From Wenzhouxiangella sp. XN201 (lineage in GTDB: Bacteria; Pseudomonadota; Gammaproteobacteria; Xanthomonadales; Wenzhouxiangellaceae), in contig NZ_JAAIVI010000017.1 of NCBI RefSeq assembly GCF_011008905.1, forward strand, positions 1,775,750-1,839,749: 64,000 bases of DNA, written 5' to 3'. Positions 1 through 64,000 of this stretch are shown here, piece by piece. Positions within the stretch are counted from its first letter, which is position 1. Each line of letters starts with the position of its first letter. Position numbers and translations under genes: made by a program. The notes below the pieces were generated by a model. It saw nothing but the letters and a program-made list of their open reading frames with translations. It had not been told where the DNA came from and did no database searches.

Positions 1-842
1 AGCATGGCCTCGTCGCCATCGGCAAAAGCGGTGATGCGAACACTGAGCTCACCCGCTGCCTCGAAACGACGGAACAGATCGAAGTCGTCGACGCTGGCGC
101 CCATATCATGGACACCTGTCAGGCCGAATCGGGCCATCTCCGCCAACGCCAGTTCGAGCGCCTGCTCACGCACGGCCGCATCGGGCTCGGGCATGGCGTC
201 CTCGACGAAGCGCATGGCGGTGTCGATCAGAATACCGGTCGGCTGACCGTCATCATCACGATGAATGTCGCCACCCTGCGGCTGCCAGTCGCCCGCCAAG
301 TCGCGGGTCGCCTCGTTCAGGGCCGCGGAATTGGCCCAGCCTGCGTGACCATCGACGCGCTCCAGCCAGACCGGTCGCTCGGGGAAGGCCTCGTCCAGGT
401 CGGCGGCTGTGGGAAACGCCCGGCCTTCCCAGCGCGTCTGATCCCAGCCGCGCCCGGTCAACCAGGCGCCTTTCGGCAGCTTTTCCTCCTGCGCGCGCAG
501 GATCTCGATCACTTCCTCGACGCTGCCGGCCGGAACCAGGTCGGCCTGCAGCCGCGCCAGGCCCAGACCCATGACATGAGCGTGGGCGTCGATCAGGCCT
601 GGCAGCACGGTTCGGCCGCCGGCGTCGTACAGCTCCAGATCCGGATTCTGCGCGCGCAGCTGCTCGGCGTTACCGAGAAAGGTAATCCGACCTTCCTCGT
701 CCCAGGCCATGGCTTCAACCCGCGGCTGGTCGGCCGACAAGGTGTGAATCCGAGCATTGACCAGCCCCCCGGCCGCAAACGCCGGCAGGGTCAGGGTGGT
801 CAGCAAGAGCACGATTGCAGGGCGCACGAAGCGAGGGTACAT
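1..842 (-). CDS. Exported YtcJ-like amidohydrolase (3' part outside the window)
   Basis: This minus-strand frame starts with ATG at 842 and stays open to the window edge, giving about 280 N-terminal residues. Translation begins with a signal-peptide-like stretch (MYPRFVRPAIVLLLTTLTLP, then AFAA). It continues into an amidohydrolase-3 fold, with the metal-binding signature LPGLIDAHAHVMG at about residues 75-87. Known relatives (YtcJ, imidazolonepropionase-like) are metal-dependent hydrolases of C-N bonds. A signal peptide suggests the periplasm or cell surface. The substrate cannot be told from sequence. The C-terminal metal ligands lie beyond position 1. It is divergent from xseA, sharing a gap of about 100 bp. 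Family is fairly sure, substrate unknown. Confidence 0.85.
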   Translation of the reverse strand, partial: MYPRFVRPAIVLLLTTLTLPAFAAGGLVNARIHTLSADQPRVEAMAWDEEGRITFLGNAEQLRAQNPDLELYDAGGRTVLPGLIDAHAHVMGLGLARLQADLVPAGSVEEVIEILRAQEEKLPKGAWLTGRGWDQTRWEGRAFPTAADLDEAFPERPVWLERVDGHAGWANSAALNEATRDLAGDWQPQGGDIHRDDDGQPTGILIDTAMRFVEDAMPEPDAAVREQALELALAEMARFGLTGVHDMGASVDDFDLFRRFEAAGELSVRITAFADGDEAM

Positions 843-940
843 GGGCTGTCCTGATGTTACTGAAAGGGCCGTCAGTCTCCAATGCCGTCACGATTTCGTC
901 AAGCGCGGGTCCGGCGACCGGATGCGTATAATCGGCCATC

Positions 941-2308
941 ATGTCACTGGCCGCCCCCGGACCCGAAACCCGCGTCTATCGCCCCGCAGAACTGAACCGT
1001 GAGGTCCGCCTGCATATCGAGGCGGGCTTTCCCCGGCTGTGGCTCTCCGGCGAGATCTCCAACCTGGCCCGGCCGCCGTCCGGCCACCTGTATTTCACGC
1101 TCAAGGATGAACGTGCCCAGATTCGCTGTGCCCTCTTTCGGGGCAACGCAGCCGGCATCGGCTTTCGGCCGGAAAACGGCATGCAGGTGCTGGTACGCGG
1201 GCGCCTCGGCCTGTACGAACCGCGGGGTGACTACCAGCTGATCGCCGACGGCCTGCTCGAAGCCGGCGCCGGTGCATTGGCCGAGGCTTTCGAAGCACTG
1301 AAGAAGAAGCTCGAGGGCGAAGGGCTGTTCGAACCGGCTCACAAACAGGAATTGCCGCCATGGCCCGAACGGATCAGCGTCGTCACCTCGCCATCCGGAG
1401 CGGCCATTCGCGACATCCTGCAGACCCTGGCCCGTCGCTGGCCCCGCGCCAAAGTGCGCATCTATCCCAGCCAGGTGCAGGGCGAGACCGCGCCGGCCGA
1501 ACTGGTGCGCGCGCTGAAGGCCGCTGACCGGCACGGCTTCGGCCAGGTCATCCTGCTTGCCCGCGGCGGCGGATCGCTGGAGGACCTGTGGGCCTTCAAC
1601 GATGAACAACTGGTCCGCGCGCTTCACGCCTGCAAGACTCCCGTGATCAGCGGCGTCGGTCACGAAACCGATGTCACCATTGCCGACTTCGTCGCCGACC
1701 TGCGCGCTCCCACGCCGACGGCCGCCGCCGTGGCGGCCACACCCGACGGCCCGGAACTGCTGAAACGCCTGCGTCGGCTCGACACTGAAATCGGGCGCAG
1801 CATGCAGCGCCGACTGCAGGAAGGCATGCAGCGGCTCGACCATGCCGAAAGCCGGCTGAAGCAACAACATCCCGAGCGACGGCTGGATGAACTGGCTCGC
1901 CGCCGGGAGGAATTGAGCCGGCGCGCGGAAGGGGCGATCAAACGTCAACTCGATGCGTGCCAGCGGCGCCTGCAAGGGCTCGAGACCCGTCTGGCCGGCC
2001 GCCATCCGCGCCGCCAGATCGAGCAACTGGGACAACAGATCAGCACGCTCCGCACGCGACTCGATCGGGCCGCGCAATTTAATCTCGAACGCCGCCGGCA
2101 ACAACTTGCCAGCGTGGTCCGCGCGCTCAACAGCGTCAGCCCCCTGGCGGTCCTCGAGCGCGGTTACGCCGTCGTGCGAAGCGACAGCGGCCAGGCCCTG
2201 ACCCAGCGGGATCAATTCACTAAAGGCAATAAAATCAATATATTGATGGACGAATTTGAAGTAGATGCAGAAGTCTTGAACGCGCCTCGGGACACCCGCC
2301 TGGAATGA
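941..2308 (+). CDS. xseA: Exodeoxyribonuclease VII large subunit
   Basis: The 455-residue product matches the usual XseA length (E. coli 456). An N-terminal OB-fold spans about residues 10-105 (LWLSGEISN, GHLYFTLKD). The catalytic domain follows, with VVTSPSGAAIRDI (148-160), ARGGGSLEDLWAFNDE (207-222) and GVGHETD (238-244) before RAPTPTAA. A long charged coiled coil covers about 280-400. ExoVII degrades single-stranded DNA from both ends into acid-soluble oligonucleotides and needs the small XseB subunit, which is not in this window. The stop overlaps the next start (ATGA at 2305-2308), so the following gene is probably translationally coupled. The ATG at 941 is chosen because the family's N-terminus starts just after it. 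Confidence 0.97.
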   Translation: MSLAAPGPETRVYRPAELNREVRLHIEAGFPRLWLSGEISNLARPPSGHLYFTLKDERAQIRCALFRGNAAGIGFRPENGMQVLVRGRLGLYEPRGDYQLIADGLLEAGAGALAEAFEALKKKLEGEGLFEPAHKQELPPWPERISVVTSPSGAAIRDILQTLARRWPRAKVRIYPSQVQGETAPAELVRALKAADRHGFGQVILLARGGGSLEDLWAFNDEQLVRALHACKTPVISGVGHETDVTIADFVADLRAPTPTAAAVAATPDGPELLKRLRRLDTEIGRSMQRRLQEGMQRLDHAESRLKQQHPERRLDELARRREELSRRAEGAIKRQLDACQRRLQGLETRLAGRHPRRQIEQLGQQISTLRTRLDRAAQFNLERRRQQLASVVRALNSVSPLAVLERGYAVVRSDSGQALTQRDQFTKGNKINILMDEFEVDAEVLNAPRDTRLE

Positions 2309-2889
2309 GCTACCGCCTGATCGAGCCGGTCGTGCATGAGGCTGAAATCAAGAAGAGTCGCTTCATCGCCCATGCCGCCTGTGCCGACGACGAATCGCAA
2401 GCGCGTGCTTTCATCGAGCGGGTCGCCGACCCGGCCGCCAACCACAATTGCTGGGCCTGGCTGATGGGCCAGAACTACCGCTTCGACGACGACGGCGAGC
2501 CCGGCGGCACGGCCGGTCGACCGATCCTGCAGGCGATCGAAAGCCAGGGATACGATTTCACGGTGGTCGTGGTGACCCGCTTTTTCGGCGGCATCAAACT
2601 GGGCACCGGCGGACTGGCGAGAGCCTACGGCGGTACGGCCAACGAAGCCCTGCGCACCGCCGAGGCGGCGCCCATCATCCCGAAAGTCCGGCTGCGACTG
2701 AGCCTGCCGTTCGAGTTCGTCGATGCGGCTCACCACGCCCTGTCGGAGTTCGAGGGCGACAAGCTCGACGAGGAATACGACAGCGAGGGCGTCACCTTGA
2801 TTGTGACGATCCCCGCGGCCAGCCGTCAGGTCTTCGCCGAACACCTGAGGAATCTCGCCAAGGGGCAAGTGCGAATTGGGAGAATCTGA
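2305..2889 (+). CDS. yigZ: YigZ/IMPACT family protein
   Basis: This 194-residue protein has the UPF0029/IMPACT signatures: KKSRFIAHA (16-24), DDGEPGGTAGRPIL (62-75) and VTRFFGGIKLGTGGLARAY (90-108). Family members have an N-terminal domain with a ribosomal-S5-like fold and a C-terminal ferredoxin-like domain. Eukaryotic IMPACT regulates GCN2, but the bacterial role is not settled. Some bacterial members have been annotated as proline dipeptidase by error. The start overlaps xseA by four bases, so the two form a coupled pair. After the stop comes a 404-bp repeat-rich gap. Confidence 0.93.
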   Translation: MSYRLIEPVVHEAEIKKSRFIAHAACADDESQARAFIERVADPAANHNCWAWLMGQNYRFDDDGEPGGTAGRPILQAIESQGYDFTVVVVTRFFGGIKLGTGGLARAYGGTANEALRTAEAAPIIPKVRLRLSLPFEFVDAAHHALSEFEGDKLDEEYDSEGVTLIVTIPAASRQVFAEHLRNLAKGQVRIGRI

Positions 2890-2909
2890 GGGCTTCGCTC
2901 AGGCGCATG

Positions 2910-3000
2910 AATTTTCAAATTCGAAGCACCAAGTACCAAACAAACTCGAAGCACCAAGCACCAAATCTCAAACAAATTCTAATGATCGAAATTCGAATGA
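2910..3000 (+). repeat. Intergenic repeat family A, copy 1
   Basis: The segment iterates GAAGCACCAAG and CACCAAATC units, followed by AAACAAATTC and AATGATCGA. The reverse complement of 9139-9196 carries the same ordered motifs (CAAGCACCAAAT, AAACAAATTC, AATGATCGA). Its AT-rich composition contrasts with the GC-rich genes around it. It looks like a dispersed non-coding element. No transposase or target duplication is visible. Confidence 0.75.
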
Positions 3001-3043
3001 CCCAAACAAAGACCTCGGGCGTGCGGGCCGAGTTGTTTGCGAT

Positions 3044-3182
3044 TTCGGCGCAGCCGAAGCACGGAGCCGAATGCGGAAACGAGCCGGCGGATGTTTGAGC
3101 GCAGGCCCGAAGGGCCGGAGCGAGTTCCGCCGGCGCCGCATTCGGCGAGTACTGGAGGGTACTTCGCGGCGAACGCCGCGAA
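3044..3182. repeat. REP-like cluster of nested palindromes
   Basis: Three perfect inverted repeats lie in a row. The first is ttcggc/gccgaa at 3044-3058. The second is a large foldback of 3067-3145 with arms ccgaatgcgg/ccgcattcgg (3067-3076, 3136-3145), inner arms gccggcgg/ccgccggc (3083-3090, 3127-3134) and a central hairpin ggcccgaagggcc (3104-3116). The third is ttcgcggcg/cgccgcgaa at 3163-3182. RNA or single-stranded DNA from here would fold strongly. It may be a REP/BIME-like element or a transcription barrier between the yigZ and monooxygenase genes. Confidence 0.8.
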
Positions 3183-3293
3183 GCCAGCCGTATGAGCAAG
3201 CGACTCGGCACGCATGCCCCCCACCCCGCAGAACAAGCCGCATGAGCGAATGGCGCACCCCGCACGGCCGCCCTCGGCTAGACTGATCAAACG

Positions 3294-4811
3294 ATGCCTG
3301 CCGACGCCCAGCACCTGTCCATTGCCATCATCGGCGCCGGTTTTGGCGGACTGGAGACAGCCATCCGCCTGCGCCAGAGCGGTCGCGATGACTTCGTGGT
3401 TTTCGAGAAGTCCGCTGGCGTCGGCGGCACCTGGTGGGTCAACCGCTATCCCGGCTGTGCCTGCGACGTGCCCTCGCAGCTGTATTCACTTTCCTTCGCA
3501 CCCAATCCGGACTGGACACGACACTACGCGCCGCGATCTGAAATCCAGGCCTACCTGGAGGGACTGGTCGCCGAACACGGACTGGCCGGGCAGATCAGGC
3601 TGGAAACCGAAATTACGCGGGCGGAGTGGCACGAAGGGGACCGGCGCTGGGTACTGACCGACCAGCACGGCCGCCGGTATACGGCCCGCGTTTTGGTCAG
3701 CGCACTGGGCGGCCTTTCGCGGCCGGCCTGGCCGGACTTGCCGGGGCTGGACGAGTTCACCGGTCAGGTCGTGCACTCCCAGCAGTGGCCCGACGACCTC
3801 GATCTGGACGGGAAACGCTTGGCGGTTGTCGGTACCGGCGCTTCCGCGGCACAGTTCGTCCCGCAGGTGGCGAAGCGGGCCGGCTACCTGACGGTCTTCC
3901 AGCGCACGCCGGCCTGGATCATTCCACGCCGTGACCGGCCGATTGGACCGATTTGGCGGCGCTTGTTCCGCCGCGTTCCGCTCCTGCAGCGCCTGGCTCG
4001 ATTCACGATCTACGCGCGTAACGAACTGCGCGTGCCGGCGCTCCTGCGCTGGCACTGGCTGGGTGCGGGACATCGCTGGCTGGCCAATCGCCACCGACGC
4101 GCTCAAATCGAGGATCCGGAGATCAGTGAGAAGTTTCGGCCGAATTACGATATCGGCTGCAAGCGCGTCATCCTGTCTGACGATTTCTACCCGACCTTCA
4201 ACCGCGACAACGTTGCCCTGGTCGACCGTGCAGTGGCGCGCGTCACTGAGAGCGGTGTGGTCGACGCTGATGGCAGACATCACCCGGCCGAGGTTCTGAT
4301 CCTGGCGACCGGATTCCGCGCCACCGAGCCGGTGCCGGAAGGCCTGTTCATTGGCCGCGACGGATGCGACCTCGCTGACCGCTGGCGCGACGGCCCAGCG
4401 GCCTACAAGGGCACGACAGTGCATGGTTTTCCCAACCTGTTCATCCTGCTCGGCCCCAACACCGCCCTGGGCCACAGTTCGGTCTTGCTGATGATCGAGT
4501 CGCAGATCCGCTACCTGCTCTCGGCCCTAGACCATCTCGAGGCCGAGAACGGGGCGTTCGAAGTCAAACAGGAAGCACAGACGCGCTGGAATAATTGGGT
4601 CGAGCAGCGCCTGTCACGCTCGGTCTGGAATGCCGGCGGCTGCAACAGTTGGTACCTGCACCCCAGAAGCGGGCGCAACACCACCATCTGGCCGGGATTC
4701 GTCTCCGACTTCCGACGCCGCCTGCGCCAGTTCGACCGAGACGCGTACCAAGCGAATGCTTCAGCTCAGGAAACCGCAGATTGCGCAGATTTACGCAGAT
4801 TGGGAAAATAA
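3294..4811 (+). CDS. Flavin-containing (Baeyer-Villiger-type) monooxygenase
   Basis: The 505-residue protein has a FAD-binding GAGFGG motif (14-19), GGTWWVNRYPGCACDVPS (44-61) and a second dinucleotide-binding motif GTGASA (180-185). Between them is the Baeyer-Villiger fingerprint FxGxxxHxxxWPD, here FTGQVVHSQQWPD (155-167). Known relatives use NADPH and oxygen to insert oxygen next to a carbonyl or to oxidise heteroatoms. The substrate cannot be assigned. The last dozen or so codons (ETADCADLRRLGK) are encoded by an intergenic CAGATT repeat, so the original stop was probably overrun by a repeat insertion. It sits alone between repeat regions and is probably transcribed on its own. Confidence 0.9.
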   Translation: MPADAQHLSIAIIGAGFGGLETAIRLRQSGRDDFVVFEKSAGVGGTWWVNRYPGCACDVPSQLYSLSFAPNPDWTRHYAPRSEIQAYLEGLVAEHGLAGQIRLETEITRAEWHEGDRRWVLTDQHGRRYTARVLVSALGGLSRPAWPDLPGLDEFTGQVVHSQQWPDDLDLDGKRLAVVGTGASAAQFVPQVAKRAGYLTVFQRTPAWIIPRRDRPIGPIWRRLFRRVPLLQRLARFTIYARNELRVPALLRWHWLGAGHRWLANRHRRAQIEDPEISEKFRPNYDIGCKRVILSDDFYPTFNRDNVALVDRAVARVTESGVVDADGRHHPAEVLILATGFRATEPVPEGLFIGRDGCDLADRWRDGPAAYKGTTVHGFPNLFILLGPNTALGHSSVLLMIESQIRYLLSALDHLEAENGAFEVKQEAQTRWNNWVEQRLSRSVWNAGGCNSWYLHPRSGRNTTIWPGFVSDFRRRLRQFDRDAYQANASAQETADCADLRRLGK

Positions 4812-4922
4812 TCCAGAGGTTGCGCCGATTAGCACTGCTTGTCAGCGGATTCACTGCAGCGATTGACCAAATCTCCAGGTACGCTCTTCAAATCTGCGCG
4901 AATCTGCGTAATCTGCGGTTTC
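4770..4922. repeat. Fold-back repeat family B (CAGATT/CGCAGATT units)
   Basis: The left arm (4770-4801) reads gaaaccgcagattgcgcag followed by more atttacgcagatt units. The right arm (4890-4922) is its near-perfect reverse complement, ending ctgcggtttc. The spacer between the arms is about 90 bp and shows no gene. The left arm overlaps the 3' end of the monooxygenase gene, supplying its last codons and stop. The arrangement resembles a small non-autonomous fold-back element. Confidence 0.85.
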
Positions 4923-4968
4923 AGGAACAACCGGCCCAGACATTCAGACAGCTGGCAAATATCAGCGA

Positions 4969-5919
4969 CTACTTGAGCAGCCCGATCTCGTGCAGGCGCT
5001 CGAGCAGGTAATCGTGCGAGGCGATCGGCTCGTAGCGATTCGGATTGTCCTCGCTCGCGCAGCCCGGCAGCGTCTCGATGACGAAATCGGGATTGGGGTG
5101 CAGGAAAAAGGGAATCGAGTAGCGCGAGCGTTTTGCCGCCTCACCCGGCGGATTAACCACCCGGTGCGTGGTCGAGGGATAGACATGGTTGGTCAGGCGC
5201 TGCAGCATGTCGCCGACGTTGACCACAATGGTGCCCGGCAGGGTCGTGACGGCAATCCAGCGCCCGTCGCGGGTGAGGACTTCCAGGCCCTGCTCGCGTG
5301 AGCCCACCAGGAGGGTGATCAGGTTGATGTCCTCGTGCTGTGCGGCACGAACCGCGCCTTCCGGGGCATTGTCGATCGGCGGATAGTGCAGCGGCCTCAG
5401 GATGGAGTTGCCGTAGTGGGTCTTGTCGGCAAACCAGTCCGGCTCGAGACCCAGATCACAGGCGGCAGCCGAAAGGATCCGGTCGCCGACGGCCTCGAGA
5501 GCGTTATAGACCGCCAGGGCCCGCTCGCGAAAATCCGCCACTTCCTCGGGCCAGACGTTGGGAAGCAGAATGTCCGGGTGCGGGTTCTCTTCGGCGGCCA
5601 GTTCGCGGCCCACGTGCCAGAATTCCTTGAGATCGGGAACGTCCCGGCCCTTGGCGTGCTCGACGCCAAAGCCGGTGTAGCCGCGTGCCCCGCCCTTGCC
5701 GGGCTGGTGGTAGCGCAGCTTGGTCTCATCGGGCAGCGCGAAGAACTCGCGAAAGGCTTCGTAGGCCTGGTCGATAACTGCGTCGTCGATGCCATGGTCG
5801 GTAATGCCGACGAAACCGAACTCGCGCCAGGCCTGGCCGAGCCGCTCGCTGAAGTCGCCCCTGTGACCGTCGAACTCGGCCAGGGAAAGAACGGGAATAC
5901 CGGTGTCGTGTGTCGTCAT
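4969..5919 (-). CDS. Isopenicillin N synthase-like Fe(II)/2-oxoglutarate-type oxygenase
   Basis: From the ATG at 5919 (MTTHDTGIPVLSL) the product is 316 residues. It has the N-terminal DIOX_N region with FGFVGITDHG (34-43). The catalytic jelly roll carries the iron ligands H195-x-D197 (QHEDINL) and H252 (STTHRVVNP), and the RxS pair R266/S268 (RYS) that normally binds 2-oxoglutarate or substrate carboxylate. Relatives include isopenicillin N synthase and ethylene-forming-type enzymes. No beta-lactam genes are nearby, so the substrate is unknown. An upstream in-frame extension is rejected because it runs through glmM. Its start overlaps the glmM stop by four bases, suggesting coupling to a cell-wall precursor gene. 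Confidence 0.9.
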   Translation of the reverse strand: MTTHDTGIPVLSLAEFDGHRGDFSERLGQAWREFGFVGITDHGIDDAVIDQAYEAFREFFALPDETKLRYHQPGKGGARGYTGFGVEHAKGRDVPDLKEFWHVGRELAAEENPHPDILLPNVWPEEVADFRERALAVYNALEAVGDRILSAAACDLGLEPDWFADKTHYGNSILRPLHYPPIDNAPEGAVRAAQHEDINLITLLVGSREQGLEVLTRDGRWIAVTTLPGTIVVNVGDMLQRLTNHVYPSTTHRVVNPPGEAAKRSRYSIPFFLHPNPDFVIETLPGCASEDNPNRYEPIASHDYLLERLHEIGLLK

Positions 5920-7277
5920 GAGGTTAATGCCTGCTCGACCGAGCCGGCCAGTTCCTCGGCCAGCTGTTGTACCTGATTGGAATCGAAGCCCTCGACCGTC
6001 ACGCGCACGACCGGCTCGGTGCCGGAAGGGCGCAGGATGACACGACCACGTCCGTCGAGCACTTCCTCGACGCGGCGCACCGCGGAGTCGATGTCCTCGT
6101 TGCCGTCCAGTACCGCGCGGCCGTTGCCGCCGCTGGGCACGTTGATCATCACCTGCGGGCACTTGGTCATGCCGCCGGTCAGGTCGGCCAGCTTGCGGCC
6201 GCTTCGGGCAACCACCTCGAGGACCTGGAGCGCGCTGACGATGCCACAGCCGGTGGTGGCGCGGTCCAGGCACAGGATGTGGCCGGAGGACTCGCCGCCC
6301 AGTGCCCAGCCGCGTTCGACCAGGGCTTCGTGCACGTTGCGATCACCGACAGCGCTGCGAACGAATTCGATGCCGCGTTCGGCCAGGGCCTGCTCGAGCC
6401 CGAAGTTGCTCATCACGGTCCCGACGATACCGCCCTTGAGCACACCGTCGGCGTGACGGGCCTGGGCCAGTACATAGAGGATCTGGTCACCGTCGACCAT
6501 CTCGCCGCGGTGATCGACCATGACCACCCGGTCACCGTCGCCGTCGAAAGCCACGCCCAGGTCCGCGCGCTCCGCCGTGACCATGCGGGCAAGGTTTTCC
6601 GGATGAGTCGAACCGCACTCGCGGTTGATATTGAGCCCGTCGGGCCGGTCGAAGATGCTGATCACCTCGGCGCCAAGCTCCCGGAAAACCTCCGGCGCAA
6701 TGCGATAGGTCGCGCCGTTGGCGCAGTCGACCACGATTTTCAGGCCCTCGAGGCGCGTGCCCCAGGTGACGGTGCCTTTGCAGTACTCCACGTAGCGGCC
6801 TACGGCATCGTCGATGCGGCGCGCCTTGCCCAGCCGTTCGGGCGCGGCCTGGATCAACGGCGCTTCCAATCGCGCTTCGATGGCCGCCTGCAACCTGTCG
6901 CCAAGCTTCTGGCCATCGCGGTCAAAGAACTTGATGCCGTTGTCCTCGAACGGGTTGTGCGAGGCCGAAATCACGATACCGGCGGCGGCATGCATGCTGC
7001 GCGTCAGGTGGGCGATGGCCGGGGTCGGCATCGGACCGAGCAACAGGATGTCCACGCCGGCGGCCGAAAAGCCGGCCTCCAGCGCCGATTCGAACAGGTA
7101 GCCGGAGATGCGCGTGTCCTTGCCGATCACCACCGCGGCGTCCTCGCCGAATTCCTCGACCAGGACGCTGCCGGCGGCCCAACCCAGGGAAAGCATGAAA
7201 TCGGCCATCATCGGCGGCGTACCCACACGCCCGCGAATGCCGTCGGTTCCGAAGTACTTGAAGTCTGCCATGCCCAT
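5916..7277 (-). CDS. glmM: Phosphoglucosamine mutase
   Basis: The 453-residue protein shows YFGTDGIRG near the start. The active-site loop ISASHNPFEDNG has phosphoserine S106, which matches the SASHNP serine of the family. The metal loop FDGDGDR and the C-terminal RPSGTEPVVRV phosphate-binding motif are also present. GlmM interconverts glucosamine-6-phosphate and glucosamine-1-phosphate for UDP-GlcNAc synthesis in the cytoplasm. It follows folP after three bases, the usual ftsH-folP-glmM order. A second in-frame ATG at 7271 is an equally plausible start. The stop overlaps the start of the oxygenase gene. Confidence 0.97.
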   Translation of the reverse strand: MGMADFKYFGTDGIRGRVGTPPMMADFMLSLGWAAGSVLVEEFGEDAAVVIGKDTRISGYLFESALEAGFSAAGVDILLLGPMPTPAIAHLTRSMHAAAGIVISASHNPFEDNGIKFFDRDGQKLGDRLQAAIEARLEAPLIQAAPERLGKARRIDDAVGRYVEYCKGTVTWGTRLEGLKIVVDCANGATYRIAPEVFRELGAEVISIFDRPDGLNINRECGSTHPENLARMVTAERADLGVAFDGDGDRVVMVDHRGEMVDGDQILYVLAQARHADGVLKGGIVGTVMSNFGLEQALAERGIEFVRSAVGDRNVHEALVERGWALGGESSGHILCLDRATTGCGIVSALQVLEVVARSGRKLADLTGGMTKCPQVMINVPSGGNGRAVLDGNEDIDSAVRRVEEVLDGRGRVILRPSGTEPVVRVTVEGFDSNQVQQLAEELAGSVEQALTS

Positions 7278-7280
7278 ATT

Positions 7281-8132
7281 CTAGCGGCTGTTGGATGCGT
7301 CACGAACGGCTTGCCACACTTTCAGCGCATCGACCGTCTCGGCAACATCGTGGACACGCACAATCGAGGCGCCTTTCTGCGCCGCCAGCAGGTGGGCCGC
7401 CACGGAGGCGGCGACGCGTTCGTCAGGGCGTTCGCGGCCGGTGATCGTACCGAGCAGGCGCTTGCGCGACAGGCCGGCCAGCAGCGGGAGTCCCTCTTCG
7501 GCCAGCTCGTCGAGGCGGGCAAGCAGCTCGAGATTGTGGGCCAGCGTCTTTCCGAAGCCGAAACCCGGATCTAGCACGATGCGTTCGCGCCCGATACCAC
7601 CCGCTTCGCAGGCGGCCACTCGCCCGCGCAGGAAATCACGGATATCACCGACCACGTCGTCGTACTGCGGGTTGTCCTGCATGTTGCGCGGTTCGCCCAG
7701 CATGTGCATCAGGCAGACAGGCACATCGAGCGCGGCGACAGCCTCGATCGCCCCTTCTGCGCGCAGAGCGCGTACATCGTTGATCATGGCCGCCCCGGCC
7801 GCCACGGCCTGACGCATCACGCCCGGCTTGGCCGTGTCGATCGACACCGGCACCCGGGTTTCAGCCACGATTCGCTCGATCACCGGGATCACCCGATCCA
7901 GTTCTTCATCCTCGGCAACCGGCTCGGCGCCAGGGCGGGTTGATTCGCCGCCGATATCGAGCAAATGCGCGCCCTGCCCGGCCAGGGCCAGGGCATGCTC
8001 GAGGGCCCGATCCACTTCCAGGAAACGGCCACCGTCGGAGAACGAATCGGGCGTGACGTTAACCACGCCCATGACCAGCGGTGTTCCACCGCGCCGCGCC
8101 TGATGAATGCGGGCAATCAATTCGGAGTGCAT
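7281..8132 (-). CDS. folP: Dihydropteroate synthase
   Basis: The 283-residue protein carries the two DHPS signatures, VNVTPDSFSDGG near residue 25 and DIGGESTRPGA near residue 60. The pterin/phosphate-binding lysine region GLSRKRLLG lies toward the C-terminus. It condenses 6-hydroxymethyl-7,8-dihydropterin pyrophosphate with p-aminobenzoate and is the sulfonamide target. It lies directly before glmM. In many gammaproteobacteria ftsH is directly upstream, but here a plus-strand alkyltransferase gene separates the two, so folP needs its own promoter in 8133-8218. Confidence 0.97.
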   Translation of the reverse strand: MHSELIARIHQARRGGTPLVMGVVNVTPDSFSDGGRFLEVDRALEHALALAGQGAHLLDIGGESTRPGAEPVAEDEELDRVIPVIERIVAETRVPVSIDTAKPGVMRQAVAAGAAMINDVRALRAEGAIEAVAALDVPVCLMHMLGEPRNMQDNPQYDDVVGDIRDFLRGRVAACEAGGIGRERIVLDPGFGFGKTLAHNLELLARLDELAEEGLPLLAGLSRKRLLGTITGRERPDERVAASVAAHLLAAQKGASIVRVHDVAETVDALKVWQAVRDASNSR

Positions 8133-8269
8133 CGGGTTTACTGTGATCGCGACAAAAGTCCAGACACGAATTCTAATCCTTCGCTGCCGTCTACCGTTGA
8201 GCAGATGGCGGGACCAGAATGTCGGAAAACGGAATGCGGCGGCCTGCGGCGAGGGCTATGCTTGGCGCC

Positions 8270-9106
8270 ATGGATACCGCAGAGCGACAGAAACAGCAAT
8301 TGTCCCGGGCGATTCTGGCCGCCGCAGCGCATGATTTCGAGCTCAGCGTTGCAGGCATGGCCGAAGCAGCAGGCTACAGCGAAGGCCACTTCCAACGGCT
8401 GTTCCGGCGCCACTTCGGTCTGAGTCCACGCGAAATGCTGCGGCACTCGCGTATCGAGCGCTTCGCCGAACAGCTGCGCCAGGGCATGCCGGTCACACAA
8501 GCGGCGGTCGAATCGGGCTTCGGATCATCCAGCCGCGTGCACCAGGCCGCGCAGGAAGGTCTGGGCATGGCGCCTTCGCGCCTGTCGCGTGGCGGCGCCG
8601 GGGAACGCCTGCACTACGCCCTGGCGACCAGCACACTCGGACGCGTACTGGTCGCCGCCACCGATCGGGGCCTGTGCGCCGTATTGCTCGGCGACGAGGA
8701 ATCCGCGCTCGAAGGGGAACTGGCCAGCCGCTTTCCCAAGGCCGAGCGCTTACCGGCGGGCGCGGATTTCCAGGCGGTGCTGGACTCGGTCGTCGCCCTG
8801 ATCGACCGGGCCGATGCCGACGAGCCGGCGTGGGATCTCGATCTTCGCGGCACCTTGTTCCAGCAGAAGGTATGGGCCGCCCTGCGCGCGATTCCACGCG
8901 GCCGCACACTGACCTACGGTGAACTGGCCCGGCAAGTCGGGTTGCCCGGTGGTGCGCGGGCGGTAGCGCAGGCCTGCGGCGCCAACCCGGCAGCCGTGGT
9001 CGTGCCCTGCCACCGGGTGGTGGCCGCTGACGGCGGACTGGGGGGTTATCGCTGGGGGATCCAACGGAAGCGGGCTTTGCTGGAAAAAGAGCGCAGGAAC
9101 GCGTAA
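8270..9106 (+). CDS. Ada-like protein: AraC-type HTH fused to O6-alkylguanine alkyltransferase
   Basis: From the ATG at 8270 (MDTAERQKQQ) the product is 278 residues. An AraC-type helix-turn-helix lies at about 15-110 (GYSEGHFQRLFRRHFG, SREML). A C-terminal methyltransferase domain has the acceptor cysteine in PCHR and a typical GGYRWG motif. The domain transfers alkyl groups from O6-guanine onto itself. The Ada N-terminal zinc domain that senses phosphotriester methylation is missing, so classical autoinduction is not expected. A longer start at 8219 is possible but adds residues unlike the family. The gene sits on the opposite strand between ftsH and folP, where no gene is usual. Confidence 0.9.
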   Translation: MDTAERQKQQLSRAILAAAAHDFELSVAGMAEAAGYSEGHFQRLFRRHFGLSPREMLRHSRIERFAEQLRQGMPVTQAAVESGFGSSSRVHQAAQEGLGMAPSRLSRGGAGERLHYALATSTLGRVLVAATDRGLCAVLLGDEESALEGELASRFPKAERLPAGADFQAVLDSVVALIDRADADEPAWDLDLRGTLFQQKVWAALRAIPRGRTLTYGELARQVGLPGGARAVAQACGANPAAVVVPCHRVVAADGGLGGYRWGIQRKRALLEKERRNA

Positions 9107-9120
9107 CCCCCAACCTACGA

Positions 9121-9139
9121 CGGCCCCGATCAGGGGCCG
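9121..9139. terminator. GC-rich hairpin after the Ada-like gene
   Basis: cggcccc (9121-9127) pairs with ggggccg (9133-9139) over a 5-nt loop. It lies 15 bp after the Ada-like stop codon. There is no T-run, so intrinsic termination is uncertain. Confidence 0.35.
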
Positions 9140-9196
9140 GTCGATCATTGGAATTTCGAATTTGTTTCGAATTTGGTGCTTGGGATTTGGTGCTTG
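9139..9196 (-). repeat. Intergenic repeat family A, copy 2
   Basis: The reverse complement reads CAAGCACCAAAT, CCAAGCACCAAAT, AAACAAATTC and AATGATCGA in order, matching 2910-3000. It fills the space between the convergent Ada-like and ftsH genes. Confidence 0.75.
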
Positions 9197-9199
9197 CCC

Positions 9200-11113
9200 T
9201 TATCCGAGCGCCGGCTCTCCCGACGGCTCCTCGCCCTTGTCATCGCCATCACCGCCGGACGGTGGCTCACTATCGTTCCAGCCCTCCGGCGGATCGGGTT
9301 CGTGGCCGTCCATGATCTGGTCGATCTGCTTGGCATCGATGGTCTCGTAGCGCATCAGCGCATCGGCCATCAGGTGCAACTGCGTGTCGTATTCCGACAG
9401 GATCTCATGAGCGCGCCCGTAGGCACTATCGATGATGCGGCGCACTTCCTGGTCGATCTTGCGATGCGTCTCGTCGGAAATATTCTTGTGCTGGGTGACC
9501 GACCGGCCCAGGAATACCTCGTCCTCATTCTCGTCGTAGGACAGCGGACCGAGTTCATCCGACAGCCCCCACTTGGAGACCATGTTGCGGGCGATCTCGG
9601 TGGCGCGCTCGATGTCGTTCGATGCGCCCGTGGTGACCTTGTCCTTGCCGAATATCAGTTCCTCAGCCACGCGACCGCCGAACAGACTGGCCAACTGCGA
9701 CTCGAGCTGGGTCTTGTTGAGGCTGTACTTGTCTTCCTCGGGCAGGAACATCGTCACGCCCAGCGCACGACCGCGCGGGATGATGGTGACCTTGTAGACC
9801 GGATCGTGATCGGGAACGATCCGGCCGACGATGGCGTGCCCGGCCTCGTGAAAGGCGGTCAGGCGCTTGTCGTCCTCGGACATGACCATCGACTTGCGCT
9901 CGGCGCCCATCATGATCTTGTCCTTGGCCAGCTCGAAGTGCCGCTGGTTCACCGACTTGCAGTCCTCGCGAGCCGCGAAAAGCGCCGCTTCATTGACCAG
10001 ATTGGCCAGGTCGGCGCCTGAAAAGCCGGGCGTTCCGCGGCCGATTACGCGCGCATCGACATCGTCGCCAATCGGCACCTTGCGCATATGCACTTTCAGG
10101 ATCTGCTCACGGCCCTTCAGGTCGGGCAGCGGCACGACCACCTGGCGATCGAATCGGCCGGGGCGAAGCAGGGCCTGGTCGAGCACGTCGGGGCGGTTGG
10201 TGGCCGCGATCATGATGATGCCCTCGTTGCCCTCGAAGCCATCCATTTCGACCAGCAACTGGTTGAGCGTCTGCTCGCGTTCGTCATGACCACCGCCGAG
10301 GCCTGCGCCGCGCTGGCGCCCGACTGCGTCGAGCTCGTCGATGAAGATGATGCACGGTGCGTGCTTCTTGGCGGTCTCGAACATGTCGCGAACGCGTGAG
10401 GCACCCACGCCGACGAACATTTCGACGAAGTCCGAGCCGGAAATCGAGAAGAACGGCACCTTGGCCTCGCCGGCGATGGCGCGTGCCAGCAGGGTCTTGC
10501 CGGTGCCCGGCTGTCCGACCATCAGGATGCCCTTGGGGATATGCCCGCCCAGGCGCTGGAACTTGCCCGGATCGCGCAGGAAGTCGACCAGTTCGGTGAC
10601 CTCGTCCTTGGCTTCCTCGCAGCCGGCCACATCGTTGAAGGTGACCTTGACCTGATCCTCGCCCTGCAACTTTGCGCGCGACTTGCCGAAGCTCATCGCG
10701 CCACCGCGGCCACCGGCACCGCCCTGCATCTGGCGCATGAAATAGACCCACAGGCCCACCAGTACCAGCACGGGCAGCAGGCTGATGAGAATATCGATGA
10801 TGATCGAACGCCGCTCGGGCGGCTGCGCCTCGATTTCGACCTCGTTGTCGAGCAGGTCCTTGATCAGGCCGTCATCGCGCGGCGCCATCACCCGGAACTG
10901 CTCACCGCCGCTGGTCTGGCCGGTAATCGTCTTGCCGGATGCACCTTCCTGGATTTCGACGCGGGCCACGTTGCCACTCTGGACCTCCTCGAGGAACACC
11001 GAGTAGTTCATTTCGCGCGGCTGTGCGTCGGGCTGCGAGTAGTGATTGAACACGCTCATCAGCACGACGGCGATGATGATCCACATCACCAGATTCTTGG
11101 CAAAATCACTCAA
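9200..11113 (-). CDS. ftsH: ATP-dependent zinc metalloprotease FtsH
   Basis: The 637-residue protein has two N-terminal membrane segments (about 8-23 and 104-126) around a periplasmic domain. The AAA domain follows, with Walker A GQPGTGKT (200-207), Walker [10 protein letters not shown] (255-263) and the second region of homology near 300-325. The M41 protease domain has zinc-binding HEAGH (422-426). FtsH degrades misfolded membrane proteins and regulators such as LpxC. The C-terminal tail is acidic and proline/glycine-rich. It follows rlmE at 68 bp on the same strand, the common rlmE-ftsH arrangement. Confidence 0.98.
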
Positions 11114-11181
11114 AACCTTGATTCTCCGGTTGGGCGGCAGTCTGGCTGCTCGATTCTACGACAATGCGATCGATGTTACGT

Positions 11182-11781
11182 TCAGGCCCGGCGATTTCGG
11201 GCCACCAGGTAGACTTCACGGCTTTCACCGCGCGAGGCCGGCGGTTTGCGCGTCCGGACCGCACCGTAGTCCTGCCTCAGTTCTGCCAGCAAGGCATCGA
11301 AGCCCTCGCCCTGGAAGACCTTGACCACGAACACCCCGTCACTCGCCAGCCAGTCGTCGGCAAAGGCCTTCGCCAGCTCTGCCAGATGTATGCTGCGGGC
11401 CTGGTCCGACGGCCCGATACCCGAGATATTGGGGGCCATGTCGGACAGCACAAGGTCGGCCCGGCGCCCGTCCATGGCCGCTTCCAGCTCGGCCAGCGGC
11501 TCGTCCTCGCGAAAATCACCCTGAATGAAGACCACCCCCTCGACAGGCTCCATTGGCAGGATATCGAGAGCAATCACGCGACCGGACTCGCCAACTCGTT
11601 CGCTGGCCACCTGGGCCCAGCTACCGGGAGCGGCACCCAGATCGACCACGACCTGTCCTGGCCGGAACAGCCGATCCTTGTCATCGAGCTCGAGCAGCTT
11701 GAATGCCGCCCGCGCCCGATATCCCGCCTCGCGGGCGCGCTTGACGTAGGGGTCGGATTGTTGGCGTTTTTTCCAGTCCAT
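11182..11781 (-). CDS. rlmE: 23S rRNA 2'-O-ribose U2552 methyltransferase
   Basis: The 199-residue protein matches RlmE/FtsJ in length. It has the SAM-binding motif [15 protein letters not shown], the motif SDMAPNISG, and the catalytic tetrad residues K ([11 protein letters not shown]), D (SDMAP), K (VVKVFQG) and E (SREVYLVAR). It methylates U2552 in the A-loop during late 50S assembly. It precedes ftsH in the same direction. Upstream lies a repeat-rich gap shared with the divergent yhbY gene. Confidence 0.97.
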
Positions 11782-11782
11782 C

Positions 11783-11806
11783 GGTTGGCTTGTTCGCTGG
11801 TTCGAG
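11783..11806. repeat. Partial GGTTNGCT repeat (family D)
   Basis: ggttggct, tgttcgct and ggttcgag follow one another just upstream of rlmE. The same 8-bp unit is iterated at 21546-21744 and 23640-23768. No inverted partner is seen here, so it is a solo or degraded end. Confidence 0.5.
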
Positions 11807-11815
11807 AATAGTAAC

Positions 11816-11902
11816 GGTTTCAGGTTTCAGGTTTCCGGAAGTTCACTCGCGCTTCGGGCTTCGCGCTTCGGGCTCCTGAACCCTGAACCCTGACACCTGA
11901 CC
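11816..11902. repeat. Fold-back repeat family C, copy 1 (CAGGTTT units)
   Basis: On the left, tttcaggtttcaggtttc; on the right, the inverted ctgaaccctgaaccctgaca. A central gcgcttcgggctt is doubled (GCTTCGGGCTTC, then GCGCTTCGGGCTC). A related array lies at 16405-16451. It occupies the divergent rlmE/yhbY gap. Confidence 0.7.
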
Positions 11903-11967
11903 CCGCACCACGGCCCGGCGCCCCAATTCACGTTACCATTACCCCCTCATTCCAAACGGCACCGCCC

Positions 11968-12261
11968 ATGCCCCTGAAGAACAACCAGAAAAAGCACCTG
12001 CGCGGTCTCAGCCACGACCTGCATCCCGTCGTCATGGTGGCTGACAAGGGCCTGTCCGAAAACGTCCTTGCCGAGGTCGAGCAGGCACTCGAGCACCACG
12101 AACTCATCAAGGTCAAGTTGCGTGGCGAGCGCGAAACACGCAATGCCTGGATCGACCAGCTGGTTTCCAGCACCGGCGCCGAACTGGTCCACCGCATTGG
12201 CCAGGTCGTATGCCTGTACCGGCGCCACCCGGAAAAGCCCGTCATTCAATTGCCGAAGTGA
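11968..12261 (+). CDS. yhbY: Ribosome assembly RNA-binding protein YhbY
   Basis: The 97-residue protein is a stand-alone CRM domain with KKHLRGLSHDLHPVVMVADKG at the start. A GxxG-like RGERETR turn and the C-terminal GQVVCLYRR strand are also present. YhbY associates with pre-50S particles. It is divergent from rlmE, another 50S assembly gene, as in many proteobacteria. The next gene starts two bases after the stop, so they probably share a transcript. Confidence 0.95.
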   Translation: MPLKNNQKKHLRGLSHDLHPVVMVADKGLSENVLAEVEQALEHHELIKVKLRGERETRNAWIDQLVSSTGAELVHRIGQVVCLYRRHPEKPVIQLPK

Positions 12262-12262
12262 C

Positions 12263-12655
12263 ATGGATCTGACCGAGCACACGGCCGGAAATTATCACCA
12301 GATTCGCGGTATCGAGCCGCAGCGGGTGTTCGTGACCGATCAATGGTACAGCGCCAGCCTGGTCGTGGGCGCCCGCTATCTCGACCCCGATTGGCCGGTG
12401 TCCCGCCTGGCCGATCTCGACCGGGAGCACATCGCGGCCCTGGTCGACCTCGGCCCGGAGCTGGTTGTGGTCGGTGCCGGATCGACACAACAATTTCTGC
12501 CGCACGAAAGCCAACTGGCCTTCATCCGCCACGGTATCGGCGTGGAGTGTATGACCCTCGACGCCGCCGCCCGCACTTTCAACGTTCTGATGAGCGAAAA
12601 TCGTCGCGCGCTGGCGGCGCTCATCATTTCTTCGGAAGATAATCGAGCGGATTGA
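12263..12655 (+). CDS. Mth938-like domain protein
   Basis: From the ATG at 12263 (MDLTEHTAGN) the product is 130 residues. The family pattern is clear: IRGIEPQRVFV, then LVDLGPELVVVGAGSTQQFLP, then GIGVECMTLDAAARTFNVLMSENRRALAALI. Members (DUF498, also human AAMDC-type folds) are small soluble proteins without a settled enzymatic role. It is immediately downstream of yhbY. The 3' end overlaps the end of the convergent nlpD gene by about 30 bp. Confidence 0.88.
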   Translation: MDLTEHTAGNYHQIRGIEPQRVFVTDQWYSASLVVGARYLDPDWPVSRLADLDREHIAALVDLGPELVVVGAGSTQQFLPHESQLAFIRHGIGVECMTLDAAARTFNVLMSENRRALAALIISSEDNRAD

Positions 12656-13457
12656 CGGGTTCGCCGTCGCGGCGGATTTCGAAGTGAAGCAGGGTTTCCT
12701 CGCGCTCGTTGGCCCCCATTTCCGCGATCTTCTGGCCGCGCTGGACCTGGTCGCCCTCGGCGACCAGGCGCCGCCGGTTGTGACCATAGGCCGAGAGCAG
12801 CTTGTCGGAATGCTTGATGATGATCAGTTCGCCATAGCCGATCAGGGCGGTGCCGCTGTAGACCACCTCGCCGCCGGAGGCGGCCTTCACGGTCTGGCCG
12901 GCCTGACCGGCAATACCGATACCCTTGCGGGTGGCCGCGGCATCGAAGGGGCGGGTCACGCGTCCCTGGGTGGGCCACTGCCAGCTGACCCCGGCCACAC
13001 TGCGGGCCGGCTCCGACGGATCGACAGCGGCTGTGTTCTCAGGCTGGCGCGACGATGGGGGTGGCTCGGCTCTCGATTCGGCAACCGGTCTGGACGACGA
13101 CTCTTCGGCGACTTGCTCTTCCGCCGGCCGAGGCTGTGCAACGGGCCGATCGACAGTCGTCGGCCGCGCACGCGGCGGCTCGCGCAGGCGCAGTTCCTGG
13201 CCGGGACGAATGGTGAACGGTGCCTGGATGTGGTTCCAGTTCGCGACCGCGCGCCAGTCCAGCCCGAAGCGGAACGCAATCGAATAGAGCGTGTCACCGC
13301 GGCGCACCTCGTAGAAGGCTGGAGGCGCCTGAATCACTCGGCGTGTATCTTCATCCCTTGATCCCCCTCCGGGTTTACCCGGCGCCGGCTGCCAGGGTGC
13401 ACAGGCCGAAACGACCAGCGCGGCGACAAGCGCGGCGAGCACCGCATACCGGCTCAC
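12624..13457 (-). CDS. nlpD: NlpD-type lipoprotein: LysM plus degenerate LytM domain
   Basis: A GTG start at 13457 gives 277 residues and a lipobox ending VVSAC (Cys19). A LysM domain follows (YEVRRGDTLYSIAFRFGL, about 50-95). After a Pro/Glu-rich linker comes an M23/LytM domain. Its first metal site is changed to RKGIGIAG, without the usual H and D, while the late LHFEIR histidine remains. Such degenerate LytM proteins (NlpD, EnvC) activate amidases at the septum instead of cutting peptidoglycan. The start overlaps the yqaA stop (GTGA). rpoS, the usual next gene, is absent. A longer ATG-started frame would lose the N-terminal lipoprotein signal. Confidence 0.92.
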   Translation of the reverse strand: MSRYAVLAALVAALVVSACAPWQPAPGKPGGGSRDEDTRRVIQAPPAFYEVRRGDTLYSIAFRFGLDWRAVANWNHIQAPFTIRPGQELRLREPPRARPTTVDRPVAQPRPAEEQVAEESSSRPVAESRAEPPPSSRQPENTAAVDPSEPARSVAGVSWQWPTQGRVTRPFDAAATRKGIGIAGQAGQTVKAASGGEVVYSGTALIGYGELIIIKHSDKLLSAYGHNRRRLVAEGDQVQRGQKIAEMGANEREETLLHFEIRRDGEPVNPLDYLPKK

Positions 13458-14029
13458 CACAACCACCACACCAGCGCTCCGATGGCCACCACGGCGACTG
13501 CCAGCCAGCCCAGGAGATCGATCCATTCGCGCAGGCGTTCGGCGGCACGTTCACCGCCGGCCCAGATCAATGCGGCGACCAGGTAGAAACGGGCACCGCG
13601 TCCGATTAACGAGCCGACCACAAAGCCGATCAATGGTGCGCCCAGCGCACCGGCCGCAATGGTGATGATCTTGAAGGGAATCGGGGTGAATCCAGCCAGA
13701 ATGACGAACCACACGCCGTAGTCCTGGAATGCGGCAACAGCAGCCCGATAGGCATCCAGTTGCCCCAAGCGCTCGATCAATGGCAGGACCGCCTCGATCG
13801 AGAGCAGCCCGATCAGGTAACCGAACAGCCCCCCGATTACTGAAGTCAGCGTGGTCAGCAGCGCCAGTCGCCAGGCCGAAGCCCGGTCGGCCAGCACCAT
13901 GGGTGCCAGCATGACGTCCGGCGGCACGGGAAAGAAAGTGGCCTCGGCAAAACTCAGACCGGCCAGATAACGCCTTGCATGTCGATGGCGTGACCAGAGC
14001 AGGACGCGATCATAAAGCCCCTTGAACAT
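13454..14029 (-). CDS. yqaA: YqaA family (VTT/SNARE-associated) inner-membrane protein
   Basis: The 191-residue protein starts MFKGLYDRVLLWS, then has FAEATFFPVPPDVMLAPM, a re-entrant-type motif of DedA/VTT proteins. Later comes GFTPIPFKIITIAAGAL and several hydrophobic spans, the last near the C-terminus (LAVAVVAIGALVWWLW). DedA relatives act in lipid transport and envelope homeostasis. YqaA itself is poorly studied. It lies between pcm and nlpD on the same strand, an order seen in several gammaproteobacteria, and overlaps nlpD by four bases. Confidence 0.92.
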   Translation of the reverse strand: MFKGLYDRVLLWSRHRHARRYLAGLSFAEATFFPVPPDVMLAPMVLADRASAWRLALLTTLTSVIGGLFGYLIGLLSIEAVLPLIERLGQLDAYRAAVAAFQDYGVWFVILAGFTPIPFKIITIAAGALGAPLIGFVVGSLIGRGARFYLVAALIWAGGERAAERLREWIDLLGWLAVAVVAIGALVWWLW

Positions 14030-14038
14030 GCCCGTTCG

Positions 14039-14698
14039 TCACTCCAGTCCCTGTAGCAGCGGCACAAAGCTGACCGCGCCCAGTTCCTCGCGCTCGAAGC
14101 CCCGGGCGGTGCGCTCGATACGGACCAGCTGTTGATACGGCCCGGCGTCTTCCGGCGCCACCAGTACCCCGCCCTCGGCGAGCTGCTCGTACAGACTGTC
14201 GGGAATGCGGCCGCCTGCGGTCACCATGATGGCATCGAAAGGCGCCTGCGACGGCCAGCCCTCCATGCCGTCGGCATGACGCGTATAAATGTTATGCAGG
14301 CCCATCCGATGAAAACGCTGCCGGGCGCTGCGCTGCAGTTCGCCGATGCGTTCGGTGGTGAACACCTTGTCGGCCAGCCGGGCCAGGATGGCCGCCTGGT
14401 AGCCCGAGCCGGTTCCGATCTCGAGCACTTTGCCGAGCCGGCCCTCGCCCAGCACAGCCTGGGTCATCATGGCGACGACGAACGGCTGCGAGATCGTCTG
14501 TCCGCGCCCGATCGGCAGTGCCGTGTCCTCGTAGGCTCGAGAGGAAATGGCCTCATCGACAAACAAATGGCGCGGTGTATTGCGAATGGCTTCGAGCACG
14601 CGCTCGTCGCTGATGCCCTTGTCGTGCAGACGGCGAACCAGTCGCTCGCGAGTGCCTTCAGAGGTCATGCCGATGCCACTATGTGCGCGTCCCGCCAT
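14039..14698 (-). CDS. pcm: Protein-L-isoaspartate O-methyltransferase
   Basis: The ATG at 14698 overlaps the surE stop (ATGA) and gives 219 residues; a longer frame to 14743 is less likely. Features are PRHLFVDEAI, the conserved GRGQTISQPFVVAMMTQ, and the SAM-binding VLEIGTGSGYQAAILA. Pcm methylates isoaspartyl residues to repair aged proteins. It forms a surE-pcm pair, as in E. coli, with yqaA and nlpD downstream. Confidence 0.97.
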   Translation of the reverse strand: MAGRAHSGIGMTSEGTRERLVRRLHDKGISDERVLEAIRNTPRHLFVDEAISSRAYEDTALPIGRGQTISQPFVVAMMTQAVLGEGRLGKVLEIGTGSGYQAAILARLADKVFTTERIGELQRSARQRFHRMGLHNIYTRHADGMEGWPSQAPFDAIMVTAGGRIPDSLYEQLAEGGVLVAPEDAGPYQQLVRIERTARGFEREELGAVSFVPLLQGLE

Positions 14699-15480
14699 CA
14701 TCGCTGCTGCTGATAGGGCCCGCGATTGAGTTCGTCGATCCATTGACTGATCTGGTCGAGCGCCTGATAGCGTGTCAGATCAACGTGAATCGGCGTGACC
14801 GATATGTAGCGATTGCGTGCGGCGTGAAAGTCGGTACCGGGACCGTTGTCCTGCTCGCCCCCGGCCGGGCCAATCCAGAAGAACTGCCGGCCACGCGGAT
14901 CCTCGATCGGGATGACGTCATCCGAGCGATGCCGATGTCCCAGGCGCGTGGTCTCGAATCCCTTGATCTCCTCCCACGGCAGGTCCGGCACGTTGATGTT
15001 GAGAATGGTATCGGCCGGCAGGGGTTTCTCCTTGAGCTGAGTCATCAGCAGACAGGCCGCCTCCGCCGCCGATTCATAATGGTGCGGCTCGCTGTCGGTA
15101 TAGACCAGGGATACTGCCATGGCCGGCAGACCGAGGAAACGCCCTTCCATGGCGGCCGCCACGGTGCCGGAATAGAGCACGTCGTCGCCCATATTGGCAC
15201 CGGCATTGATCCCCGAGACCACCATGTCCGGCTCATCACCGAGCAGGCCCGTAATGGCGATATGGACGCAGTCGGTCGGCGTCCCGTAGACTTTGAACAC
15301 GCCCTCGTGGCGCTTTTCGACTCGAATCGGCTGATCGAGCGTCAGTGAGTTGCTGGCGCCGGAGCGATCGCGGTCGGGTGCGACCACGGTGACCTGCTCA
15401 CAGTGCTCGGCCAGGCGTTCGGACAAAAGCCGAATTCCGGGCGCGTGCAGCCCGTCATCATTGGCAATAAGAATATGCAT
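14698..15480 (-). CDS. surE: 5'/3'-nucleotidase SurE
   Basis: The 260-residue protein begins [16 protein letters not shown], with the metal ligands D8/D9. [40 protein letters not shown] and the NINVPDLPW motif follow. SurE is a metal-dependent phosphatase on nucleoside monophosphates and short polyphosphates. It heads the surE-pcm-yqaA-nlpD run and is divergent from the Smr gene with only a few tens of bases between them. Confidence 0.97.
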
Positions 15481-15539
15481 GCTTGAACCGGAAGGTCAAA
15501 GATACAACTATAAACCAACACCGCCCGGGAGAATTGACC

Positions 15540-16073
15540 ATGAACGAATTCGACGACGACACCGACCTGTTCCGCTCGGCGGTCGGGCCCGTGCGCCGAG
15601 TTCGCAGCGAGCGCGACAACTCCCGGCCGGCGCCGCCGCCACCGCGGCCGAGTCAGCGTGAACGCGACGAAGCACGCGTGATGGACGACCTGGCGAACGC
15701 CCCGATCGATTTTGCCGCCGTCGAGACGGGCGAGGAAATCAGCTACTTGCGCCCGGGCCTGCAGAATCGTGTACTGACGCGGCTCAAGCGCGGCCATTGG
15801 CGGGTCGAGGACGAACTCGATCTGCACGAGATGAATCTCGAGGCAGCCGGCGCCTCGATCCGACGCTTCATCAGCGAAGCCGATCGCGACCGGGTCAGTT
15901 GCGTGCGCATCATTCACGGAAAGGGCCTGCGCTCCGGGCCCGAAGGGCCGCAACTCAAGCGGCTGACCGCCCGCCTTCTCAGCCGGCACGACCGGGTCGC
16001 GGCGTTCACCTCGACGCCGCCGCACGACGGTGGCACCGGCGCCGTCTACGTGCTGCTGAGAGCCCGCCGATGA
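15540..16073 (+). CDS. Smr domain protein
   Basis: From the ATG at 15540 (MNEFDDDTDLF), preceded by gggaga, the product is 177 residues. After a disordered Arg/Pro-rich N-terminus (about 20-45) comes the Smr domain. It contains DELDLHEMNLEAAGASIRRFI, CVRIIHGKGLRSG and GGTGAVYVLLR, covering the LDLH, HGKG and GTG signatures. Smr domains are nucleic-acid endonucleases. SmrB-like members cut mRNA at collided ribosomes. Which role applies here is not clear. The stop overlaps the next start. Confidence 0.93.
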   Translation: MNEFDDDTDLFRSAVGPVRRVRSERDNSRPAPPPPRPSQRERDEARVMDDLANAPIDFAAVETGEEISYLRPGLQNRVLTRLKRGHWRVEDELDLHEMNLEAAGASIRRFISEADRDRVSCVRIIHGKGLRSGPEGPQLKRLTARLLSRHDRVAAFTSTPPHDGGTGAVYVLLRARR

Positions 16074-16405
16074 GTGGCCTGGAAGGTCCCTTCGGGGCCC
16101 TGCTGATCCTGGCCGCAGCCGTGCTGTTCTGGTGGTCGGCGGTCAATGCCGGTGATTACGCGCGCAAGCTGGCGCGCGATTTCTGCCAACGTCAGGGATG
16201 GCAACTTCTCGACCAGACCGTGGCCCTGCGCGGCCTGTGGCCAGTGCGCAGCACCCGGGGCCTGGAGTGGCGACGCCGCTATCGCTTCGAATTCAGCCCG
16301 GACGGCGCCGGAAGGCGCGCCGGGGAATTGACGCTGACGGGAAGGAAACTGGTGCGTGTATGGGGTGAGCTTGAAGACGGCGGACGGCTGATTGAGCCGG
16401 AATAG
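16070..16405 (+). CDS. DUF3301 membrane-anchored protein
   Basis: The 111-residue product starts MSGLEGPFGALLILAAAVLFWWSA, giving one N-terminal membrane segment. RDFCQRQGWQLLDQTVAL, RRYRFEFSPDG and GELTLTGRKL follow, which is the DUF3301 pattern. The function is unknown. It overlaps the Smr gene (ATGA) and is therefore likely translated with it. The end abuts a CAGGTTT-type repeat. Confidence 0.88.
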   Translation: MSGLEGPFGALLILAAAVLFWWSAVNAGDYARKLARDFCQRQGWQLLDQTVALRGLWPVRSTRGLEWRRRYRFEFSPDGAGRRAGELTLTGRKLVRVWGELEDGGRLIEPE

Positions 16406-16451
16406 GGGTTCAGGGTTCTAGTGCCGACCTGAAACCTGAAACCTGAAACCT
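16405..16451. repeat. Repeat family C, copy 2
   Basis: ggggttcagggttc on the left and acctgaaacctgaaacctg on the right, between the convergent DUF3301 and sspB genes. It shares its units with 11816-11902. Both gene stops lie at or within its borders. Confidence 0.7.
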
Positions 16452-16854
16452 ATTTGACCACCTTCAGATTTGGCCTGGTCTTGCGCTCCGGCCCCGAGTT
16501 GTCGTCACCCGGATCGGCGGCCTCGGACTCGGGCGTCTCGTCGCCCTCTTCGGCCGGGAACATCATGCCGCGGCCGTTTTCACGGGCATAAACGGCCTCG
16601 ACCGCGTTGATTGGTACCGTCACCGCCCGCGACACGCCGCCGAAGCGGGCCACGAAGGTGACCATTTCGCTGTCAATCAGCAGGTCACGGACGGCCGAGG
16701 GCGCAATATTGAGGACCACGCGCCCGTCCTTGATGGTGGATTCGGGAACGTCGAGGCCGGCATGGTCGGCACTGACCAGCAAATGCGGCGTCAGTCCACT
16801 ATCGACGATCCACTCGTTGATCGCACGAACCAGGTAAGGACGGCTCGAGAGCAT
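16450..16854 (-). CDS. sspB: ClpXP protease specificity-enhancing factor SspB
   Basis: The 134-residue protein has SSRPYLVRAINEWIVDSGLTPHL at the start. VLNIAPSAVRDLLI and ARFGGVSRAVTVPINAV form the peptide-binding fold. The tail is disordered and acidic and ends RPNLKVVK, the typical ClpX-docking end. SspB delivers ssrA-tagged proteins to ClpXP. It follows sspA by 3 bp, the usual sspAB operon. Confidence 0.96.
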   Translation of the reverse strand: MLSSRPYLVRAINEWIVDSGLTPHLLVSADHAGLDVPESTIKDGRVVLNIAPSAVRDLLIDSEMVTFVARFGGVSRAVTVPINAVEAVYARENGRGMMFPAEEGDETPESEAADPGDDNSGPERKTRPNLKVVK

Positions 16855-16857
16855 TCC

Positions 16858-17472
16858 CTATTCGCCCTCCCGCAGAACGCGCTCCGCTTCGGTCAGGCTG
16901 CGTTTGAAAGAGTCGCGCGCGAACATGCGCTCCATGTAGCGAGCAATGTGTGGCACCTTCTTGGGCTTGATGTCGACATCGTAGGCAGGCAAGCGCCACA
17001 AAAGCGGCGCCAGTGCGCAGTCGACCAGCGAAAGTTCATCACTGAGCAGGAAGGTGTTGAGCCCGAACAATTCGTCCGAGGCAATGATTTCCTCGCGCAG
17101 CTGCTTGCGTGCCGCCGCCACTTTTTTCTGGCCGCCGGAAGTTTCGATGATCCTGGCCGCATCGATCCAGTCGCGGTTGATGCGGTACATCACCTGACGC
17201 AGATAGGCACGCGAGAGTGGGTCAACCGGCATCAATGGCGGATGCGGGTAACGCTCGTCGAGATATTCGGTCACGACCCAGGTGCCGTAGAGCTTGAGGT
17301 CGCGATCGACCAGGGTCGGTGTCTCGCCGTAGGGATTGAGTTCGGCGAGGTCGGCCGAAGCGGCTCGATCCTGTTCGACGTGGATGATCTCCACATTGAT
17401 GCCCTTCTCAGCCAGGACAAACCGGACCCGGTGACAATCCAGGCAGTTTTCCGATGAATACAACGCCATCAT
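16858..17472 (-). CDS. sspA: Stringent starvation protein A (GST-fold)
   Basis: The 204-residue protein has a thioredoxin-like N-terminus (LYSSENCLDCHRVRFVLAEKG) and ELNPYGETPTLVDRDLKLYGTWVV. An alpha-helical GST C-terminal domain includes LPAYDVDIKPK. SspA lacks typical GST activity and binds RNA polymerase to influence stationary-phase and acid-stress genes. Here an unusual CLDC pair replaces the common single residue. It lies downstream of petC. Confidence 0.96.
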   Translation of the reverse strand: MMALYSSENCLDCHRVRFVLAEKGINVEIIHVEQDRAASADLAELNPYGETPTLVDRDLKLYGTWVVTEYLDERYPHPPLMPVDPLSRAYLRQVMYRINRDWIDAARIIETSGGQKKVAAARKQLREEIIASDELFGLNTFLLSDELSLVDCALAPLLWRLPAYDVDIKPKKVPHIARYMERMFARDSFKRSLTEAERVLREGE

Positions 17473-17530
17473 AAGCCAGTCACTCCATTAGAAACCGTCG
17501 TTAACGGTCGCCCCCGCAATCCGGGCAAGA

Positions 17531-18268
17531 TCACTTTACGTCCTTCCAGAACTCGTGATAGAGCAGCCAGGCCAGCATGGTGAAGACCACCAGGAAGAGC
17601 AGCACCCAGATACCAAGTCGTTCGCGCTCGAGCGCGGCCGGTTCGGCAGCGTAGCTCATAAACGCCACCAGATCCTTCATGTGGGCATCGTACTCCTCGG
17701 GTGAGAGCTTGCCGGGCTCGTCGAGCTCCAGGCCCACGATCTCGACATGCTCCACGCCTTCATCGTCGGTGTGGCTTTCGATAACCGGGCGCTGAATGCC
17801 CTGGAGCTCCCACAGGACGTGCGGCATGGCGGCGTTCTCCAGCACCGTGTTGTTCCAGCCATCCTCGGTCAGATAGAAGCCCTTGAGGTAAGAATAGATC
17901 CAGTCCACCCCACGCGAGCGCGCCGTCAGGGTCAGATCCGGCGGGGCAATTCCAAACCACTCTTCTGCCTCGCCGGCATCCATGGTGTTGGCCAGGTAGT
18001 CGGTAACCTCCTGATCGCCGTAGAGCAGGAACTCCTGAATCTGTTCCTCACTCAGCCCCAGATCCTCGGTCAGACGGTTGTAGCGCAAGTACTGCATTGA
18101 GTGGCAACCCAGGCAGTAATTGGTATACAGGGCGGCCCCGCGCTGCAGGGATGCCTTGTCGTGGATATTGATATCGGCATGCTCGAGCCCTTCGCCGCCG
18201 CCGGCGGCAGCCACGATGCCGGAAGCCAGTATCGCCACGGCTACAATCAGGTATCGAAATCTCATCAC
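17531..18268 (-). CDS. petC: Ubiquinol-cytochrome c reductase, cytochrome c1
   Basis: The 245-residue protein has a signal peptide (MMRFRYLIVAVAILASGIVA). The heme c motif CLGCH follows in TNYCLGCHSMQYLRYNR. The C-terminal membrane anchor is LGIWVLLFLVVFTMLAWLLY, ending HEFWKDVK. It receives electrons from the Rieske protein in the periplasm and passes them to soluble cytochrome c. The start overlaps the petB stop by four bases. Confidence 0.97.
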   Translation of the reverse strand: MMRFRYLIVAVAILASGIVAAAGGGEGLEHADINIHDKASLQRGAALYTNYCLGCHSMQYLRYNRLTEDLGLSEEQIQEFLLYGDQEVTDYLANTMDAGEAEEWFGIAPPDLTLTARSRGVDWIYSYLKGFYLTEDGWNNTVLENAAMPHVLWELQGIQRPVIESHTDDEGVEHVEIVGLELDEPGKLSPEEYDAHMKDLVAFMSYAAEPAALERERLGIWVLLFLVVFTMLAWLLYHEFWKDVK

Positions 18269-19515
18269 TTGGTCACCCGCTCAGGTTCCGGTTTGGTTTT
18301 CTCCATTCGGGTCACGAACGGCATCAGCGCGAAAAACGCGAAGTAGTAGACGGTCCAGATGCGCGACTCGAGGGTCTGCATGGGCGTGCCATCTCCCAGA
18401 GCCAGCATGCCCAGCCGGATAAAGCCGACCACGAACAGAGCCAGCATGATCTTGCTCGGCAAGCCCTTGTAACGGATTGACCGGACGCGCGAGCGATCCA
18501 GCCAGGGCAGGAAGAACAACACGAAGATCGCGCCGCCCATCACCATCACGCCGAAGAATTTGTCAGGAATCGCACGCAGCATGGCGTAATAAGGCGTGAA
18601 ATACCAGACCGGCACGATGTGCTCGGGCGTGACCAGCGGATCAGCCGGCACGAAGTTGTCGGGCTCGAGGAACAGCCCGCCCATTTCCGGTGCGTAGAAA
18701 AGCACGAACGCAAACAGGATCAGGAACACGCCCACACCAAACAGGTCCTTGACGGTGTAGTACGGGTGGAACGGAATCCCGTCCAGCGGCCGCCCCTGGC
18801 TGTCCTTGTGCTTCTTGATCTCGACGCCGTCGGGATTGTTCGAGCCGACTTCGTGGAGCGCCACCAGGTGCAACACGACCAGCAGCAGCAACGCCAGCGG
18901 CATGGCCACCACGTGCAGGGCGAAGAAGCGGCCGAGCGTGGCATTGGAGATCATGTAGTCACCGCGGATCCACTCGACCAGCCCGTCGCCGATGTAGGGC
19001 ACGGCCCCGAACAGGGAAATGATCACCTGTGCACCCCAGTAGGACATCTGGCCCCAAGGCAACACGTAACCCATGAAGGCCTCGGCCATCAGCACCAGCA
19101 GGATGAACACGCCGAGAATCCAGATCAGTTCTCGCGGCTTCTGGTAAGAACCGTAGAGCAGCGCGCGGAACATGTGCAGGTAGACAACGATGAAAAAGAA
19201 CGATGCACCGGTCGAGTGCATGTAGCGGATCAGCCAGCCCCACTCGACATCGCGCATGATGTACTCGACCGAACCGAAGGCCAGATCGGCCTGGGGCGTG
19301 TAAAACATGGTCAACCAGATGCCGGTCACCAGCTGATTGACCAGCACCAGGATGGCCAGGGAACCAAAGAAATACCACAGGTTGAAATTCTTCGGTGCGT
19401 AGTATTCGCTCAGGTGCTCCCGCCAGGTCTTGCTGACCGGCAGGCGTTCATCGACCCAGGCTCCGACAGCCTGCACGTTCTTGCTGATATTGCTCGCGGG
19501 CTTGGCCATGGTCAC
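18265..19515 (-). CDS. petB: Ubiquinol-cytochrome c reductase, cytochrome b
   Basis: The 416-residue multi-spanning protein contains the cytochrome b signatures WGWLIRYMHSTGASFFF, GYVLPWGQMSYWGAQVI, FFALHVVAMPLAL and the Qo-site region DPLVTPEHIVPVWYF (PEHI here in place of PEWY). The paired histidines bind the two b hemes. It is the quinol-oxidising core of complex III in the inner membrane. It is coupled to petA and petC by four-base overlaps. Confidence 0.97.
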   Translation of the reverse strand: MTMAKPASNISKNVQAVGAWVDERLPVSKTWREHLSEYYAPKNFNLWYFFGSLAILVLVNQLVTGIWLTMFYTPQADLAFGSVEYIMRDVEWGWLIRYMHSTGASFFFIVVYLHMFRALLYGSYQKPRELIWILGVFILLVLMAEAFMGYVLPWGQMSYWGAQVIISLFGAVPYIGDGLVEWIRGDYMISNATLGRFFALHVVAMPLALLLLVVLHLVALHEVGSNNPDGVEIKKHKDSQGRPLDGIPFHPYYTVKDLFGVGVFLILFAFVLFYAPEMGGLFLEPDNFVPADPLVTPEHIVPVWYFTPYYAMLRAIPDKFFGVMVMGGAIFVLFFLPWLDRSRVRSIRYKGLPSKIMLALFVVGFIRLGMLALGDGTPMQTLESRIWTVYYFAFFALMPFVTRMEKTKPEPERVTK

Positions 19516-20135
19516 GCTGCTCCTTCAGGATCGACACCAATCACGATGGTTTCGTCATTAGCGAAATAGTATGGCGGAATCAGCAGGTTGAGCTGGGCCG
19601 GCACCCCGCTGTAGACCCGCCCGGCCAGATCGAAGCGCGACCGGTGGCAAGGGCAGAAGAATCCGCCACGCCACTCCGCGTCGAACGGCTGGGCCTCCAC
19701 TTCGGGCAGCACCTGCGGAATGCAGCCCAAATGGGTGCAGTGGATATTGGCCACCAGGAATTCCGGCCGAATGGAACGGTGCACGTTCTGGGCATACGGC
19801 GGCTGCTGGGTCTCCACCTCCGATTGCGGGTCGGCCATCTTGTCGTTCAGACGCTCGAGATCATCGAGCATGCGCTCGTTGCGTCGCATGATGCCGATGG
19901 TCTGGCCACGCCAGACCACTCGCATGATCTGCCCCGGCTCCATGCCGCCGACATTGACCTCCACCGGCGCACCGACAATGCGGGCGCGGGCACTGGGCTT
20001 CCAGGAAGCGGCGAACGGCCAAAGTGCTGCCGCTGCACCGGCAGCACCGACGACTCCCGTCGTCCAGGTCAACAACCGCCGCCGACCCGGATTTTCCGGC
20101 GGCTGCAGGGAAGCAAGCGAATCAGTTTCCGACAT
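19512..20135 (-). CDS. petA: Ubiquinol-cytochrome c reductase, Rieske iron-sulfur subunit
   Basis: The 207-residue protein has an N-terminal RRRLLTWTTGVVGAAGAA, a Tat-like signal/anchor with twin arginine. The [2Fe-2S] ligands are C133-T-H135 and C161-P-C163-H164, in CTHLGC and CPCHRSRFD. The mobile Rieske head carries electrons from quinol to cytochrome c1. It heads petABC. A gggag ribosome site precedes the ATG. Confidence 0.97.
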   Translation of the reverse strand: MSETDSLASLQPPENPGRRRLLTWTTGVVGAAGAAAALWPFAASWKPSARARIVGAPVEVNVGGMEPGQIMRVVWRGQTIGIMRRNERMLDDLERLNDKMADPQSEVETQQPPYAQNVHRSIRPEFLVANIHCTHLGCIPQVLPEVEAQPFDAEWRGGFFCPCHRSRFDLAGRVYSGVPAQLNLLIPPYYFANDETIVIGVDPEGAA

Positions 20136-20451
20136 GGAACACTCCCGATAACAGAATCATTATGATGCCGCCGTGCCCGACCAGGGCCTGTCGAAGCGGC
20201 AGCGCTTCACCCGAAAGTGCCGGCCATGGCCGAGAGCGGCCACGACCTGCCGATTTTCCGGAGCAAGAAGGCAATCAGCCGACTATTTTAGCGAAAAATT
20301 AAGCAAATACTCAATTCCGGACTGTTATTCTTCCGCCAGAGGGTCGCCAGAGGCTGCGTCCGCGCTCCCCCGGCGCCGCCGGAAGCCGACGGCCGTCACA
20401 GTCTATAATGCTTCAGCCATTTAATTTTCCACCCATCGCAGCCCTATATCC
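20136..20451. other. 316-bp divergent promoter region, petA / DegS-like gene
   Basis: No gene is seen here. A relatively AT-rich centre (about 20280-20330) lies between petA and the DegS-like gene. A perfect TATAAT at 20404-20409 lies 43 bp before the DegS-like ATG. A small GC hairpin (ccggc/gccgg) lies near 20370-20382. Confidence 0.6.
20404..20409 (+). promoter_or_regulatory. Probable -10 box for the DegS-like gene
   Basis: TATAAT matches the sigma-70 -10 consensus exactly and is placed 43 bp before the start codon. No clear -35 hexamer is seen at 16-18 bp upstream. Confidence 0.4.
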
Positions 20452-21545
<1,094 letters not shown>

Positions 21546-21546
<1 letters not shown>

Positions 21547-21744
21547 GTTGGCTGGTTGGCTGGTTGGCTGGTTCGCTGGTTCGCTGGTTCGGCATCTGAG
21601 AGGCTTGGTGGGCGGCTTCGCCGCGTGATCTTTGGAGACGAACTGACACCTCGAGGGTCAGTCAGGTGGCAAAGTAGCCTGCGCGGCGCAGCCGCCCCGC
21701 AATCCCATCCGCGCCGAACCAGCCAACCAGCAAACGAGCCAACC
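21546..21744. repeat. Fold-back element family D, copy 1 (GGTTNGCT arrays)
   Basis: Five perfect 8-bp units (ggttggct x3, ggttcgct x2) plus a partial one occupy 21546-21592. The inverted array (cgaacc agccaacc agcaaacg agccaacc) lies at 21715-21744. The interior is about 120 bp, with gcggcttcgccgc and cgcggcgcagccgccccgc. A second copy with the same ends and the same cgcggcgcagccgccccgc core lies at 23640-23768. No protein is encoded. Confidence 0.85.
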
Positions 21745-21799
21745 AATTAACATGCGATAATCCGGCGCCCGCACGCCCCAACCGGAGCCACTCGACAGA

Positions 21800-22369
21800 A
21801 TGAGTATCAAATCCGACCGCTGGATTCGCCGCATGGCCGAAGAGCACGGCATGATCGAACCATTCGAGCCCGGCCAGATCAAGCAGTCTTCAGACGGGCG
21901 CAAGCTCGTGTCCTACGGCACATCCAGCTACGGCTATGACGGCCGCTGCGCCAGCGAATTCAAGATCTTCACCAACATCAACACAGCGATCGTCGATCCC
22001 AAGTCCTTCGACGAGAAGAGCTTCGTCGACTTTACGGGCGATGCCTGCATCATTCCGCCCAACTCATTCGCCCTGGCGCGCACGGTCGAGTATTTCCGCA
22101 TTCCGCGCAATGTACTGACCATATGCCTGGGCAAGTCGACCTACGCGCGTTGCGGCATTATCGTCAACGTCACGCCGCTGGAGCCGGAGTGGGAAGGCCA
22201 CGTCACGCTGGAGTTTTCCAACACCACGCCGCTGCCGGCGAGGGTCTACGCCAACGAGGGCGTGGCTCAGTTCCTGTTTCTGGAATCCGACGAGATTTGC
22301 GAGACTTCGTATGCCGATCGGGCGGGCAAATACATGGGGCAGCGCGGAGTGACCTTGCCTAAAGCCTGA
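21800..22369 (+). CDS. dcd: dCTP deaminase
   Basis: The 189-residue protein has [55 protein letters not shown] (split over about 110-140) and [15 protein letters not shown]. The catalytic glutamate is in the [10 protein letters not shown] strand. It deaminates dCTP to dUTP for dTMP synthesis and has the trimeric dUTPase-like fold. The gene lies between two repeat elements and is probably monocistronic. In many gammaproteobacteria dcd, apbC and metG are neighbours, as here. Confidence 0.97.
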
Positions 22370-22386
22370 AACATCAAAAGCTTTGG

Positions 22387-22491
22387 AAGCACGGAAGACA
22401 CGGAATTCACGGAAGAACAAGAAGAGCTTAGATCAACGAATTCGAAGTAAGCCAGTTTTTATATTCCGTGTATTCCGTGGTTTCCGTGGTC
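22387..22491. repeat. Fold-back repeat family E, copy 1 (CACGGAA units)
   Basis: The left arm iterates cacggaa with short spacers (agcacggaagacacggaatt). The right arm is the inverse (ttccgtgtattccgtggttt, then ccgtggt). Copies 2 and 3 lie at 25867-26010 and 35871-35940. It fills the gap between the convergent dcd and apbC genes. Confidence 0.85.
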
Positions 22492-22518
22492 CCGGGTTTT
22501 TCCTGACCCCACGACTGT

Positions 22519-23592
22519 TCAGTCGGTAATCTTGATCTTCGGCATCCTGACCTTCGCCTCGCGCGACTGGGTCGACAGGCGGCCGGCGACGCGGCGGGCG
22601 ATTTCGCGGAAACGCTGTGCCGATGCGCTTTCGGGTTGGGCCACAACCACCGGCGTGCCTTCGTCGGTGCTTCGTCCCACCGCAGCTTCCAGCGGCAGCT
22701 GACCGAGCAGGGCCAGCCCGGCCTCGCGGGCAATGCGTGCGCCGCCGCCGGTGCCGAAGATGGCCTCCTCGTGGCCGCAGCTGGAACACACATGCGTGCT
22801 CATGTTCTCGATCACGCCCAGCACCGGCACCTTGACCTTGTTGAACATCGCCACGGCCCGGCGCACGTCGTCGATCGCGACCTCTTGCGGTGTCGTCACG
22901 CTCACCGCGGCTGAAACCGGAATGCGCTGGGCGAGCGTGAGCTGGATATCACCGGTACCGGGCGGCAGGTCGACGATCAGATAATCCAGCCCCTCCCACA
23001 GCGTCTCGGAAACCATCTGCTGCAGTGCCTGGGTCGCCATCGGTCCGCGCCAGATCATGGCCTGGTCGGATTCGACCAGCACGCCGATGCTCATCACCTG
23101 CAGCCCATGTGCGCGCATCGGCAAGATGCGGCGGTTCTCGGTCGTCTCGGGTCCACCCTTCAAGCCGAGCATGCGCGGCTGGCTCGGGCCGTAGATATCG
23201 GCGTCGAGGACACCTACGCTGGCGCCTTCGGCCGCCAGGGCCAGGGCCAGGTTGGCACTGACCGTCGACTTGCCCACACCGCCCTTGCCGGAGGCAACGG
23301 CAATGATGTTCTTCACGCCCTCGATCGGATCGAGACCGCCCTGGACGGCGTGCTGTGGAATCTGCCAGTCGACGTCCACGGTCACCGCGTCGACCTCGCC
23401 GTCGGCTTGCAGCCGTTCGGACACGATGCCGGCCAGTTCGTCGCGCCAGCAGGCGGCCGGATAGGCCAGGCGAATATCCACCGCCGCTCGTCGATCGCTG
23501 ACTGCAACGCCGCGAACGGCATCGCCCAGCGGACGGCCGGTGTTGGGGTCTTCAATGGCGGCGACGAGCGCCTTGTATTCCTCGTTGTTCAT
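22519..23592 (-). CDS. apbC: Iron-sulfur cluster carrier ATPase ApbC/Mrp
   Basis: The 357-residue protein has an N-terminal MIP18/DUF59-type domain (about 1-90). The deviant Walker [11 protein letters not shown] is at 101-110, and DLPPGTGD at 208-215. The cluster-binding pair C269/C272 is in CSSCG. It transfers [4Fe-4S] clusters to apoproteins. It is divergent from metG, as in E. coli, and separated from it by a fold-back repeat. Confidence 0.96.
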
Positions 23593-23639
23593 ACCCGAAA
23601 TGCCTTGCCTGAATCTGGACCGATATTGTACTCGTTTGA

Positions 23640-23768
23640 TTGGCTGGTTGGCTGGTTCCGCATTGGTATCGGACGCACTTCATCGTTTCGCGGCGCAGCC
23701 GCCCCGCAGTGCAACCGGTTGCCGAACTAGCGAACCAGCGAACCAGCGAACCAGCGAACAAGCAAACC
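23640..23768. repeat. Fold-back element family D, copy 2
   Basis: The left array is ttggctggttggctggttcc (23640-23660). The right array is cgaactag, cgaaccag x3, cgaacaag, caaacc (23723-23768). The interior shares cggcgcagccgccccgca with copy 1. It lies in the divergent apbC/metG promoter region. Confidence 0.85.
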
Positions 23769-23824
23769 CTTCCAGTGCATGCGATAATTTCTCGCTACCC
23801 TCAAGTCATTCAATAGCCGAGCCC

Positions 23825-25855
23825 ATGTCCACCCAGCGCCGCCTCCTGGTCACCGCCGCCCTGCCCTATGCCAACGGTTCGATCCACATGGGGCACATGC
23901 TCGAGTACATCCAGACCGACATCTGGGCGCGCTTCCAGCGGTCGATGGGCCACGAGGTGGTGTTTGCCTGGGCCGACGATGCCCATGGCACGCCGATCAT
24001 GCTGCGCGCAGAAAAGGAAGCCACCAGCCCCGAAAAGCTGATCGAGCGGATGCATGCCGAGCACCTGAAGGATTTCGAGGACTTCGGTCTGAGCTTCGAC
24101 AACTTTTCCTCGACCCACACCGAAATGAACAGGGCGCTGGTCGAGCGAATCTGGTCGGCGCTCAAGGATCGCGGCGCCGTGCGCACCGACATGATCGAGC
24201 AGTACTACGACACCGAGCGCGAGATGTTCTTGCCCGATCGCTTCATCAAGGGCGGCTGCCCGCGCTGCGGCGCAGAAGATCAGTACGGCGACTCCTGCGA
24301 ATCCTGCGGCGCCACTTACGAGCCGACCGAGCTGGTCGACCCGCGCTCGGTCGTCTCCGGCAGCACACCGGTGATGAAGAAGACCGAGCACTACTTCGTC
24401 ACTCTGTCGACCTTCAGCGACAGCCTCAAGCAATGGATTCGCTCCGGCGCCCTCCAGGACGAAGTCGCCAACAAGCTCGAAGAATGGTTCACCGACGGCC
24501 TGCGCGACTGGGACGTGACCCGTGATTCGCCCTACTTCGGCTTTCGCATTCCCAACACGGAAGACAAGTTCTTCTACGTCTGGATGGACGCACCGGTCGG
24601 CTACCTTGCGAGCTTCATGGAGCTGTGCGACCGGCACGGCTGGGACTTCGAGGACTGGCTGCGGCCCGGCTCGAACGCCGAGATGCACCACTTCATCGGC
24701 AAGGACATCATCTACTTCCACTGCCTGTTCTGGCCCGCCATGCTCGAGGGTGCCGGACTGAAACGCCCGACCGGCGTCTACGCCCACGGTTTCCTGACCG
24801 TCAACGGCACCAAGATGTCCAAGTCGCGCGGCACCTTCATCATGGCGCGCACCTGGCTCGAACATCTGCACCCGGACTACCTGCGCTACTACTTTGCCGC
24901 CAAACTCGGGTCGGGACTGGCCGACATCGATCTCAACTTCGAGGACTTCCGCTACCGCGTCAACGCCGACCTTATCGGCAAGCTGGTCAACATCGCCAGC
25001 CGCTCGGCCGGTTTCATCCACAAGCTCGGCGGCGGAAAGCTGGCAGCCGAGCTGCCGGAGCCCGAGCTCCAGCAGCGTTTCGTCGGCGAGCACCCGGCCA
25101 TCACCGAAGACTTCGAGAAGCGCAACTACCACTCGGCGATTCGTCGCATCATGGCCCTGGCCGACGAGGCCAATGTCTATATCAATGAACGCGAGCCCTG
25201 GAAGCTGGCCAAGCAGGCAGGTCGCGAAGCAGAAGTCGTGGCCATCTGCACCCAGGCGCTCAACCTGTTCCGGCTGCTGATGAGCTGGCTCTCACCGGTG
25301 ATACCGCACACCGCCGACAAGGCCGCGGAATTCCTGAATACCCGGCTGGATGATTTCAGCCGGATCGGCGAGCCGCTACTCGATCACGCCATCAACAAGT
25401 TCAAGCCGTTGCTGACGCGCGTGGAAGAAAAGCAGACCGACGCGCTCATCGCGGCCAGCCGAGAGTCGCTGAGTGCATCCGACAACACTCCGAATACCGA
25501 ACCCGAACAAGCCGGGAAAGACGACAACATGATTCAGTTCGACGATTTCATGCAAGTGGATTTGCGCATCGCTCGTATCGAGAAGGCCGAGGAAGTCGAA
25601 GGTGCCGACAAGTTGCTACGCCTCGATCTCGACCTGGGCGAGATGGGCCGGCGCCAGGTCCTGGCCGGCATCCGCGGCCACTATGAACCGAGTGAGCTCG
25701 ACGGGCGCCTGACCGTCGTGGTGGCCAATCTCGAACCGCGCAAGATGCGCTTCGGCGTCTCCGAGGGCATGGTGCTCGCCGCCAGCGGCGAAGACGGTCG
25801 CCCGTTCCTGCTGTCGCCCGACATCGGTGCCAAGCCAGGAATGCGCATCAAGTAG
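23825..25855 (+). CDS. metG: Methionyl-tRNA synthetase
   Basis: The ATG at 23825 ([18 protein letters not shown]) gives 676 residues, like E. coli MetG (677). The HIGH-type motif is HMGH (21-24). The zinc knuckle has C145/C148 and C158/C161, and KMSKS is at 330-334. A C-terminal tRNA-binding EMAP-like domain starts at about 570 ([16 protein letters not shown]) after a flexible linker. It charges initiator and elongator tRNA-Met. An upstream in-frame extension to 23540 crosses repeats and is rejected. Confidence 0.98.
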
Positions 25856-25866
25856 CTATAAAGCTG

Positions 25867-26010
25867 GAACCACGGAAGACACGGAAATCACGGAATACAA
25901 CCTTCCCCAACAAGGTCGAAGCCCGATGAAAACTCTGGATTTCCGGAAACGAAACTCGCACCAAACCATTCATTTCTCTTTTCCGTGTATTCCGTGTCTT
26001 CCGTGGTTCC
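25867..26010. repeat. Fold-back repeat family E, copy 2
   Basis: gaaccacggaagacacggaa with a further atcacggaat on the left; ttccgtgtattccgtgtctt, then ccgtggttcc, on the right. The spacer is about 80 bp with no gene. It sits between metG and rsxA. Confidence 0.85.
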
Positions 26011-26026
26011 CGAATCGGCCTGACTA

Positions 26027-26605
26027 ATGGACCTTGTACTCATTGTCATTTCGGCCGCGCTGGTCAACAACTTCGTGTTGGTCCAGTTCCTCGGCCTGTG
26101 CCCTTTCATGGGGGTGTCGAACAGTGTCTCGTCGGCGGTCGGCATGTCGGTGGCCACCGCCTTCGTGCTCACGCTGGCCTCGGTCGCCAGCTACATGGTG
26201 ACCGAGTGGCTGCTGGTGCCACTGGGTCTGGAATACCTGCGGATCGTCGCCTTCATCCTGGTCATCGCCGCGCTGGTGCAGCTGACCGAGCTGTACATGC
26301 GCCACACCGCACCCCTGCTGCATCGCGTGCTGGGCGTGTACCTGCCGCTGATTACTTCCAACTGCGCCGTGCTCGGCGTGGCCCTGCTCAACGTGCGCGA
26401 ACGGCACAGCCTGCTCGAGTCGGCCTTTTACGGCTTCGGCGCGGCGCTGGGGTTCGGCCTGGTCCTGGTGATGCTTGCGGCCGCGCGCGAGAAGCTCGCC
26501 ATGGCCGACGTGCCGGCGAGCTTTCGCGGCGCACCGATCGGGCTGATTACCGCCGGCCTGATGGCCCTGGCCTTCATGGGCTTTGCCGGCTTCGCCAGGT
26601 TGTAG
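26027..26605 (+). CDS. rsxA: Electron transport complex subunit RsxA/RnfA
   Basis: The 192-residue protein has six membrane spans and the conserved cysteine loops [15 protein letters not shown] and [17 protein letters not shown]. These cysteines bind the [2Fe-2S] cluster that sits between RnfA and RnfE in the membrane. The Rsx/Rnf complex moves electrons between NADH and ferredoxin-like carriers and in E. coli keeps SoxR reduced. Normally rsxB follows directly. Here rsxB starts about 5.5 kb later. Confidence 0.96.
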
Positions 26606-26635
26606 GTCGACAGTATTGCCCGACCGGTATTCCAG

Positions 26636-27721
26636 TCAGGGTCTGGCCACGAAATAGTCATTCTGCTCGTCGTGCTCGAGTTGGTGCACCTCGATGCTGC
26701 CGAAGCCGGCCCGATGCAAGTAGTCGCGGATGCGCTCGATGCCCCACATGGTGCCCAGACCTTCTCCACCCTGGGCCAGTGACACCGTCATGCAGTGCAT
26801 CACCGACACGGCATAGAGGAACGGCCCGAGCGGTAGATCGGCGTCGCTGTGCGGATGACTGGTGCCACGAATGTCCTGGGCCAGATAAACGCCATCATCG
26901 GCCAGGCTTCGGCGAATACCGGTCAGCACATTGAGCGGTCGGGCCTGGTCGTGAACGGCGTCGAAGGTGGTCACCAGATCGAATGCGCCCGGCTCGGCTT
27001 CCCGGTCGAAGTCGCTCAGGTCGCGCACTTCGAATCGCAGGTTGTCGAGACCGACTTTGCCGGCCTGCTCGCGCGCCCAGCCAATGGCTTCCTCGGAAAG
27101 ATCGAAGCCGACGAAACGGCTGCGCGGGAATCGCCGCGCCATCAGCATCAGCGCCTTGCCGCGACCGCAGCCGGCGTCGAGTACGCGTATGCCGGCCTCG
27201 AGCCGATCGATCAGACCCGGCACCAGTGGCAGGATGTCATCGAGCAGGGCCGGCAACACCGTTTGCCCGCTGTCCTCGGCCATGACTTCGTGGAATCGCT
27301 CGTAGCGTTCGTAGGGCACCCCGCCACCCTCGCGGAAGCAGCGCAGCACGTCATCCTCGACGCCGCCCAGCAAACCCGGAAACTGGGCGTAGACGGCCAG
27401 ATTGGCCTCGGCATCGCGAGTGAGCCGAGCGGCGTGTTCGGCCGGGAGCGTGTAGACATCGCGCTCGTCGTCCATATCCAATACCCGCGCGGCGGTCAGC
27501 GCGCCGAGCCACTCCCGCACGTAACGTTCGTTGAGCCCGGATTCGTCGGCCAGTTCAACACTACCGCGCGGCCGTCCGTCGGCCAGACGATCGAGCAACC
27601 CGCTGCGGTGGCCCAGTGACAGCATCTGCAGCATGCCGGCTTCATTGAGGGCGGCACAAATCCGTTCCTCGAAAGCCTCGACGCGGTCAGGATCCGGTTG
27701 TTGTTGAAGAATTGCACTCAT
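26636..27721 (-). CDS. Class I SAM-dependent methyltransferase with winged-helix N-terminus
   Basis: The ATG at 27721 (MSAILQQQPDPDRVEAFEE) gives 361 residues. An N-terminal winged-helix-like region (GLLDRLADGRPRGSVELADE, about 40-110) resembles the dimerisation domain of Rv2258c-type and plant O-methyltransferases. The Rossmann domain has VLDAGCGRGKALMLMARRFP, FVGFDLSEEAI and FDLVTTFDAVHDQARP. The substrate is unknown. It is divergent from a GlxA-type regulator gene with 93 bp between them, suggesting paired regulation. It lies in the insert that splits rsxA from rsxB. A start at 27787 adds residues unlike the family. Confidence 0.88.
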   Translation of the reverse strand: MSAILQQQPDPDRVEAFEERICAALNEAGMLQMLSLGHRSGLLDRLADGRPRGSVELADESGLNERYVREWLGALTAARVLDMDDERDVYTLPAEHAARLTRDAEANLAVYAQFPGLLGGVEDDVLRCFREGGGVPYERYERFHEVMAEDSGQTVLPALLDDILPLVPGLIDRLEAGIRVLDAGCGRGKALMLMARRFPRSRFVGFDLSEEAIGWAREQAGKVGLDNLRFEVRDLSDFDREAEPGAFDLVTTFDAVHDQARPLNVLTGIRRSLADDGVYLAQDIRGTSHPHSDADLPLGPFLYAVSVMHCMTVSLAQGGEGLGTMWGIERIRDYLHRAGFGSIEVHQLEHDEQNDYFVARP

Positions 27722-27814
27722 GCTTCGGCCTCGTTGTGAAACTCGGGACACAAGATAGGCCGCAAGATTGCCACGTGCTATAGTCATTTCTGACGCAATC
27801 TGGTCATTTGTGCC

Positions 27815-28897
27815 ATGCCGTCATCCACCTCGCTGCCCCGGGTTGCCCTGCTTGCCGTGCCTGAAGCCACGGCTTCGACCCTTTACGGCATGCTCGATCT
27901 GTTCTGCTCGGCCGGCCGCGACTGGTCGATGATCGAATGCGGGCAGCCCGGACCCGGAGCCTTCGACGTTCAGGTCGTCAGTCGCAATGCACGGCCGTTT
28001 GCCGCCGCCAACGGCGTCACCATCCGACCCGACGCCGACCTTCGAAGCACCCCCAGCCCCGATATTGTCTGCATCCCCGAAGTGCTCATCGCTCCGGACG
28101 ACGAGGTGATCGAAAGCTACGGCCCCGAATGCGAGTGGCTGCTCAACAGCCACGCCGCCGGCGCGACCCTCGCTTCGGTCTGTTCCGGCGCCCTCTTGCT
28201 GGCCCAGGCCGGCCTGCTGGACAACCGCGAGGCCACGACGCACTGGGCGTACTGCGAGGCCCTGGCGCGGCGGTTTCCGAAGGTGCACGTACAACCGCAA
28301 AGCGCGCTGGTCGTAACCGGCGACGAACAGCGGCTGGTCATGGCCGGCGGCGGCACCTCCTGGCAGGATCTGGCCCTCTACCTGGTCGCCCGCTGGATGG
28401 GCATGGACGAAGCCATCAAGCTGGCCCGGATCTACCTGGTTGACTGGCATCAATCCGGTCAGTTGCCCTACGCCGTACTCACGCGCACCCGGCAGGTCAG
28501 CGACGGCGTCATCGCCCGGGTCCAGGAGTGGATCGCAATGCACTACCCCACCCCCCAGCCGGTCACCGCCATGGTCGAGCACAGCGGCTTATCGGAACGC
28601 ACCTTCAAGCGCCGTTTCCGCAAGGCCACCGGGATGACGCCCATGGCCTACGTCCATACCCTGCGACTCGAAGAGGCCAAGCAGATGCTCGAATCCGGCA
28701 ATCACTCCGTCGATGCCGTGGCGCAGGAGGTCGGTTACGAGGATGCGGCCTACTTTTCGCGACTGTTCCACCGCCAGGTCGGCCTCAGCCCCGGCCATTA
28801 CCGCCGGCGCTTCCAGGGCCTGCGGGCCGCCCTGGCGCAGCATGGCCATCTGCCCGATCCGCCCGCGGCAAACGGTAATCATCCACTGCTAAGATAG
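27815..28897 (+). CDS. GlxA-type regulator: DJ-1/PfpI domain plus AraC HTH
   Basis: The 360-residue protein has a DJ-1/PfpI-like N-terminal domain with VCSGALLLAQAGLLDNREAT, the nucleophile-elbow cysteine region. A C-terminal AraC/XylS domain (about 235-340) contains GLSERTFKRRFRKATGMTPM and VGYEDAAYFSRLFHRQVGLS. GlxA proteins regulate amino-acid or quaternary-amine metabolism in relatives. The ligand here is unknown. It likely controls the divergent methyltransferase gene and perhaps itself. Confidence 0.92.
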   Translation: MPSSTSLPRVALLAVPEATASTLYGMLDLFCSAGRDWSMIECGQPGPGAFDVQVVSRNARPFAAANGVTIRPDADLRSTPSPDIVCIPEVLIAPDDEVIESYGPECEWLLNSHAAGATLASVCSGALLLAQAGLLDNREATTHWAYCEALARRFPKVHVQPQSALVVTGDEQRLVMAGGGTSWQDLALYLVARWMGMDEAIKLARIYLVDWHQSGQLPYAVLTRTRQVSDGVIARVQEWIAMHYPTPQPVTAMVEHSGLSERTFKRRFRKATGMTPMAYVHTLRLEEAKQMLESGNHSVDAVAQEVGYEDAAYFSRLFHRQVGLSPGHYRRRFQGLRAALAQHGHLPDPPAANGNHPLLR

Positions 28898-28934
28898 GAA
28901 AACTGGGTCAACCCCTTACCGGAGAAACGCTGTC

Positions 28935-30275
28935 ATGAGAAACATCCTGCTCCTGTTCAGCCTGCTCGCCCTCGCCGCCTGCAATTCCCAACCGGATTCC
29001 AACGGTGACATTGCAGACGCGCCGTCCGATGCGGCGGAAGCGAACAGCACCCAATCCGACGATTCGGACGCGGGCGACGCCTCCGATGACGATGCCTCGG
29101 CCGCATCCGCCAATGATGCCGAAGCTGCGGCCGAAACGCCCCGGAGCGTAGAAACCCGGGATCGCGAAGCGCCGCATCTGGAGCCGGCATTCGCCGACCA
29201 GACGCGTGCACCGATCCCCCAGGAGACCGAGGCGTGGGCGCTGGAGACCGTCGCCGAAGGCCTCGAGCACCCCTGGGCCATCGCATTCCTGCCCGATGAG
29301 TCGATGCTGGTTACCGAACGACCGGGACGGCTTCGCCATGTCAGCGCGGACGGCAGCGTCTCGGAGCCGCTCGAGGGCGTGCCGGAAGTCGATAATCGGA
29401 GACAGGGCGGCCTGCTCGACGTGGCCGTGGCACCCGACTTCGAATCCAGCCGCACGATCTTCCTGAGTTTTTCGGAGCCGCACGAGGATGGCACCAACAA
29501 CACCGCTCTGGGCCGCGGCCGGTTGAGCGAGGACCACTCGGCGATCGAGGACTTCGAAGTCATTTTCAGCCAGCAGCCGAATGTCGAGTCCACCGGTCAC
29601 TATGGTTCACGCATCGTCTTCGAAGATGACGACACGCTGTGGCTGACCATGGGTGATCGGCAGGGCCACCCGGTGCGGCAGAACGCCCAGGATCCAACCA
29701 ACCATATCGGCACGGTCGTGCGACTGAACTTCGACGGTTCCATACCTGACGACAACCCCTTCGTGGGCCACAAGGAAAACGCGCCCGAGATCTGGTCCTG
29801 GGGTCACCGCAACATCCAGGCGGCGGCCAAGGACGCCAGCGGCCGGCTGTGGACCGTCGAACACGGCCCGCGCGGCGGCGACGAACTCAACCGACCCGAA
29901 GCTGGCAAGAACTACGGCTGGCCGGCGATCAGCTACGGCATCGAATATGGCGGCGGCGACGTCTACGAGGGCCAGGCCCGGGCCGAAGGCATGGAACAGC
30001 CGGTCTACTTCTGGGACCCGGTCATCGCACCGTCCGGGATGGACTTCTACAGCGGCGACGCCTTCGAAGCCTGGCAGGGCGACTTGTTCGTCGGCGGGCT
30101 GCGCAGCGAACTCGTCTCGCGCCTGGTGCTCGAGGACGACCGCGTGGTCGGCGAGGAGTGGCTGGAGATCGGCAGCCGGGTGCGCGACGTAGCCACCGGA
30201 CCGGACGGCGCCCTCTACCTGGTCACGGATGAGTCCGATGCCAGGGTGTTGCGCATCGTTCCGGGCGAAGACTGA
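28935..30275 (+). CDS. PQQ-dependent aldose sugar dehydrogenase-like lipoprotein (YliI family)
   Basis: The 446-residue protein starts MRNILLLFSLLALAAC, with a lipobox Cys16. A linker of about 80 residues rich in Asp, Ser and Ala follows. The six-bladed propeller domain has GLEHPWAIAFLPDESMLVTE, NRRQGGLLDVAVAPDF, WGHRNIQAAAKDAS and VEHGPRGGDELNRPEAGKNYGW. These match soluble aldose dehydrogenases that bind PQQ and calcium. The protein would be tethered in the outer membrane or periplasm. No PQQ synthesis genes are in the window. Confidence 0.9.
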   Translation: MRNILLLFSLLALAACNSQPDSNGDIADAPSDAAEANSTQSDDSDAGDASDDDASAASANDAEAAAETPRSVETRDREAPHLEPAFADQTRAPIPQETEAWALETVAEGLEHPWAIAFLPDESMLVTERPGRLRHVSADGSVSEPLEGVPEVDNRRQGGLLDVAVAPDFESSRTIFLSFSEPHEDGTNNTALGRGRLSEDHSAIEDFEVIFSQQPNVESTGHYGSRIVFEDDDTLWLTMGDRQGHPVRQNAQDPTNHIGTVVRLNFDGSIPDDNPFVGHKENAPEIWSWGHRNIQAAAKDASGRLWTVEHGPRGGDELNRPEAGKNYGWPAISYGIEYGGGDVYEGQARAEGMEQPVYFWDPVIAPSGMDFYSGDAFEAWQGDLFVGGLRSELVSRLVLEDDRVVGEEWLEIGSRVRDVATGPDGALYLVTDESDARVLRIVPGED

Positions 30276-30301
30276 AAGCCGAACCCGGGGGGCCTGTCGC
30301 C

Positions 30302-30874
30302 ATGAACAAGCGAAGTCCGGTGCTGCAGCAGGCAGCGATCAAGCCGGAGGTGATCCGCTATCACCTCTGGGGCCTGGCGATCCTGCTGACTTTGACAGTG
30401 GTCGGCATCGTCCTGATGCCGATCGCGCTGCCGCTGGCGCTGGTATTGATGCGCCGCTACTACGAGCGTCTCGAGATTGTCCTCACGCGCCGCGACCTCA
30501 AGGTCCGGCGCGGCATCTGGAATGTCGAGGAAAAGAGCGTGCCACTCGAAAAGATCACCGACCTGGCGCTCTACCAGGGGCCGTTGATGCGACTGTTCGA
30601 AATCAAGGGAATGCGGGTGGAAACGGCCGGGCAATCCTCGCAAGGCGCACTGGTTTCAATCGTCGGGATCAAAGATGTCGACGCATTCCGCGATGCGGTA
30701 CTCGACCAACGTGACCGTGTCAGTGACCGGCAGGAAGATGAGGCGCCATCGGCTCGTCCGGAATCCACCGAAATGACCGGCGCGGGCGAAACGCTCGCCG
30801 TGCTGGGCGAAATTCGCGACAGCCTGCAGCGGATCGAGTCCCGGCTGGCGGGACGAAGCGGAGAAGGCTCGTAA
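30302..30874 (+). CDS. bPH2-domain membrane protein
   Basis: The 190-residue protein has a double hydrophobic hairpin (GLAILLTLTVVGIVLMPIAL, about 25-50). The bacterial PH-like domain follows, with LTRRDLKVRRGIWNVEEKSVPLEKITDLALYQGP and FEIKGMRVETAGQS. The C-terminus is charged and predicted to be helical. Function is unknown. YdbS-like relatives are membrane-associated. It overlaps the next gene by one base and follows the sugar dehydrogenase at 26 bp, so the three may share an operon. Confidence 0.85.
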   Translation: MNKRSPVLQQAAIKPEVIRYHLWGLAILLTLTVVGIVLMPIALPLALVLMRRYYERLEIVLTRRDLKVRRGIWNVEEKSVPLEKITDLALYQGPLMRLFEIKGMRVETAGQSSQGALVSIVGIKDVDAFRDAVLDQRDRVSDRQEDEAPSARPESTEMTGAGETLAVLGEIRDSLQRIESRLAGRSGEGS

Positions 30875-31656
30875 TGAATGAGCGCGCGCGGCACGCTCCC
30901 GATCGAGATGAATTACCCTTTGCCGCACCCTGCCGCAGCCTGACAGCTTCCGAACCGATCGAGTGGCTCCGACTGGGCTGGGCCGACCTGAAATCAGCGC
31001 CTCGGCAAAGCCTGAGCTACGGCGTCCTGATGCTGGCGCTGAGCCATGCCCTCACCGCCGCCACCTGGCTGTTCGGCAACCTCGGCCTCTATCTGGGCCT
31101 GGTCTCCGGATTCGTCTTCGTCGGCCCCTGGCTGGCCCTGACGCTCTACTCGATCAGCCGCAGACTGGAGCAAGGCAAGCGGGTCAGCCTGGGAGGCAGC
31201 GTGAGGGATGCCGCTCGGGCCGTGGGCAACGCATTGGTCTTTGCGGTCATCCTGACCGTGGTCTTTCTGGTCTGGGCTCGCGCGGCGACCATGGTGCATG
31301 TCTTCTTTCCCGCCCTCCAGGATCCCGGCTGGACTGACCTGCTGCCGTTTCTGGCGGTCGGCACGGCGGTCGGCGCGGTCTTCAGCGCGATTGTCTTCGC
31401 CGCCAGCGCCTTCTCGCTGCCGATGCTTTTGGACCGACGCACCGATACCGTCACCGCCGTGGTCACTTCGATCAACGCCGTGTTGAGAAACAAGGCCGCC
31501 ATGGTGGTGTGGGCCGCGATCATCGTCGGCTGCGTCATCATCGGGGCCGCCACCGCCTGGCTGGCCTTCGTTGTGTTACTGCCGCTGATCGGCCACGCGA
31601 CCTGGCATGCCTACCGGCGTGCGATTGATGCCGGCCAGTGGCCACGGCTCGACTAG
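30874..31656 (+). CDS. DUF2189 integral membrane protein
   Basis: The 260-residue protein has a soluble N-terminal stretch with LTASEPIEWLRLGWADLKSAP, typical of DUF2189. About six membrane spans follow (for example VSGFVFVGPWLALTLYSISR). GHATWHAYRRAID is near the end. The family has no known function. The ATG at 30874 shares a base with the stop of the preceding bPH2 gene, so they are probably co-translated. Confidence 0.88.
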   Translation: MNERARHAPDRDELPFAAPCRSLTASEPIEWLRLGWADLKSAPRQSLSYGVLMLALSHALTAATWLFGNLGLYLGLVSGFVFVGPWLALTLYSISRRLEQGKRVSLGGSVRDAARAVGNALVFAVILTVVFLVWARAATMVHVFFPALQDPGWTDLLPFLAVGTAVGAVFSAIVFAASAFSLPMLLDRRTDTVTAVVTSINAVLRNKAAMVVWAAIIVGCVIIGAATAWLAFVVLLPLIGHATWHAYRRAIDAGQWPRLD

Positions 31657-31673
31657 CTCAGGAAGCCTGTTCC

Positions 31674-32027
31674 TTAGGTTTCATGCTCGGTGCCGGGTTC
31701 GTGCTCGGGCGGAGAATAGGTGGTGTAGAGCTTGAGCATGCCCGCGCCCGTGTTCCGGAAATTGTGCCAGGTGCCCGAAGGCACGATGCTCACATCACCA
31801 GCGCGCACCGGTTCCTCGCGCTCGCCGATCTTCGCCACGCCCTCGCCGTCGACGAACCATAAAAGCTGATCATGGCCTTCGTGTACCTCACCGCCGATCT
31901 CATCGCCCTCGGAAATAGCCATCAGCACAAGCTGGCTGTTCTCACCGGTCCAGATGACCTTGCGAAATTCGTCATTGTCCCTGGCCATCTGCACGATCGG
32001 GAGTGTCGTTTTATGGGTCTCGCTCAT
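31674..32027 (-). CDS. Small cupin-domain protein
   Basis: From the ATG at 32027 (MSETHKTTLPIVQMARDN) the product is 117 residues. It is a single cupin with GEVHEGHDQLLWFVDGEG and GDVSIVPSGTWHNFRNTGA, covering the two histidine-containing metal motifs. Such proteins may be metalloenzymes or ligand binders. The specific function is unknown. It faces the DUF2189 gene, closing the insert before rsxB. A start 42 bp upstream is less likely. Confidence 0.87.
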   Translation of the reverse strand: MSETHKTTLPIVQMARDNDEFRKVIWTGENSQLVLMAISEGDEIGGEVHEGHDQLLWFVDGEGVAKIGEREEPVRAGDVSIVPSGTWHNFRNTGAGMLKLYTTYSPPEHEPGTEHET

Positions 32028-32142
32028 TGCCTGTCCTTGGGATTCGAATGATGAATTTTGGATTATCACTCATAATTAGCCATGCCGCATTTGCTTTGGA
32101 TCAACAGCCACGCAATGACTTCAATCGCACTATCATGACGTC

Positions 32143-32700
32143 ATGGTGACCGCCATCCTGACACTGACCGGCCTGGTGCTCGTCATCGGCATCGTGCTGC
32201 TCTGGCTGGGGCGTCGATTCACGCCGGACGAGGACAGCCTGGTCGAGCGGATCAATGAAGTTCTGCCGCAAACGCAGTGCGCGCAGTGCGGCTATCCCGG
32301 CTGCCGCCCCTATGCGCAGGCCATTGCCGACGGTGAAGCCGACATCAACCAGTGCCCACCCGGCGGCGAGGAAGGCGTTCGCATGCTGGCCCAGCTCCTC
32401 GACGTCGAGCCCCGGCCGCTCGACCAAACCCGCGGCGAGCACAAGCCGCCGATGGTGGCAGTCATCGACGAGGATCGCTGCATCGGCTGCACGCTGTGCA
32501 TCCAGGCCTGCCCGGTCGACGCCATCCTGGGCGCCCAGAAGCAGATGCATACGATCATTGCAGCCGAATGCACTGGCTGCGAACTGTGTATCGAGCCCTG
32601 TCCTGTCGACTGCATTGACATGGCCGGGCGCAAGTCTGCCTGGCGCTGGCCTCGCCCGCAGCCCATCCCGATCCGCCTGCGCGAGAGAGCTCATGGTTGA
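32143..32700 (+). CDS. rsxB: Electron transport complex subunit RsxB/RnfB
   Basis: The 185-residue protein has an N-terminal membrane anchor ([19 protein letters not shown]). A four-cysteine [4Fe-4S] domain follows ([13 protein letters not shown] and a later CP). Two ferredoxin-type clusters are [16 protein letters not shown] and [17 protein letters not shown]. It carries electrons on the cytoplasmic side. rsxC starts eight bases before its end. Confidence 0.96.
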
Positions 32701-34222
32701 GGCCCTTCCCGGCGACCGGATTCATGCCTTTCCAGGCGGACTCAAGCTCAGGCACCACAAGGCGGTGGCCTGTGAACATCCGGTCAAGCGCCCGGCCCTG
32801 CCCGATCGCCTGTATATCCAGATCCTGCAACATCAGGGCGAGTCGGGTGAATTGCTGGTCACCGATGGTGACCGCGTCAGGGCTGGCCAGGCGCTAACCT
32901 CGGCCGGCGACGATTTCATCGTGCCCGAACATGCGCCCACGTCCGGCACGATCGAAACCATTACCGACCATCCCGCGGCCTTCCCGCCCGGCGGCACGCA
33001 GCGCGCAATCGTGCTCGTGCCCGACGGTCGCGACGAGTGGGTCGAATGCCGCCCGGTCGCGGACTGGCACAATGCCTCGCCCGGAACGCTCATCGACCAC
33101 CTGCACCAATCCGGCCTGGCCGGCATGGGCGGCGCGATGTTTCCCACCGCCGCAAAGCTCAGGGGCGACTGGCCCCAGCTCCGCACCGTCATTCTCAACG
33201 GCGCGGAGTGCGAACCCTGGATTGCCTGTGACGAGATGCTGATGCGCGAGCGGGCACAGGACGTCATCGAAGGTGGACTGATCCTGGCCCGAGCGGCCGG
33301 AGCCGAGCGCGTGGTCATCGCCATCGAGGACCGCATGGGGGTGGTCGACGACAGACTCCGTGCCGCACGGCAAGCGCTGGGTGCCGAAGACAGCGTGCGT
33401 ATCCGCAAGGTCTTCACTGTCTACCCTGAGGGGGGCGAGCGCCAGCTCATCCAGGCCCTGACCGGCCGCGAGGTGCCGCACGACGGGCTGCCGCAGGACC
33501 TGGGCGTGGTCGTTCACAATGTCGCCACGGCAGCAGCGGCCCGCGACGCCGTACTCGAGGGCCGCCCCCTGATCGAACGCATCGTCACCGTCACCGGCCC
33601 GGGCATCGCCCAACCGCGCAATTTCCTGACGCTCATCGGCACACCGTTTTCCCACCTGGTCGACTCGGCCGGCGGGTACGCCGAACCGGTCAGCCGCCTA
33701 ATTCTCGGCGGGCCGATGTCGGGCACGGCCCTGGCCAGCGACGCCATCCCGGTGACCAAGGGCAGCAACTGCATTCTGGCCCTGACCGAACGCGAAACAG
33801 CCCCGACCCAGCCGACCATGCCCTGTATCAACTGCGGCGAGTGCGTGCGCGTATGCCCGGCCCGCCTGTTGCCGCAGACCCTGTTCAGGCTGATCGAGGC
33901 GGAAAACCTTGACGCTGCTGCTGACTACGACCTGTCCGACTGCATCGAATGCGGCTGCTGCGCGGCCGTCTGTCCCAGCCATATCCCGCTGGTCGATTAC
34001 TACCGGCACGGCAAGGACGAGCTCGTGCGCCGCCGTCTCGACCGGCGCCGCGCGGCCCTGGCGAAGCGACGCTACGAAGCCAGGGAAGAACGCCTGGCCC
34101 GCCAGAAGGCTGAGCGCCAGGCCCGCCGCAAAGCGCGCGAGGAAAAACTCAAGCGTCCGGAAAAGGCCCAGGACGAAATCCAGGCCGCCATCGAGCGGGC
34201 AAAGCAAAACAAGAAAACATGA
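32693..34222 (+). CDS. rsxC: Electron transport complex subunit RsxC/RnfC
   Basis: The ATG at 32693 ([16 protein letters not shown]) gives 509 residues. [16 protein letters not shown] and [13 protein letters not shown] mark the flavin/NADH part. Two ferredoxin motifs are [17 protein letters not shown] and [17 protein letters not shown]. The C-terminus is a basic, Ala/Arg/Lys/Glu-rich helix (about 445-509). It is shorter than E. coli RsxC, which has a long repetitive tail. The next gene overlaps by four bases. Confidence 0.96.
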
Positions 34223-35244
34223 AGTTCGAACTCGCCGGCGCGCCCCATCAACCGCCTGCCGCCAGCGTCGGCGGCGTCATGCGGCAGGTGCTCTACGCCC
34301 TGGTGCCGGCCGTGGCCGCGCATGTGTGGTTCTTCGGCTACGGCATCCTGTTCCAGATTGCATTGGCCGTCGGTTTCGCCGTGGCCTTCGAGGCGATCAT
34401 GCTGAAGCTGCGCGATCGCCCGATCGGCCTGTTCCTGTCCGACTGGAGCGCGGTGGTTACCGGTGTGCTGTTCGCCCTGTGCATGCCGCCGCTTGCGCCC
34501 TGGTGGATCGCCGCAGTCGGCATGCTCTTTGCCATCGTCATCGCCAAACAGCTGTACGGCGGCCTGGGCTACAACCTGTTCAATCCGGCCATGGTCGGCT
34601 TTGCCGCCGTCATCATCGCCTTCCCGCTGGAACTGAGCCAATGGCTGCTGCCCCGATCTCTATCACCCGGTCTGCCCGGCCTGCTTGAAACGGCACAGGC
34701 CGTCTTTACCGGGCGGCTTCCCGCTACGCTGGACTGGGACAGCGTCACCGGCGCAACACCGCTGGATCAACTCCGGACCGGCGTGCGGGAGAACCTGCTG
34801 GTCACCGAAGTCCGCAGCGCACCGATCTTCGGTGACTTTGGCGGCCGGGGCTGGGAGTGGATCGCCAACTTTTACGCCCTGGGCGGCATCTACCTGCTGT
34901 GGAAACGCGTCATTTCCTGGCATGTCCCGGTCGCAGTGATCGCGACCACGGTCATGATCTCGATGCCGCTATGGCTGTTCGGCCCCGACACCAACCCCTC
35001 GCCCGCACAGCACATCTTTTCCGGCGCCCTGGTCCTGGCTGCCTTCTTTATTGCGACCGACCCGGTCAGCGGCTGCAGCACGTCAAAAGGGAAACTCGTC
35101 TTCGGTGCCGGCGTGGCCATCCTGACACTCGTCATCCGCCGCTGGGGCGGCTATCCAGACGGCGTGGCCTTCGCCGTGCTGCTGATGAACATGGGCGCGC
35201 CGCTGATCGACCGCCTGACACGCCCGAGAACCTATGGACACTGA
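34219..35244 (+). CDS. rsxD: Electron transport complex subunit RsxD/RnfD
   Basis: The 341-residue multi-spanning protein has FAVAFEAIMLKLRDRP, QLYGGLGYNLFNPAMVG and the flavinylation motif SVTGATPLDQLRTG, with T180 as the expected covalent FMN site. ATDPVSGCSTSKGKLVFG is near the C-terminus. It is a membrane core subunit of the Rsx/Rnf complex. It overlaps rsxC (ATGA). Confidence 0.96.
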   Translation: MKFELAGAPHQPPAASVGGVMRQVLYALVPAVAAHVWFFGYGILFQIALAVGFAVAFEAIMLKLRDRPIGLFLSDWSAVVTGVLFALCMPPLAPWWIAAVGMLFAIVIAKQLYGGLGYNLFNPAMVGFAAVIIAFPLELSQWLLPRSLSPGLPGLLETAQAVFTGRLPATLDWDSVTGATPLDQLRTGVRENLLVTEVRSAPIFGDFGGRGWEWIANFYALGGIYLLWKRVISWHVPVAVIATTVMISMPLWLFGPDTNPSPAQHIFSGALVLAAFFIATDPVSGCSTSKGKLVFGAGVAILTLVIRRWGGYPDGVAFAVLLMNMGAPLIDRLTRPRTYGH

Positions 35245-35274
35245 GTGGACCAGCACGGCCGGGAGAGCTTTTCC

Positions 35275-35901
35275 ATGCGGCTGAATACCCTACGCCCTGC
35301 CCTGATCCTGGCCGGTCTCGGACTGGCGGCAGCGGTGCTGCTGGCCGGGCTCGACCAGTTCACTCGCGAGCGCATCGCCGACGAACGTCAGCAGCGCGCG
35401 CTCGCAGCGGTCTCGGCCATGCTGGGCGAAATCGGCTACGATAACGACCTGCTCGACGATACGGCCCGCCTTGGCATTCCCGATCTGGCCGAGCCTGCCG
35501 TGGTCTATCGCGCCCGGCAGGATGGCAAACCCGTGGCGGTTGTGATGGATGTAGTGACCTCGGCGGGCTACAGCGGCGACATCCGCTTGCTCATTGCCGC
35601 CGACGTCGACGGCACAGTGTTGGGCGTGCGCGTGGTCGAGCACCGCGAAACCCCCGGCCTGGGCGACAAGATCGAGCGGCGGAGAAGCGACTGGATCGAG
35701 CAGTTCGACGGCCGATCCCTGGTCGAACCGCCCGCCGAAGACTGGGCACCGGACCGGCGCGACGGTGCATTTGATACCCTGACCAGCGCCACGATTACGT
35801 CGGCAGCGGTGGTAGACGCAGTCAAGCGCGCCCTCCAGGCCTTCGAATCCGGCAAGGGAAATCTATTTGCAACCACGGAAAACACCGAAGGCACGGAATA
35901 G
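35275..35901 (+). CDS. rsxG: Electron transport complex subunit RsxG/RnfG
   Basis: From the ATG at 35275, preceded by gggagagc, the product is 208 residues. It has one N-terminal anchor (about 10-27), a periplasmic FMN-binding domain, and the flavinylation motif TSAT with T173 (FDTLTSATITSAAVVDA). A GTG at 35245 is a weaker start. The last residues (FATTENTEGTE) are read from a CACGGAA repeat element. The natural C-terminus was probably a few residues shorter. Confidence 0.95.
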   Translation: MRLNTLRPALILAGLGLAAAVLLAGLDQFTRERIADERQQRALAAVSAMLGEIGYDNDLLDDTARLGIPDLAEPAVVYRARQDGKPVAVVMDVVTSAGYSGDIRLLIAADVDGTVLGVRVVEHRETPGLGDKIERRRSDWIEQFDGRSLVEPPAEDWAPDRRDGAFDTLTSATITSAAVVDAVKRALQAFESGKGNLFATTENTEGTE

Positions 35902-35940
35902 AATTGATATTTCCGTGATTTCCGTGCATTCCGTGGTTTC
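35871..35940. repeat. Fold-back repeat family E, copy 3
   Basis: aaccacggaaaacaccgaag with cacggaat on the left; tttccgtgatttccgtgcat, then tccgtggtttc, on the right. It is the shortest copy, with almost no spacer. The left arm supplies the last codons and stop of rsxG, and the element lies inside the rsx operon before rsxE. Confidence 0.85.
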
Positions 35941-35952
35941 ATAATTTTCAAG

Positions 35953-36648
35953 ATGACAAAGACTGAAACGAATCGCATCTGGCGGGATGGACTCTGGGAC
36001 AACAACCCGGGGCTGGTCCAGTTGCTCGGCCTGTGCCCGCTGCTGGCGGTGTCGAACACGGCGGTCAATGGTCTCGGCCTGGGCCTGGCCACACTGCTGG
36101 TATTGGTCGTTTCGAACGGACTGGTTTCATTGTTGCGCTCGGCGTGGCGTCCCGAGATCCGCATTCCCGCCTTTGTCCTGATCATCGCCTCGACGGTCAC
36201 CGCCATCGACCTGGCCATGCAGGCCTGGCTGCATGAGCTCAGCCGCACGCTGGGCATCTTCGTGCCGCTGATCGTGACCAATTGCACCATCCTCGCTCGA
36301 GCCGAAGCCTTTGCCTCGAAGCAACCCGCTGGCGCTGCCCTGCATGACGCGCTGGCCCAGGGCACCGGTTTCGCCGCCGTGCTGATCGTACTCGGGGCCG
36401 GCCGCGAGATTGTCGGCCAGGGCACGCTGCTGGCCGGCGCCGACATGCTCTTCGGTGAAGCTGCGGCCAGCTGGACGATTCCGATGCTGCCCTTCGATAG
36501 CGGTCTCCTTCTGGCGGTGCTTCCGCCCGGAGCCTTTATCGGCCTGGGCCTGTTGGTAGCGCTGCGGCAATATCTGGTCAGTCGACCGCAGCGTGCTGGC
36601 GTGGCATCCTCGCCTGCCCCAATGCCTTCGACACCGACAGCTTCATGA
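35953..36648 (+). CDS. rsxE: Electron transport complex subunit RsxE/RnfE
   Basis: The 231-residue protein has six membrane spans. VQLLGLCPLLAVSNTAVNGL and FVPLIVTNCTILARAEAFA hold the cysteines that pair with those of RsxA around the [2Fe-2S] cluster. LGAGREIVGQGTLL is also typical. It ends four bases into nth. Confidence 0.96.
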   Translation: MTKTETNRIWRDGLWDNNPGLVQLLGLCPLLAVSNTAVNGLGLGLATLLVLVVSNGLVSLLRSAWRPEIRIPAFVLIIASTVTAIDLAMQAWLHELSRTLGIFVPLIVTNCTILARAEAFASKQPAGAALHDALAQGTGFAAVLIVLGAGREIVGQGTLLAGADMLFGEAAASWTIPMLPFDSGLLLAVLPPGAFIGLGLLVALRQYLVSRPQRAGVASSPAPMPSTPTAS

Positions 36649-37313
36649 ACAAGACCGATCGTGAGGAATTCTTTCGGCGACTTTCCGAGCTCGATCCCGA
36701 GCCGACAACCGAGTTGGCGTATGCCACACCCTTCGAGCTGCTCGTGGCCGTCATCCTCTCGGCCCAGGCCACGGATGTGGGCGTCAACAAGGCCACGCGT
36801 CGGCTGTTCCCGGTGGCCAACTCGCCCGAGGCCGTTCTCGAGCTGGGCGAGGACGGCCTGAAGGACTACATCCGGACGATCGGACTGTTCAATTCGAAAG
36901 CAAAAAACATCATCCGCACCTGCCGTGACCTGGTCGAAAAGCACGACGGCGTGGTGCCCGACAATCGCGCCGAGCTCGAAGCGCTGGCCGGCGTGGGGAG
37001 AAAGACTGCCAATGTCGTGCTCAACACCGCCTTCGGGCAGCCGACCATGGCCGTCGATACGCATATTTTCAGGGTGTCCAACCGCACCGGGCTGGCGCCC
37101 GGCAAAACACCTCTGGCGGTCGAAAAGGCCCTGCTCAAGCGGGTGCCCGAGCGCTACCTCAAGAATGCCCACCACTGGCTGATTCTGCACGGTCGCTACA
37201 CCTGCAAGGCGCGCAAGCCGCTGTGCGGGCAATGCCCGGTCTATGACCTGTGCCGCTGGCGGCAGAAGTGGCAATATCACGAGCTCACGCGAGTGGACGA
37301 TGCGGCCGGCTGA
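36645..37313 (+). CDS. nth: Endonuclease III
   Basis: The 222-residue protein has AVILSAQATDVGVNKATRRLF and the helix-hairpin-helix LAGVGRKTANVVLN with the catalytic lysine. The catalytic aspartate is in VDTHIFRVSNRTGLAPGK. The [4Fe-4S] motif is CKARKPLCGQCPVYDLC. It removes oxidised pyrimidines from DNA. Its coupling to rsxE (ATGA) is the conserved rsx-nth arrangement. Confidence 0.98.
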   Translation: MNKTDREEFFRRLSELDPEPTTELAYATPFELLVAVILSAQATDVGVNKATRRLFPVANSPEAVLELGEDGLKDYIRTIGLFNSKAKNIIRTCRDLVEKHDGVVPDNRAELEALAGVGRKTANVVLNTAFGQPTMAVDTHIFRVSNRTGLAPGKTPLAVEKALLKRVPERYLKNAHHWLILHGRYTCKARKPLCGQCPVYDLCRWRQKWQYHELTRVDDAAG

Positions 37314-37414
37314 AACACGCGACCTACGTGAATTTCCCTAGCGATTTCTTAACGCCCAGGTGCTAGAGTATTGACCGGCATCAAGTTTTGATGTCCATTA
37401 TTTTCCGCATCTTC

Positions 37415-37420
37415 GGAGGT
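37415..37420 (+). promoter_or_regulatory. Strong Shine-Dalgarno before the precursor gene
   Basis: ggaggt, with 7 bp to the ATG at 37428. It is a near-perfect ribosome binding site and decides the start of the short gene. Confidence 0.8.
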
Positions 37421-37427
37421 TTGAGTC

Positions 37428-37748
37428 ATGCCTGACAAGAAACATCTTCTTACTGCAATCAGCACCGTTGCCGCTGCCTCGTTCTCGCTCAGCGCGATGG
37501 CCACATCCAATACCACGGGTAATCCCTTCCAGGCCGAGGATCTTCCGGCCGGCTTCCAGGTCTCCGCCGACGACCACAAAGAAGGCAAGTGTGGTGAAGG
37601 CAAGTGCGGCGAAGACAAGGAAAAGGACAAGGATGAAGAGGGCAATTGCGGTGAAGGCAATTGCGGTGAAGGCAACTGTGGTGAAGACCACGACGAGGAC
37701 AAGGACGAAGAAGGCAACTGCGGCGAAGGTTCCTGCGGAGCAATCTGA
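37428..37748 (+). CDS. hvfA: HvfA-like exported cysteine-repeat RiPP precursor
   Basis: The 106-residue protein has a signal peptide (MPDKKHLLTAISTVAAASFS, cut expected near SAMA). A short spacer (27-50) leads to a highly acidic repeat core. Seven cysteines (55, 60, 74, 79, 84, 98, 103) are all in G-x-C-G with x = K, N or S, mostly EGKCG or EGNCG, spaced exactly five residues apart inside each block. The next two genes are a DUF692 oxidase and a DUF2063 protein. In HvfA-type precursors the EGKCG cysteines are converted by such enzymes to oxazolone/thioamide groups that bind copper. That role is known for relatives and inferred here. An ordinary metallothionein-like protein is the main alternative. 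Confidence 0.85.
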   Translation: MPDKKHLLTAISTVAAASFSLSAMATSNTTGNPFQAEDLPAGFQVSADDHKEGKCGEGKCGEDKEKDKDEEGNCGEGNCGEGNCGEDHDEDKDEEGNCGEGSCGAI

Positions 37749-37760
37749 TTACTGCCCGTA

Positions 37761-38624
37761 ATGCGTACCGCATCCACCTTTGATCTTTGTGGTGCCGGAC
37801 TGGGCCTTCGCCGAGGCCTGCTCGAGAAACTCCGTGAAGCCGATCTCTCCGAGGTCGGCTTCATGGAAGTGGCACCCGAAAACTGGATTGGCGTCGGCGG
37901 CCGACTCGGTCGCCGCTTCGCCGAGTTCACCGAGCGCTTTCCATTCGTCTGCCACGGCCTGTCTCTGTCGCTGGGCGCGCCCGAACCGCTCGATCGCGGC
38001 TTTCTCGAGCGCGTGCGCCGTTTTCTCGACACACACCGAATCCGCGGTTATTCCGAACATCTCAGCTACTGCTCCGAGCACGGCCACCTCTACGACCTGA
38101 TGCCCCTGCCCTTCACCGAGGAGGCCGTCGACTGGGTGGCCGGTCGTATCGGCCAGGCACAGGACATCCTCGATCGGCGAATCGCGGTCGAGAACATTTC
38201 CTACTACGCCGCACCCGGGGCGGAAATGTCCGAACTGGATTTCATCACGGCCGTGCTGGAAAAGGCCGATTGTCAGCTGCTGCTCGACGTCAACAATATC
38301 TACGTCAACAGCGTCAATCACCGCTACGACGCGCACGAATTCCTGGCCGGCCTGCCGGCCGAGCGGGTCGCCTACATTCACGTGGCCGGCCATTACAATG
38401 AAGCCGAAGACCTGATCATCGACACCCACGCTGCCCCGGTCATCGAGCCGGTCTGGCACCTGCTCGAAGCTGCCTACGAGCGCCTGGGGCCGGTACCCAC
38501 CCTGCTCGAGCGGGACTTCAATTTTCCGCCAGTCGAGGAACTCCTGACCGAAATCGGCCAGATCCGCCGGTTGCAAGCACCCTTTTTGAGCCATGTCCCG
38601 CGCGACCGACAGCAAGCCTCCTGA
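37761..38624 (+). CDS. hvfB: DUF692 multinuclear iron oxidase (MNIO), HvfB-like maturase
   Basis: The 287-residue TIM-barrel protein keeps the likely iron ligands and motifs in order: H65 (HGLSLSLG), H100 (SEHLSY), E144 (ENISYY), D176 (DVNNIYVNS), H207/H211 (YIHVAGH), D221/H223 (DTHAAPV) and E250 (ERDFNFP). MNIO enzymes use two or three iron ions and oxygen to modify cysteines or other residues of precursor peptides. Here the substrate is most likely the peptide encoded 12 bp upstream. It overlaps the following DUF2063 gene by 32 bp, suggesting obligate co-production. Confidence 0.93.
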
Positions 38625-39375
38625 ACGGCTGCTCGAGCTGCAGCGCCGGTTTGCCGGGCATATCCGCGACCCGGACGACGTCGCCGCTCCCGGCGAGCTG
38701 GAAGAGCGCCGACTGGCGATCTACCGCCGCTTGTTCTTCGGCACCCTCGACAACCTGTTCTCGAAGAATTTTCCGGTTCTTCGCGACATCATCGACGACG
38801 ATCGCTGGCGGCGGCTGATCCGCGAGTTCATGGTGGAACACCGCGCGACAACGCCGATGTTTACCGAAATCGGGCGCGAGTTCGTGCGCTTTCTCGACGA
38901 AAAGCGACCGCCCGGACTGCCGGCCTTCGCCCTGGAGTTGGCGCACTGGGAGTATCTCGAAACCTGCGTGCGCCTGGCCGAGGCCGACCCGGGCACCGTA
39001 CCGGCCGACCGCAATGGCGACCTGCTCGCCGGCACGCCAGTGCTCAATCCCACGCTGCGACTGGCCCAGTATCATTGGCCGGTGCACGAAATCGGCCCGC
39101 ATCACCAGCCCGACTCGCCGCTGGACCAGGCGATCGTACTGGCGGCGTGGCGTCGGCGCGATGACAAGCCCGGTTTCATGCGCCTCAACCAGGTCACGGC
39201 GCGCCTGATCACCCTGGTCGACGAGTCCCCTGATGCCTCAGGTCGGGCGATACTGGAGCGCATCGCCCAGGAACTGAAAGCACCGGATCCGGCCGCCGTG
39301 GTGCAGTCGGGCGCAGACATGCTCGCGCGCCTGGACGACCGTGAAATCGTGCTGGGCACACGTAAGGATCAGTAG
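38593..39375 (+). CDS. hvfC: DUF2063 protein, HvfC-like maturation partner
   Basis: The 260-residue protein has the DUF2063 N-terminal helical domain: [45 protein letters not shown] and [12 protein letters not shown]-terminal domain has [19 protein letters not shown]. In MNIO systems this protein binds the oxidase and recruits the precursor (the RRE-like role of BufC/HvfC). It was earlier called a putative DNA-binding protein. It overlaps the MNIO gene by 32 bp. It ends close to a convergent TraB/GumN gene, so the operon is three genes long. Confidence 0.9.
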
Positions 39376-40220
39376 ACCGGCTCGAGTATCCAGCCCCGCT
39401 CTCGCAGCATCGCAACCAGGCCTTCCTCGCCGGGCAAGTGCAACGCGCCAACAGCGATGATCAGCCCGCCGGACTCGAGCCAAGGCTCGGCGCGTTCGAG
39501 CATGCGCCGATTGCGCGCGGCCAGACCGGCTTCATTGAAATGCGCGATCACGGGCTCGGGAAGACCGTCCATCTGACTCTCCGCCAGCCTGGCCAGACGC
39601 TCGAGGTCGCCGTCCAGGTAGGCCGCAATCAGGCGCTCGAAGATCTCGAGTTGCCGCTCGTGATCCGACACCGCCTGGCGAATCAACGCAATCTGTTCTT
39701 CCGGTGCGAAACCGGTCAGAAAGCCGATCTGCTCATCGAAGGTTTCCAGCGCCACAACGTCCGCTCCGGCGCCCTGGGCCCGTACAGAAAGCATCAGGTC
39801 CATGAACATGCCGGTCTCGGGCGGCGGCGTTGCCAGGGTAACGGCGACAGCCCAGGGCCGCATGCGATCGACGGCAGTTTCGGTCAGTCCATAATGAGTT
39901 ACCAGCAACTCTACGACCCTGGCGTACAGGTCTTCGTCGAGCACCTCGCTCAGGCGGCCATCGCGAAACATCATGGCCTGCTGCAGGCGCTCGAGGACGG
40001 CGGCATTGGGCACCAGTTCCAGGGCCAGCCGATCGGCCTGCTGCAGCGCGTCCACCAGCGGTTCGGGCCAGTCGAGCAGGCGGGGATCCTCGCTGTGCAC
40101 CGTGCCCAGAAGCCAGTTCTGACGGCCCGCCTCGTCGGTCAGCGACCAGAAGACCTGCGCCTGCGCCGTCAGCGGCAGCAACACAATCAACGCAAACAGA
40201 ATGCGGCGGACAGCCCTCAT
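39369..40220 (-). CDS. TraB/GumN family protein
   Basis: The ATG at 40220 (MRAVRRILFALIVLLPLTAQ) gives 283 residues with a signal peptide. The family motifs WLLGTVHSEDPRLL near the start and IIAVGALHLPGEEGLVAMLRERG near the end are present, both with the Gx2H pattern of metal-binding Tiki/TraB proteins. Eukaryotic Tiki is a protease, but bacterial members are not characterised well. The stop overlaps the end of the convergent DUF2063 gene by seven bases. A longer upstream frame crosses the divergent rnt gene and is rejected. Confidence 0.88.
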   Translation of the reverse strand: MRAVRRILFALIVLLPLTAQAQVFWSLTDEAGRQNWLLGTVHSEDPRLLDWPEPLVDALQQADRLALELVPNAAVLERLQQAMMFRDGRLSEVLDEDLYARVVELLVTHYGLTETAVDRMRPWAVAVTLATPPPETGMFMDLMLSVRAQGAGADVVALETFDEQIGFLTGFAPEEQIALIRQAVSDHERQLEIFERLIAAYLDGDLERLARLAESQMDGLPEPVIAHFNEAGLAARNRRMLERAEPWLESGGLIIAVGALHLPGEEGLVAMLRERGWILEPVY

Positions 40221-40286
40221 GCACGAACTCCGGTGGTCAAAGACTTGTTCCTGCATTATCCTGAATCTTTTACCCGGTTGCACTGA

Positions 40287-40907
40287 ATGCCATCTATCGT
40301 CCACCGCTTTCGCGGTTTCCAGCCCGTCGTGGTCGACGTCGAAACCGGCGGATTCAACGCGCGCACCGATGCCCTGCTCGAACTGGCCGTGTGCATCATC
40401 GAGATGGACGAGGACGGCTGGCTGCATCCGGGCGAGGTCATGATGCAGCACATCGAAGCCTTCCCGGGCGCCAACATCGAGGAAGCTGCCCTGGAGTTCA
40501 ACGGAATCCGGCCCGATCATCCCCTGCGTCAAGCCATGCCCGAGCGCGAGGCTTTGCGGGAGTTGTTCCTGCCGGTTCGGCACAGCCTGCGCGAGACCGG
40601 CTGCCGGCGCGCCGTGCTGGTCGGCCACAATGCCCATTTCGACCTGGGCTTTCTCAACGCCGCAATTGAGCGGACCGGCTACAAGCGCAATCCCTTTCAC
40701 CCCTTCAGCTGCTTCGATACTGCCACGCTCGGCGGGCTGGCTTATGGCCAGACGGTACTGGCCCGGGCCGTGGCCGCGGCGGGTCTGGACTGGGACAAGT
40801 CTCAGGCGCATTCGGCGGCCTACGATACCGAGCGCACGGCCGCACTGTTCTGCAATATCGTCAACCGCTGGCGCCATCTCCAGGAGCTGGAAGAAGACAG
40901 CGCTTGA
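40287..40907 (+). CDS. rnt: Ribonuclease T
   Basis: The 206-residue protein has DEDD exonuclease motifs: [10 protein letters not shown] (D17, E19), [18 protein letters not shown] and [14 protein letters not shown]. The length matches RNase T. It trims tRNA and other RNA 3' ends as a homodimer. It lies just upstream of sodB with a 70-bp gap. Confidence 0.96.
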
Positions 40908-40977
40908 ACACCGGCATTACCCGGCCTCATGTAGGATACTGGATAATGTCATCACACCAAGAAGAGGAGAGCACAGC

Positions 40978-41559
40978 ATGGCTTTTTCACTTCCCGAACT
41001 GCCCTACGCCAAGGATGCCCTCGAACCGCACATCTCCGAGGAAACCCTGGAGTACCACTACGGCAAACACCACCAGACCTACGTCGACAAGCTCAACGGT
41101 ATGGTTGAGGGCACCGGCGATGCCGACAAGTCGCTCGAAGAGATCATCCGCAGCTCGTCCGGCGGCCTGTTCAATAACGCCGCGCAGGTTTGGAACCATA
41201 CGTTTTACTGGCACTGTCTCAGCCCCAATGGCGGCGGCCGTCCGTCCGGCAAACTGGCCGAACTGATCGATCGCGATTTCGGTTCCTTCGATGATTTCGA
41301 AAAGGAATTCAGTGACAAGGCAGTCGGCAACTTCGGCTCCGGCTGGACCTGGCTGGTCAAGCAGCCTGGCGGCAAGCTGGCAGTGGTCAATACCGACGAT
41401 GCCAAAACGCCATTGACCGGCGACGACAAGCCGCTGATGACCTGCGACGTCTGGGAACACGCCTACTACATCGACTACCGCAACGCTCGCCCCAAATACC
41501 TGGAAGCCTTCTGGGAGCTGGTCAACTGGGACTTCGTAGCCTCACAGCTCGACGACTGA
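40978..41559 (+). CDS. sodB: Iron superoxide dismutase
   Basis: The 193-residue protein starts [20 protein letters not shown], and agaggaga precedes the ATG. Metal ligands H27, H74, D157 and H161 fall at the same positions as in E. coli Sod[21 protein letters not shown] is the Fe-type pattern. It removes superoxide in the cytoplasm. A GC hairpin follows. Confidence 0.97.
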
Positions 41560-41585
41560 ATCGGGCACTCGAAACCCACTGATGC

Positions 41586-41609
41586 GGCCGGCGGCGAGCG
41601 CCGCCGGCC
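41586..41609. terminator. Perfect GC hairpin after sodB
   Basis: ggccggcggcg/cgccgccggcc, an 11-bp stem with a 2-nt loop, 27 bp after the sodB stop. There is no T-run, so it may slow polymerase or protect the mRNA end more than terminate. Confidence 0.45.
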
Positions 41610-41657
41610 CGCCGCCCAGCGGTAGAATAACGACAACCATTCGCCGGACTTGAGCCG

Positions 41658-42836
41658 ATGTCCCACCTGTTCAATACCTATGCGCGACTGCCGGTGCGCA
41701 TGGTACGCGGCGAAGGCGCCTGGCTGATCGACGATCAGGGAAAACGATTTCTCGACGCCATCAGCGGCATCGGCGTTTGCAGCCTGGGCCACGCGCACCC
41801 GAAGATTGCCGCAGCGATCGCTGACCAGGCGCACAAGCTCATTCATACCGCCAATACCGTCGAACTGCCGCTGCAGGAACGACTGGCCGATGAACTGGCC
41901 GACATCAGCGGGCTCGAACGCGCCTTTATCGCCAATTCCGGCGCCGAAGCGATCGAGTGTGCCCTCAAACTGGCGCGACTTCATGCCAGACGCTGCGGCA
42001 TCGAGGCTCCCGCTGTACTGGTCGCCGAACACGGCTTTCACGGCCGCACCCTGGCCGCCATCAGTGCCTCTGGCAATCCGGCCATCCAGGCCGGCTACGA
42101 ACCGCTCGTCGACGGCTTCGTCCGCATACCCTTCGGTGACGCCGAGGCAGCGGCCGAAGCTTTCGAGGCCCATCCCGAAATTGCCGCTGCGCTGATCGAG
42201 CCGGTCCAGGGCGAAGGCGGCGTGCGGGTGGCCGACGACCACTACCTGAGGAGGCTGCGCGAACTGTGCGACGAGCACCAGGCACTGCTGATGCTCGACG
42301 AGATCCAGAGCGGCATGAACCGGACCGGCCGGTGGTTTGCGCACCAGCACCAGGCCGGACTCCGGCCCGATGTCATGACCGTTGCAAAGGCGCTTGGAAA
42401 CGGTGTGCCGGTGGCCGCCTGCCTGGCCCGCGAGGAAGTCGCAGACCTGATGCGGCCCGGCAGCCACGGCAGTACTTTCGGTGGCAATCCACTGGCCTGC
42501 CGGGCGGCGCTGGAGGTCATCGACGTCATGCGCTCCGATCGCATCGGCGAGCGTGCGGCTCGCGCCGGCGAGCAACTGATCGACGCCTTGCGCTCCAACC
42601 TGGATGGCCAGCCAGTGGTGCGCCAGATTCGCGGCCGTGGCCTGATGATCGGCATCGAACTCGATTGCGACTGCGCGGAACTCAAACAGGACGCCCTGGA
42701 AGAGGAACTCATCATCAACGTGACCCATGGCCGTGTCGTCCGGCTGCTGCCGCCGCTGATCATCGACGACGCAGAACTCGACCGCATTGTCGAGGTTGTC
42801 ACCGGTATCATCCGCAAGCGTTACGGTGCCGCATGA
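41658..42836 (+). CDS. argD: Acetylornithine/succinyldiaminopimelate aminotransferase
   Basis: The 392-residue class III aminotransferase has the FIANSGAEAIECALKLAR phosphate loop, GFHGRTLAAIS, ALIEPVQGEGGV and LLMLDEIQSGMNRTGRWF. The PLP lysine K244 is in TVAKALGNG. It converts N-acetylglutamate semialdehyde in arginine synthesis. The annotation as ArgD fits length and motifs. AstC/GabT-type enzymes are less likely. The next gene overlaps by four bases. Confidence 0.93.
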   Translation: MSHLFNTYARLPVRMVRGEGAWLIDDQGKRFLDAISGIGVCSLGHAHPKIAAAIADQAHKLIHTANTVELPLQERLADELADISGLERAFIANSGAEAIECALKLARLHARRCGIEAPAVLVAEHGFHGRTLAAISASGNPAIQAGYEPLVDGFVRIPFGDAEAAAEAFEAHPEIAAALIEPVQGEGGVRVADDHYLRRLRELCDEHQALLMLDEIQSGMNRTGRWFAHQHQAGLRPDVMTVAKALGNGVPVAACLAREEVADLMRPGSHGSTFGGNPLACRAALEVIDVMRSDRIGERAARAGEQLIDALRSNLDGQPVVRQIRGRGLMIGIELDCDCAELKQDALEEELIINVTHGRVVRLLPPLIIDDAELDRIVEVVTGIIRKRYGAA

Positions 42837-43903
42837 TCCTGGAAGTCGACAATATCTGGCTGGGCTACGAAGAAGAGCTCGTCATCCGCGGCCTGAGCTT
42901 CGACCTCGACGAAGGCGATATCGGCTGCCTGCTGGGCGCTTCGGGCTGCGGCAAGACCACGGCGCTACGTGCCATCGCCGGCTTCGAGCCCCTGCGCGCC
43001 GGCGAGATCCGCATTGGCCATCGCATCGCCAGCACCCCCGATTTTCGACTGGCGCCGGAAAAGCGCAGCGTCGGCATGGTGTTCCAGGACCATGCTCTCT
43101 TTCCGCACCTCACCCTGTCCGAAAACGTCGGTTTCGGCCTGCGCCGAGTGTCGCGTGACGAGCGGCGCCAGCGGGTAGACGACCTGTTGGCACTGACCGG
43201 ACTGGACGGTCTGGCCCATCGCTACCCGCACGAGCTATCCGGCGGGCAGCAGCAGCGGGTGGCGCTGGCACGCGCGCTCGCGCCGGAGCCGGCCGTGTTG
43301 CTGATGGATGAGCCTTTCTCCAACCTGGATGCACGCCTCAGACGTCACATGGGCGAGGAGATCCGCTCCATCCTCAAGGCGCGGGGCACCGCGACTCTGA
43401 TAGTGACACACGACCAGCAGGAGGCCTTCGCGCTGGCCGACAAGGTTGGCCTGCTCAAGGATGGCCGCATGCTGCAGTGGGATTCTCCCTACCAGCTGTA
43501 CCACCGCCCGGGCAGTCACTACGTGGCCGCATTCACCGGCCGCGGCAGCTACTTGCGCGCCCGCATCGACGGAAACAAGTTGATCCACGGCCTGGGGCGT
43601 TCACCGCTGCCGATCGACCGTCCCGAGGGCGATGAACTCGCGCTGTTGATCCGCCCCGACGACATCCGCCCGGACGCCGACGGACCCCGCGCGCGGATAG
43701 TCGCCCGGCAGTTCCAGGGCGCACAGATTCTCTATCGGCTCCGGCTCGATACCGGAGAAGAGATCGCCGCCCTGTTTCCCAGCCACGACGACTTCGCCAT
43801 TGACGAGTCGATCGGCGTGACCCTCGATGCCCGGCACCTGGTGTTGTTCCCGACGGCGCAGGCCGAGTCCTTCATCACTCCGTCGAACCCCAATGGCCAC
43901 TGA
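42833..43903 (+). CDS. Orphan ABC transporter ATP-binding protein (FbpC/PotA-like)
   Basis: The 356-residue protein has Walker A GASGCGKTT (about 37-45), Q-loop VFQDHALFP, signature LSGGQQQRVALARAL, Walker B LLMDEPFSNLD and the switch VTHDQQEAF. A C-terminal TOBE-like domain (about 240-350) is typical of iron(III), polyamine or sulfate importers. No permease or binding protein is adjacent. It is translationally coupled to argD (ATGA). The transported substrate is unknown. Confidence 0.9.
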   Translation: MILEVDNIWLGYEEELVIRGLSFDLDEGDIGCLLGASGCGKTTALRAIAGFEPLRAGEIRIGHRIASTPDFRLAPEKRSVGMVFQDHALFPHLTLSENVGFGLRRVSRDERRQRVDDLLALTGLDGLAHRYPHELSGGQQQRVALARALAPEPAVLLMDEPFSNLDARLRRHMGEEIRSILKARGTATLIVTHDQQEAFALADKVGLLKDGRMLQWDSPYQLYHRPGSHYVAAFTGRGSYLRARIDGNKLIHGLGRSPLPIDRPEGDELALLIRPDDIRPDADGPRARIVARQFQGAQILYRLRLDTGEEIAALFPSHDDFAIDESIGVTLDARHLVLFPTAQAESFITPSNPNGH

Positions 43904-44021
43904 ATAAGGACACAATCCCGATCCTGACGACGGCGAACGGCTGTCACCAATGGCTATTTCCCGAGTCGGCGCCGCACGATTGCCGAATGGCGATCGAAGC
44001 AGGCCGCAAACTGAAACTTAA

Positions 44022-45146
44022 TCAGATCTGGACCAGTTCGCCGAGCAGCCGGTCAAGCGGTGCCGGCAATGACTGCTGCATATCCAGCGCCACGGGCACC
44101 AGCGCCGGCCAGGTTTCGGCCAACAGTGTGGCGTGTCCCACCTTGCGTCCAGGCCGAGCCTGTTTGCCGTAGTCGTGCCAGTGCAGGTCCGGCACCGCCA
44201 GCATCTTCTCCACTGATGGCATCGCACCGATCCAGTTGAACATCAGTGCCGGCGCGCGCAGCGCAGTGCTACCCAGGGGCAGGTCGCAGACTGCACGAAG
44301 ATGGTTCTCGAACTGCGAGCAGATGGCGCCTTCGATGGTCCAGTGCGCGGAATTGTGCACACGTGGTGCGTACTCGTTGCCCAGGATACGATCGCCTGCG
44401 ACGAACAGCTCCAGGGTCAGACAGCCCACGTAATCCAGGTGTTCGGCGAGCAGCCGACCGCAGGCTTCAGCGCGCTCGCGCAGGCCGGCATCGACATGCG
44501 CCGGTGCCGCCGCCAGCCGCAACATACCGTCGGAATGCACGGTGCGCGAGAGCGGGTAGCACCGCATCTCGCCAGCGGCGTTGCGCACCACGGTAATGGC
44601 GCACTCGAAGTCAAAATCGACCCAACCCTCCAGGATCAACTCGTGATCGCCCAACTCGGACCAGGCAGGTTCGAGGTCTTCCTGCGAACGAAGCAGGTAC
44701 TGCCCCTTGCCGTCATAGCCCATCCTGCGGGTCTTGAGCAGCGCGGGATAGCCGATGCGATCCAGCGCCTCGAGCAGGTCCGTTCGGCCCGAAACCGCGG
44801 CAAATGGCGCGACCTCGATCTCGAGCGATTCGAACAGCCGCTTTTCGGTCAGACGATCCTGGGCTGCGGCAAAGGCGTTGGCAGCCGGGCGGACCGGATG
44901 GCCCGACTCGGCCAGACGTTCGAGCACGGCAGCGGGAACGTTCTCGAAATCGCAAGTGATCCGGTCGCAGCCGGCGAGCTTTTGCAGGGCAGCTTCATCG
45001 GCCCAGTCAGCAGCAATCAACTGACCCAACTGGCCGGCACAGGCGTCAGCCTTGGGATCGAGAAAAACAAACTCAGCCCCCAGCGGCAGTCCCGACTGGG
45101 CCATCATCCGCGCCAACTGGCCGCCCCCCAGGATGCCGACCTTCAT
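44022..45146 (-). CDS. purK: N5-carboxyaminoimidazole ribonucleotide synthase
   Basis: The ATG at 45146 ([19 protein letters not shown]) gives 374 residues. An ATP-grasp domain has [13 protein letters not shown] and [44 protein letters not shown] is the PurK signature region. It carboxylates AIR using ATP and bicarbonate. The start overlaps the purE stop (ATGA), the usual purEK order. Confidence 0.97.
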
Positions 45147-45640
45147 GACAGTCGCGGGTCCGGGGCGGCGAGCACGGTTTCGGTCTGCTTCGCTCGCCAC
45201 TGGCGATAGCGATCACGAACGTCCGGGTGCGACGATCCGAGCATGGAGGCCGCCAAAAGACCGGCATTGATCGCCCCGGCCCTGCCGATGGCCAGCGTAG
45301 CGACCGGCACACCACCGGGCATCTGCACAATCGACAGCAGGGAATCGAGTCCGTTGAGCGTGCGTGACTGCACGGGCACGCCCAGCACCGGCAGAACGGT
45401 CTTGGAAGCGACCATGCCCGGCAAGTGTGCCGCGCCACCGGCGCCGGCAATGATCACCTCGATGCCGCGTTCCTCGGCCGACTCGGCATAGTCGAACATG
45501 GCGTCGGGCGTGCGATGGGCCGAGACCACGCGAACCTCGTTCGGCACCTCGAGTTCGTCGAGGACACGCGCGGCATGCGACATCGTCTCCCAGTCGCTTT
45601 TCGAACCCATGATGATTCCGACCAGCGGCGCCTGCGCCAT
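45143..45640 (-). CDS. purE: N5-carboxyaminoimidazole ribonucleotide mutase
   Basis: The 165-residue protein has [14 protein letters not shown] (class I PurE SDW). VVSAHRTPD with the catalytic histidine, [16 protein letters not shown] and [18 protein letters not shown] follow. It rearranges N5-CAIR to CAIR in purine synthesis. It heads purEK and is divergent from a Trm112-like gene. Confidence 0.97.
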
Positions 45641-45738
45641 AGCGGTCTCTCCGCGAAGGAAAACGAAGAATGTTAGCAGTCCCGGCGGCGACAGTAAACG
45701 CGCACCAGAGCCTGGGGAAAACCGCTACAATTCCCGGC

Positions 45739-46008
45739 ATGGCCATTCCCGATCCCCTGCTCGACATTCTGGTCTGCCCGGTCAGCCATGAACCGCTCAG
45801 GCCACTGGAAAAACGGCGGCTGAAGGCGCTCAATCAGCGCATCGACTCCGGTGACGTGCAATACGTCGACCACAGCGATGTGACAGAGACCGCGCGCGAC
45901 GCCCTGATCACCCGCGATGACAAGGTGATCTACCTGGTCTTCGACGGAATTCCGGTGCTGCTGCCCGATCGCGGCATCGGCACGACGCAATTCACCGATC
46001 CACTGTAA
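45739..46008 (+). CDS. Trm112-like (UPF0434/YcaR) small protein
   Basis: From the ATG at 45739 (MAIPDPLLDILVCPVSHEPL) the product is 89 residues, slightly longer than typical YcaR (60). An insertion lies around ALNQRIDSGDVQYVDHSD. VYLVFDGIPVLL-type sequence (IYLVFDGIPVLLPDRG) is conserved. Only one cysteine remains of the usual CxxC pairs, so zinc binding is doubtful. Trm112 proteins activate methyltransferases, but the bacterial role is unclear. Confidence 0.85.
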   Translation: MAIPDPLLDILVCPVSHEPLRPLEKRRLKALNQRIDSGDVQYVDHSDVTETARDALITRDDKVIYLVFDGIPVLLPDRGIGTTQFTDPL

Positions 46009-46085
46009 TCTTCGCTGCTCCGACCCGTCCCGTCGAGGGCCCTGAAGCGTTATAGAATGGCGTTTTCCGAGCAAGAGCGAACTGC

Positions 46086-47177
46086 ATGGGTCCGGCCACC
46101 CGCTATTTCGACCTCGAACAACCGTTCAAACTCTACCGTGGCGGATCGCTGCCGCATGCGCGACTGGCCTGGGAGAGCTGGGGCGAACTCGACGAGAATC
46201 GCTCCAACGCCGTTCTGATCTTCACAGGGCTGTCTCCGGGCGCTCATGCCGCCTCCAGCCCGACCGATCGCGAGCCCGGCTGGTGGGAGGACATGATCGG
46301 CCCCGGCCGCTACATCGACACCGACCGCCATTTCGTGCTGTGCGTCAATTCGCTCGGCTCGTGCATGGGCTCGACCGGCCCGGCCAGCATCAATCCAGAC
46401 ACCGGCAAGCCCTGGCGCCTGACCTTCCCGGATCTGGCCATCGAGGACATCGCGCGCGCCACGCGCCTGGTCGTCGACCATCTCGGCATCGAACGTCTCC
46501 ATGCGCTCATCGGTCCGTCGATGGGCGGCCTGACCGCACTGGCCTGGCTCAAGCAGTTTCCGGAAAGCACCCGCAAGCTCGCGCTGATCTCGACCGCCTG
46601 TTCGGCCACGCCGATGGCCATTGCCATCCGATCGCTGCAGCGCGAGGCCATCGTCACCGATCGAAATTTCCGCGACGGCAATTACACCGAGGATGCCTGG
46701 CCGGAGGTGGGCATGCGCCTGGCCCGCAAGCTGGGCATGATCTCCTACCGCTCGGCGACCGAGTGGCAGCAACGCTTCGCTCGCCAGAGCCAGGACTATT
46801 TCCCGCCGACCCTGTTCGGCATGCGTTTCGCCGTTGAGTCCTACCTGGAGACCCACGCTCGCAAGTTCGTCGGCCAATTCGATCCCTGCAGCTATCTCTA
46901 CCTGTCCCGCGCCATGGACATGTTCGACGCCTGCGACAGCGACGAATCGCTCAAGCGCATGTTCGATCGATGTTTCTCGGGTCAGTCTTTGGTTCTCGGG
47001 GTAAAAACGGATATCCTGTTCCCGCTGGTCCAGCAGAAGGAACTGGCGGTCGCGCTGGAGGCCAGCGGCAATGAAGTCGAGTACCATGAGTTGCCGTCGG
47101 TTCAAGGGCACGACGCATTCCTGGCCGACATCCCGACATTTGGCAAACCCATCAGGAAGTGGTTGAATGAGTCTTGA
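46086..47177 (+). CDS. metX: MetX-family homoserine/serine O-acyltransferase
   Basis: The 363-residue alpha/beta hydrolase has the nucleophile elbow ALIGPSMGGLTAL with S145, an aspartate in KTDILFPLVQQ and a late histidine in VQGHDAFLAD. LSPGAHAASSP and DNSLGS-type sequence (VNSLGSCMGSTGPAS) mark the MetX family. Members acylate homoserine with acetyl- or succinyl-CoA, and some in xanthomonad-like bacteria acylate serine instead. Acyl and acceptor specificity cannot be fixed here. It overlaps the downstream cysteine-dioxygenase-like gene by 11 bp. Confidence 0.9.
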   Translation: MGPATRYFDLEQPFKLYRGGSLPHARLAWESWGELDENRSNAVLIFTGLSPGAHAASSPTDREPGWWEDMIGPGRYIDTDRHFVLCVNSLGSCMGSTGPASINPDTGKPWRLTFPDLAIEDIARATRLVVDHLGIERLHALIGPSMGGLTALAWLKQFPESTRKLALISTACSATPMAIAIRSLQREAIVTDRNFRDGNYTEDAWPEVGMRLARKLGMISYRSATEWQQRFARQSQDYFPPTLFGMRFAVESYLETHARKFVGQFDPCSYLYLSRAMDMFDACDSDESLKRMFDRCFSGQSLVLGVKTDILFPLVQQKELAVALEASGNEVEYHELPSVQGHDAFLADIPTFGKPIRKWLNES

Positions 47178-47739
47178 TTTCCCCGGCAAGTCATTGATGC
47201 TCAAGGCGATTGACGAGGCCGTCTCTGCCGATTCGGCCGGAGAGATCACCCAGAACCTGCGGCGATGCCTGAGTGAAATGGTCGCCGACGAGCGCATCCG
47301 GCTGCCCGAGTGCGTGTACGACTACAGCGTCGACCACTACTGCCGGCGCCTGCTGCATCAGGACGAAGCGCGCGGCTACAGCGTGCTCGCCATGACCTGG
47401 GGCCCGGGCCAGTCCACGCCTTTGCACGACCATGCCGGCATGTGGTGCGTCGAGGCGGTCTGGCACGGCGAAATCGAAGTCGTGCAATTCGAGCTGACCG
47501 AACGCGAGGCCAACGAGTTCCGGCTCGAGCCGCGCACCACCATGCGCACCGGTGTCGGCAGCGCTGGCAGCCTGATTCCACCGCACGAATACCACACAAT
47601 CGCCAACCCCAGTCCCGATCAGCCGGCCATCACGGTGCACATCTACTCGGGCGTAATGGACGAGTGCTGCGTGTTCCAGCCCATCGGCGACGACTGGTTC
47701 CAGCGCAAATCCACCCCGCTGGGCCTGGATGCGGACTAG
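47167..47739 (+). CDS. Cysteine dioxygenase-like cupin
   Basis: The 190-residue protein has the CDO-type iron motif STPLHDHAGMWCVEAVWHGEIE and the second motif LIPPHEYHTIANPSPDQPAITVHIY, giving three histidines. Members oxidise cysteine or other thiols such as 3-mercaptopropionate to sulfinates. The substrate is not certain. It overlaps metX by 11 bp, putting thiol oxidation beside a sulfur-amino-acid acyltransferase. The tRNA-Leu gene follows. Confidence 0.9.
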   Translation: MSLDFPGKSLMLKAIDEAVSADSAGEITQNLRRCLSEMVADERIRLPECVYDYSVDHYCRRLLHQDEARGYSVLAMTWGPGQSTPLHDHAGMWCVEAVWHGEIEVVQFELTEREANEFRLEPRTTMRTGVGSAGSLIPPHEYHTIANPSPDQPAITVHIYSGVMDECCVFQPIGDDWFQRKSTPLGLDAD

Positions 47740-47809
47740 GGCAGCCCTGTCCAATTGTACGCGGGCGCTAGACAAAGCAAGCACAGATCAAGACAATAGG
47801 CCTCCCGCT

Positions 47810-47896
47810 GCCGGGGTGGCGGAACTGGTAGACGCGCCGGACTCAAAATCCGGTTCTGGAAACAGAGTGCGGGTTCGATTCCCGCCCCCGGCACCA
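47810..47896 (+). tRNA. tRNA-Leu (CAA)
   Basis: An 87-nt tRNA including encoded CCA. Acceptor arms are gccgggg/ccccggc. The anticodon stem ccgga/tccgg encloses the loop ctCAAaa, reading TTG. A long variable arm (ttctggaaacagagt) and ttcgatt T-loop fit leucine. No integrase or att-like repeat is next to it. Confidence 0.97.
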
Positions 47897-47932
47897 CTTG
47901 ACTGGCCAATCGTCCTGGCGGAAAAACCGTCG

Positions 47933-48640
47933 TCAAGGCTGCAGGTCTTCGCCTTCGTAGCCCGGATTGTTGACCGCTTTCGTCACCGGCTCGGCCATGA
48001 GCGTACCGTCGGCCGGCGGGCGCAGCAATCGCTCGGCCTCCCCGGGCGATCCCGTCAACCAGGTTTCGAAGTCTTCAGGCTCGAGGATCACTGGCGCGCG
48101 ATGATGACCGATGTCGCGTAACAGGCGATTCGGCTCGGTGGTGACCAGGGTGAAGCTTTCGATTGCATCGCCTTCAGGAGCTTCTGAGCGGTCCCACAAG
48201 CCGGCCATGACCAGCAGGTCGCCATCGGCCGGTGTGACGCGATAGGGCTGCTTGGGCCGCGTGCGCTGATCCCATTCGTAGAACCAGGAAAACGGGACCA
48301 GACAGCGCTGACTGCGCTTCCAGGCCGTGCGGAAGGCCGGCTTCTTCGCAACGGTGGTCGAAAACGCCTGGCCCGGCTCGGATCGGCAGTTCGCGGTCGC
48401 GTACTTCGGCAGTTGACCGTGCGCCCAGTGCGGCACCAGCGGCCAGACAAGGGGATCCAGCCGCCGAATGCCGTCATGGCTCCGGCAGGAGGGTATTCGG
48501 GTCCAGCTCACCTCGCCGCCCTTGCGACCCGACGGCGCTACGTTGAGGCGGTGCTGGCCGCCTTCGGGCGGCTCGTCGAGAATGTTCAGGTAGCTGTAGA
48601 CCCGCTTCCAGGAATAATTCAGGCCGCCACGTCCGCACAT
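47933..48640 (-). CDS. yedK: SOS response-associated peptidase (YedK/HMCES-like)
   Basis: The ATG at 48640 (MCGRGGLNYSW) gives 235 residues and exposes Cys2, the abasic-site crosslinking residue after Met removal. ATANCRSE (N84), WFYEWD (E122) and GHHRAPVIL (H179) match the active-site residues of the SRAP family. It forms a stable thiazolidine crosslink with abasic sites in single-stranded DNA and can reverse it. A start two codons earlier (MRMCGR) would bury the cysteine and is rejected. Confidence 0.94.
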   Translation of the reverse strand: MCGRGGLNYSWKRVYSYLNILDEPPEGGQHRLNVAPSGRKGGEVSWTRIPSCRSHDGIRRLDPLVWPLVPHWAHGQLPKYATANCRSEPGQAFSTTVAKKPAFRTAWKRSQRCLVPFSWFYEWDQRTRPKQPYRVTPADGDLLVMAGLWDRSEAPEGDAIESFTLVTTEPNRLLRDIGHHRAPVILEPEDFETWLTGSPGEAERLLRPPADGTLMAEPVTKAVNNPGYEGEDLQP

Positions 48641-48693
48641 GCGCACATATTACCGCCCCAAGCCTGCCAGTGCGGCCGACTCAGTGACCCGGC

Positions 48694-49977
48694 CTACCGG
48701 GGTTTACCCGAAAGTCGCGTGATGCCGAGCGCCTTGAGAACATAGCGCTCGTAGACCGGTTCGGCATGGCCCTTGCGAACCTTGCGCAGGAAATACTTCT
48801 CGAACGCGATCTTGGCCCAGTGCACCCATTTGCCTTTCTTGGCCCAGGTGACATTGCGCGGCGGAATCTGCGGCAGCGCCACGAACGCCACGCCCGTGTC
48901 TCCCAGGTCGGCCAGGCAGATGGCATTCCAGCTCGCCTCGGCCTCAACAGGCTTGCCTTCGAGGTCGGCAGCAATATTGTGCACAATCGCAGAGATCATC
49001 GACTCGATCATGTAACCGGTCTTCGGCGCTCCGACGGGCAGCGGCGTCTCCTCCACGGGGGGAATCGCAACGCACACCCCCGCCGAGTAGATGTTCGGGT
49101 AGTTCGGATTGCGCTGGTGCCGATCGATATTGACGAATCCCTTCGGATTGCACAGGCCTTCGGTATTGGCCACAGCAGGTACGCCGCGGAAGGACGGCAA
49201 CATCATCGAGAAGCTGAACGGGAGTTCATGGCTGCGCCGATCCTCTCCGTCGTCATTCACTTCCGTTACGTGCATGGTCCCGGGCTCGACGCGATCCACG
49301 CGAGCGTTGGTCAGCCACCGGATGTGGCGTTCACGCAGTTCGTGCTCCATCAGGCTCTTGGAGTCGCCCACTCCGCCCAGCCCCAAGTGGCCGATGTATG
49401 GCTCACTCGTCACGAAGGTGATCGGTACCTTGTCGCGCATTTTTCGCTTACGCAGATCGGCATCAACGATCATGGCAAATTCGTAGGCGGGACCGAAACA
49501 GCTCGCCCCCTGAACGGCACCGATCAAGATCGGGCCCGGGTTCTCCAGGAATCGCTCATAGTCCGCCCAAGCCTCCTCCGCGTGTTCCAGGGTGCAGATC
49601 GAGTGGGTGTAACCGGACCCCGGTCCCAGTCCCTCGATGGCATCGAAGGCAAGCTCGGGTCCGGTCGTAATGACCAGGTAGTCGTAATCAACCTCACCGC
49701 CGCCGGCCAGGGCCAGCTGTTGATCCTCCGGATCGATTTCGCTGACGGTATCGTGCACGAAGCGGATGCCGCGCTTTTCCATCGGCCCTGCCAAGGGCAC
49801 GGTGATCGCCTCTGCATCCCGCCATCCTACGGCCACCCAGGGATTGGAAGGTACGAACTGAAAGTACGGCTGGGCGCCAATGAGGGTAATTTCGTGTTCC
49901 GCCGCCAACGTATCCCGCAATTCATAGGCTGCCGGTACGCCACCGATACCGGCACCTATGATGACGATTCTGGCCAT
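48694..49977 (-). CDS. sqr: Sulfide:quinone oxidoreductase
   Basis: The ATG at 49977 (MARIVIIGAGIGGVPAAYEL) gives 427 residues. The FAD motif GAGIGG is near the start. Catalytic cysteines C128 (SICTLEHA), C160 (QGASCFGPAYEF) and C354 (WNAICLADLGD) match the three-cysteine pattern of Acidithiobacillus-type SQR. AIPPVEETPLPVGAPKTGYM and a C-terminal amphipathic region (VHWAKIAFEKYFLRK) give quinone binding and membrane docking. It oxidises sulfide to sulfane sulfur and reduces ubiquinone. It is probably monocistronic, with its promoter in an AT-rich region. Confidence 0.94.
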   Translation of the reverse strand: MARIVIIGAGIGGVPAAYELRDTLAAEHEITLIGAQPYFQFVPSNPWVAVGWRDAEAITVPLAGPMEKRGIRFVHDTVSEIDPEDQQLALAGGGEVDYDYLVITTGPELAFDAIEGLGPGSGYTHSICTLEHAEEAWADYERFLENPGPILIGAVQGASCFGPAYEFAMIVDADLRKRKMRDKVPITFVTSEPYIGHLGLGGVGDSKSLMEHELRERHIRWLTNARVDRVEPGTMHVTEVNDDGEDRRSHELPFSFSMMLPSFRGVPAVANTEGLCNPKGFVNIDRHQRNPNYPNIYSAGVCVAIPPVEETPLPVGAPKTGYMIESMISAIVHNIAADLEGKPVEAEASWNAICLADLGDTGVAFVALPQIPPRNVTWAKKGKWVHWAKIAFEKYFLRKVRKGHAEPVYERYVLKALGITRLSGKPR

Positions 49978-50046
49978 GCGCTCTTCCTGGTCTGTCCTCG
50001 GTACGCCATCCCCCATGGCAAGGCCATGCGGGCCCTTAGAACATTA

Positions 50047-50058
50047 ATTAAATTTAAT
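50047..50058. promoter_or_regulatory. AT-rich palindrome upstream of sqr
   Basis: attaaatttaat is a perfect 12-bp palindrome within a strongly AT-rich stretch (50041-50062). It lies about 70 bp before the sqr start in a GC-rich genome. It could be part of the promoter or an operator for a sulfide-responsive ArsR-type repressor; no such gene is nearby. Confidence 0.5.
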
Positions 50059-50138
50059 ATAAGGCGTTTCTAATTTTTGTGCAAGCGAGGATGCGAAACC
50101 ATCCTCATGGCCGGCAAAGGACTGTTGCGGAAGAAACT

Positions 50139-50160
50139 GCCGGGCCTCGCAGGGCCCGGC
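50139..50160 (-). terminator. Possible terminator of the FGE-like gene
   Basis: gccgggcc (50139-50146) pairs with ggcccggc (50153-50160) over a 6-nt loop. Read on the minus strand it is followed by agtttctt, a weak T-tract, 17 bp after the stop codon of the FGE-like gene. Confidence 0.5.
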
Positions 50161-50176
50161 GCAGTGGGCGGATAAT

Positions 50177-52006
50177 TTAAAGGTCGCGCGCGACCCGGAA
50201 GCCGACGCGCATGTCGGTACTGGTGGCGCGACTGGAGATTCGGAATGCCGAGCGCGACATACTCGGTGTGCTCGACCAGGAGGCACCCTTGATCACGTGA
50301 CGCTCACAGCCGGGATTGATCCAGGCTGAACCATCACCAGGCGCACGCACGAAGCTGTCATGCCAGCAGTCGGCCACCCACTCCATGACATTGCCACCCA
50401 TGTCGTACAGGCCGAAGGGATTCGCCTGCAAGGATCCGGCCGGCGCCGGCCCCCAGTGTCCGTCGGAATAGCGATTAAAGGCCACGTTCCAACGCGCGCC
50501 GGCGGGCGAGACATCTCGATCTCCCGTGACGTTTTCGATATCGTCTTCAGGCGGTGAACCACTACCCCACCAGTACGGCGTCTGCGATTCGGCACGCAGC
50601 GCGTACTCGAATTCGGCTTCCGACGGCAGGCGGTAGGAGCGCCCGGTGCGATCGGCCAACCATTCCACGTAGGCCATCGCATCGCGATGGGACACATGGA
50701 CGACCGGCAGGTCGTCATCGGCCTCTTCACCGGCATAGTCATGACGCCAGTTGATGCCGTCTTCCTCATCCATGCGGCCTGAGTTGAGATCGTACACGCG
50801 TGAACTGCCGACATTCTCGGCGTCGGTTCGGTAACCCGTGTTATCGACGAAATCGGCAAACTGCCCGACGGTGACTTCCGTGCGCGCCAGTGCAAACCCG
50901 CGGTCGAAGGTCACCCGGTGCTGCGGCCCCTCGTTGTTCATGCGGTCGGCCTCGTCTTCGGGCGAGCCCATCATGAAGCTGCCAGCTGGCATGACAACCA
51001 TCTGCGGGCCGGTAATTCCCAGCCCATCGAGTCCGTCATCGAACTGCTGGCCAGGCTCGAAGCTACCGTAAAGACGGGCATCGCTCAGCGAAGCTTCCAG
51101 CGCGTCGATACGCGCGCGGGAATGACCCAGGGCCACCAGTTCGGTGATGCCTTCTTCGGCCTGATCGTAGCGGCCCTCGTCGACATGGCTCAGCACCTCG
51201 CGATCCAGTGCTTCAATGTGCTGCTCGCGAAAATCGGCGATCGCCTGGCGAGCATCGGATGTCGCTTCCGCCCCGTCGTAAATGGACTCGGCCTCGACCA
51301 GACGAGCCTCGGCTCCCTCGAAATCGAGTTCCTCGCGAGCCATCCGAATGGCATCTTCGATCATGGCCTCGTGCGTACGCGCCAGGCCGGATTGTGCCTC
51401 CTCGTTCTCAGGCTCGAGTTCCAGCACTCGACCAAACAACTCCGCGGCGTTGTCCTCGGGTGGCGCCGTCAGTTGGCCGGCCTCGAGTGCGGCCTCGGCC
51501 TGCGCCAGGGTCTGGCCAATCGTTGCATTGCGATTGATGGCCGCCTCGGCTTGGGCAATGATTCCACGATTCGGCTCGACTTCGCGCACGACTGAAACCA
51601 GCTGCCTGGCCAGCCCGAAATTCTCGGCTGCGAGCGCGCTGCGGATGTCGCTTTCAACCTCGTCGATCAGATCGCTCAGGGCCGCCTGGGTGTCGGGATC
51701 ATTGGGTGCGAAGGCACTCGCTCTCAGCAGCGTTTGCAGGCGTTCGTCCTGTTGCGGATCGGGCAGGCTCACTTCCGGCACGGGTTCGACCGGCTGTTGC
51801 GGAATATCGATATTCTCGAAATCGATGTCGAACTCTTCCGAGCCCTCTCCCATGACATCGCTGAGGCGGCGTACGCGCCGCTCGTCTTCCGTTTCCTCGG
51901 CTTGTTCCTCAGCCTCGGCCCCTTCTTCGCTCGACTCTTGTGCCATACCCTTCGCGGGTACGAGCAGGAAAAAGCCGACGCTCATCGCGAGCAGCAGATA
52001 TCTCAT
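50177..52006 (-). CDS. Exported formylglycine-generating-enzyme-like protein
   Basis: The ATG at 52006 (MRYLLLAMSVGFFLLVPAKG) gives 609 residues with a signal peptide. An acidic Glu-rich stretch follows (about 24-50). A long helical, repeat-like region (about 80-330) holds TPR-like ARLVEAESIYDGAEA and ELEPENEEAQSGLARTHEA. The C-terminal SUMF1/FGE-sulfatase domain (about 345-609) has MPAGSFMMGSPEDEADRMNNEG, FARTEVTV-like (ALARTEVTVGQFADFVDNTG), RLPSEAEFEYALRA, GNVMEWVADCWHD and RVGFRVARDL. The catalytic cysteines of true FGE in the last segment are replaced by serine and alanine (KGASWSSTPSMSRSAFRIS), and no sulfatase gene is near. A binding or structural role is more likely than formylglycine formation. 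Confidence 0.9.
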   Translation of the reverse strand: MRYLLLAMSVGFFLLVPAKGMAQESSEEGAEAEEQAEETEDERRVRRLSDVMGEGSEEFDIDFENIDIPQQPVEPVPEVSLPDPQQDERLQTLLRASAFAPNDPDTQAALSDLIDEVESDIRSALAAENFGLARQLVSVVREVEPNRGIIAQAEAAINRNATIGQTLAQAEAALEAGQLTAPPEDNAAELFGRVLELEPENEEAQSGLARTHEAMIEDAIRMAREELDFEGAEARLVEAESIYDGAEATSDARQAIADFREQHIEALDREVLSHVDEGRYDQAEEGITELVALGHSRARIDALEASLSDARLYGSFEPGQQFDDGLDGLGITGPQMVVMPAGSFMMGSPEDEADRMNNEGPQHRVTFDRGFALARTEVTVGQFADFVDNTGYRTDAENVGSSRVYDLNSGRMDEEDGINWRHDYAGEEADDDLPVVHVSHRDAMAYVEWLADRTGRSYRLPSEAEFEYALRAESQTPYWWGSGSPPEDDIENVTGDRDVSPAGARWNVAFNRYSDGHWGPAPAGSLQANPFGLYDMGGNVMEWVADCWHDSFVRAPGDGSAWINPGCERHVIKGASWSSTPSMSRSAFRISSRATSTDMRVGFRVARDL

Positions 52007-52164
52007 CGAATTTACAGCTCCTGTTGCTGGTTTTGTGCTGGAAATGGCGTGCTCAAACAGGCTCCCCTGACCTGGATCCGGAACCAGGCGCACCATTCGA
52101 ATGTGTGAAAATAGCGTATCGAGCCGCTCACGACAACCGCCTTTCCCGATGGAGCCCGTTACCG

Positions 52165-53331
52165 ATGAACACCCCGATGCCGTGCCGAAAGCCCGCAGAA
52201 GCGCGTACAAGCGCGGCCGCAGCAGCGATCGACGACGCTGAGCTGGTGACCGAAGAGGTTGCCCTCGAACGGGCAGCTGATTGCTGGGATGCGCATCAGG
52301 CGCTGGGCATCGATACCGAATTCGTGCGCGAGCGGACCTTCCATGCCCGCCCCGGCCTCATCCAGATCAGCAGCGGCGACCAGGCCTGGCTGCTCGATCC
52401 GGTCGCCCTGCCCCGCATGCCGAGGCTGGGACGGATGCTGGCCGACGCCAATGTGACCAAGGTCCTGCACAGCGTGGGCGAGGACCTGGACGTGCTCTAC
52501 GCAGTCGGGGGCGTTTGGCCACAACCCCTGTTCGATACCCAGGTGGCGGCAGCCATGATCGGCATGCCGTTGCAATGCCGGTATGAAAACCTGGTCGAAG
52601 CTGCGTTCGGCGTTGAACTGGCTGGCGGCAAGGCACGCAGTGACTGGTGTCGCCGCCCGCTGACGGCCGGCCTCCTGCGTTACGCGGCCGAGGACGTGGT
52701 CTGGCTGCCCGACCTCAAGTTCTGCCTCGAACAAGCCCTGGAACGCGTCGGCCGGCTGGACTGGCATCGCGAGGACTGCAACCGCATCGTCGAAGCCGCG
52801 CGAGCGGGCGATACCACGCCGCCGCTGAGCCGGGTCAAGGGCGCGGGACGGCTCGAAACCAGGGAACTCGCCGTTCTGAACGCCCTGGCGGATTGGCGGG
52901 AGACAGCGGCTCGACAGCGTGATCTGCCGCGGCGCTTCGTGCTTTCCGACGAGACCCTGATCGAAATGGCTCGCAGCACCGCCGGAGAGGGGCCCGATCA
53001 GGCCATCGAGGCACTCGGAGAGCGCCAGCGCCGGCGCCACGAGGTCGAACTGCGCGATCTGCTGGCTTCGGTCGACGCCAGCGCTTTCGAACGTCCACCC
53101 TGGCTTGACCCCTTAACGCCCGCGCAACGAACACAGCTCAAGCAGGCCCAGCAGGTCGTTCGCGGCCTGGCCGCGGAGCTCGGCATCGATGCGGCGGTGA
53201 TCGCCAGCAAGAAAGAACTCACGCGTCTGATACGCGGTGAACGGCCGGATTGGCTCGACGGCTGGCGCGGCACGTTGCTGGCCGGACAACTCGAGGAGGC
53301 TTCTGTTAGTATTTCGCCACCTTCCGGATGA
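52165..53331 (+). CDS. rnd: Ribonuclease D
   Basis: The ATG at 52165 (MNTPMPCRKPAEARTSA) gives 388 residues. Exonuclease motifs are GIDTEFVRERTF (D, E), HSVGEDLDVL and LLRYAAEDVVWL. HRDC-type helical domains follow from about 210 (ETRELAVLNALADWRE). It trims tRNA precursors from the 3' end. The tRNA-Arg gene starts 4 bp after its stop, so rnd and tRNA may be read through together. An upstream start at 51940 crosses the divergent FGE-like gene and is rejected. Confidence 0.95.
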   Translation: MNTPMPCRKPAEARTSAAAAAIDDAELVTEEVALERAADCWDAHQALGIDTEFVRERTFHARPGLIQISSGDQAWLLDPVALPRMPRLGRMLADANVTKVLHSVGEDLDVLYAVGGVWPQPLFDTQVAAAMIGMPLQCRYENLVEAAFGVELAGGKARSDWCRRPLTAGLLRYAAEDVVWLPDLKFCLEQALERVGRLDWHREDCNRIVEAARAGDTTPPLSRVKGAGRLETRELAVLNALADWRETAARQRDLPRRFVLSDETLIEMARSTAGEGPDQAIEALGERQRRRHEVELRDLLASVDASAFERPPWLDPLTPAQRTQLKQAQQVVRGLAAELGIDAAVIASKKELTRLIRGERPDWLDGWRGTLLAGQLEEASVSISPPSG

Positions 53332-53335
53332 CCCC

Positions 53336-53412
53336 GCCCCGGTAGCTCAGCAGGATAGAGCAGCCGCCTCCTAAGCGGCAGGTCGCAGGTTCGACTCCTG
53401 CCCGGGGCGCCA
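53336..53412 (+). tRNA. tRNA-Arg (CCT)
   Basis: A 77-nt tRNA with encoded CCA. Acceptor arms are gccccgg/ccggggc. The anticodon stem gccgc/gcggc encloses the loop ctCCTaa, reading AGG. The ttcgact T-loop is canonical. It is placed 4 bp after rnd. Confidence 0.97.
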
Positions 53413-53421
53413 ATTTGGTTG

Positions 53422-53964
53422 TCAGTTGTTAGTTGTAACGAAATCCACAAATCCCGTTAGCCACCCATCGACCTGCTCGACGAGCTTGTCGTCGGCCTTT
53501 TCGCCGTCGAAGCGATCACCGGCTTTCGAGATGCGCAGATGGTCGGGAAAGAGAAGGCAACCCATCTGGCGCAGGTTGACCAGACTACCGGCCTGGGAAT
53601 AGGCGGTGCCCCAAGCACCCGGTGTGGCGCCGGCCAGGGCCGTCGGGCGGCTGAAGGTAGGCTTCATTTCCTCGCCGGGGCGCGTCAACCAGTCCAGGGC
53701 ATTCTTGAACACCCCCGGCATGGCCGCGTTGTACTCGGGCGTGACGAGAATCAGGCCGTCGGCCGCCTTGATCTGGCCGCGAAGTGATTCCACCGGCTCC
53801 GGAATCCCCGACTCGGCCTCGTCGTCGGCGTTATAGAGAGGAATGCCGTGCAACGTGGTCACATCGACTGTAACGTCGCCCGGGGCCGTATCAGCGATGA
53901 GATTCGCCAGTCGTGTATTGAAGGAAGCCTTGCGCAGGCTTCCCGAAATTGCGATGAGCTTCAT
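53422..53964 (-). CDS. NADPH-dependent FMN reductase-like flavoprotein
   Basis: The ATG at 53964 (MKLIAISGSLRKASFNTRLA) gives 180 residues. A flavodoxin-like fold has the FMN phosphate loop GSLRKASFN and the PEYNAAMPGVFKNALDWLTRPGE signature of YieF/ChrR-type reductases. It reduces quinones or other acceptors with NAD(P)H. The start is one base after the stop of the RND permease gene, so it probably belongs to that operon. Confidence 0.93.
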   Translation of the reverse strand: MKLIAISGSLRKASFNTRLANLIADTAPGDVTVDVTTLHGIPLYNADDEAESGIPEPVESLRGQIKAADGLILVTPEYNAAMPGVFKNALDWLTRPGEEMKPTFSRPTALAGATPGAWGTAYSQAGSLVNLRQMGCLLFPDHLRISKAGDRFDGEKADDKLVEQVDGWLTGFVDFVTTNN

Positions 53965-53965
53965 G

Positions 53966-56900
53966 TCATGTCTCCTGTGAAATCCTGCGTCCACCCTGCC
54001 GACGATCGAAATAGCGCTCGATCAACGAGTAAGTAGCCGGCACAACGACCAGGGTCAACAGGGTCGAACTGAGCATGCCGCCAATGACGGCAATGGCCAG
54101 TGGCCCGTTGGTGTCTGCGCCGGCACCAAAACCCAGCGCCGGCGGCGTCAGGGCCAGGATCACCGTCAGCGAGGTCATCAGTACCGGCCTCAGGCGAATC
54201 GGGCAGGCATTGCGCAGCGCTTCATCGACGCCCTGCCCCTGCTCGCGGAACTGGTTGGTGAGGTCCACCAACAGGATGGAATTCTTCGCCACCAGTCCTA
54301 CGAGTAACACCATACCGATCATCGAGTAGATATTGAGTGAATTGCCGGTCAGCCACAGCAGCAAAATCCCCCCGATGACTGCCAACGGCTGTGCGGTCAT
54401 GACGATCAACGGCTGGATGAAGGAATTGAACTGGCTGGCCAGCACGATGAACACCAGGATGATCGCCAGTACGAAGGCGAACAGCACGTACTGCAGGGTC
54501 TGCTGGAATTCCCGCGCCTGGGCCTTGTAGGCCACGCCGTAGCCGAGCGGCAGGACCTCGTCGGCGATACGGTTGATCTCGTCCACAGCTTGTCCCAGCG
54601 GAATTTCCGGATTGCCGTAGAAATTGGCCGAGTAATTGAGGTCGAAGCGCGTGATCACGGCCGGTCCCACGGTTTCTTCGGCCTGCGCCAGCGAGTCAAA
54701 GCGCACCAGCGATCCCTCTCGCGTTCTCAGGTAGATCTTGTTCAGGTCGGCCGGTTTCGCGACTTGTCCCTCACGCGCCTTGACCCGGATATCGTAGCGC
54801 TCCCCGTCGCCCGGCTCATCGTTGTAGCGGGCGATGTCGATGCCGCCGACGAGCATATTGACGGCAAAGGCGATTTCGGACGAAGACAAACCAGCTTCGG
54901 CCGCACGTACCCGATCGACCTCGACGTCGAGCTGGGGCAGATCGAGCTGAAGATCGAGATCGAGTGGCCCCATGCCGTCGATCGCCTCGAGTCGCGATTT
55001 CATCTCCTCGGCCAGCCTGGAGGCTTCCTCCAGGTCGGGGCCACTGACCACGAATTGCAGCGGATCGCCGCGCTGACCGCCGACGAAAGAAGGCGGTGCG
55101 GCAAAGGCCATGACGCCGGGAATGCGCGCCAGGTCGGCGCGGATTCGATCGAGAAAGCGCTGTTGGCTGATATCGCGCTCTCCCCGCTCGACCATGCGCA
55201 CGAAGGCGATGCCGCGATTGACCTCGCCGGCGGCGCCCAGGCCAATGGCAGTGAAATAGGTACGAATCTCCGAGTGCGCGCCGAGTACCTGTTCGATCTG
55301 ACGCAGGTAGTCATCGGTGGCTTCGATGCCGGTCCCCAGAGGCGCGCGGAAGGAGACGACAAACCGGCTCTCGTCCTCCTCGGGCACTAATTCCTTGTCG
55401 ATGTCGATCAGGAAGAAGAACGAACTGAGCACAATACCGAGGGCGATCGCCAGTACCAGCCAGCGGGCATTCAGAGTCCAATCGAGGAGTCGATGATAGC
55501 CGTCGTTCATGCCCTCGAAGAAGCGATCGAGTGCATGATAGATGCGACCGTGTTCCTCGCCCTTGCGTCGCACGCGCAGGTAGCGCGAACTGAGCATCGG
55601 CGTGAGCGTCAGCGCCACGACGGCCGAAGCGAGCACCCCCACGGTGACGGTGACGGCAAAGGATTCGAAGAATCGGCCAATGATGCCGCCGAGAAAGATC
55701 ACTGAAGCGAAGATCGACACCAGCGTCAGGGTGGTGGCGATGATGGCGAAAAAGACCTGGTTGCTGCCACCGATTGCCGCCTCGATCGGATCGGGCGTTT
55801 CTTCCTCGCGGAAACGGTATATGTTCTCGAGCACGACGATAGCATCGTCAACCACGACGCCGATGAGCAGTAACAGCCCAAGCAGCGTCATCGTATTGAA
55901 TGTGTAGCCGAGCATGTAGATCGCGGCCACCGCGGCCAGCAGGGAAACCGGAATGGCCAGCGCGATGATCACCGTCCCGCGCCAGGTACGCAGGAAGAAC
56001 AACACCACCAGCGCGGCCAGCAGCGTCCCCTCGAGCAAATGCTCCTCGAGCGCCTGGACAATCTCCTCGATCAGTTCGGAATCGTCGGACGCAATCTGGA
56101 TGCTCATGCCCGGCGGCAACTGCGGCATGATTTCTTCTTCGAGGCGCCGTTTGACCTCCTCGACGATGGCCACGGTATTGGTACCGGAAATCTTGACGAT
56201 ACCCAGACCAACCGTCGGCTCGCCCATGAAGCGCGCCACCGAGCGGTAATCGGCCAGGCCGTCGACCACTTCGGCGAAATCGGACAGACGTACCGGTGCA
56301 CCGTCGACGTGGCGGATGACCATTTCCTCGAGTTCCTCGGGCGAGTGGAACTCGAGATCAAGCTTGACCAGGGCCTCGGTTTCTCCCGAAACCAGAAAGC
56401 CGCCCGGATACTGGACATGCTCGCTGGCAAAAGCATTGCGCACATCCCCGGCCGCCACCCCCAGCGCGGCCATGCGATCGAGATCAATCTCGACCCGGAT
56501 GGTACGCGCCCGCCGACCGCCGATCTGCACTTCGCCGACCCCGTCGATGGTCTCAAGCCGCTTGCGAACGACGTTGTTGGCGTACTGATTGAGTTGCTGC
56601 AGGGTACGGTCGCCCTGCAGCGACAGCCACATGATGGCACTGGCCCCGGCCTCGACCTTGGCGACCACCGGCGGGTCGGCATCCTCGGGCAGCTCACGCA
56701 GTACCTGGTTGACCTTGGCCTGGACCTCGTTGAAGGCCACGTCGATGTCCTTGGCCAGGTTGAAAGTCACCAGCACCTGCGACACACCCGGCGAAGAGGT
56801 CGACTGGATAAAGTCGATCCCGGGGACGCTATTGACCGATCCCTCGACAATATTGGTGATGCTGGCATCGACAATTTCCGGGCTGGCCCCCGGTAGCACA

Positions 56901-57046
56901 GTCGTCACCGAAACCAGGGGAAACTCGATTTCCGGAAAGCGATCAACGCCGATGCTGCGAAAACCGATCAGGCCGAACAGCACCATCACCGCCGAGATCA
57001 TGTAGGCCAGCACGTGCCGGCGAATCGAGAGCTCCGGCAGGGTCAT
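53966..57046 (-). CDS. RND-family efflux permease (HAE1 type)
   Basis: The 1026-residue protein has the usual 12 spans and two periplasmic loops. It starts LSIRRHVLAYMISAVMVLFG and has VDRFPEIEFPLVSVTTVLPG, LLLIGVVVDDAIVVLENIYR with the proton-relay aspartates, and LVGLVAKNSILLVDLTNQFREQG. It exports drugs, dyes or lipophilic compounds across the envelope with an MFP and an outer-membrane channel. The channel gene is not in the window. It overlaps the MFP gene by four bases. Confidence 0.95.
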   Translation of the reverse strand: MTLPELSIRRHVLAYMISAVMVLFGLIGFRSIGVDRFPEIEFPLVSVTTVLPGASPEIVDASITNIVEGSVNSVPGIDFIQSTSSPGVSQVLVTFNLAKDIDVAFNEVQAKVNQVLRELPEDADPPVVAKVEAGASAIMWLSLQGDRTLQQLNQYANNVVRKRLETIDGVGEVQIGGRRARTIRVEIDLDRMAALGVAAGDVRNAFASEHVQYPGGFLVSGETEALVKLDLEFHSPEELEEMVIRHVDGAPVRLSDFAEVVDGLADYRSVARFMGEPTVGLGIVKISGTNTVAIVEEVKRRLEEEIMPQLPPGMSIQIASDDSELIEEIVQALEEHLLEGTLLAALVVLFFLRTWRGTVIIALAIPVSLLAAVAAIYMLGYTFNTMTLLGLLLLIGVVVDDAIVVLENIYRFREEETPDPIEAAIGGSNQVFFAIIATTLTLVSIFASVIFLGGIIGRFFESFAVTVTVGVLASAVVALTLTPMLSSRYLRVRRKGEEHGRIYHALDRFFEGMNDGYHRLLDWTLNARWLVLAIALGIVLSSFFFLIDIDKELVPEEDESRFVVSFRAPLGTGIEATDDYLRQIEQVLGAHSEIRTYFTAIGLGAAGEVNRGIAFVRMVERGERDISQQRFLDRIRADLARIPGVMAFAAPPSFVGGQRGDPLQFVVSGPDLEEASRLAEEMKSRLEAIDGMGPLDLDLQLDLPQLDVEVDRVRAAEAGLSSSEIAFAVNMLVGGIDIARYNDEPGDGERYDIRVKAREGQVAKPADLNKIYLRTREGSLVRFDSLAQAEETVGPAVITRFDLNYSANFYGNPEIPLGQAVDEINRIADEVLPLGYGVAYKAQAREFQQTLQYVLFAFVLAIILVFIVLASQFNSFIQPLIVMTAQPLAVIGGILLLWLTGNSLNIYSMIGMVLLVGLVAKNSILLVDLTNQFREQGQGVDEALRNACPIRLRPVLMTSLTVILALTPPALGFGAGADTNGPLAIAVIGGMLSSTLLTLVVVPATYSLIERYFDRRQGGRRISQET

Positions 57047-58119
57047 GAGGCGTCCTTATCCGTCTCGACCGCGATACGTGCACCGTCGGTCAGAAATCCG
57101 GCACCGTCGACCACAACGGTTTCGCCAGCCTCGACCCCCTCGGCAATCTCGATCCAGCCAGTGCCCCTCAGCCCCGTGTCAACCGTTCGCTCCTGAACGC
57201 GTTCACCGTCGACAACGTAGACCACAATCCCGGCCGGGCGGCGCACCACGGCTGCTGGCGGAACCACCAGCCCTTCGTGCTGCTCGAGAATGACCTGGGC
57301 GGTAACCGAGCCACCGGGCCGCCAGTGGCCGGGGTTATCCAGATCGACGATCAGTTCGATGGCGCGCGATGCCTCGCCCACCACCGGCCGCAAGTCGGTG
57401 ACTTCGGCCAGGACCTGGTCCTGCGGCCGGGCCGGAATCGCCAGGCGAACCGGCTGCCCGATCGCGACCTGGTCCTGGAGATGCTCCGGCAGCGGCAGGA
57501 ACGCGCGCAAAGCCTGGGTCGAAACCAGTTCGAACAGCCGGGTGCCGGCACTGACGTAATCGCCGTCACTGATCAGTCGGGCCTGGACACGGCCGCTGAC
57601 CGGACTCAGCACCTGTGTCTGGCGCAGGTTGTACTCGGCATCTTCCAGGCGCGACTGCGCGGCCTCGAGCTGGGCCTGGAGCGATTCGACGGCAGTACGC
57701 GCCTCGTCGAGCTGGTCCTGCGCTACCGACTGCTGCCGGGCGAGATCACTCAGACGCTCGACCCGGCGACGTTCGTTCTCGAGCAACGCATCCAAACGAC
57801 GCACTTCGGCGCGGGCGGAATTAACCGAAATCTGCTGCACTTCCGGTTCGATCTCGGCAAGCACCTCGCCGGCTTCGACCTCGTCCCCTGCGTCGACGAG
57901 AATCGAAGCAATGCGTCCTCCCGTTTCGGCCGACACGGCGGGCGCCGTATTCGCCCGCAGACGACCGATCGAAGTCTCGACCCGCTCGACCGACTCGCTG
58001 CGGACCTCGGTGACGGTCACGGGTGTGGCCCGTTCCTCCGAGCCGCTCTCCTCTTCGCTGTCACAGGCGGCGGCAAGGGTCAGCGCCAGGAGCATCAATG
58101 CAATCAGTCTGGGATTCAT
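57043..58119 (-). CDS. RND efflux periplasmic adaptor (MFP) lipoprotein
   Basis: The 358-residue protein has a lipobox LAAAC (Cys19). A lipoyl-type half motif (SILVDAGDEVEAGEVLAEIE) and a coiled-coil hairpin (about 105-165, rich in Arg, Glu and Gln) follow. The second lipoyl half is VLSPVSGRVQARLISDGDYV, with beta-barrel domains after it. It bridges the RND pump to an outer-membrane channel. It starts four bases before the TetR gene stop, completing a TetR-MFP-RND operon. Confidence 0.94.
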   Translation of the reverse strand: MNPRLIALMLLALTLAAACDSEEESGSEERATPVTVTEVRSESVERVETSIGRLRANTAPAVSAETGGRIASILVDAGDEVEAGEVLAEIEPEVQQISVNSARAEVRRLDALLENERRRVERLSDLARQQSVAQDQLDEARTAVESLQAQLEAAQSRLEDAEYNLRQTQVLSPVSGRVQARLISDGDYVSAGTRLFELVSTQALRAFLPLPEHLQDQVAIGQPVRLAIPARPQDQVLAEVTDLRPVVGEASRAIELIVDLDNPGHWRPGGSVTAQVILEQHEGLVVPPAAVVRRPAGIVVYVVDGERVQERTVDTGLRGTGWIEIAEGVEAGETVVVDGAGFLTDGARIAVETDKDAS

Positions 58120-58760
58120 GATCGGTCTCCATCCGACTCGCGCGGCGCGAGCCCGTCGTAAAGAATGTCGATAACGGCCCGCGCGAATCCTTCGTCGTTG
58201 CCGTCGATATTTGCTGCGGGCAGCCTGGCCAGATCATCAGCATGCTGGAAATAGAAGGCGTTGACCGCGAACATCATCAGGGCAGCCACGTTGGGATCGA
58301 GCGACTCGCGCAGCCGTCCGCTGGCCTGGGACTGCTCGATGAATCGGACCAGGCGGGTGTAGTTGGTCGAAAGCAATTCCATGATCAGGGGCTTGCGCCG
58401 CTCAAGCGCGGGATCCTGTAACTCGCGCATGATCAGGCGGGCAACCTGCCGATGCGATCGCAGGTGCCTGAGATGCTCGAGCTGAAATCCTTCGAGTGCC
58501 TGCGGGCCGTCCAGATCGGGCGCCAGGACATGCTCGAGCCGCTTGGTGAAGTCCGCAACCGCTTCGCCGATGACGGCCAGATAGAGATCTTCCTTCGACT
58601 CGAAATGGTGAAAGACCGTCGACTTGCTCACCGCCGCCCGGCGGGCGATGGCCGCTATGGAGGCGCCCGCATAGCCGCTGGCCGAAAACTCGGCGGCGGC
58701 CGCATCGAGCAGGCGGGATCGCCCGCTGGAGGCACTCACTGGTGCGTTGCTGGAACTCAT
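58116..58760 (-). CDS. TetR-family repressor
   Basis: The ATG at 58760 ([20 protein letters not shown]) gives 214 residues. The HTH region [34 protein letters not shown] is typical. The C-terminal ligand domain is variable, so the inducer is unknown. It is the first gene of the efflux operon and lies 24 bp from a palindrome of the TetR type, suggesting autorepression. A start at 58862 would run through that palindrome and is rejected. Confidence 0.93.
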
Positions 58761-58783
58761 TGATGTGCTGCCTTCCTGTAACT

Positions 58784-58799
58784 GACCGAACGGTCGGTC
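58784..58799. promoter_or_regulatory. Probable TetR operator
   Basis: gaccga-acgg-tcggtc has two 6-bp inverted arms and a 4-bp centre, resembling ACCGACCGGTCGGT-type TetR operators. It lies just upstream of the TetR gene and 32 bp from the fabI -35 box, so it may influence both directions. Confidence 0.7.
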
Positions 58800-58830
58800 G
58801 AGAGAGTGTACCACGACGGACGTCGATGAC

Positions 58831-58859
58831 GAGACAGCTTCGTGCCGGGCCGGTACAAT
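58831..58859 (+). promoter_or_regulatory. Probable fabI promoter
   Basis: A -35-like gagaca (58831-58836), a 17-bp spacer and -10 tacaat (58854-58859) lie 42 bp before the fabI ATG. Confidence 0.55.
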
Positions 58860-58900
58860 CACCGGCGTTTCTTACACAAACAACCGAGGAAGTCATCAAT

Positions 58901-59686
58901 ATGGGCATGCTGGAAGGCAAGAAGGCCTTGATCGTCGGTGTCGCCAGCCCGCGATCGATCGCATGGGGCATCGCCGAGGCTATGCACCGCGAAGGCGCGG
59001 AACTGGCGTATACCTATCAGAATGAAAGGCTTGAGTCCCGCGTCCAAAAGATCGCCGACCAGACTGGATCGAAGCTGGTTCTGCCGCTTGATGTCGCTAG
59101 CGACGAACAGATCGAGGCGGTTTTCGATGCCATTCGCGAGCAATGGGGCGAACTCGACATCATCGTTCACGCCGTGGGTTTCGCGCCGCGCGAGCAGCTT
59201 GAAGGCGAGTTCGCCGACGTGATCGATCGCGAAGGCTTCCGCATCGCACATGATATTTCAGCCTACAGCTTTCCAGCGCTCGCCCGCGCCGGGCGCGATC
59301 TCATGAAAGGCCGCAATGGCGCGCTGCTGACGCTCAGCTACCTCGGCGCGGCGCGTGCCATGCCAAGCTACAACGTGATGGGTCTGGCCAAGGCCTCGCT
59401 CGAGGCCTCGGTCCGCTACCTGGCGCATGGACTGGGCAAGGACGGCATCCGTGTCAACGGCATTTCCGCAGGCCCGATCAAGACGCTGGCAGCCTCGGGA
59501 GTATCCAAGCTCCGGGCGATGCTCGACCACGTCGAGGAGACCTCGCCGCTGCGGCGCAATGTCACCACTGAAGATGTCGGCAACGCCGCTGCCTTCCTGT
59601 GCTCGGATCTCGCCGCCGGCATCACCGGAGAAATCACCTACGTCGACTGTGGGTACAACATCGTCGGCATGGCCGGCCTCGAATAG
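58901..59686 (+). CDS. fabI: Enoyl-[acyl-carrier-protein] reductase (NADH)
   Basis: The ATG at 58901 ([20 protein letters not shown]), preceded by gagga, gives 261 residues. The FabI-type catalytic residues are Y147 (LSYLGA), Y157 and K164 ([15 protein letters not shown]). The loop [20 protein letters not shown] closes the substrate pocket. It reduces the enoyl-ACP in the last step of fatty-acid elongation and is the triclosan target. A strong terminator follows. Confidence 0.97.
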
Positions 59687-59716
59687 AAGACCCTGAGAGC
59701 TACTGCGCGCACAATC

Positions 59717-59745
59717 AAAAAAGCCGGGCGATGCCCGGCTTTTTC
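59717..59745. terminator. Bidirectional intrinsic terminator
   Basis: agccgggc (59722-59729) pairs with gcccggct (59733-59740) over a 3-nt loop, flanked by AAAAA on the left and TTTTT on the right. It can end fabI on the plus strand and ppiD on the minus strand. Confidence 0.93.
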
Positions 59746-59773
59746 TTAACACTAAACACTTCAGAATTGCTGG

Positions 59774-61681
59774 CTAGAGCCTGTCTTCAATCACGTTGAT
59801 ATCGGTTTGTTCGCGCAGCCGCGTCAGCAGGCCTTCCACTTCTTCGTTCATGCGCATGAATTGAAGCTGGCGACGGACCAGGTCACGTTCGCTTTCTCCA
59901 GTTGCCGACGGATCGCCCGGCTGAACCGCCTCGAGCCTTACGACGGCATAGCCGCCCAGGCGGGGAAGCACATGCAGGCTCGGCTCATCACCCGGGTCCG
60001 GCAGGCGGAACAGCTCCTGCACGAAGTTTGGACCCTGCTGGAAATCGTTACGGCCAACCGAGTCGAGCTGCACCAGTTCGACGCCCTCGGAGTCGGCCAA
60101 TGACTCGAACGTGGTCTCACCCGAGGCGATCCGTTCCCTGAGCCCTTCGGCTTGCTCTCGCGCCAATTCCTGAGCGCGCTCGTTCTGCAGCCGTTCACGG
60201 ATCTGTTCGGCCACTTCTTCGAGCGGGCGTGGCTCGGAGGGGCGATGCTCTGCAACCTTGATGGCGACCATGTGATTGCGTTCGATCTCGATCGGATCGG
60301 ACACCGCTCCGTCGATCAGCACCAGATCCGAAAATGCCGCTTCGACCACCTCAGGGTTGGCCGCGATGCCCTCGTCGGTGCCGGCCCGGGTAAACCACTC
60401 GGTTTCCCGAATGGGCACATCCAGTTCCTCGGCCAGAGGTTCGAGCGTGCTGTCGTCGGCATAGACCAGATCAACCATGCGCTCGGACAGTTCGAAATAA
60501 AGATCTTCACGCTGGCGCTGCAGGTACTCGTCGAGTATCTCGCTGCGGGCTTCCTCGAAACTCATGCCCTCCGGCGGGCGGATTTCCTCGAGCCGAATGA
60601 GGTGCCATCCGAAGTTCGTCTGCACCGGCTCGGACACGTCACCCGGCGCGTCCAGCGCATACAGGGCATCCTCGAAGGCCTCGACCATGTCGTCGGGCTC
60701 GATCCAGCCCAGGTCACCGCCCTGATCGGCCGAAGCGAAATCATCGGAATGTTCCCGCGCCAGTTCGCTGAATGATTCACCCTGCTCGATGCGTTCGCGC
60801 AATTGCTCGGCCCGCGCCTGCGCCGAGTTTTCATCGTCACTCTCATTACCCGATTCGATCAGGATGTGCGAGGCGCGGCGGGACTCCGGCGTCAGGTAGC
60901 GCTGGCTCGCGGCCTCGTAACGCTGGCGCAGCTCCTCCTCACTCAAACTGACCTCTTCGATCATCTCTTCCGGTCGCAGCTCGACATAGGCGAGCTTGAC
61001 CTGTTCTTCAGTGGTAAATGCCTCGAGATTGTCCTGGTAATAGGCTTCGATGTCGTCTTCGCTGATTTCCACCTGGTCGAGGAAGGGCTCGGCATCGACA
61101 TCGATCAGCGTCACCTGTCGGTTTTGCTGTTGCAGACGAATCATGCGATCGACTTCCGATTCGGTGACGATGACCGACTCGCTCAACGCTGCAGGCAGCA
61201 GGCTGGTCTGTATATCGTCACGCAGACTGGCCTCGAAACTACCAGGCGTCTCACCAGCGCCTTGCAGCGTCTGGCGATAGACATCCGGGTTGAACTGTCC
61301 GTCAATCTGGAAGGCGGGAATATCGCGAATAGACTGCGCGATCTCCCGGTCCGAAACCCGGAGCCCCATTTCCTCGGCATACTGGCGAAGCAGCAGCCGA
61401 TCGATCATGCCCTCCAGGTGCTCGCGGCGCTGGGCCGGCTGATTGGTGGCAATCTCGTTGTAATCATCGCCCTGCTGCGCTCGCAATTGCTGTCGATAGC
61501 GAGCGAACGAAGTCTGAAATTCACTGGTGCTGATCTCGGCGTCACCGACGGTCGCCACGGCATCCTGCGGCACGGCGCCCATGTAACTTTCCATACCGAA
61601 GAACAGAAAGGGAACGGCCAGCAGGCCGAGCACAAAGATGGCGACGATCCCCGTTACACGATCACGAATGGCCTGAAGCAT
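59774..61681 (-). CDS. ppiD: Periplasmic folding chaperone PpiD (parvulin)
   Basis: The 635-residue protein has one N-terminal membrane span (about 11-30). A SurA-N-like domain covers about 35-160. A parvulin domain at about 265-370 contains RRASHILIE, GGDLGWIEPDDMVEAFEDALYAL and NFGWHLIRLEEI. A long Glu/Gln-rich helical C-terminus follows. It helps outer-membrane and periplasmic proteins leave the Sec translocon. It lies downstream of the tRNA genes and hupB, a common gamma arrangement. Confidence 0.95.
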   Translation of the reverse strand: MLQAIRDRVTGIVAIFVLGLLAVPFLFFGMESYMGAVPQDAVATVGDAEISTSEFQTSFARYRQQLRAQQGDDYNEIATNQPAQRREHLEGMIDRLLLRQYAEEMGLRVSDREIAQSIRDIPAFQIDGQFNPDVYRQTLQGAGETPGSFEASLRDDIQTSLLPAALSESVIVTESEVDRMIRLQQQNRQVTLIDVDAEPFLDQVEISEDDIEAYYQDNLEAFTTEEQVKLAYVELRPEEMIEEVSLSEEELRQRYEAASQRYLTPESRRASHILIESGNESDDENSAQARAEQLRERIEQGESFSELAREHSDDFASADQGGDLGWIEPDDMVEAFEDALYALDAPGDVSEPVQTNFGWHLIRLEEIRPPEGMSFEEARSEILDEYLQRQREDLYFELSERMVDLVYADDSTLEPLAEELDVPIRETEWFTRAGTDEGIAANPEVVEAAFSDLVLIDGAVSDPIEIERNHMVAIKVAEHRPSEPRPLEEVAEQIRERLQNERAQELAREQAEGLRERIASGETTFESLADSEGVELVQLDSVGRNDFQQGPNFVQELFRLPDPGDEPSLHVLPRLGGYAVVRLEAVQPGDPSATGESERDLVRRQLQFMRMNEEVEGLLTRLREQTDINVIEDRL

Positions 61682-61713
61682 GTTCCTTTAAGATCCCGGT
61701 TGTTTCGGAAATG

Positions 61714-61740
61714 AACAGGGCGCCCCGAGGGCGCCCTGTT
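61714..61740 (-). terminator. Terminator-like hairpin after the tRNA pair
   Basis: aacagggcgcc (61714-61724) pairs with ggcgccctgtt (61730-61740), an 11-bp stem with a 5-nt loop, 7 bp from the 3' end of tRNA-Asp. On the minus strand only a weak T-run (cattt) follows. Confidence 0.6.
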
Positions 61741-61746
61741 GATCAG

Positions 61747-61823
61747 TGGCGGAGTGGACGGGACTCGAACCCGCGACCCCCGGCGTGACAGGCCGGTATT
61801 CTAACCAACTGAACTACCACTCC
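61747..61823 (-). tRNA. tRNA-Asp (GTC)
   Basis: A 77-nt tRNA on the minus strand with encoded GCCA end. Acceptor arms are ggagtgg/ccactcc and the anticodon loop is ctGTCac. The ttcgagt T-loop is canonical. It is transcribed after tRNA-Val with 6 bp between them. Confidence 0.97.
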
Positions 61824-61829
61824 TTGTCC

Positions 61830-61905
61830 TGGTGGGTGCTGGAGGGCTCGAACCTCCGACCCTCGCCTTGTAAGGGCGATGCTCTCCCAGCTGAGCTAAG
61901 CACCC
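61830..61905 (-). tRNA. tRNA-Val (TAC)
   Basis: A 76-nt tRNA on the minus strand with encoded CCA. Acceptor arms are gggtgct/agcaccc and the anticodon loop is ctTACaa. It lies directly downstream of hupB, likely in one transcript with tRNA-Asp. Confidence 0.97.
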
Positions 61906-61919
61906 CGGGCACAAGCCCG

Positions 61920-62192
61920 TTATTTTATCGCGTCCTTGAAGCCTTTACCAGCCTTGAATGACGGAGTTTTCGACGCCTTGATCTGGATGGTTTCACCGGT
62001 GGCCGGGTTGCGGCCGGTACGGGCGGCGCGCTTCTTCACCGAGAAGGTGCCGAAACCGACCAGGGACACCGTGTCTCCCTTCTTGAGTGCCTTGGTGACC
62101 GAGCCGATGGTGGCATCCAGGGCGCGCTGAGCGTCCGCCTTGGAGAGGCCGGAATCTGTGGCAATGCTTTCAACAAGTTCGGTTTTATTCAT
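61920..62192 (-). CDS. hupB: DNA-binding protein HU-beta
   Basis: The 90-residue histone-like protein starts [20 protein letters not shown]. The DNA-clamping beta-arm signature [21 protein letters not shown] (about 46-66) includes the proline that kinks DNA. HU bends and compacts DNA as a dimer. It lies between lon and the tRNA pair, the usual lon-hupB-ppiD order. Confidence 0.97.
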
Positions 62193-62391
62193 GATTTATG
62201 TCGCTCCAGACAATTTTATGTTCATGGTGGGTGGCAGCGGCCAGTCCCCGCGCTGCTGCGTGAGTCGACCCCCAAGGGCAGCAACCAGCCGTCTGTTGGT
62301 CATCGATGGTATATCAGCCGACCCGGCGCATCAATAGGAGAGCCGGCAAAAAGTCCGCAATCGGCCCGATTGGCAACGCTTCCGGGGTGAA

Positions 62392-64000
62392 TCAGTGCGG
62401 GCGCACTCCGCTTTCAGCCGAATCGCGGCCAGGCGAGCCCGGCTCGCCCCCCTCGGCCTCACTCGCGGCCGGCCGGCCGGCCAGGGCCAGATCAAGCACT
62501 TCGTCGATCCACTGGACTGGTCGGATATCGAGGTCCTTCTTGATGCGATCGGGAATCTCGGCGAGATCCTTGACGTTCTCCTCGGGAATCATCACCACCT
62601 TGATGCCACCACGTAGCGCAGCCAGCAATTTTTCCTTGAGTCCGCCAATGGGTAGCACCTTGCCGCGGAGTGTGATCTCCCCGGTCATGGCCACGTCGGC
62701 ACGCACAGGCACATTGGTCATCACCGAGACGAGCGCCGTGACCATGGCGATGCCCGCACTCGGGCCATCCTTCGGCGTAGCGCCCTCGGGCACGTGAATG
62801 TGGATGTCGCGGTTCTGGTAGAAGTTCTCATCGATGCCCAGGGCTGCAGCGCGCGATCGCACCACCGACAGTGCGGCCTGCACCGACTCCTTCATGACGT
62901 CGCCGAGCTGGCCGGTATGGGTGAGCTTGCCCTTGCCGGGCACGGCATTCGCCTCGATCTGCAGCAGCTCGCCACCGACTTCGGTCCAGGCCAGACCTGT
63001 GACCTGGCCGATTTCGTTTTGCTCCTCGGCCCGGCCATACCGGTGGCGGCGCACGCCCAGGTACTTGTCCAGGTTCTTGACGGTTACCAGCCGCTTGGTC
63101 ATTTTCTCGTCGAGGCTGAGCTCCTTGACGACCTTGCGACAGATCTTGGCGATTTCGCGCTCGAGATTACGGACGCCGGCCTCACGCGTGTAGTGACGGA
63201 TGATGTCGACGATCGCCGCTTCGCTCAGAAGCATCTCGCCATTCTCAAGTCCGTGTTGCTCGAGCTGTTTGGGCAGCAGGTAGCGCATGGCGATGTTGAG
63301 CTTTTCGTCCTCGGTGTAGCCGGGGATTCGGATGATCTCCATCCGGTCGAGCAACGGCGCCGGGATGTTCAGCGAGTTGGCCGTGGCTACGAACATCACT
63401 TCCGACAGGTCGAAGTCGACTTCCAGATAGTGATCCGAAAACGTGTTGTTCTGTTCGGGATCGAGCACCTCGAGCAGCGCCGAGGACGGATCGCCCCGGA
63501 AGTCCATCGACATCTTGTCGAGCTCATCGAGCATGAACAGCGGGTTGCGGCTGCCGGCCTTGCTCAGGCTCTGCAGTACACGGCCCGGCAACGACCCGAT
63601 GTAGGTCCGGCGATGACCGCGGATCTCGGCTTCGTCGCGCACGCCGCCGAGGCTCATGCGAATGAACTTGCGCCCCGTCGCGCGGGCAATCGAGCGTCCC
63701 AGTGAGGTCTTGCCCACACCCGGGGGACCGACCAGGCAAAGGATCGGGCCTTTCAGTTTCTTGACGCGCTTTTGCACGGCCAGGTACTCGAGAATGCGTT
63801 CCTTGACCCGCTCGAGCCCGTAGTGGTCGGCCTCCAGGATGTCAGAGGCACCCTTGATGTCATGGCTGATCTTGCTGCGCTTTTTCCAGGGCAGCATCAG
63901 CATCCAGTCGAGGTAGTTGCGAACCACCGTCGCCTCGGCCGACATCGGCGACATCATCTTGAGCTTGTTGAATTCGCTTTTGGCCTTTTCCAGCGCTTCC
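62392..64000 (-). CDS. lon: ATP-dependent protease Lon (N-terminal part outside the window)
   Basis: The frame is open to the window edge, giving about 535 C-terminal residues. It has Walker [15 protein letters not shown], Walker [12 protein letters not shown] and sensor [19 protein letters not shown]. The protease domain carries catalytic S in [12 protein letters not shown] and K in [11 protein letters not shown]. Lon degrades misfolded and regulatory proteins in the cytoplasm. The C-terminal tail ([18 protein letters not shown]) is disordered. The N-terminal substrate-binding domain is beyond position 64000. Confidence 0.97.

Follow-up and report, generated by a model that had tools for sequence, protein, structure and literature searches.

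An hvfABC operon with lysine-poor EGxCG repeats and an FNR-like box at its predicted promoter in Wenzhouxiangella sp. XN201

Wenzhouxiangella sp. XN201 carries an hvfABC operon, a locus of a known kind that also goes by the names Buf_EGKCG/oxazolin and captophorin. We make this assignment from sequence because family models and the gene order A-B-C agree on it, in support of an earlier note on this DNA that had proposed an HvfABC-type locus. Taken as one core reading, HvfABC identity, a 5-thiooxazole product and copper buffering are probable.

The operon lies on the forward strand of the 64,000-nucleotide stretch that we analyzed (hereafter the window), between nth (endonuclease III; 36,645–37,313, forward strand; TIGR01083, 277 bits) and a convergent TraB/GumN-family gene (39,369–40,205, reverse strand; PF01963, 185 bits), both of which we place outside the system from these matches and from synteny. 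The precursor gene hvfA (37,428–37,748, forward strand; 106 residues, seven EGxCG motifs) is preceded by a GGAGG Shine-Dalgarno sequence (37,415–37,419, forward strand), of which GGAG is invariant in 10/10 regions from the host's subclade. The MNIO (DUF692) oxidase gene hvfB (37,761–38,624, forward strand; 287 residues) starts 12 bp past the hvfA stop and, by eye, lacks a good Shine-Dalgarno sequence. It overlaps hvfC (38,593–39,375, forward strand; 260 residues), encoding a partner with DUF2063 and NGO1945_C domains, by 32 bp (38,593–38,624). The three genes, the strong hvfA ribosome site and the 32-bp overlap thus stand as the earlier note had read them. The convergent TraB/GumN gene in turn shares 7 bp with hvfC (39,369–39,375).

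HvfB reached 438.1 bits against the NCBIfam NF003818 cut-off of 360 and also matched Pfam MbnB_TglH_ChrH (PF05114, 352 bits), and HvfC scored above its cut-off (NF050145, 266.1 bits against 142), with matches to PF09836 and PF22106. The precursor passed the repeat-domain model (NF050137, 53.4 bits, cut-off 19.5) and fell below the HvfA equivalog cut-off (NF050188, 46.2 against 95 bits); on its sequence we class it as HvfA-like, not HvfA proper. Its N-terminus, read by eye alone, has an n-h-c pattern ending in AMA and looks Sec-like. A search of the host genome returned a single MNIO, a single HvfC and no second EGxCG repeat precursor above the model cut-off. Among named relatives Wenzhouxiangella sediminis comes closest, with an HvfB that is 85% identical.

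That the MNIO is complete, also proposed before, is borne out beyond the NF003818 match. Aligned to PDB 3bww (E 4.4e-72), HvfB has identical residues at H65, H100, E144, N178, H207, D221, H223 and E250, the eight expected ligand positions, which in most of their roles we take to be the metal ligands. The Asn, Asp and His of site 3 are named as ligands for Haemophilus influenzae HvfB in a passage of PMC13419390, and their correspondence to the host residues is a motif match. Across 30 genus genomes, MNIO and HvfC were both found in the same 21 and both missing from the same 9. They are thus present and absent together, even though their genes lie apart in 4 of those 21, and so behave as an obligate pair; HvfX does not. 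At four loci (L114, L115, L117 and L118, of G014, G025, G026 and G027) hvfC stands behind nth with hvfA-hvfB elsewhere in the genome; in G026 another gene lies between nth and hvfC, and G025 has two MNIO genes.

The loci compared here were collected through the similarity of their HvfB or HvfC to those of the host locus, so the set is biased toward the host's relatives. Among 146 loci with an HvfB match, 6 had no upstream Cys-containing ORF, and in 12 the best upstream ORF held fewer than three CG (L054, L058, L059, L065, L074, L080, L082, L085, L094, L096, L102 and L104); some of these twelve are contig ends and others may have different precursors. Exact precursor repeats were dropped, leaving 113 precursor rows that include two genes twice with different assumed starts (L018/L134 and L010/L142). 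Of 111 rows, the 98 that have 120 nt or more ahead of the precursor supply the upstream regions; some of the assumed starts are wrong.

The absence of hvfX, which the earlier note had counted as unusual, holds at the locus, where the convergent TraB/GumN gene stands next to hvfC instead; it does not hold genome-wide. An unlinked HvfX (NF050144, 121.2 bits, cut-off 80; also a Pfam DoxX match) is encoded together with a response regulator at L178:4825-6167 (reverse strand; contig 17, 350.8–352.2 kb), ~1.46 Mb from hvfABC. The response regulator is FixJ-like, with Response_reg and GerE domains (Pfam), and behind the pair lies an IS481-type transposase, with nuoLMN-like genes nearby by eye. The same reading had reported no nearby sigma gene, and this stands: the seven sigma-70 region 2 genes of the genome all lie outside the window and none is beside hvfX. 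Five other genus genomes (L123, L127–L130) have an operon of hvfA-B-C-X followed by a response regulator gene, which follows hvfX in these five sisters and at two further loci. In G025, a sigma factor gene (L204:1733-2251, reverse strand; Sigma70_r2, r4_2) comes after an hvfA-B-X-response regulator locus.

G011 and G017 share synteny with the host at the hvfX-response regulator site. In G027 this site carries hvfA-B-X-response regulator, and hvfC stands alone between nth and traB. A tree of the neighbor proteins and HvfC nested G027 between species that have the host's arrangement, with a warning of long branches meeting at L136. The split may have come about through movement of hvfAB between the two sites, or through loss of different genes from two copies. 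A search of the genus genomes other than G027–G029 gave no match to an HvfX of the host type in G003 and G019, each given as 99% complete. Across the wider set, a DoxX-like gene follows hvfC in 48 of 93 full-flank rows, the other 45/93 giving no match to our DoxX profile, and it is lacking in all 8 full-flank rows of the host's subclade. This profile was built from hydrophobic ORFs chosen by our own rule; on checking, 2/2 proteins sent to Pfam were DoxX and 1/1 sent to NCBIfam was HvfX.

The control of the operon also appears to differ from that of its relatives. Upstream of hvfA in 27 of 98 relatives (e.g. L045, L105 and L091) we found an ECF-type promoter, GAAACT-N16-GTC, where shuffled sequences led us to expect 0.27. 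Its spacer was always 16 bases in a scan that allowed 14–18, and the third base after GTC was A in 26/27. By contrast, this element is absent from all ten subclade regions, which share TGCTAG, a short run to T, and then TTGAY-N4-ATCAA. In the window these correspond to an extended −10-like element, TGC-TAGAGT (37,361–37,369, forward strand; TGCTAG invariant in 10/10 aligned subclade regions), and an FNR/ANR-like box, TTGAC-CGGC-ATCAA (37,371–37,384, forward strand), centered on the predicted +1. The −10-like element is missing from the output of a sigma-70 pattern scan that depends on a −35, and the extended −10 start site that we predict for hvfA is a guess. Counted from the start codon, the box lies at −56 to −59; it is exact in 9/10 subclade regions and has one mismatch in the tenth (L120). 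The other 88 upstream regions gave one match, at −141. Mean column identity across the subclade upstream region is 69%, and as the ten sequences form one clade, conservation of the box may reflect a single inheritance. Genome-wide recurrence of TTTAAC-...-TGCTAG was tried as further support and set aside as uninformative, because the pattern missed its own site (CTTAAC).

FNR cysteines hold an O2-sensing cluster, and genes for Usp, HemN and ccoN are classic FNR targets. In the host genome the box recurs at 16 distinct sites (9 forward and 10 reverse matches), compared with 1 forward and 1 reverse match for a reversed-box control. ORFs beside 9 of the 16 encode, by Pfam, Usp, HemN, COX1 (ccoN-like), a CRP-type regulator, HSP20, citrate synthase, cytochrome c, Hcp and one protein without a Pfam match. 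Some of the 16 lie inside ORFs (e.g. L172 and L167). One such box in the window (TTGACTGGCATCAA, 28,440–28,453) is probably non-functional because it is inside an ORF. An FNR-type protein encoded in the genome has the C-x2-C-x5-C pattern plus one more Cys, as in FNR, and the same triad occurs in proteins of 5/5 relatives checked, 4 of which carry the box; these five proteins are ~38% identical to the host's. Orthologs of the host protein at 70% or above occur only in G003, G011, G017 and G027 (70–84%), and the FNR-type proteins of box-carrying G008, G009, G019 and G029 are ~38% identical to it. With three Crp-family matches in the host genome, another CRP/FNR paralog could be what binds the box, or the box could be inactive.

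An FNR box over a transcription start represses. We predict oxygen-gated expression of this O2-requiring pathway, with FNR repression as the mode that we infer. Our proposal for the subclade, which we put forward tentatively and at less than even odds, is that an ECF-type promoter has been replaced by a housekeeping-type promoter with an FNR box on its start and a structured leader, which would couple captophorin production to O2, with hvfX and the response regulator elsewhere. A serious competitor, itself short of an even chance, is that an ECF sigma factor or the hvfX-adjacent response regulator controls the operon and that the box is a relic. ECF control of hvf/buf operons is described in passages of PMC7907618 (RpoE2 in H. 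influenzae) and PMC3511200 (a sigma F site, GTAACC-N16-CGAA, in Caulobacter), and this competitor also draws on the frequency of ECF-type promoters among the relatives, the seven sigma-70 region 2 genes of the host, and the response regulator that follows hvfX in the five sisters and two further loci, with a sigma factor gene after it in G025. It fits poorly with the loss of GAAACT-N16-GTC from all ten subclade regions, and with a box that stays exact in nine of them while the surrounding sequence averages 69% identity.

We consider it rather unlikely that FNR instead activates the operon from a class II site, with transcription starting near −9. Activation by FNR normally works from a box at about −41.5, and the host cytochrome c gene has its box ~42 nt before the listed start; however, at hvfA a start 41 nt past the box center would hit the conserved Shine-Dalgarno sequence. 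The distance from box center to listed start is ~70–75 nt for the COX1, HemN and Usp genes and 50 nt for hvfA, which also argues against activation. With the −10 as we read it, the box is centered on the predicted start.

Just after that start, a leader hairpin is predicted at 37,377–37,395 (forward strand) from pairing and covariation in the ten subclade sequences. Pairing there extends to 91.7% of cells, with changes on both sides in 8 cells and a covariation score of 0.474; 0/500 shuffles reached the pairing, two-sided-change or covariation values, and sliding the partner by 1–3 bases lowered pairing to 27–48%. The numbers of double-change pairs (2) and pair types (5) were not above shuffles (355 and 499 of 500), and the double changes essentially separate two subgroups. 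Taken on its own, the window sequence folds only slightly better than its shuffles (z −1.57, with 17/200 shuffles equally good). A pattern scan lists the hairpin as terminator-like (3 found, 1.8 expected), and Rfam gave no match at E up to 10. With low confidence, we take the hairpin for a 5'-end mRNA stabilizer; it is possibly an attenuator instead.

The precursor itself has seven cysteines, every one of them in an EGxCG motif, with x in the order K, K, N, N, N, N, S (EGKCG twice, EGNCG four times and EGSCG once). The repeats follow the Sec-like N-terminus and a linker and are separated by Asp/Glu/Lys-rich spacers. Among 391 ORFs of at least 60 residues in the window, the next best has two GxCG motifs, and the seven G-x-C-G cysteines of the earlier note are confirmed. 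Lysine before each modified cysteine, the mark of the 'Lys-Cys' group, is found at only 2/7 sites. The EGNCG and EGSCG variants had been regarded as odd, a view that the relatives do not support: 19/113 precursor rows have no lysine before cysteine at all (18 genes, because L018 and L134 are one), and lysine occupies fewer than half of the sites in 32/113, of which 26/32 come from the host locus's family. Lysine-poor repeats are thus common in that family. Over 876 x-C-G sites in the 113 rows, x is Lys in 598, Ser in 150, Ala in 71, Asn in 15, Thr in 13 and another residue in 29. A quick HvfB tree (111 rows, built without a mixture model) requires at least 7 changes for the lysine-poor state and 6 for the complete lack of lysine, counts that cannot separate gain from loss.

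Passages of PMC13097082 on FonBC report that A, R and T are tolerated at position x and that E and F are poor, double variants with E or F at position 3 being severely impaired; these passages name no variant with Asn or Ser at position 3. The same source gives R15, R16, D249 and F250 of FonB as substrate-selecting residues. Their equivalents in HvfB are unchanged in 111/111 rows for R15 and R16 and in 108/108 non-gap rows for D249 and F250. Because lysine-free precursors sit beside these unchanged residues, the sequences suggest that x of EGxCG is not read by them, in agreement with the published tolerance for A, R and T. An unlikely alternative is that only the two EGKCG cysteines become 5-thiooxazoles and the Asn- and Ser-preceded ones stay thiols, making the peptide a mixed metallothionein/captophorin. 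The five of seven sites without lysine and the impaired E and F variants of FonBC (PMC13097082), by which x does matter, lend it some weight; the tolerance for A, R and T, and the 19/113 lysine-free rows that precede an HvfB with unchanged Arg/Arg/Asp/Phe, count against it.

Two explanations for the loss of lysine were rejected. Salt adaptation found no support in HvfB net charge, which did not differ between lysine-poor and lysine-rich rows (Mann-Whitney p 0.27) with no trend across 5 independent pairs; the last 60 precursor residues are acidic in lysine-poor rows (−0.24 versus +0.02 per residue). The strongest candidates for co-evolving HvfB residues, such as a change from SDDG to SEHG around residue 100, seem to follow phylogeny, because outside the clade lysine-poor rows retain SD or TD, and lysine-rich L136 and L057 have SEH. 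Elsewhere in the set, an order-level relative (L017, G051) has Glu before Cys (GECG) in 5/10 repeats, a residue handled poorly by the characterized FonBC (PMC13097082, in part). The precursors of L010, L016, L021 and L143 carry EF-hand-like DxDxDG sequences between EGKCG repeats, by eye, and resemble the published EF-hand chimera type.

The product of this class was first described as oxazolone/thioamide, the chemistry that the earlier note had assigned here, and has been revised to 5-thiooxazole in passages of PMC13097082 and PMC13419390 (a preprint). The published properties, shown in relatives and cited here from parts of those sources, are 5-thiooxazole formation, copper binding (seen for captophorin by native MS; PMC13097082), a need for HvfC and use of O2. 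By analogy, the host peptide probably has a copper role, and its Asn- and Ser-preceded cysteines may be modified too. A close published parallel in PMC13097082, as far as its main text goes, is fonABC of Fontimonas thermophila (fontiphorin, captophorin class), an already characterized set without DoxX that shares with the host a locally minimal ABC layout, seven sites (modified in fonABC) and an MNIO with a DUF2063 partner. It differs in its motif, described as Lys-Cys, whereas 5/7 host sites have Asn or Ser; the word "promoter" is absent from that main text. In passages of PMC13419390 and PMC7907618, the H. influenzae hvf cluster (oxazolin) shares HvfA/B/C, and an HvfX that the host genome also has, but keeps hvfX in the operon, ~1.46 Mb away in the host; it is also RpoE2-dependent (PMC7907618), unlike the host locus, where no ECF-type promoter was found. 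The Buf_EGKCG/oxazolin family shares repeated EGxCG and, in various combinations, the core genes precursor-MNIO-DUF2063-DoxX, and has a Sec signal, which the host N-terminus resembles by eye (PMC12452194), the passages of that source making no mention of a response regulator-containing split operon, lysine-poor repeats or an FNR-type box. The Caulobacter bufferin operons under sigma F (PMC3511200, in part) likewise pair an MNIO with DUF2063 and have the 16-base ECF spacer of many relatives of the host locus, with a precursor (DUF2282) and a site sequence (GTAACC-N16-CGAA) unlike those of the host. That the locus is itself a bufferin (Buf1) or methanobactin is highly improbable and contradicted by family scores below cut-offs (BufB NF050167, 269.7 against 310; MbnB TIGR04159, 37.2 against 325) and by a precursor that does not match DUF2282, the shared MNIO superfamily and the size of the BufB score notwithstanding.

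In the mechanism that we propose, HvfA would be made in the cytoplasm, and HvfC would bind it and enable the iron centre of HvfB. With O2, HvfB would convert the cysteines of all seven EGxCG motifs, whether preceded by Lys, Asn or Ser, to 5-thiooxazoles, with a loss of ~4 H each, and the modified peptide would be exported by Sec and buffer Cu(I) in the periplasm. The genes that sister species keep together as hvfA-B-C-X-response regulator are divided here between two sites, hvfABC at nth-traB and hvfX with the FixJ-like regulator elsewhere; either arrangement may be the older. Transcription would most likely begin from the extended −10 promoter at a start overlapping the FNR-type box, so that in the absence of O2, a condition under which HvfB could not function, FNR would silence the operon.

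The operon first noticed in this DNA is real, complete and of a known kind, and the reasons given for calling it unusual mostly dissolve. A narrow search of main texts turned up no description of lineage-wide lysine-poor repeats, of the split between hvfABC and hvfX-response regulator, or of an FNR-type box replacing an ECF promoter, and the strings 'EGSCG', 'EGACG' and 'EGNCG' did not occur among the literature matches listed; as the search was narrow, any novelty in print is tentative. MNIO-PME1 clusters number more than 24,000 (PMC13097082, in part), and for them the control and the cellular role of each part are little known. Natural lysine-free precursors beside unchanged selectivity residues indicate that the lysine of EGKCG is likely not read by those residues. 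Genomes in which hvfC, hvfAB and hvfX-response regulator lie apart, or in which the search gave no hvfX, can serve as natural experiments to tell which parts the system requires, and the conserved FNR-type box ties O2 to copper buffering in a way that can be tested.
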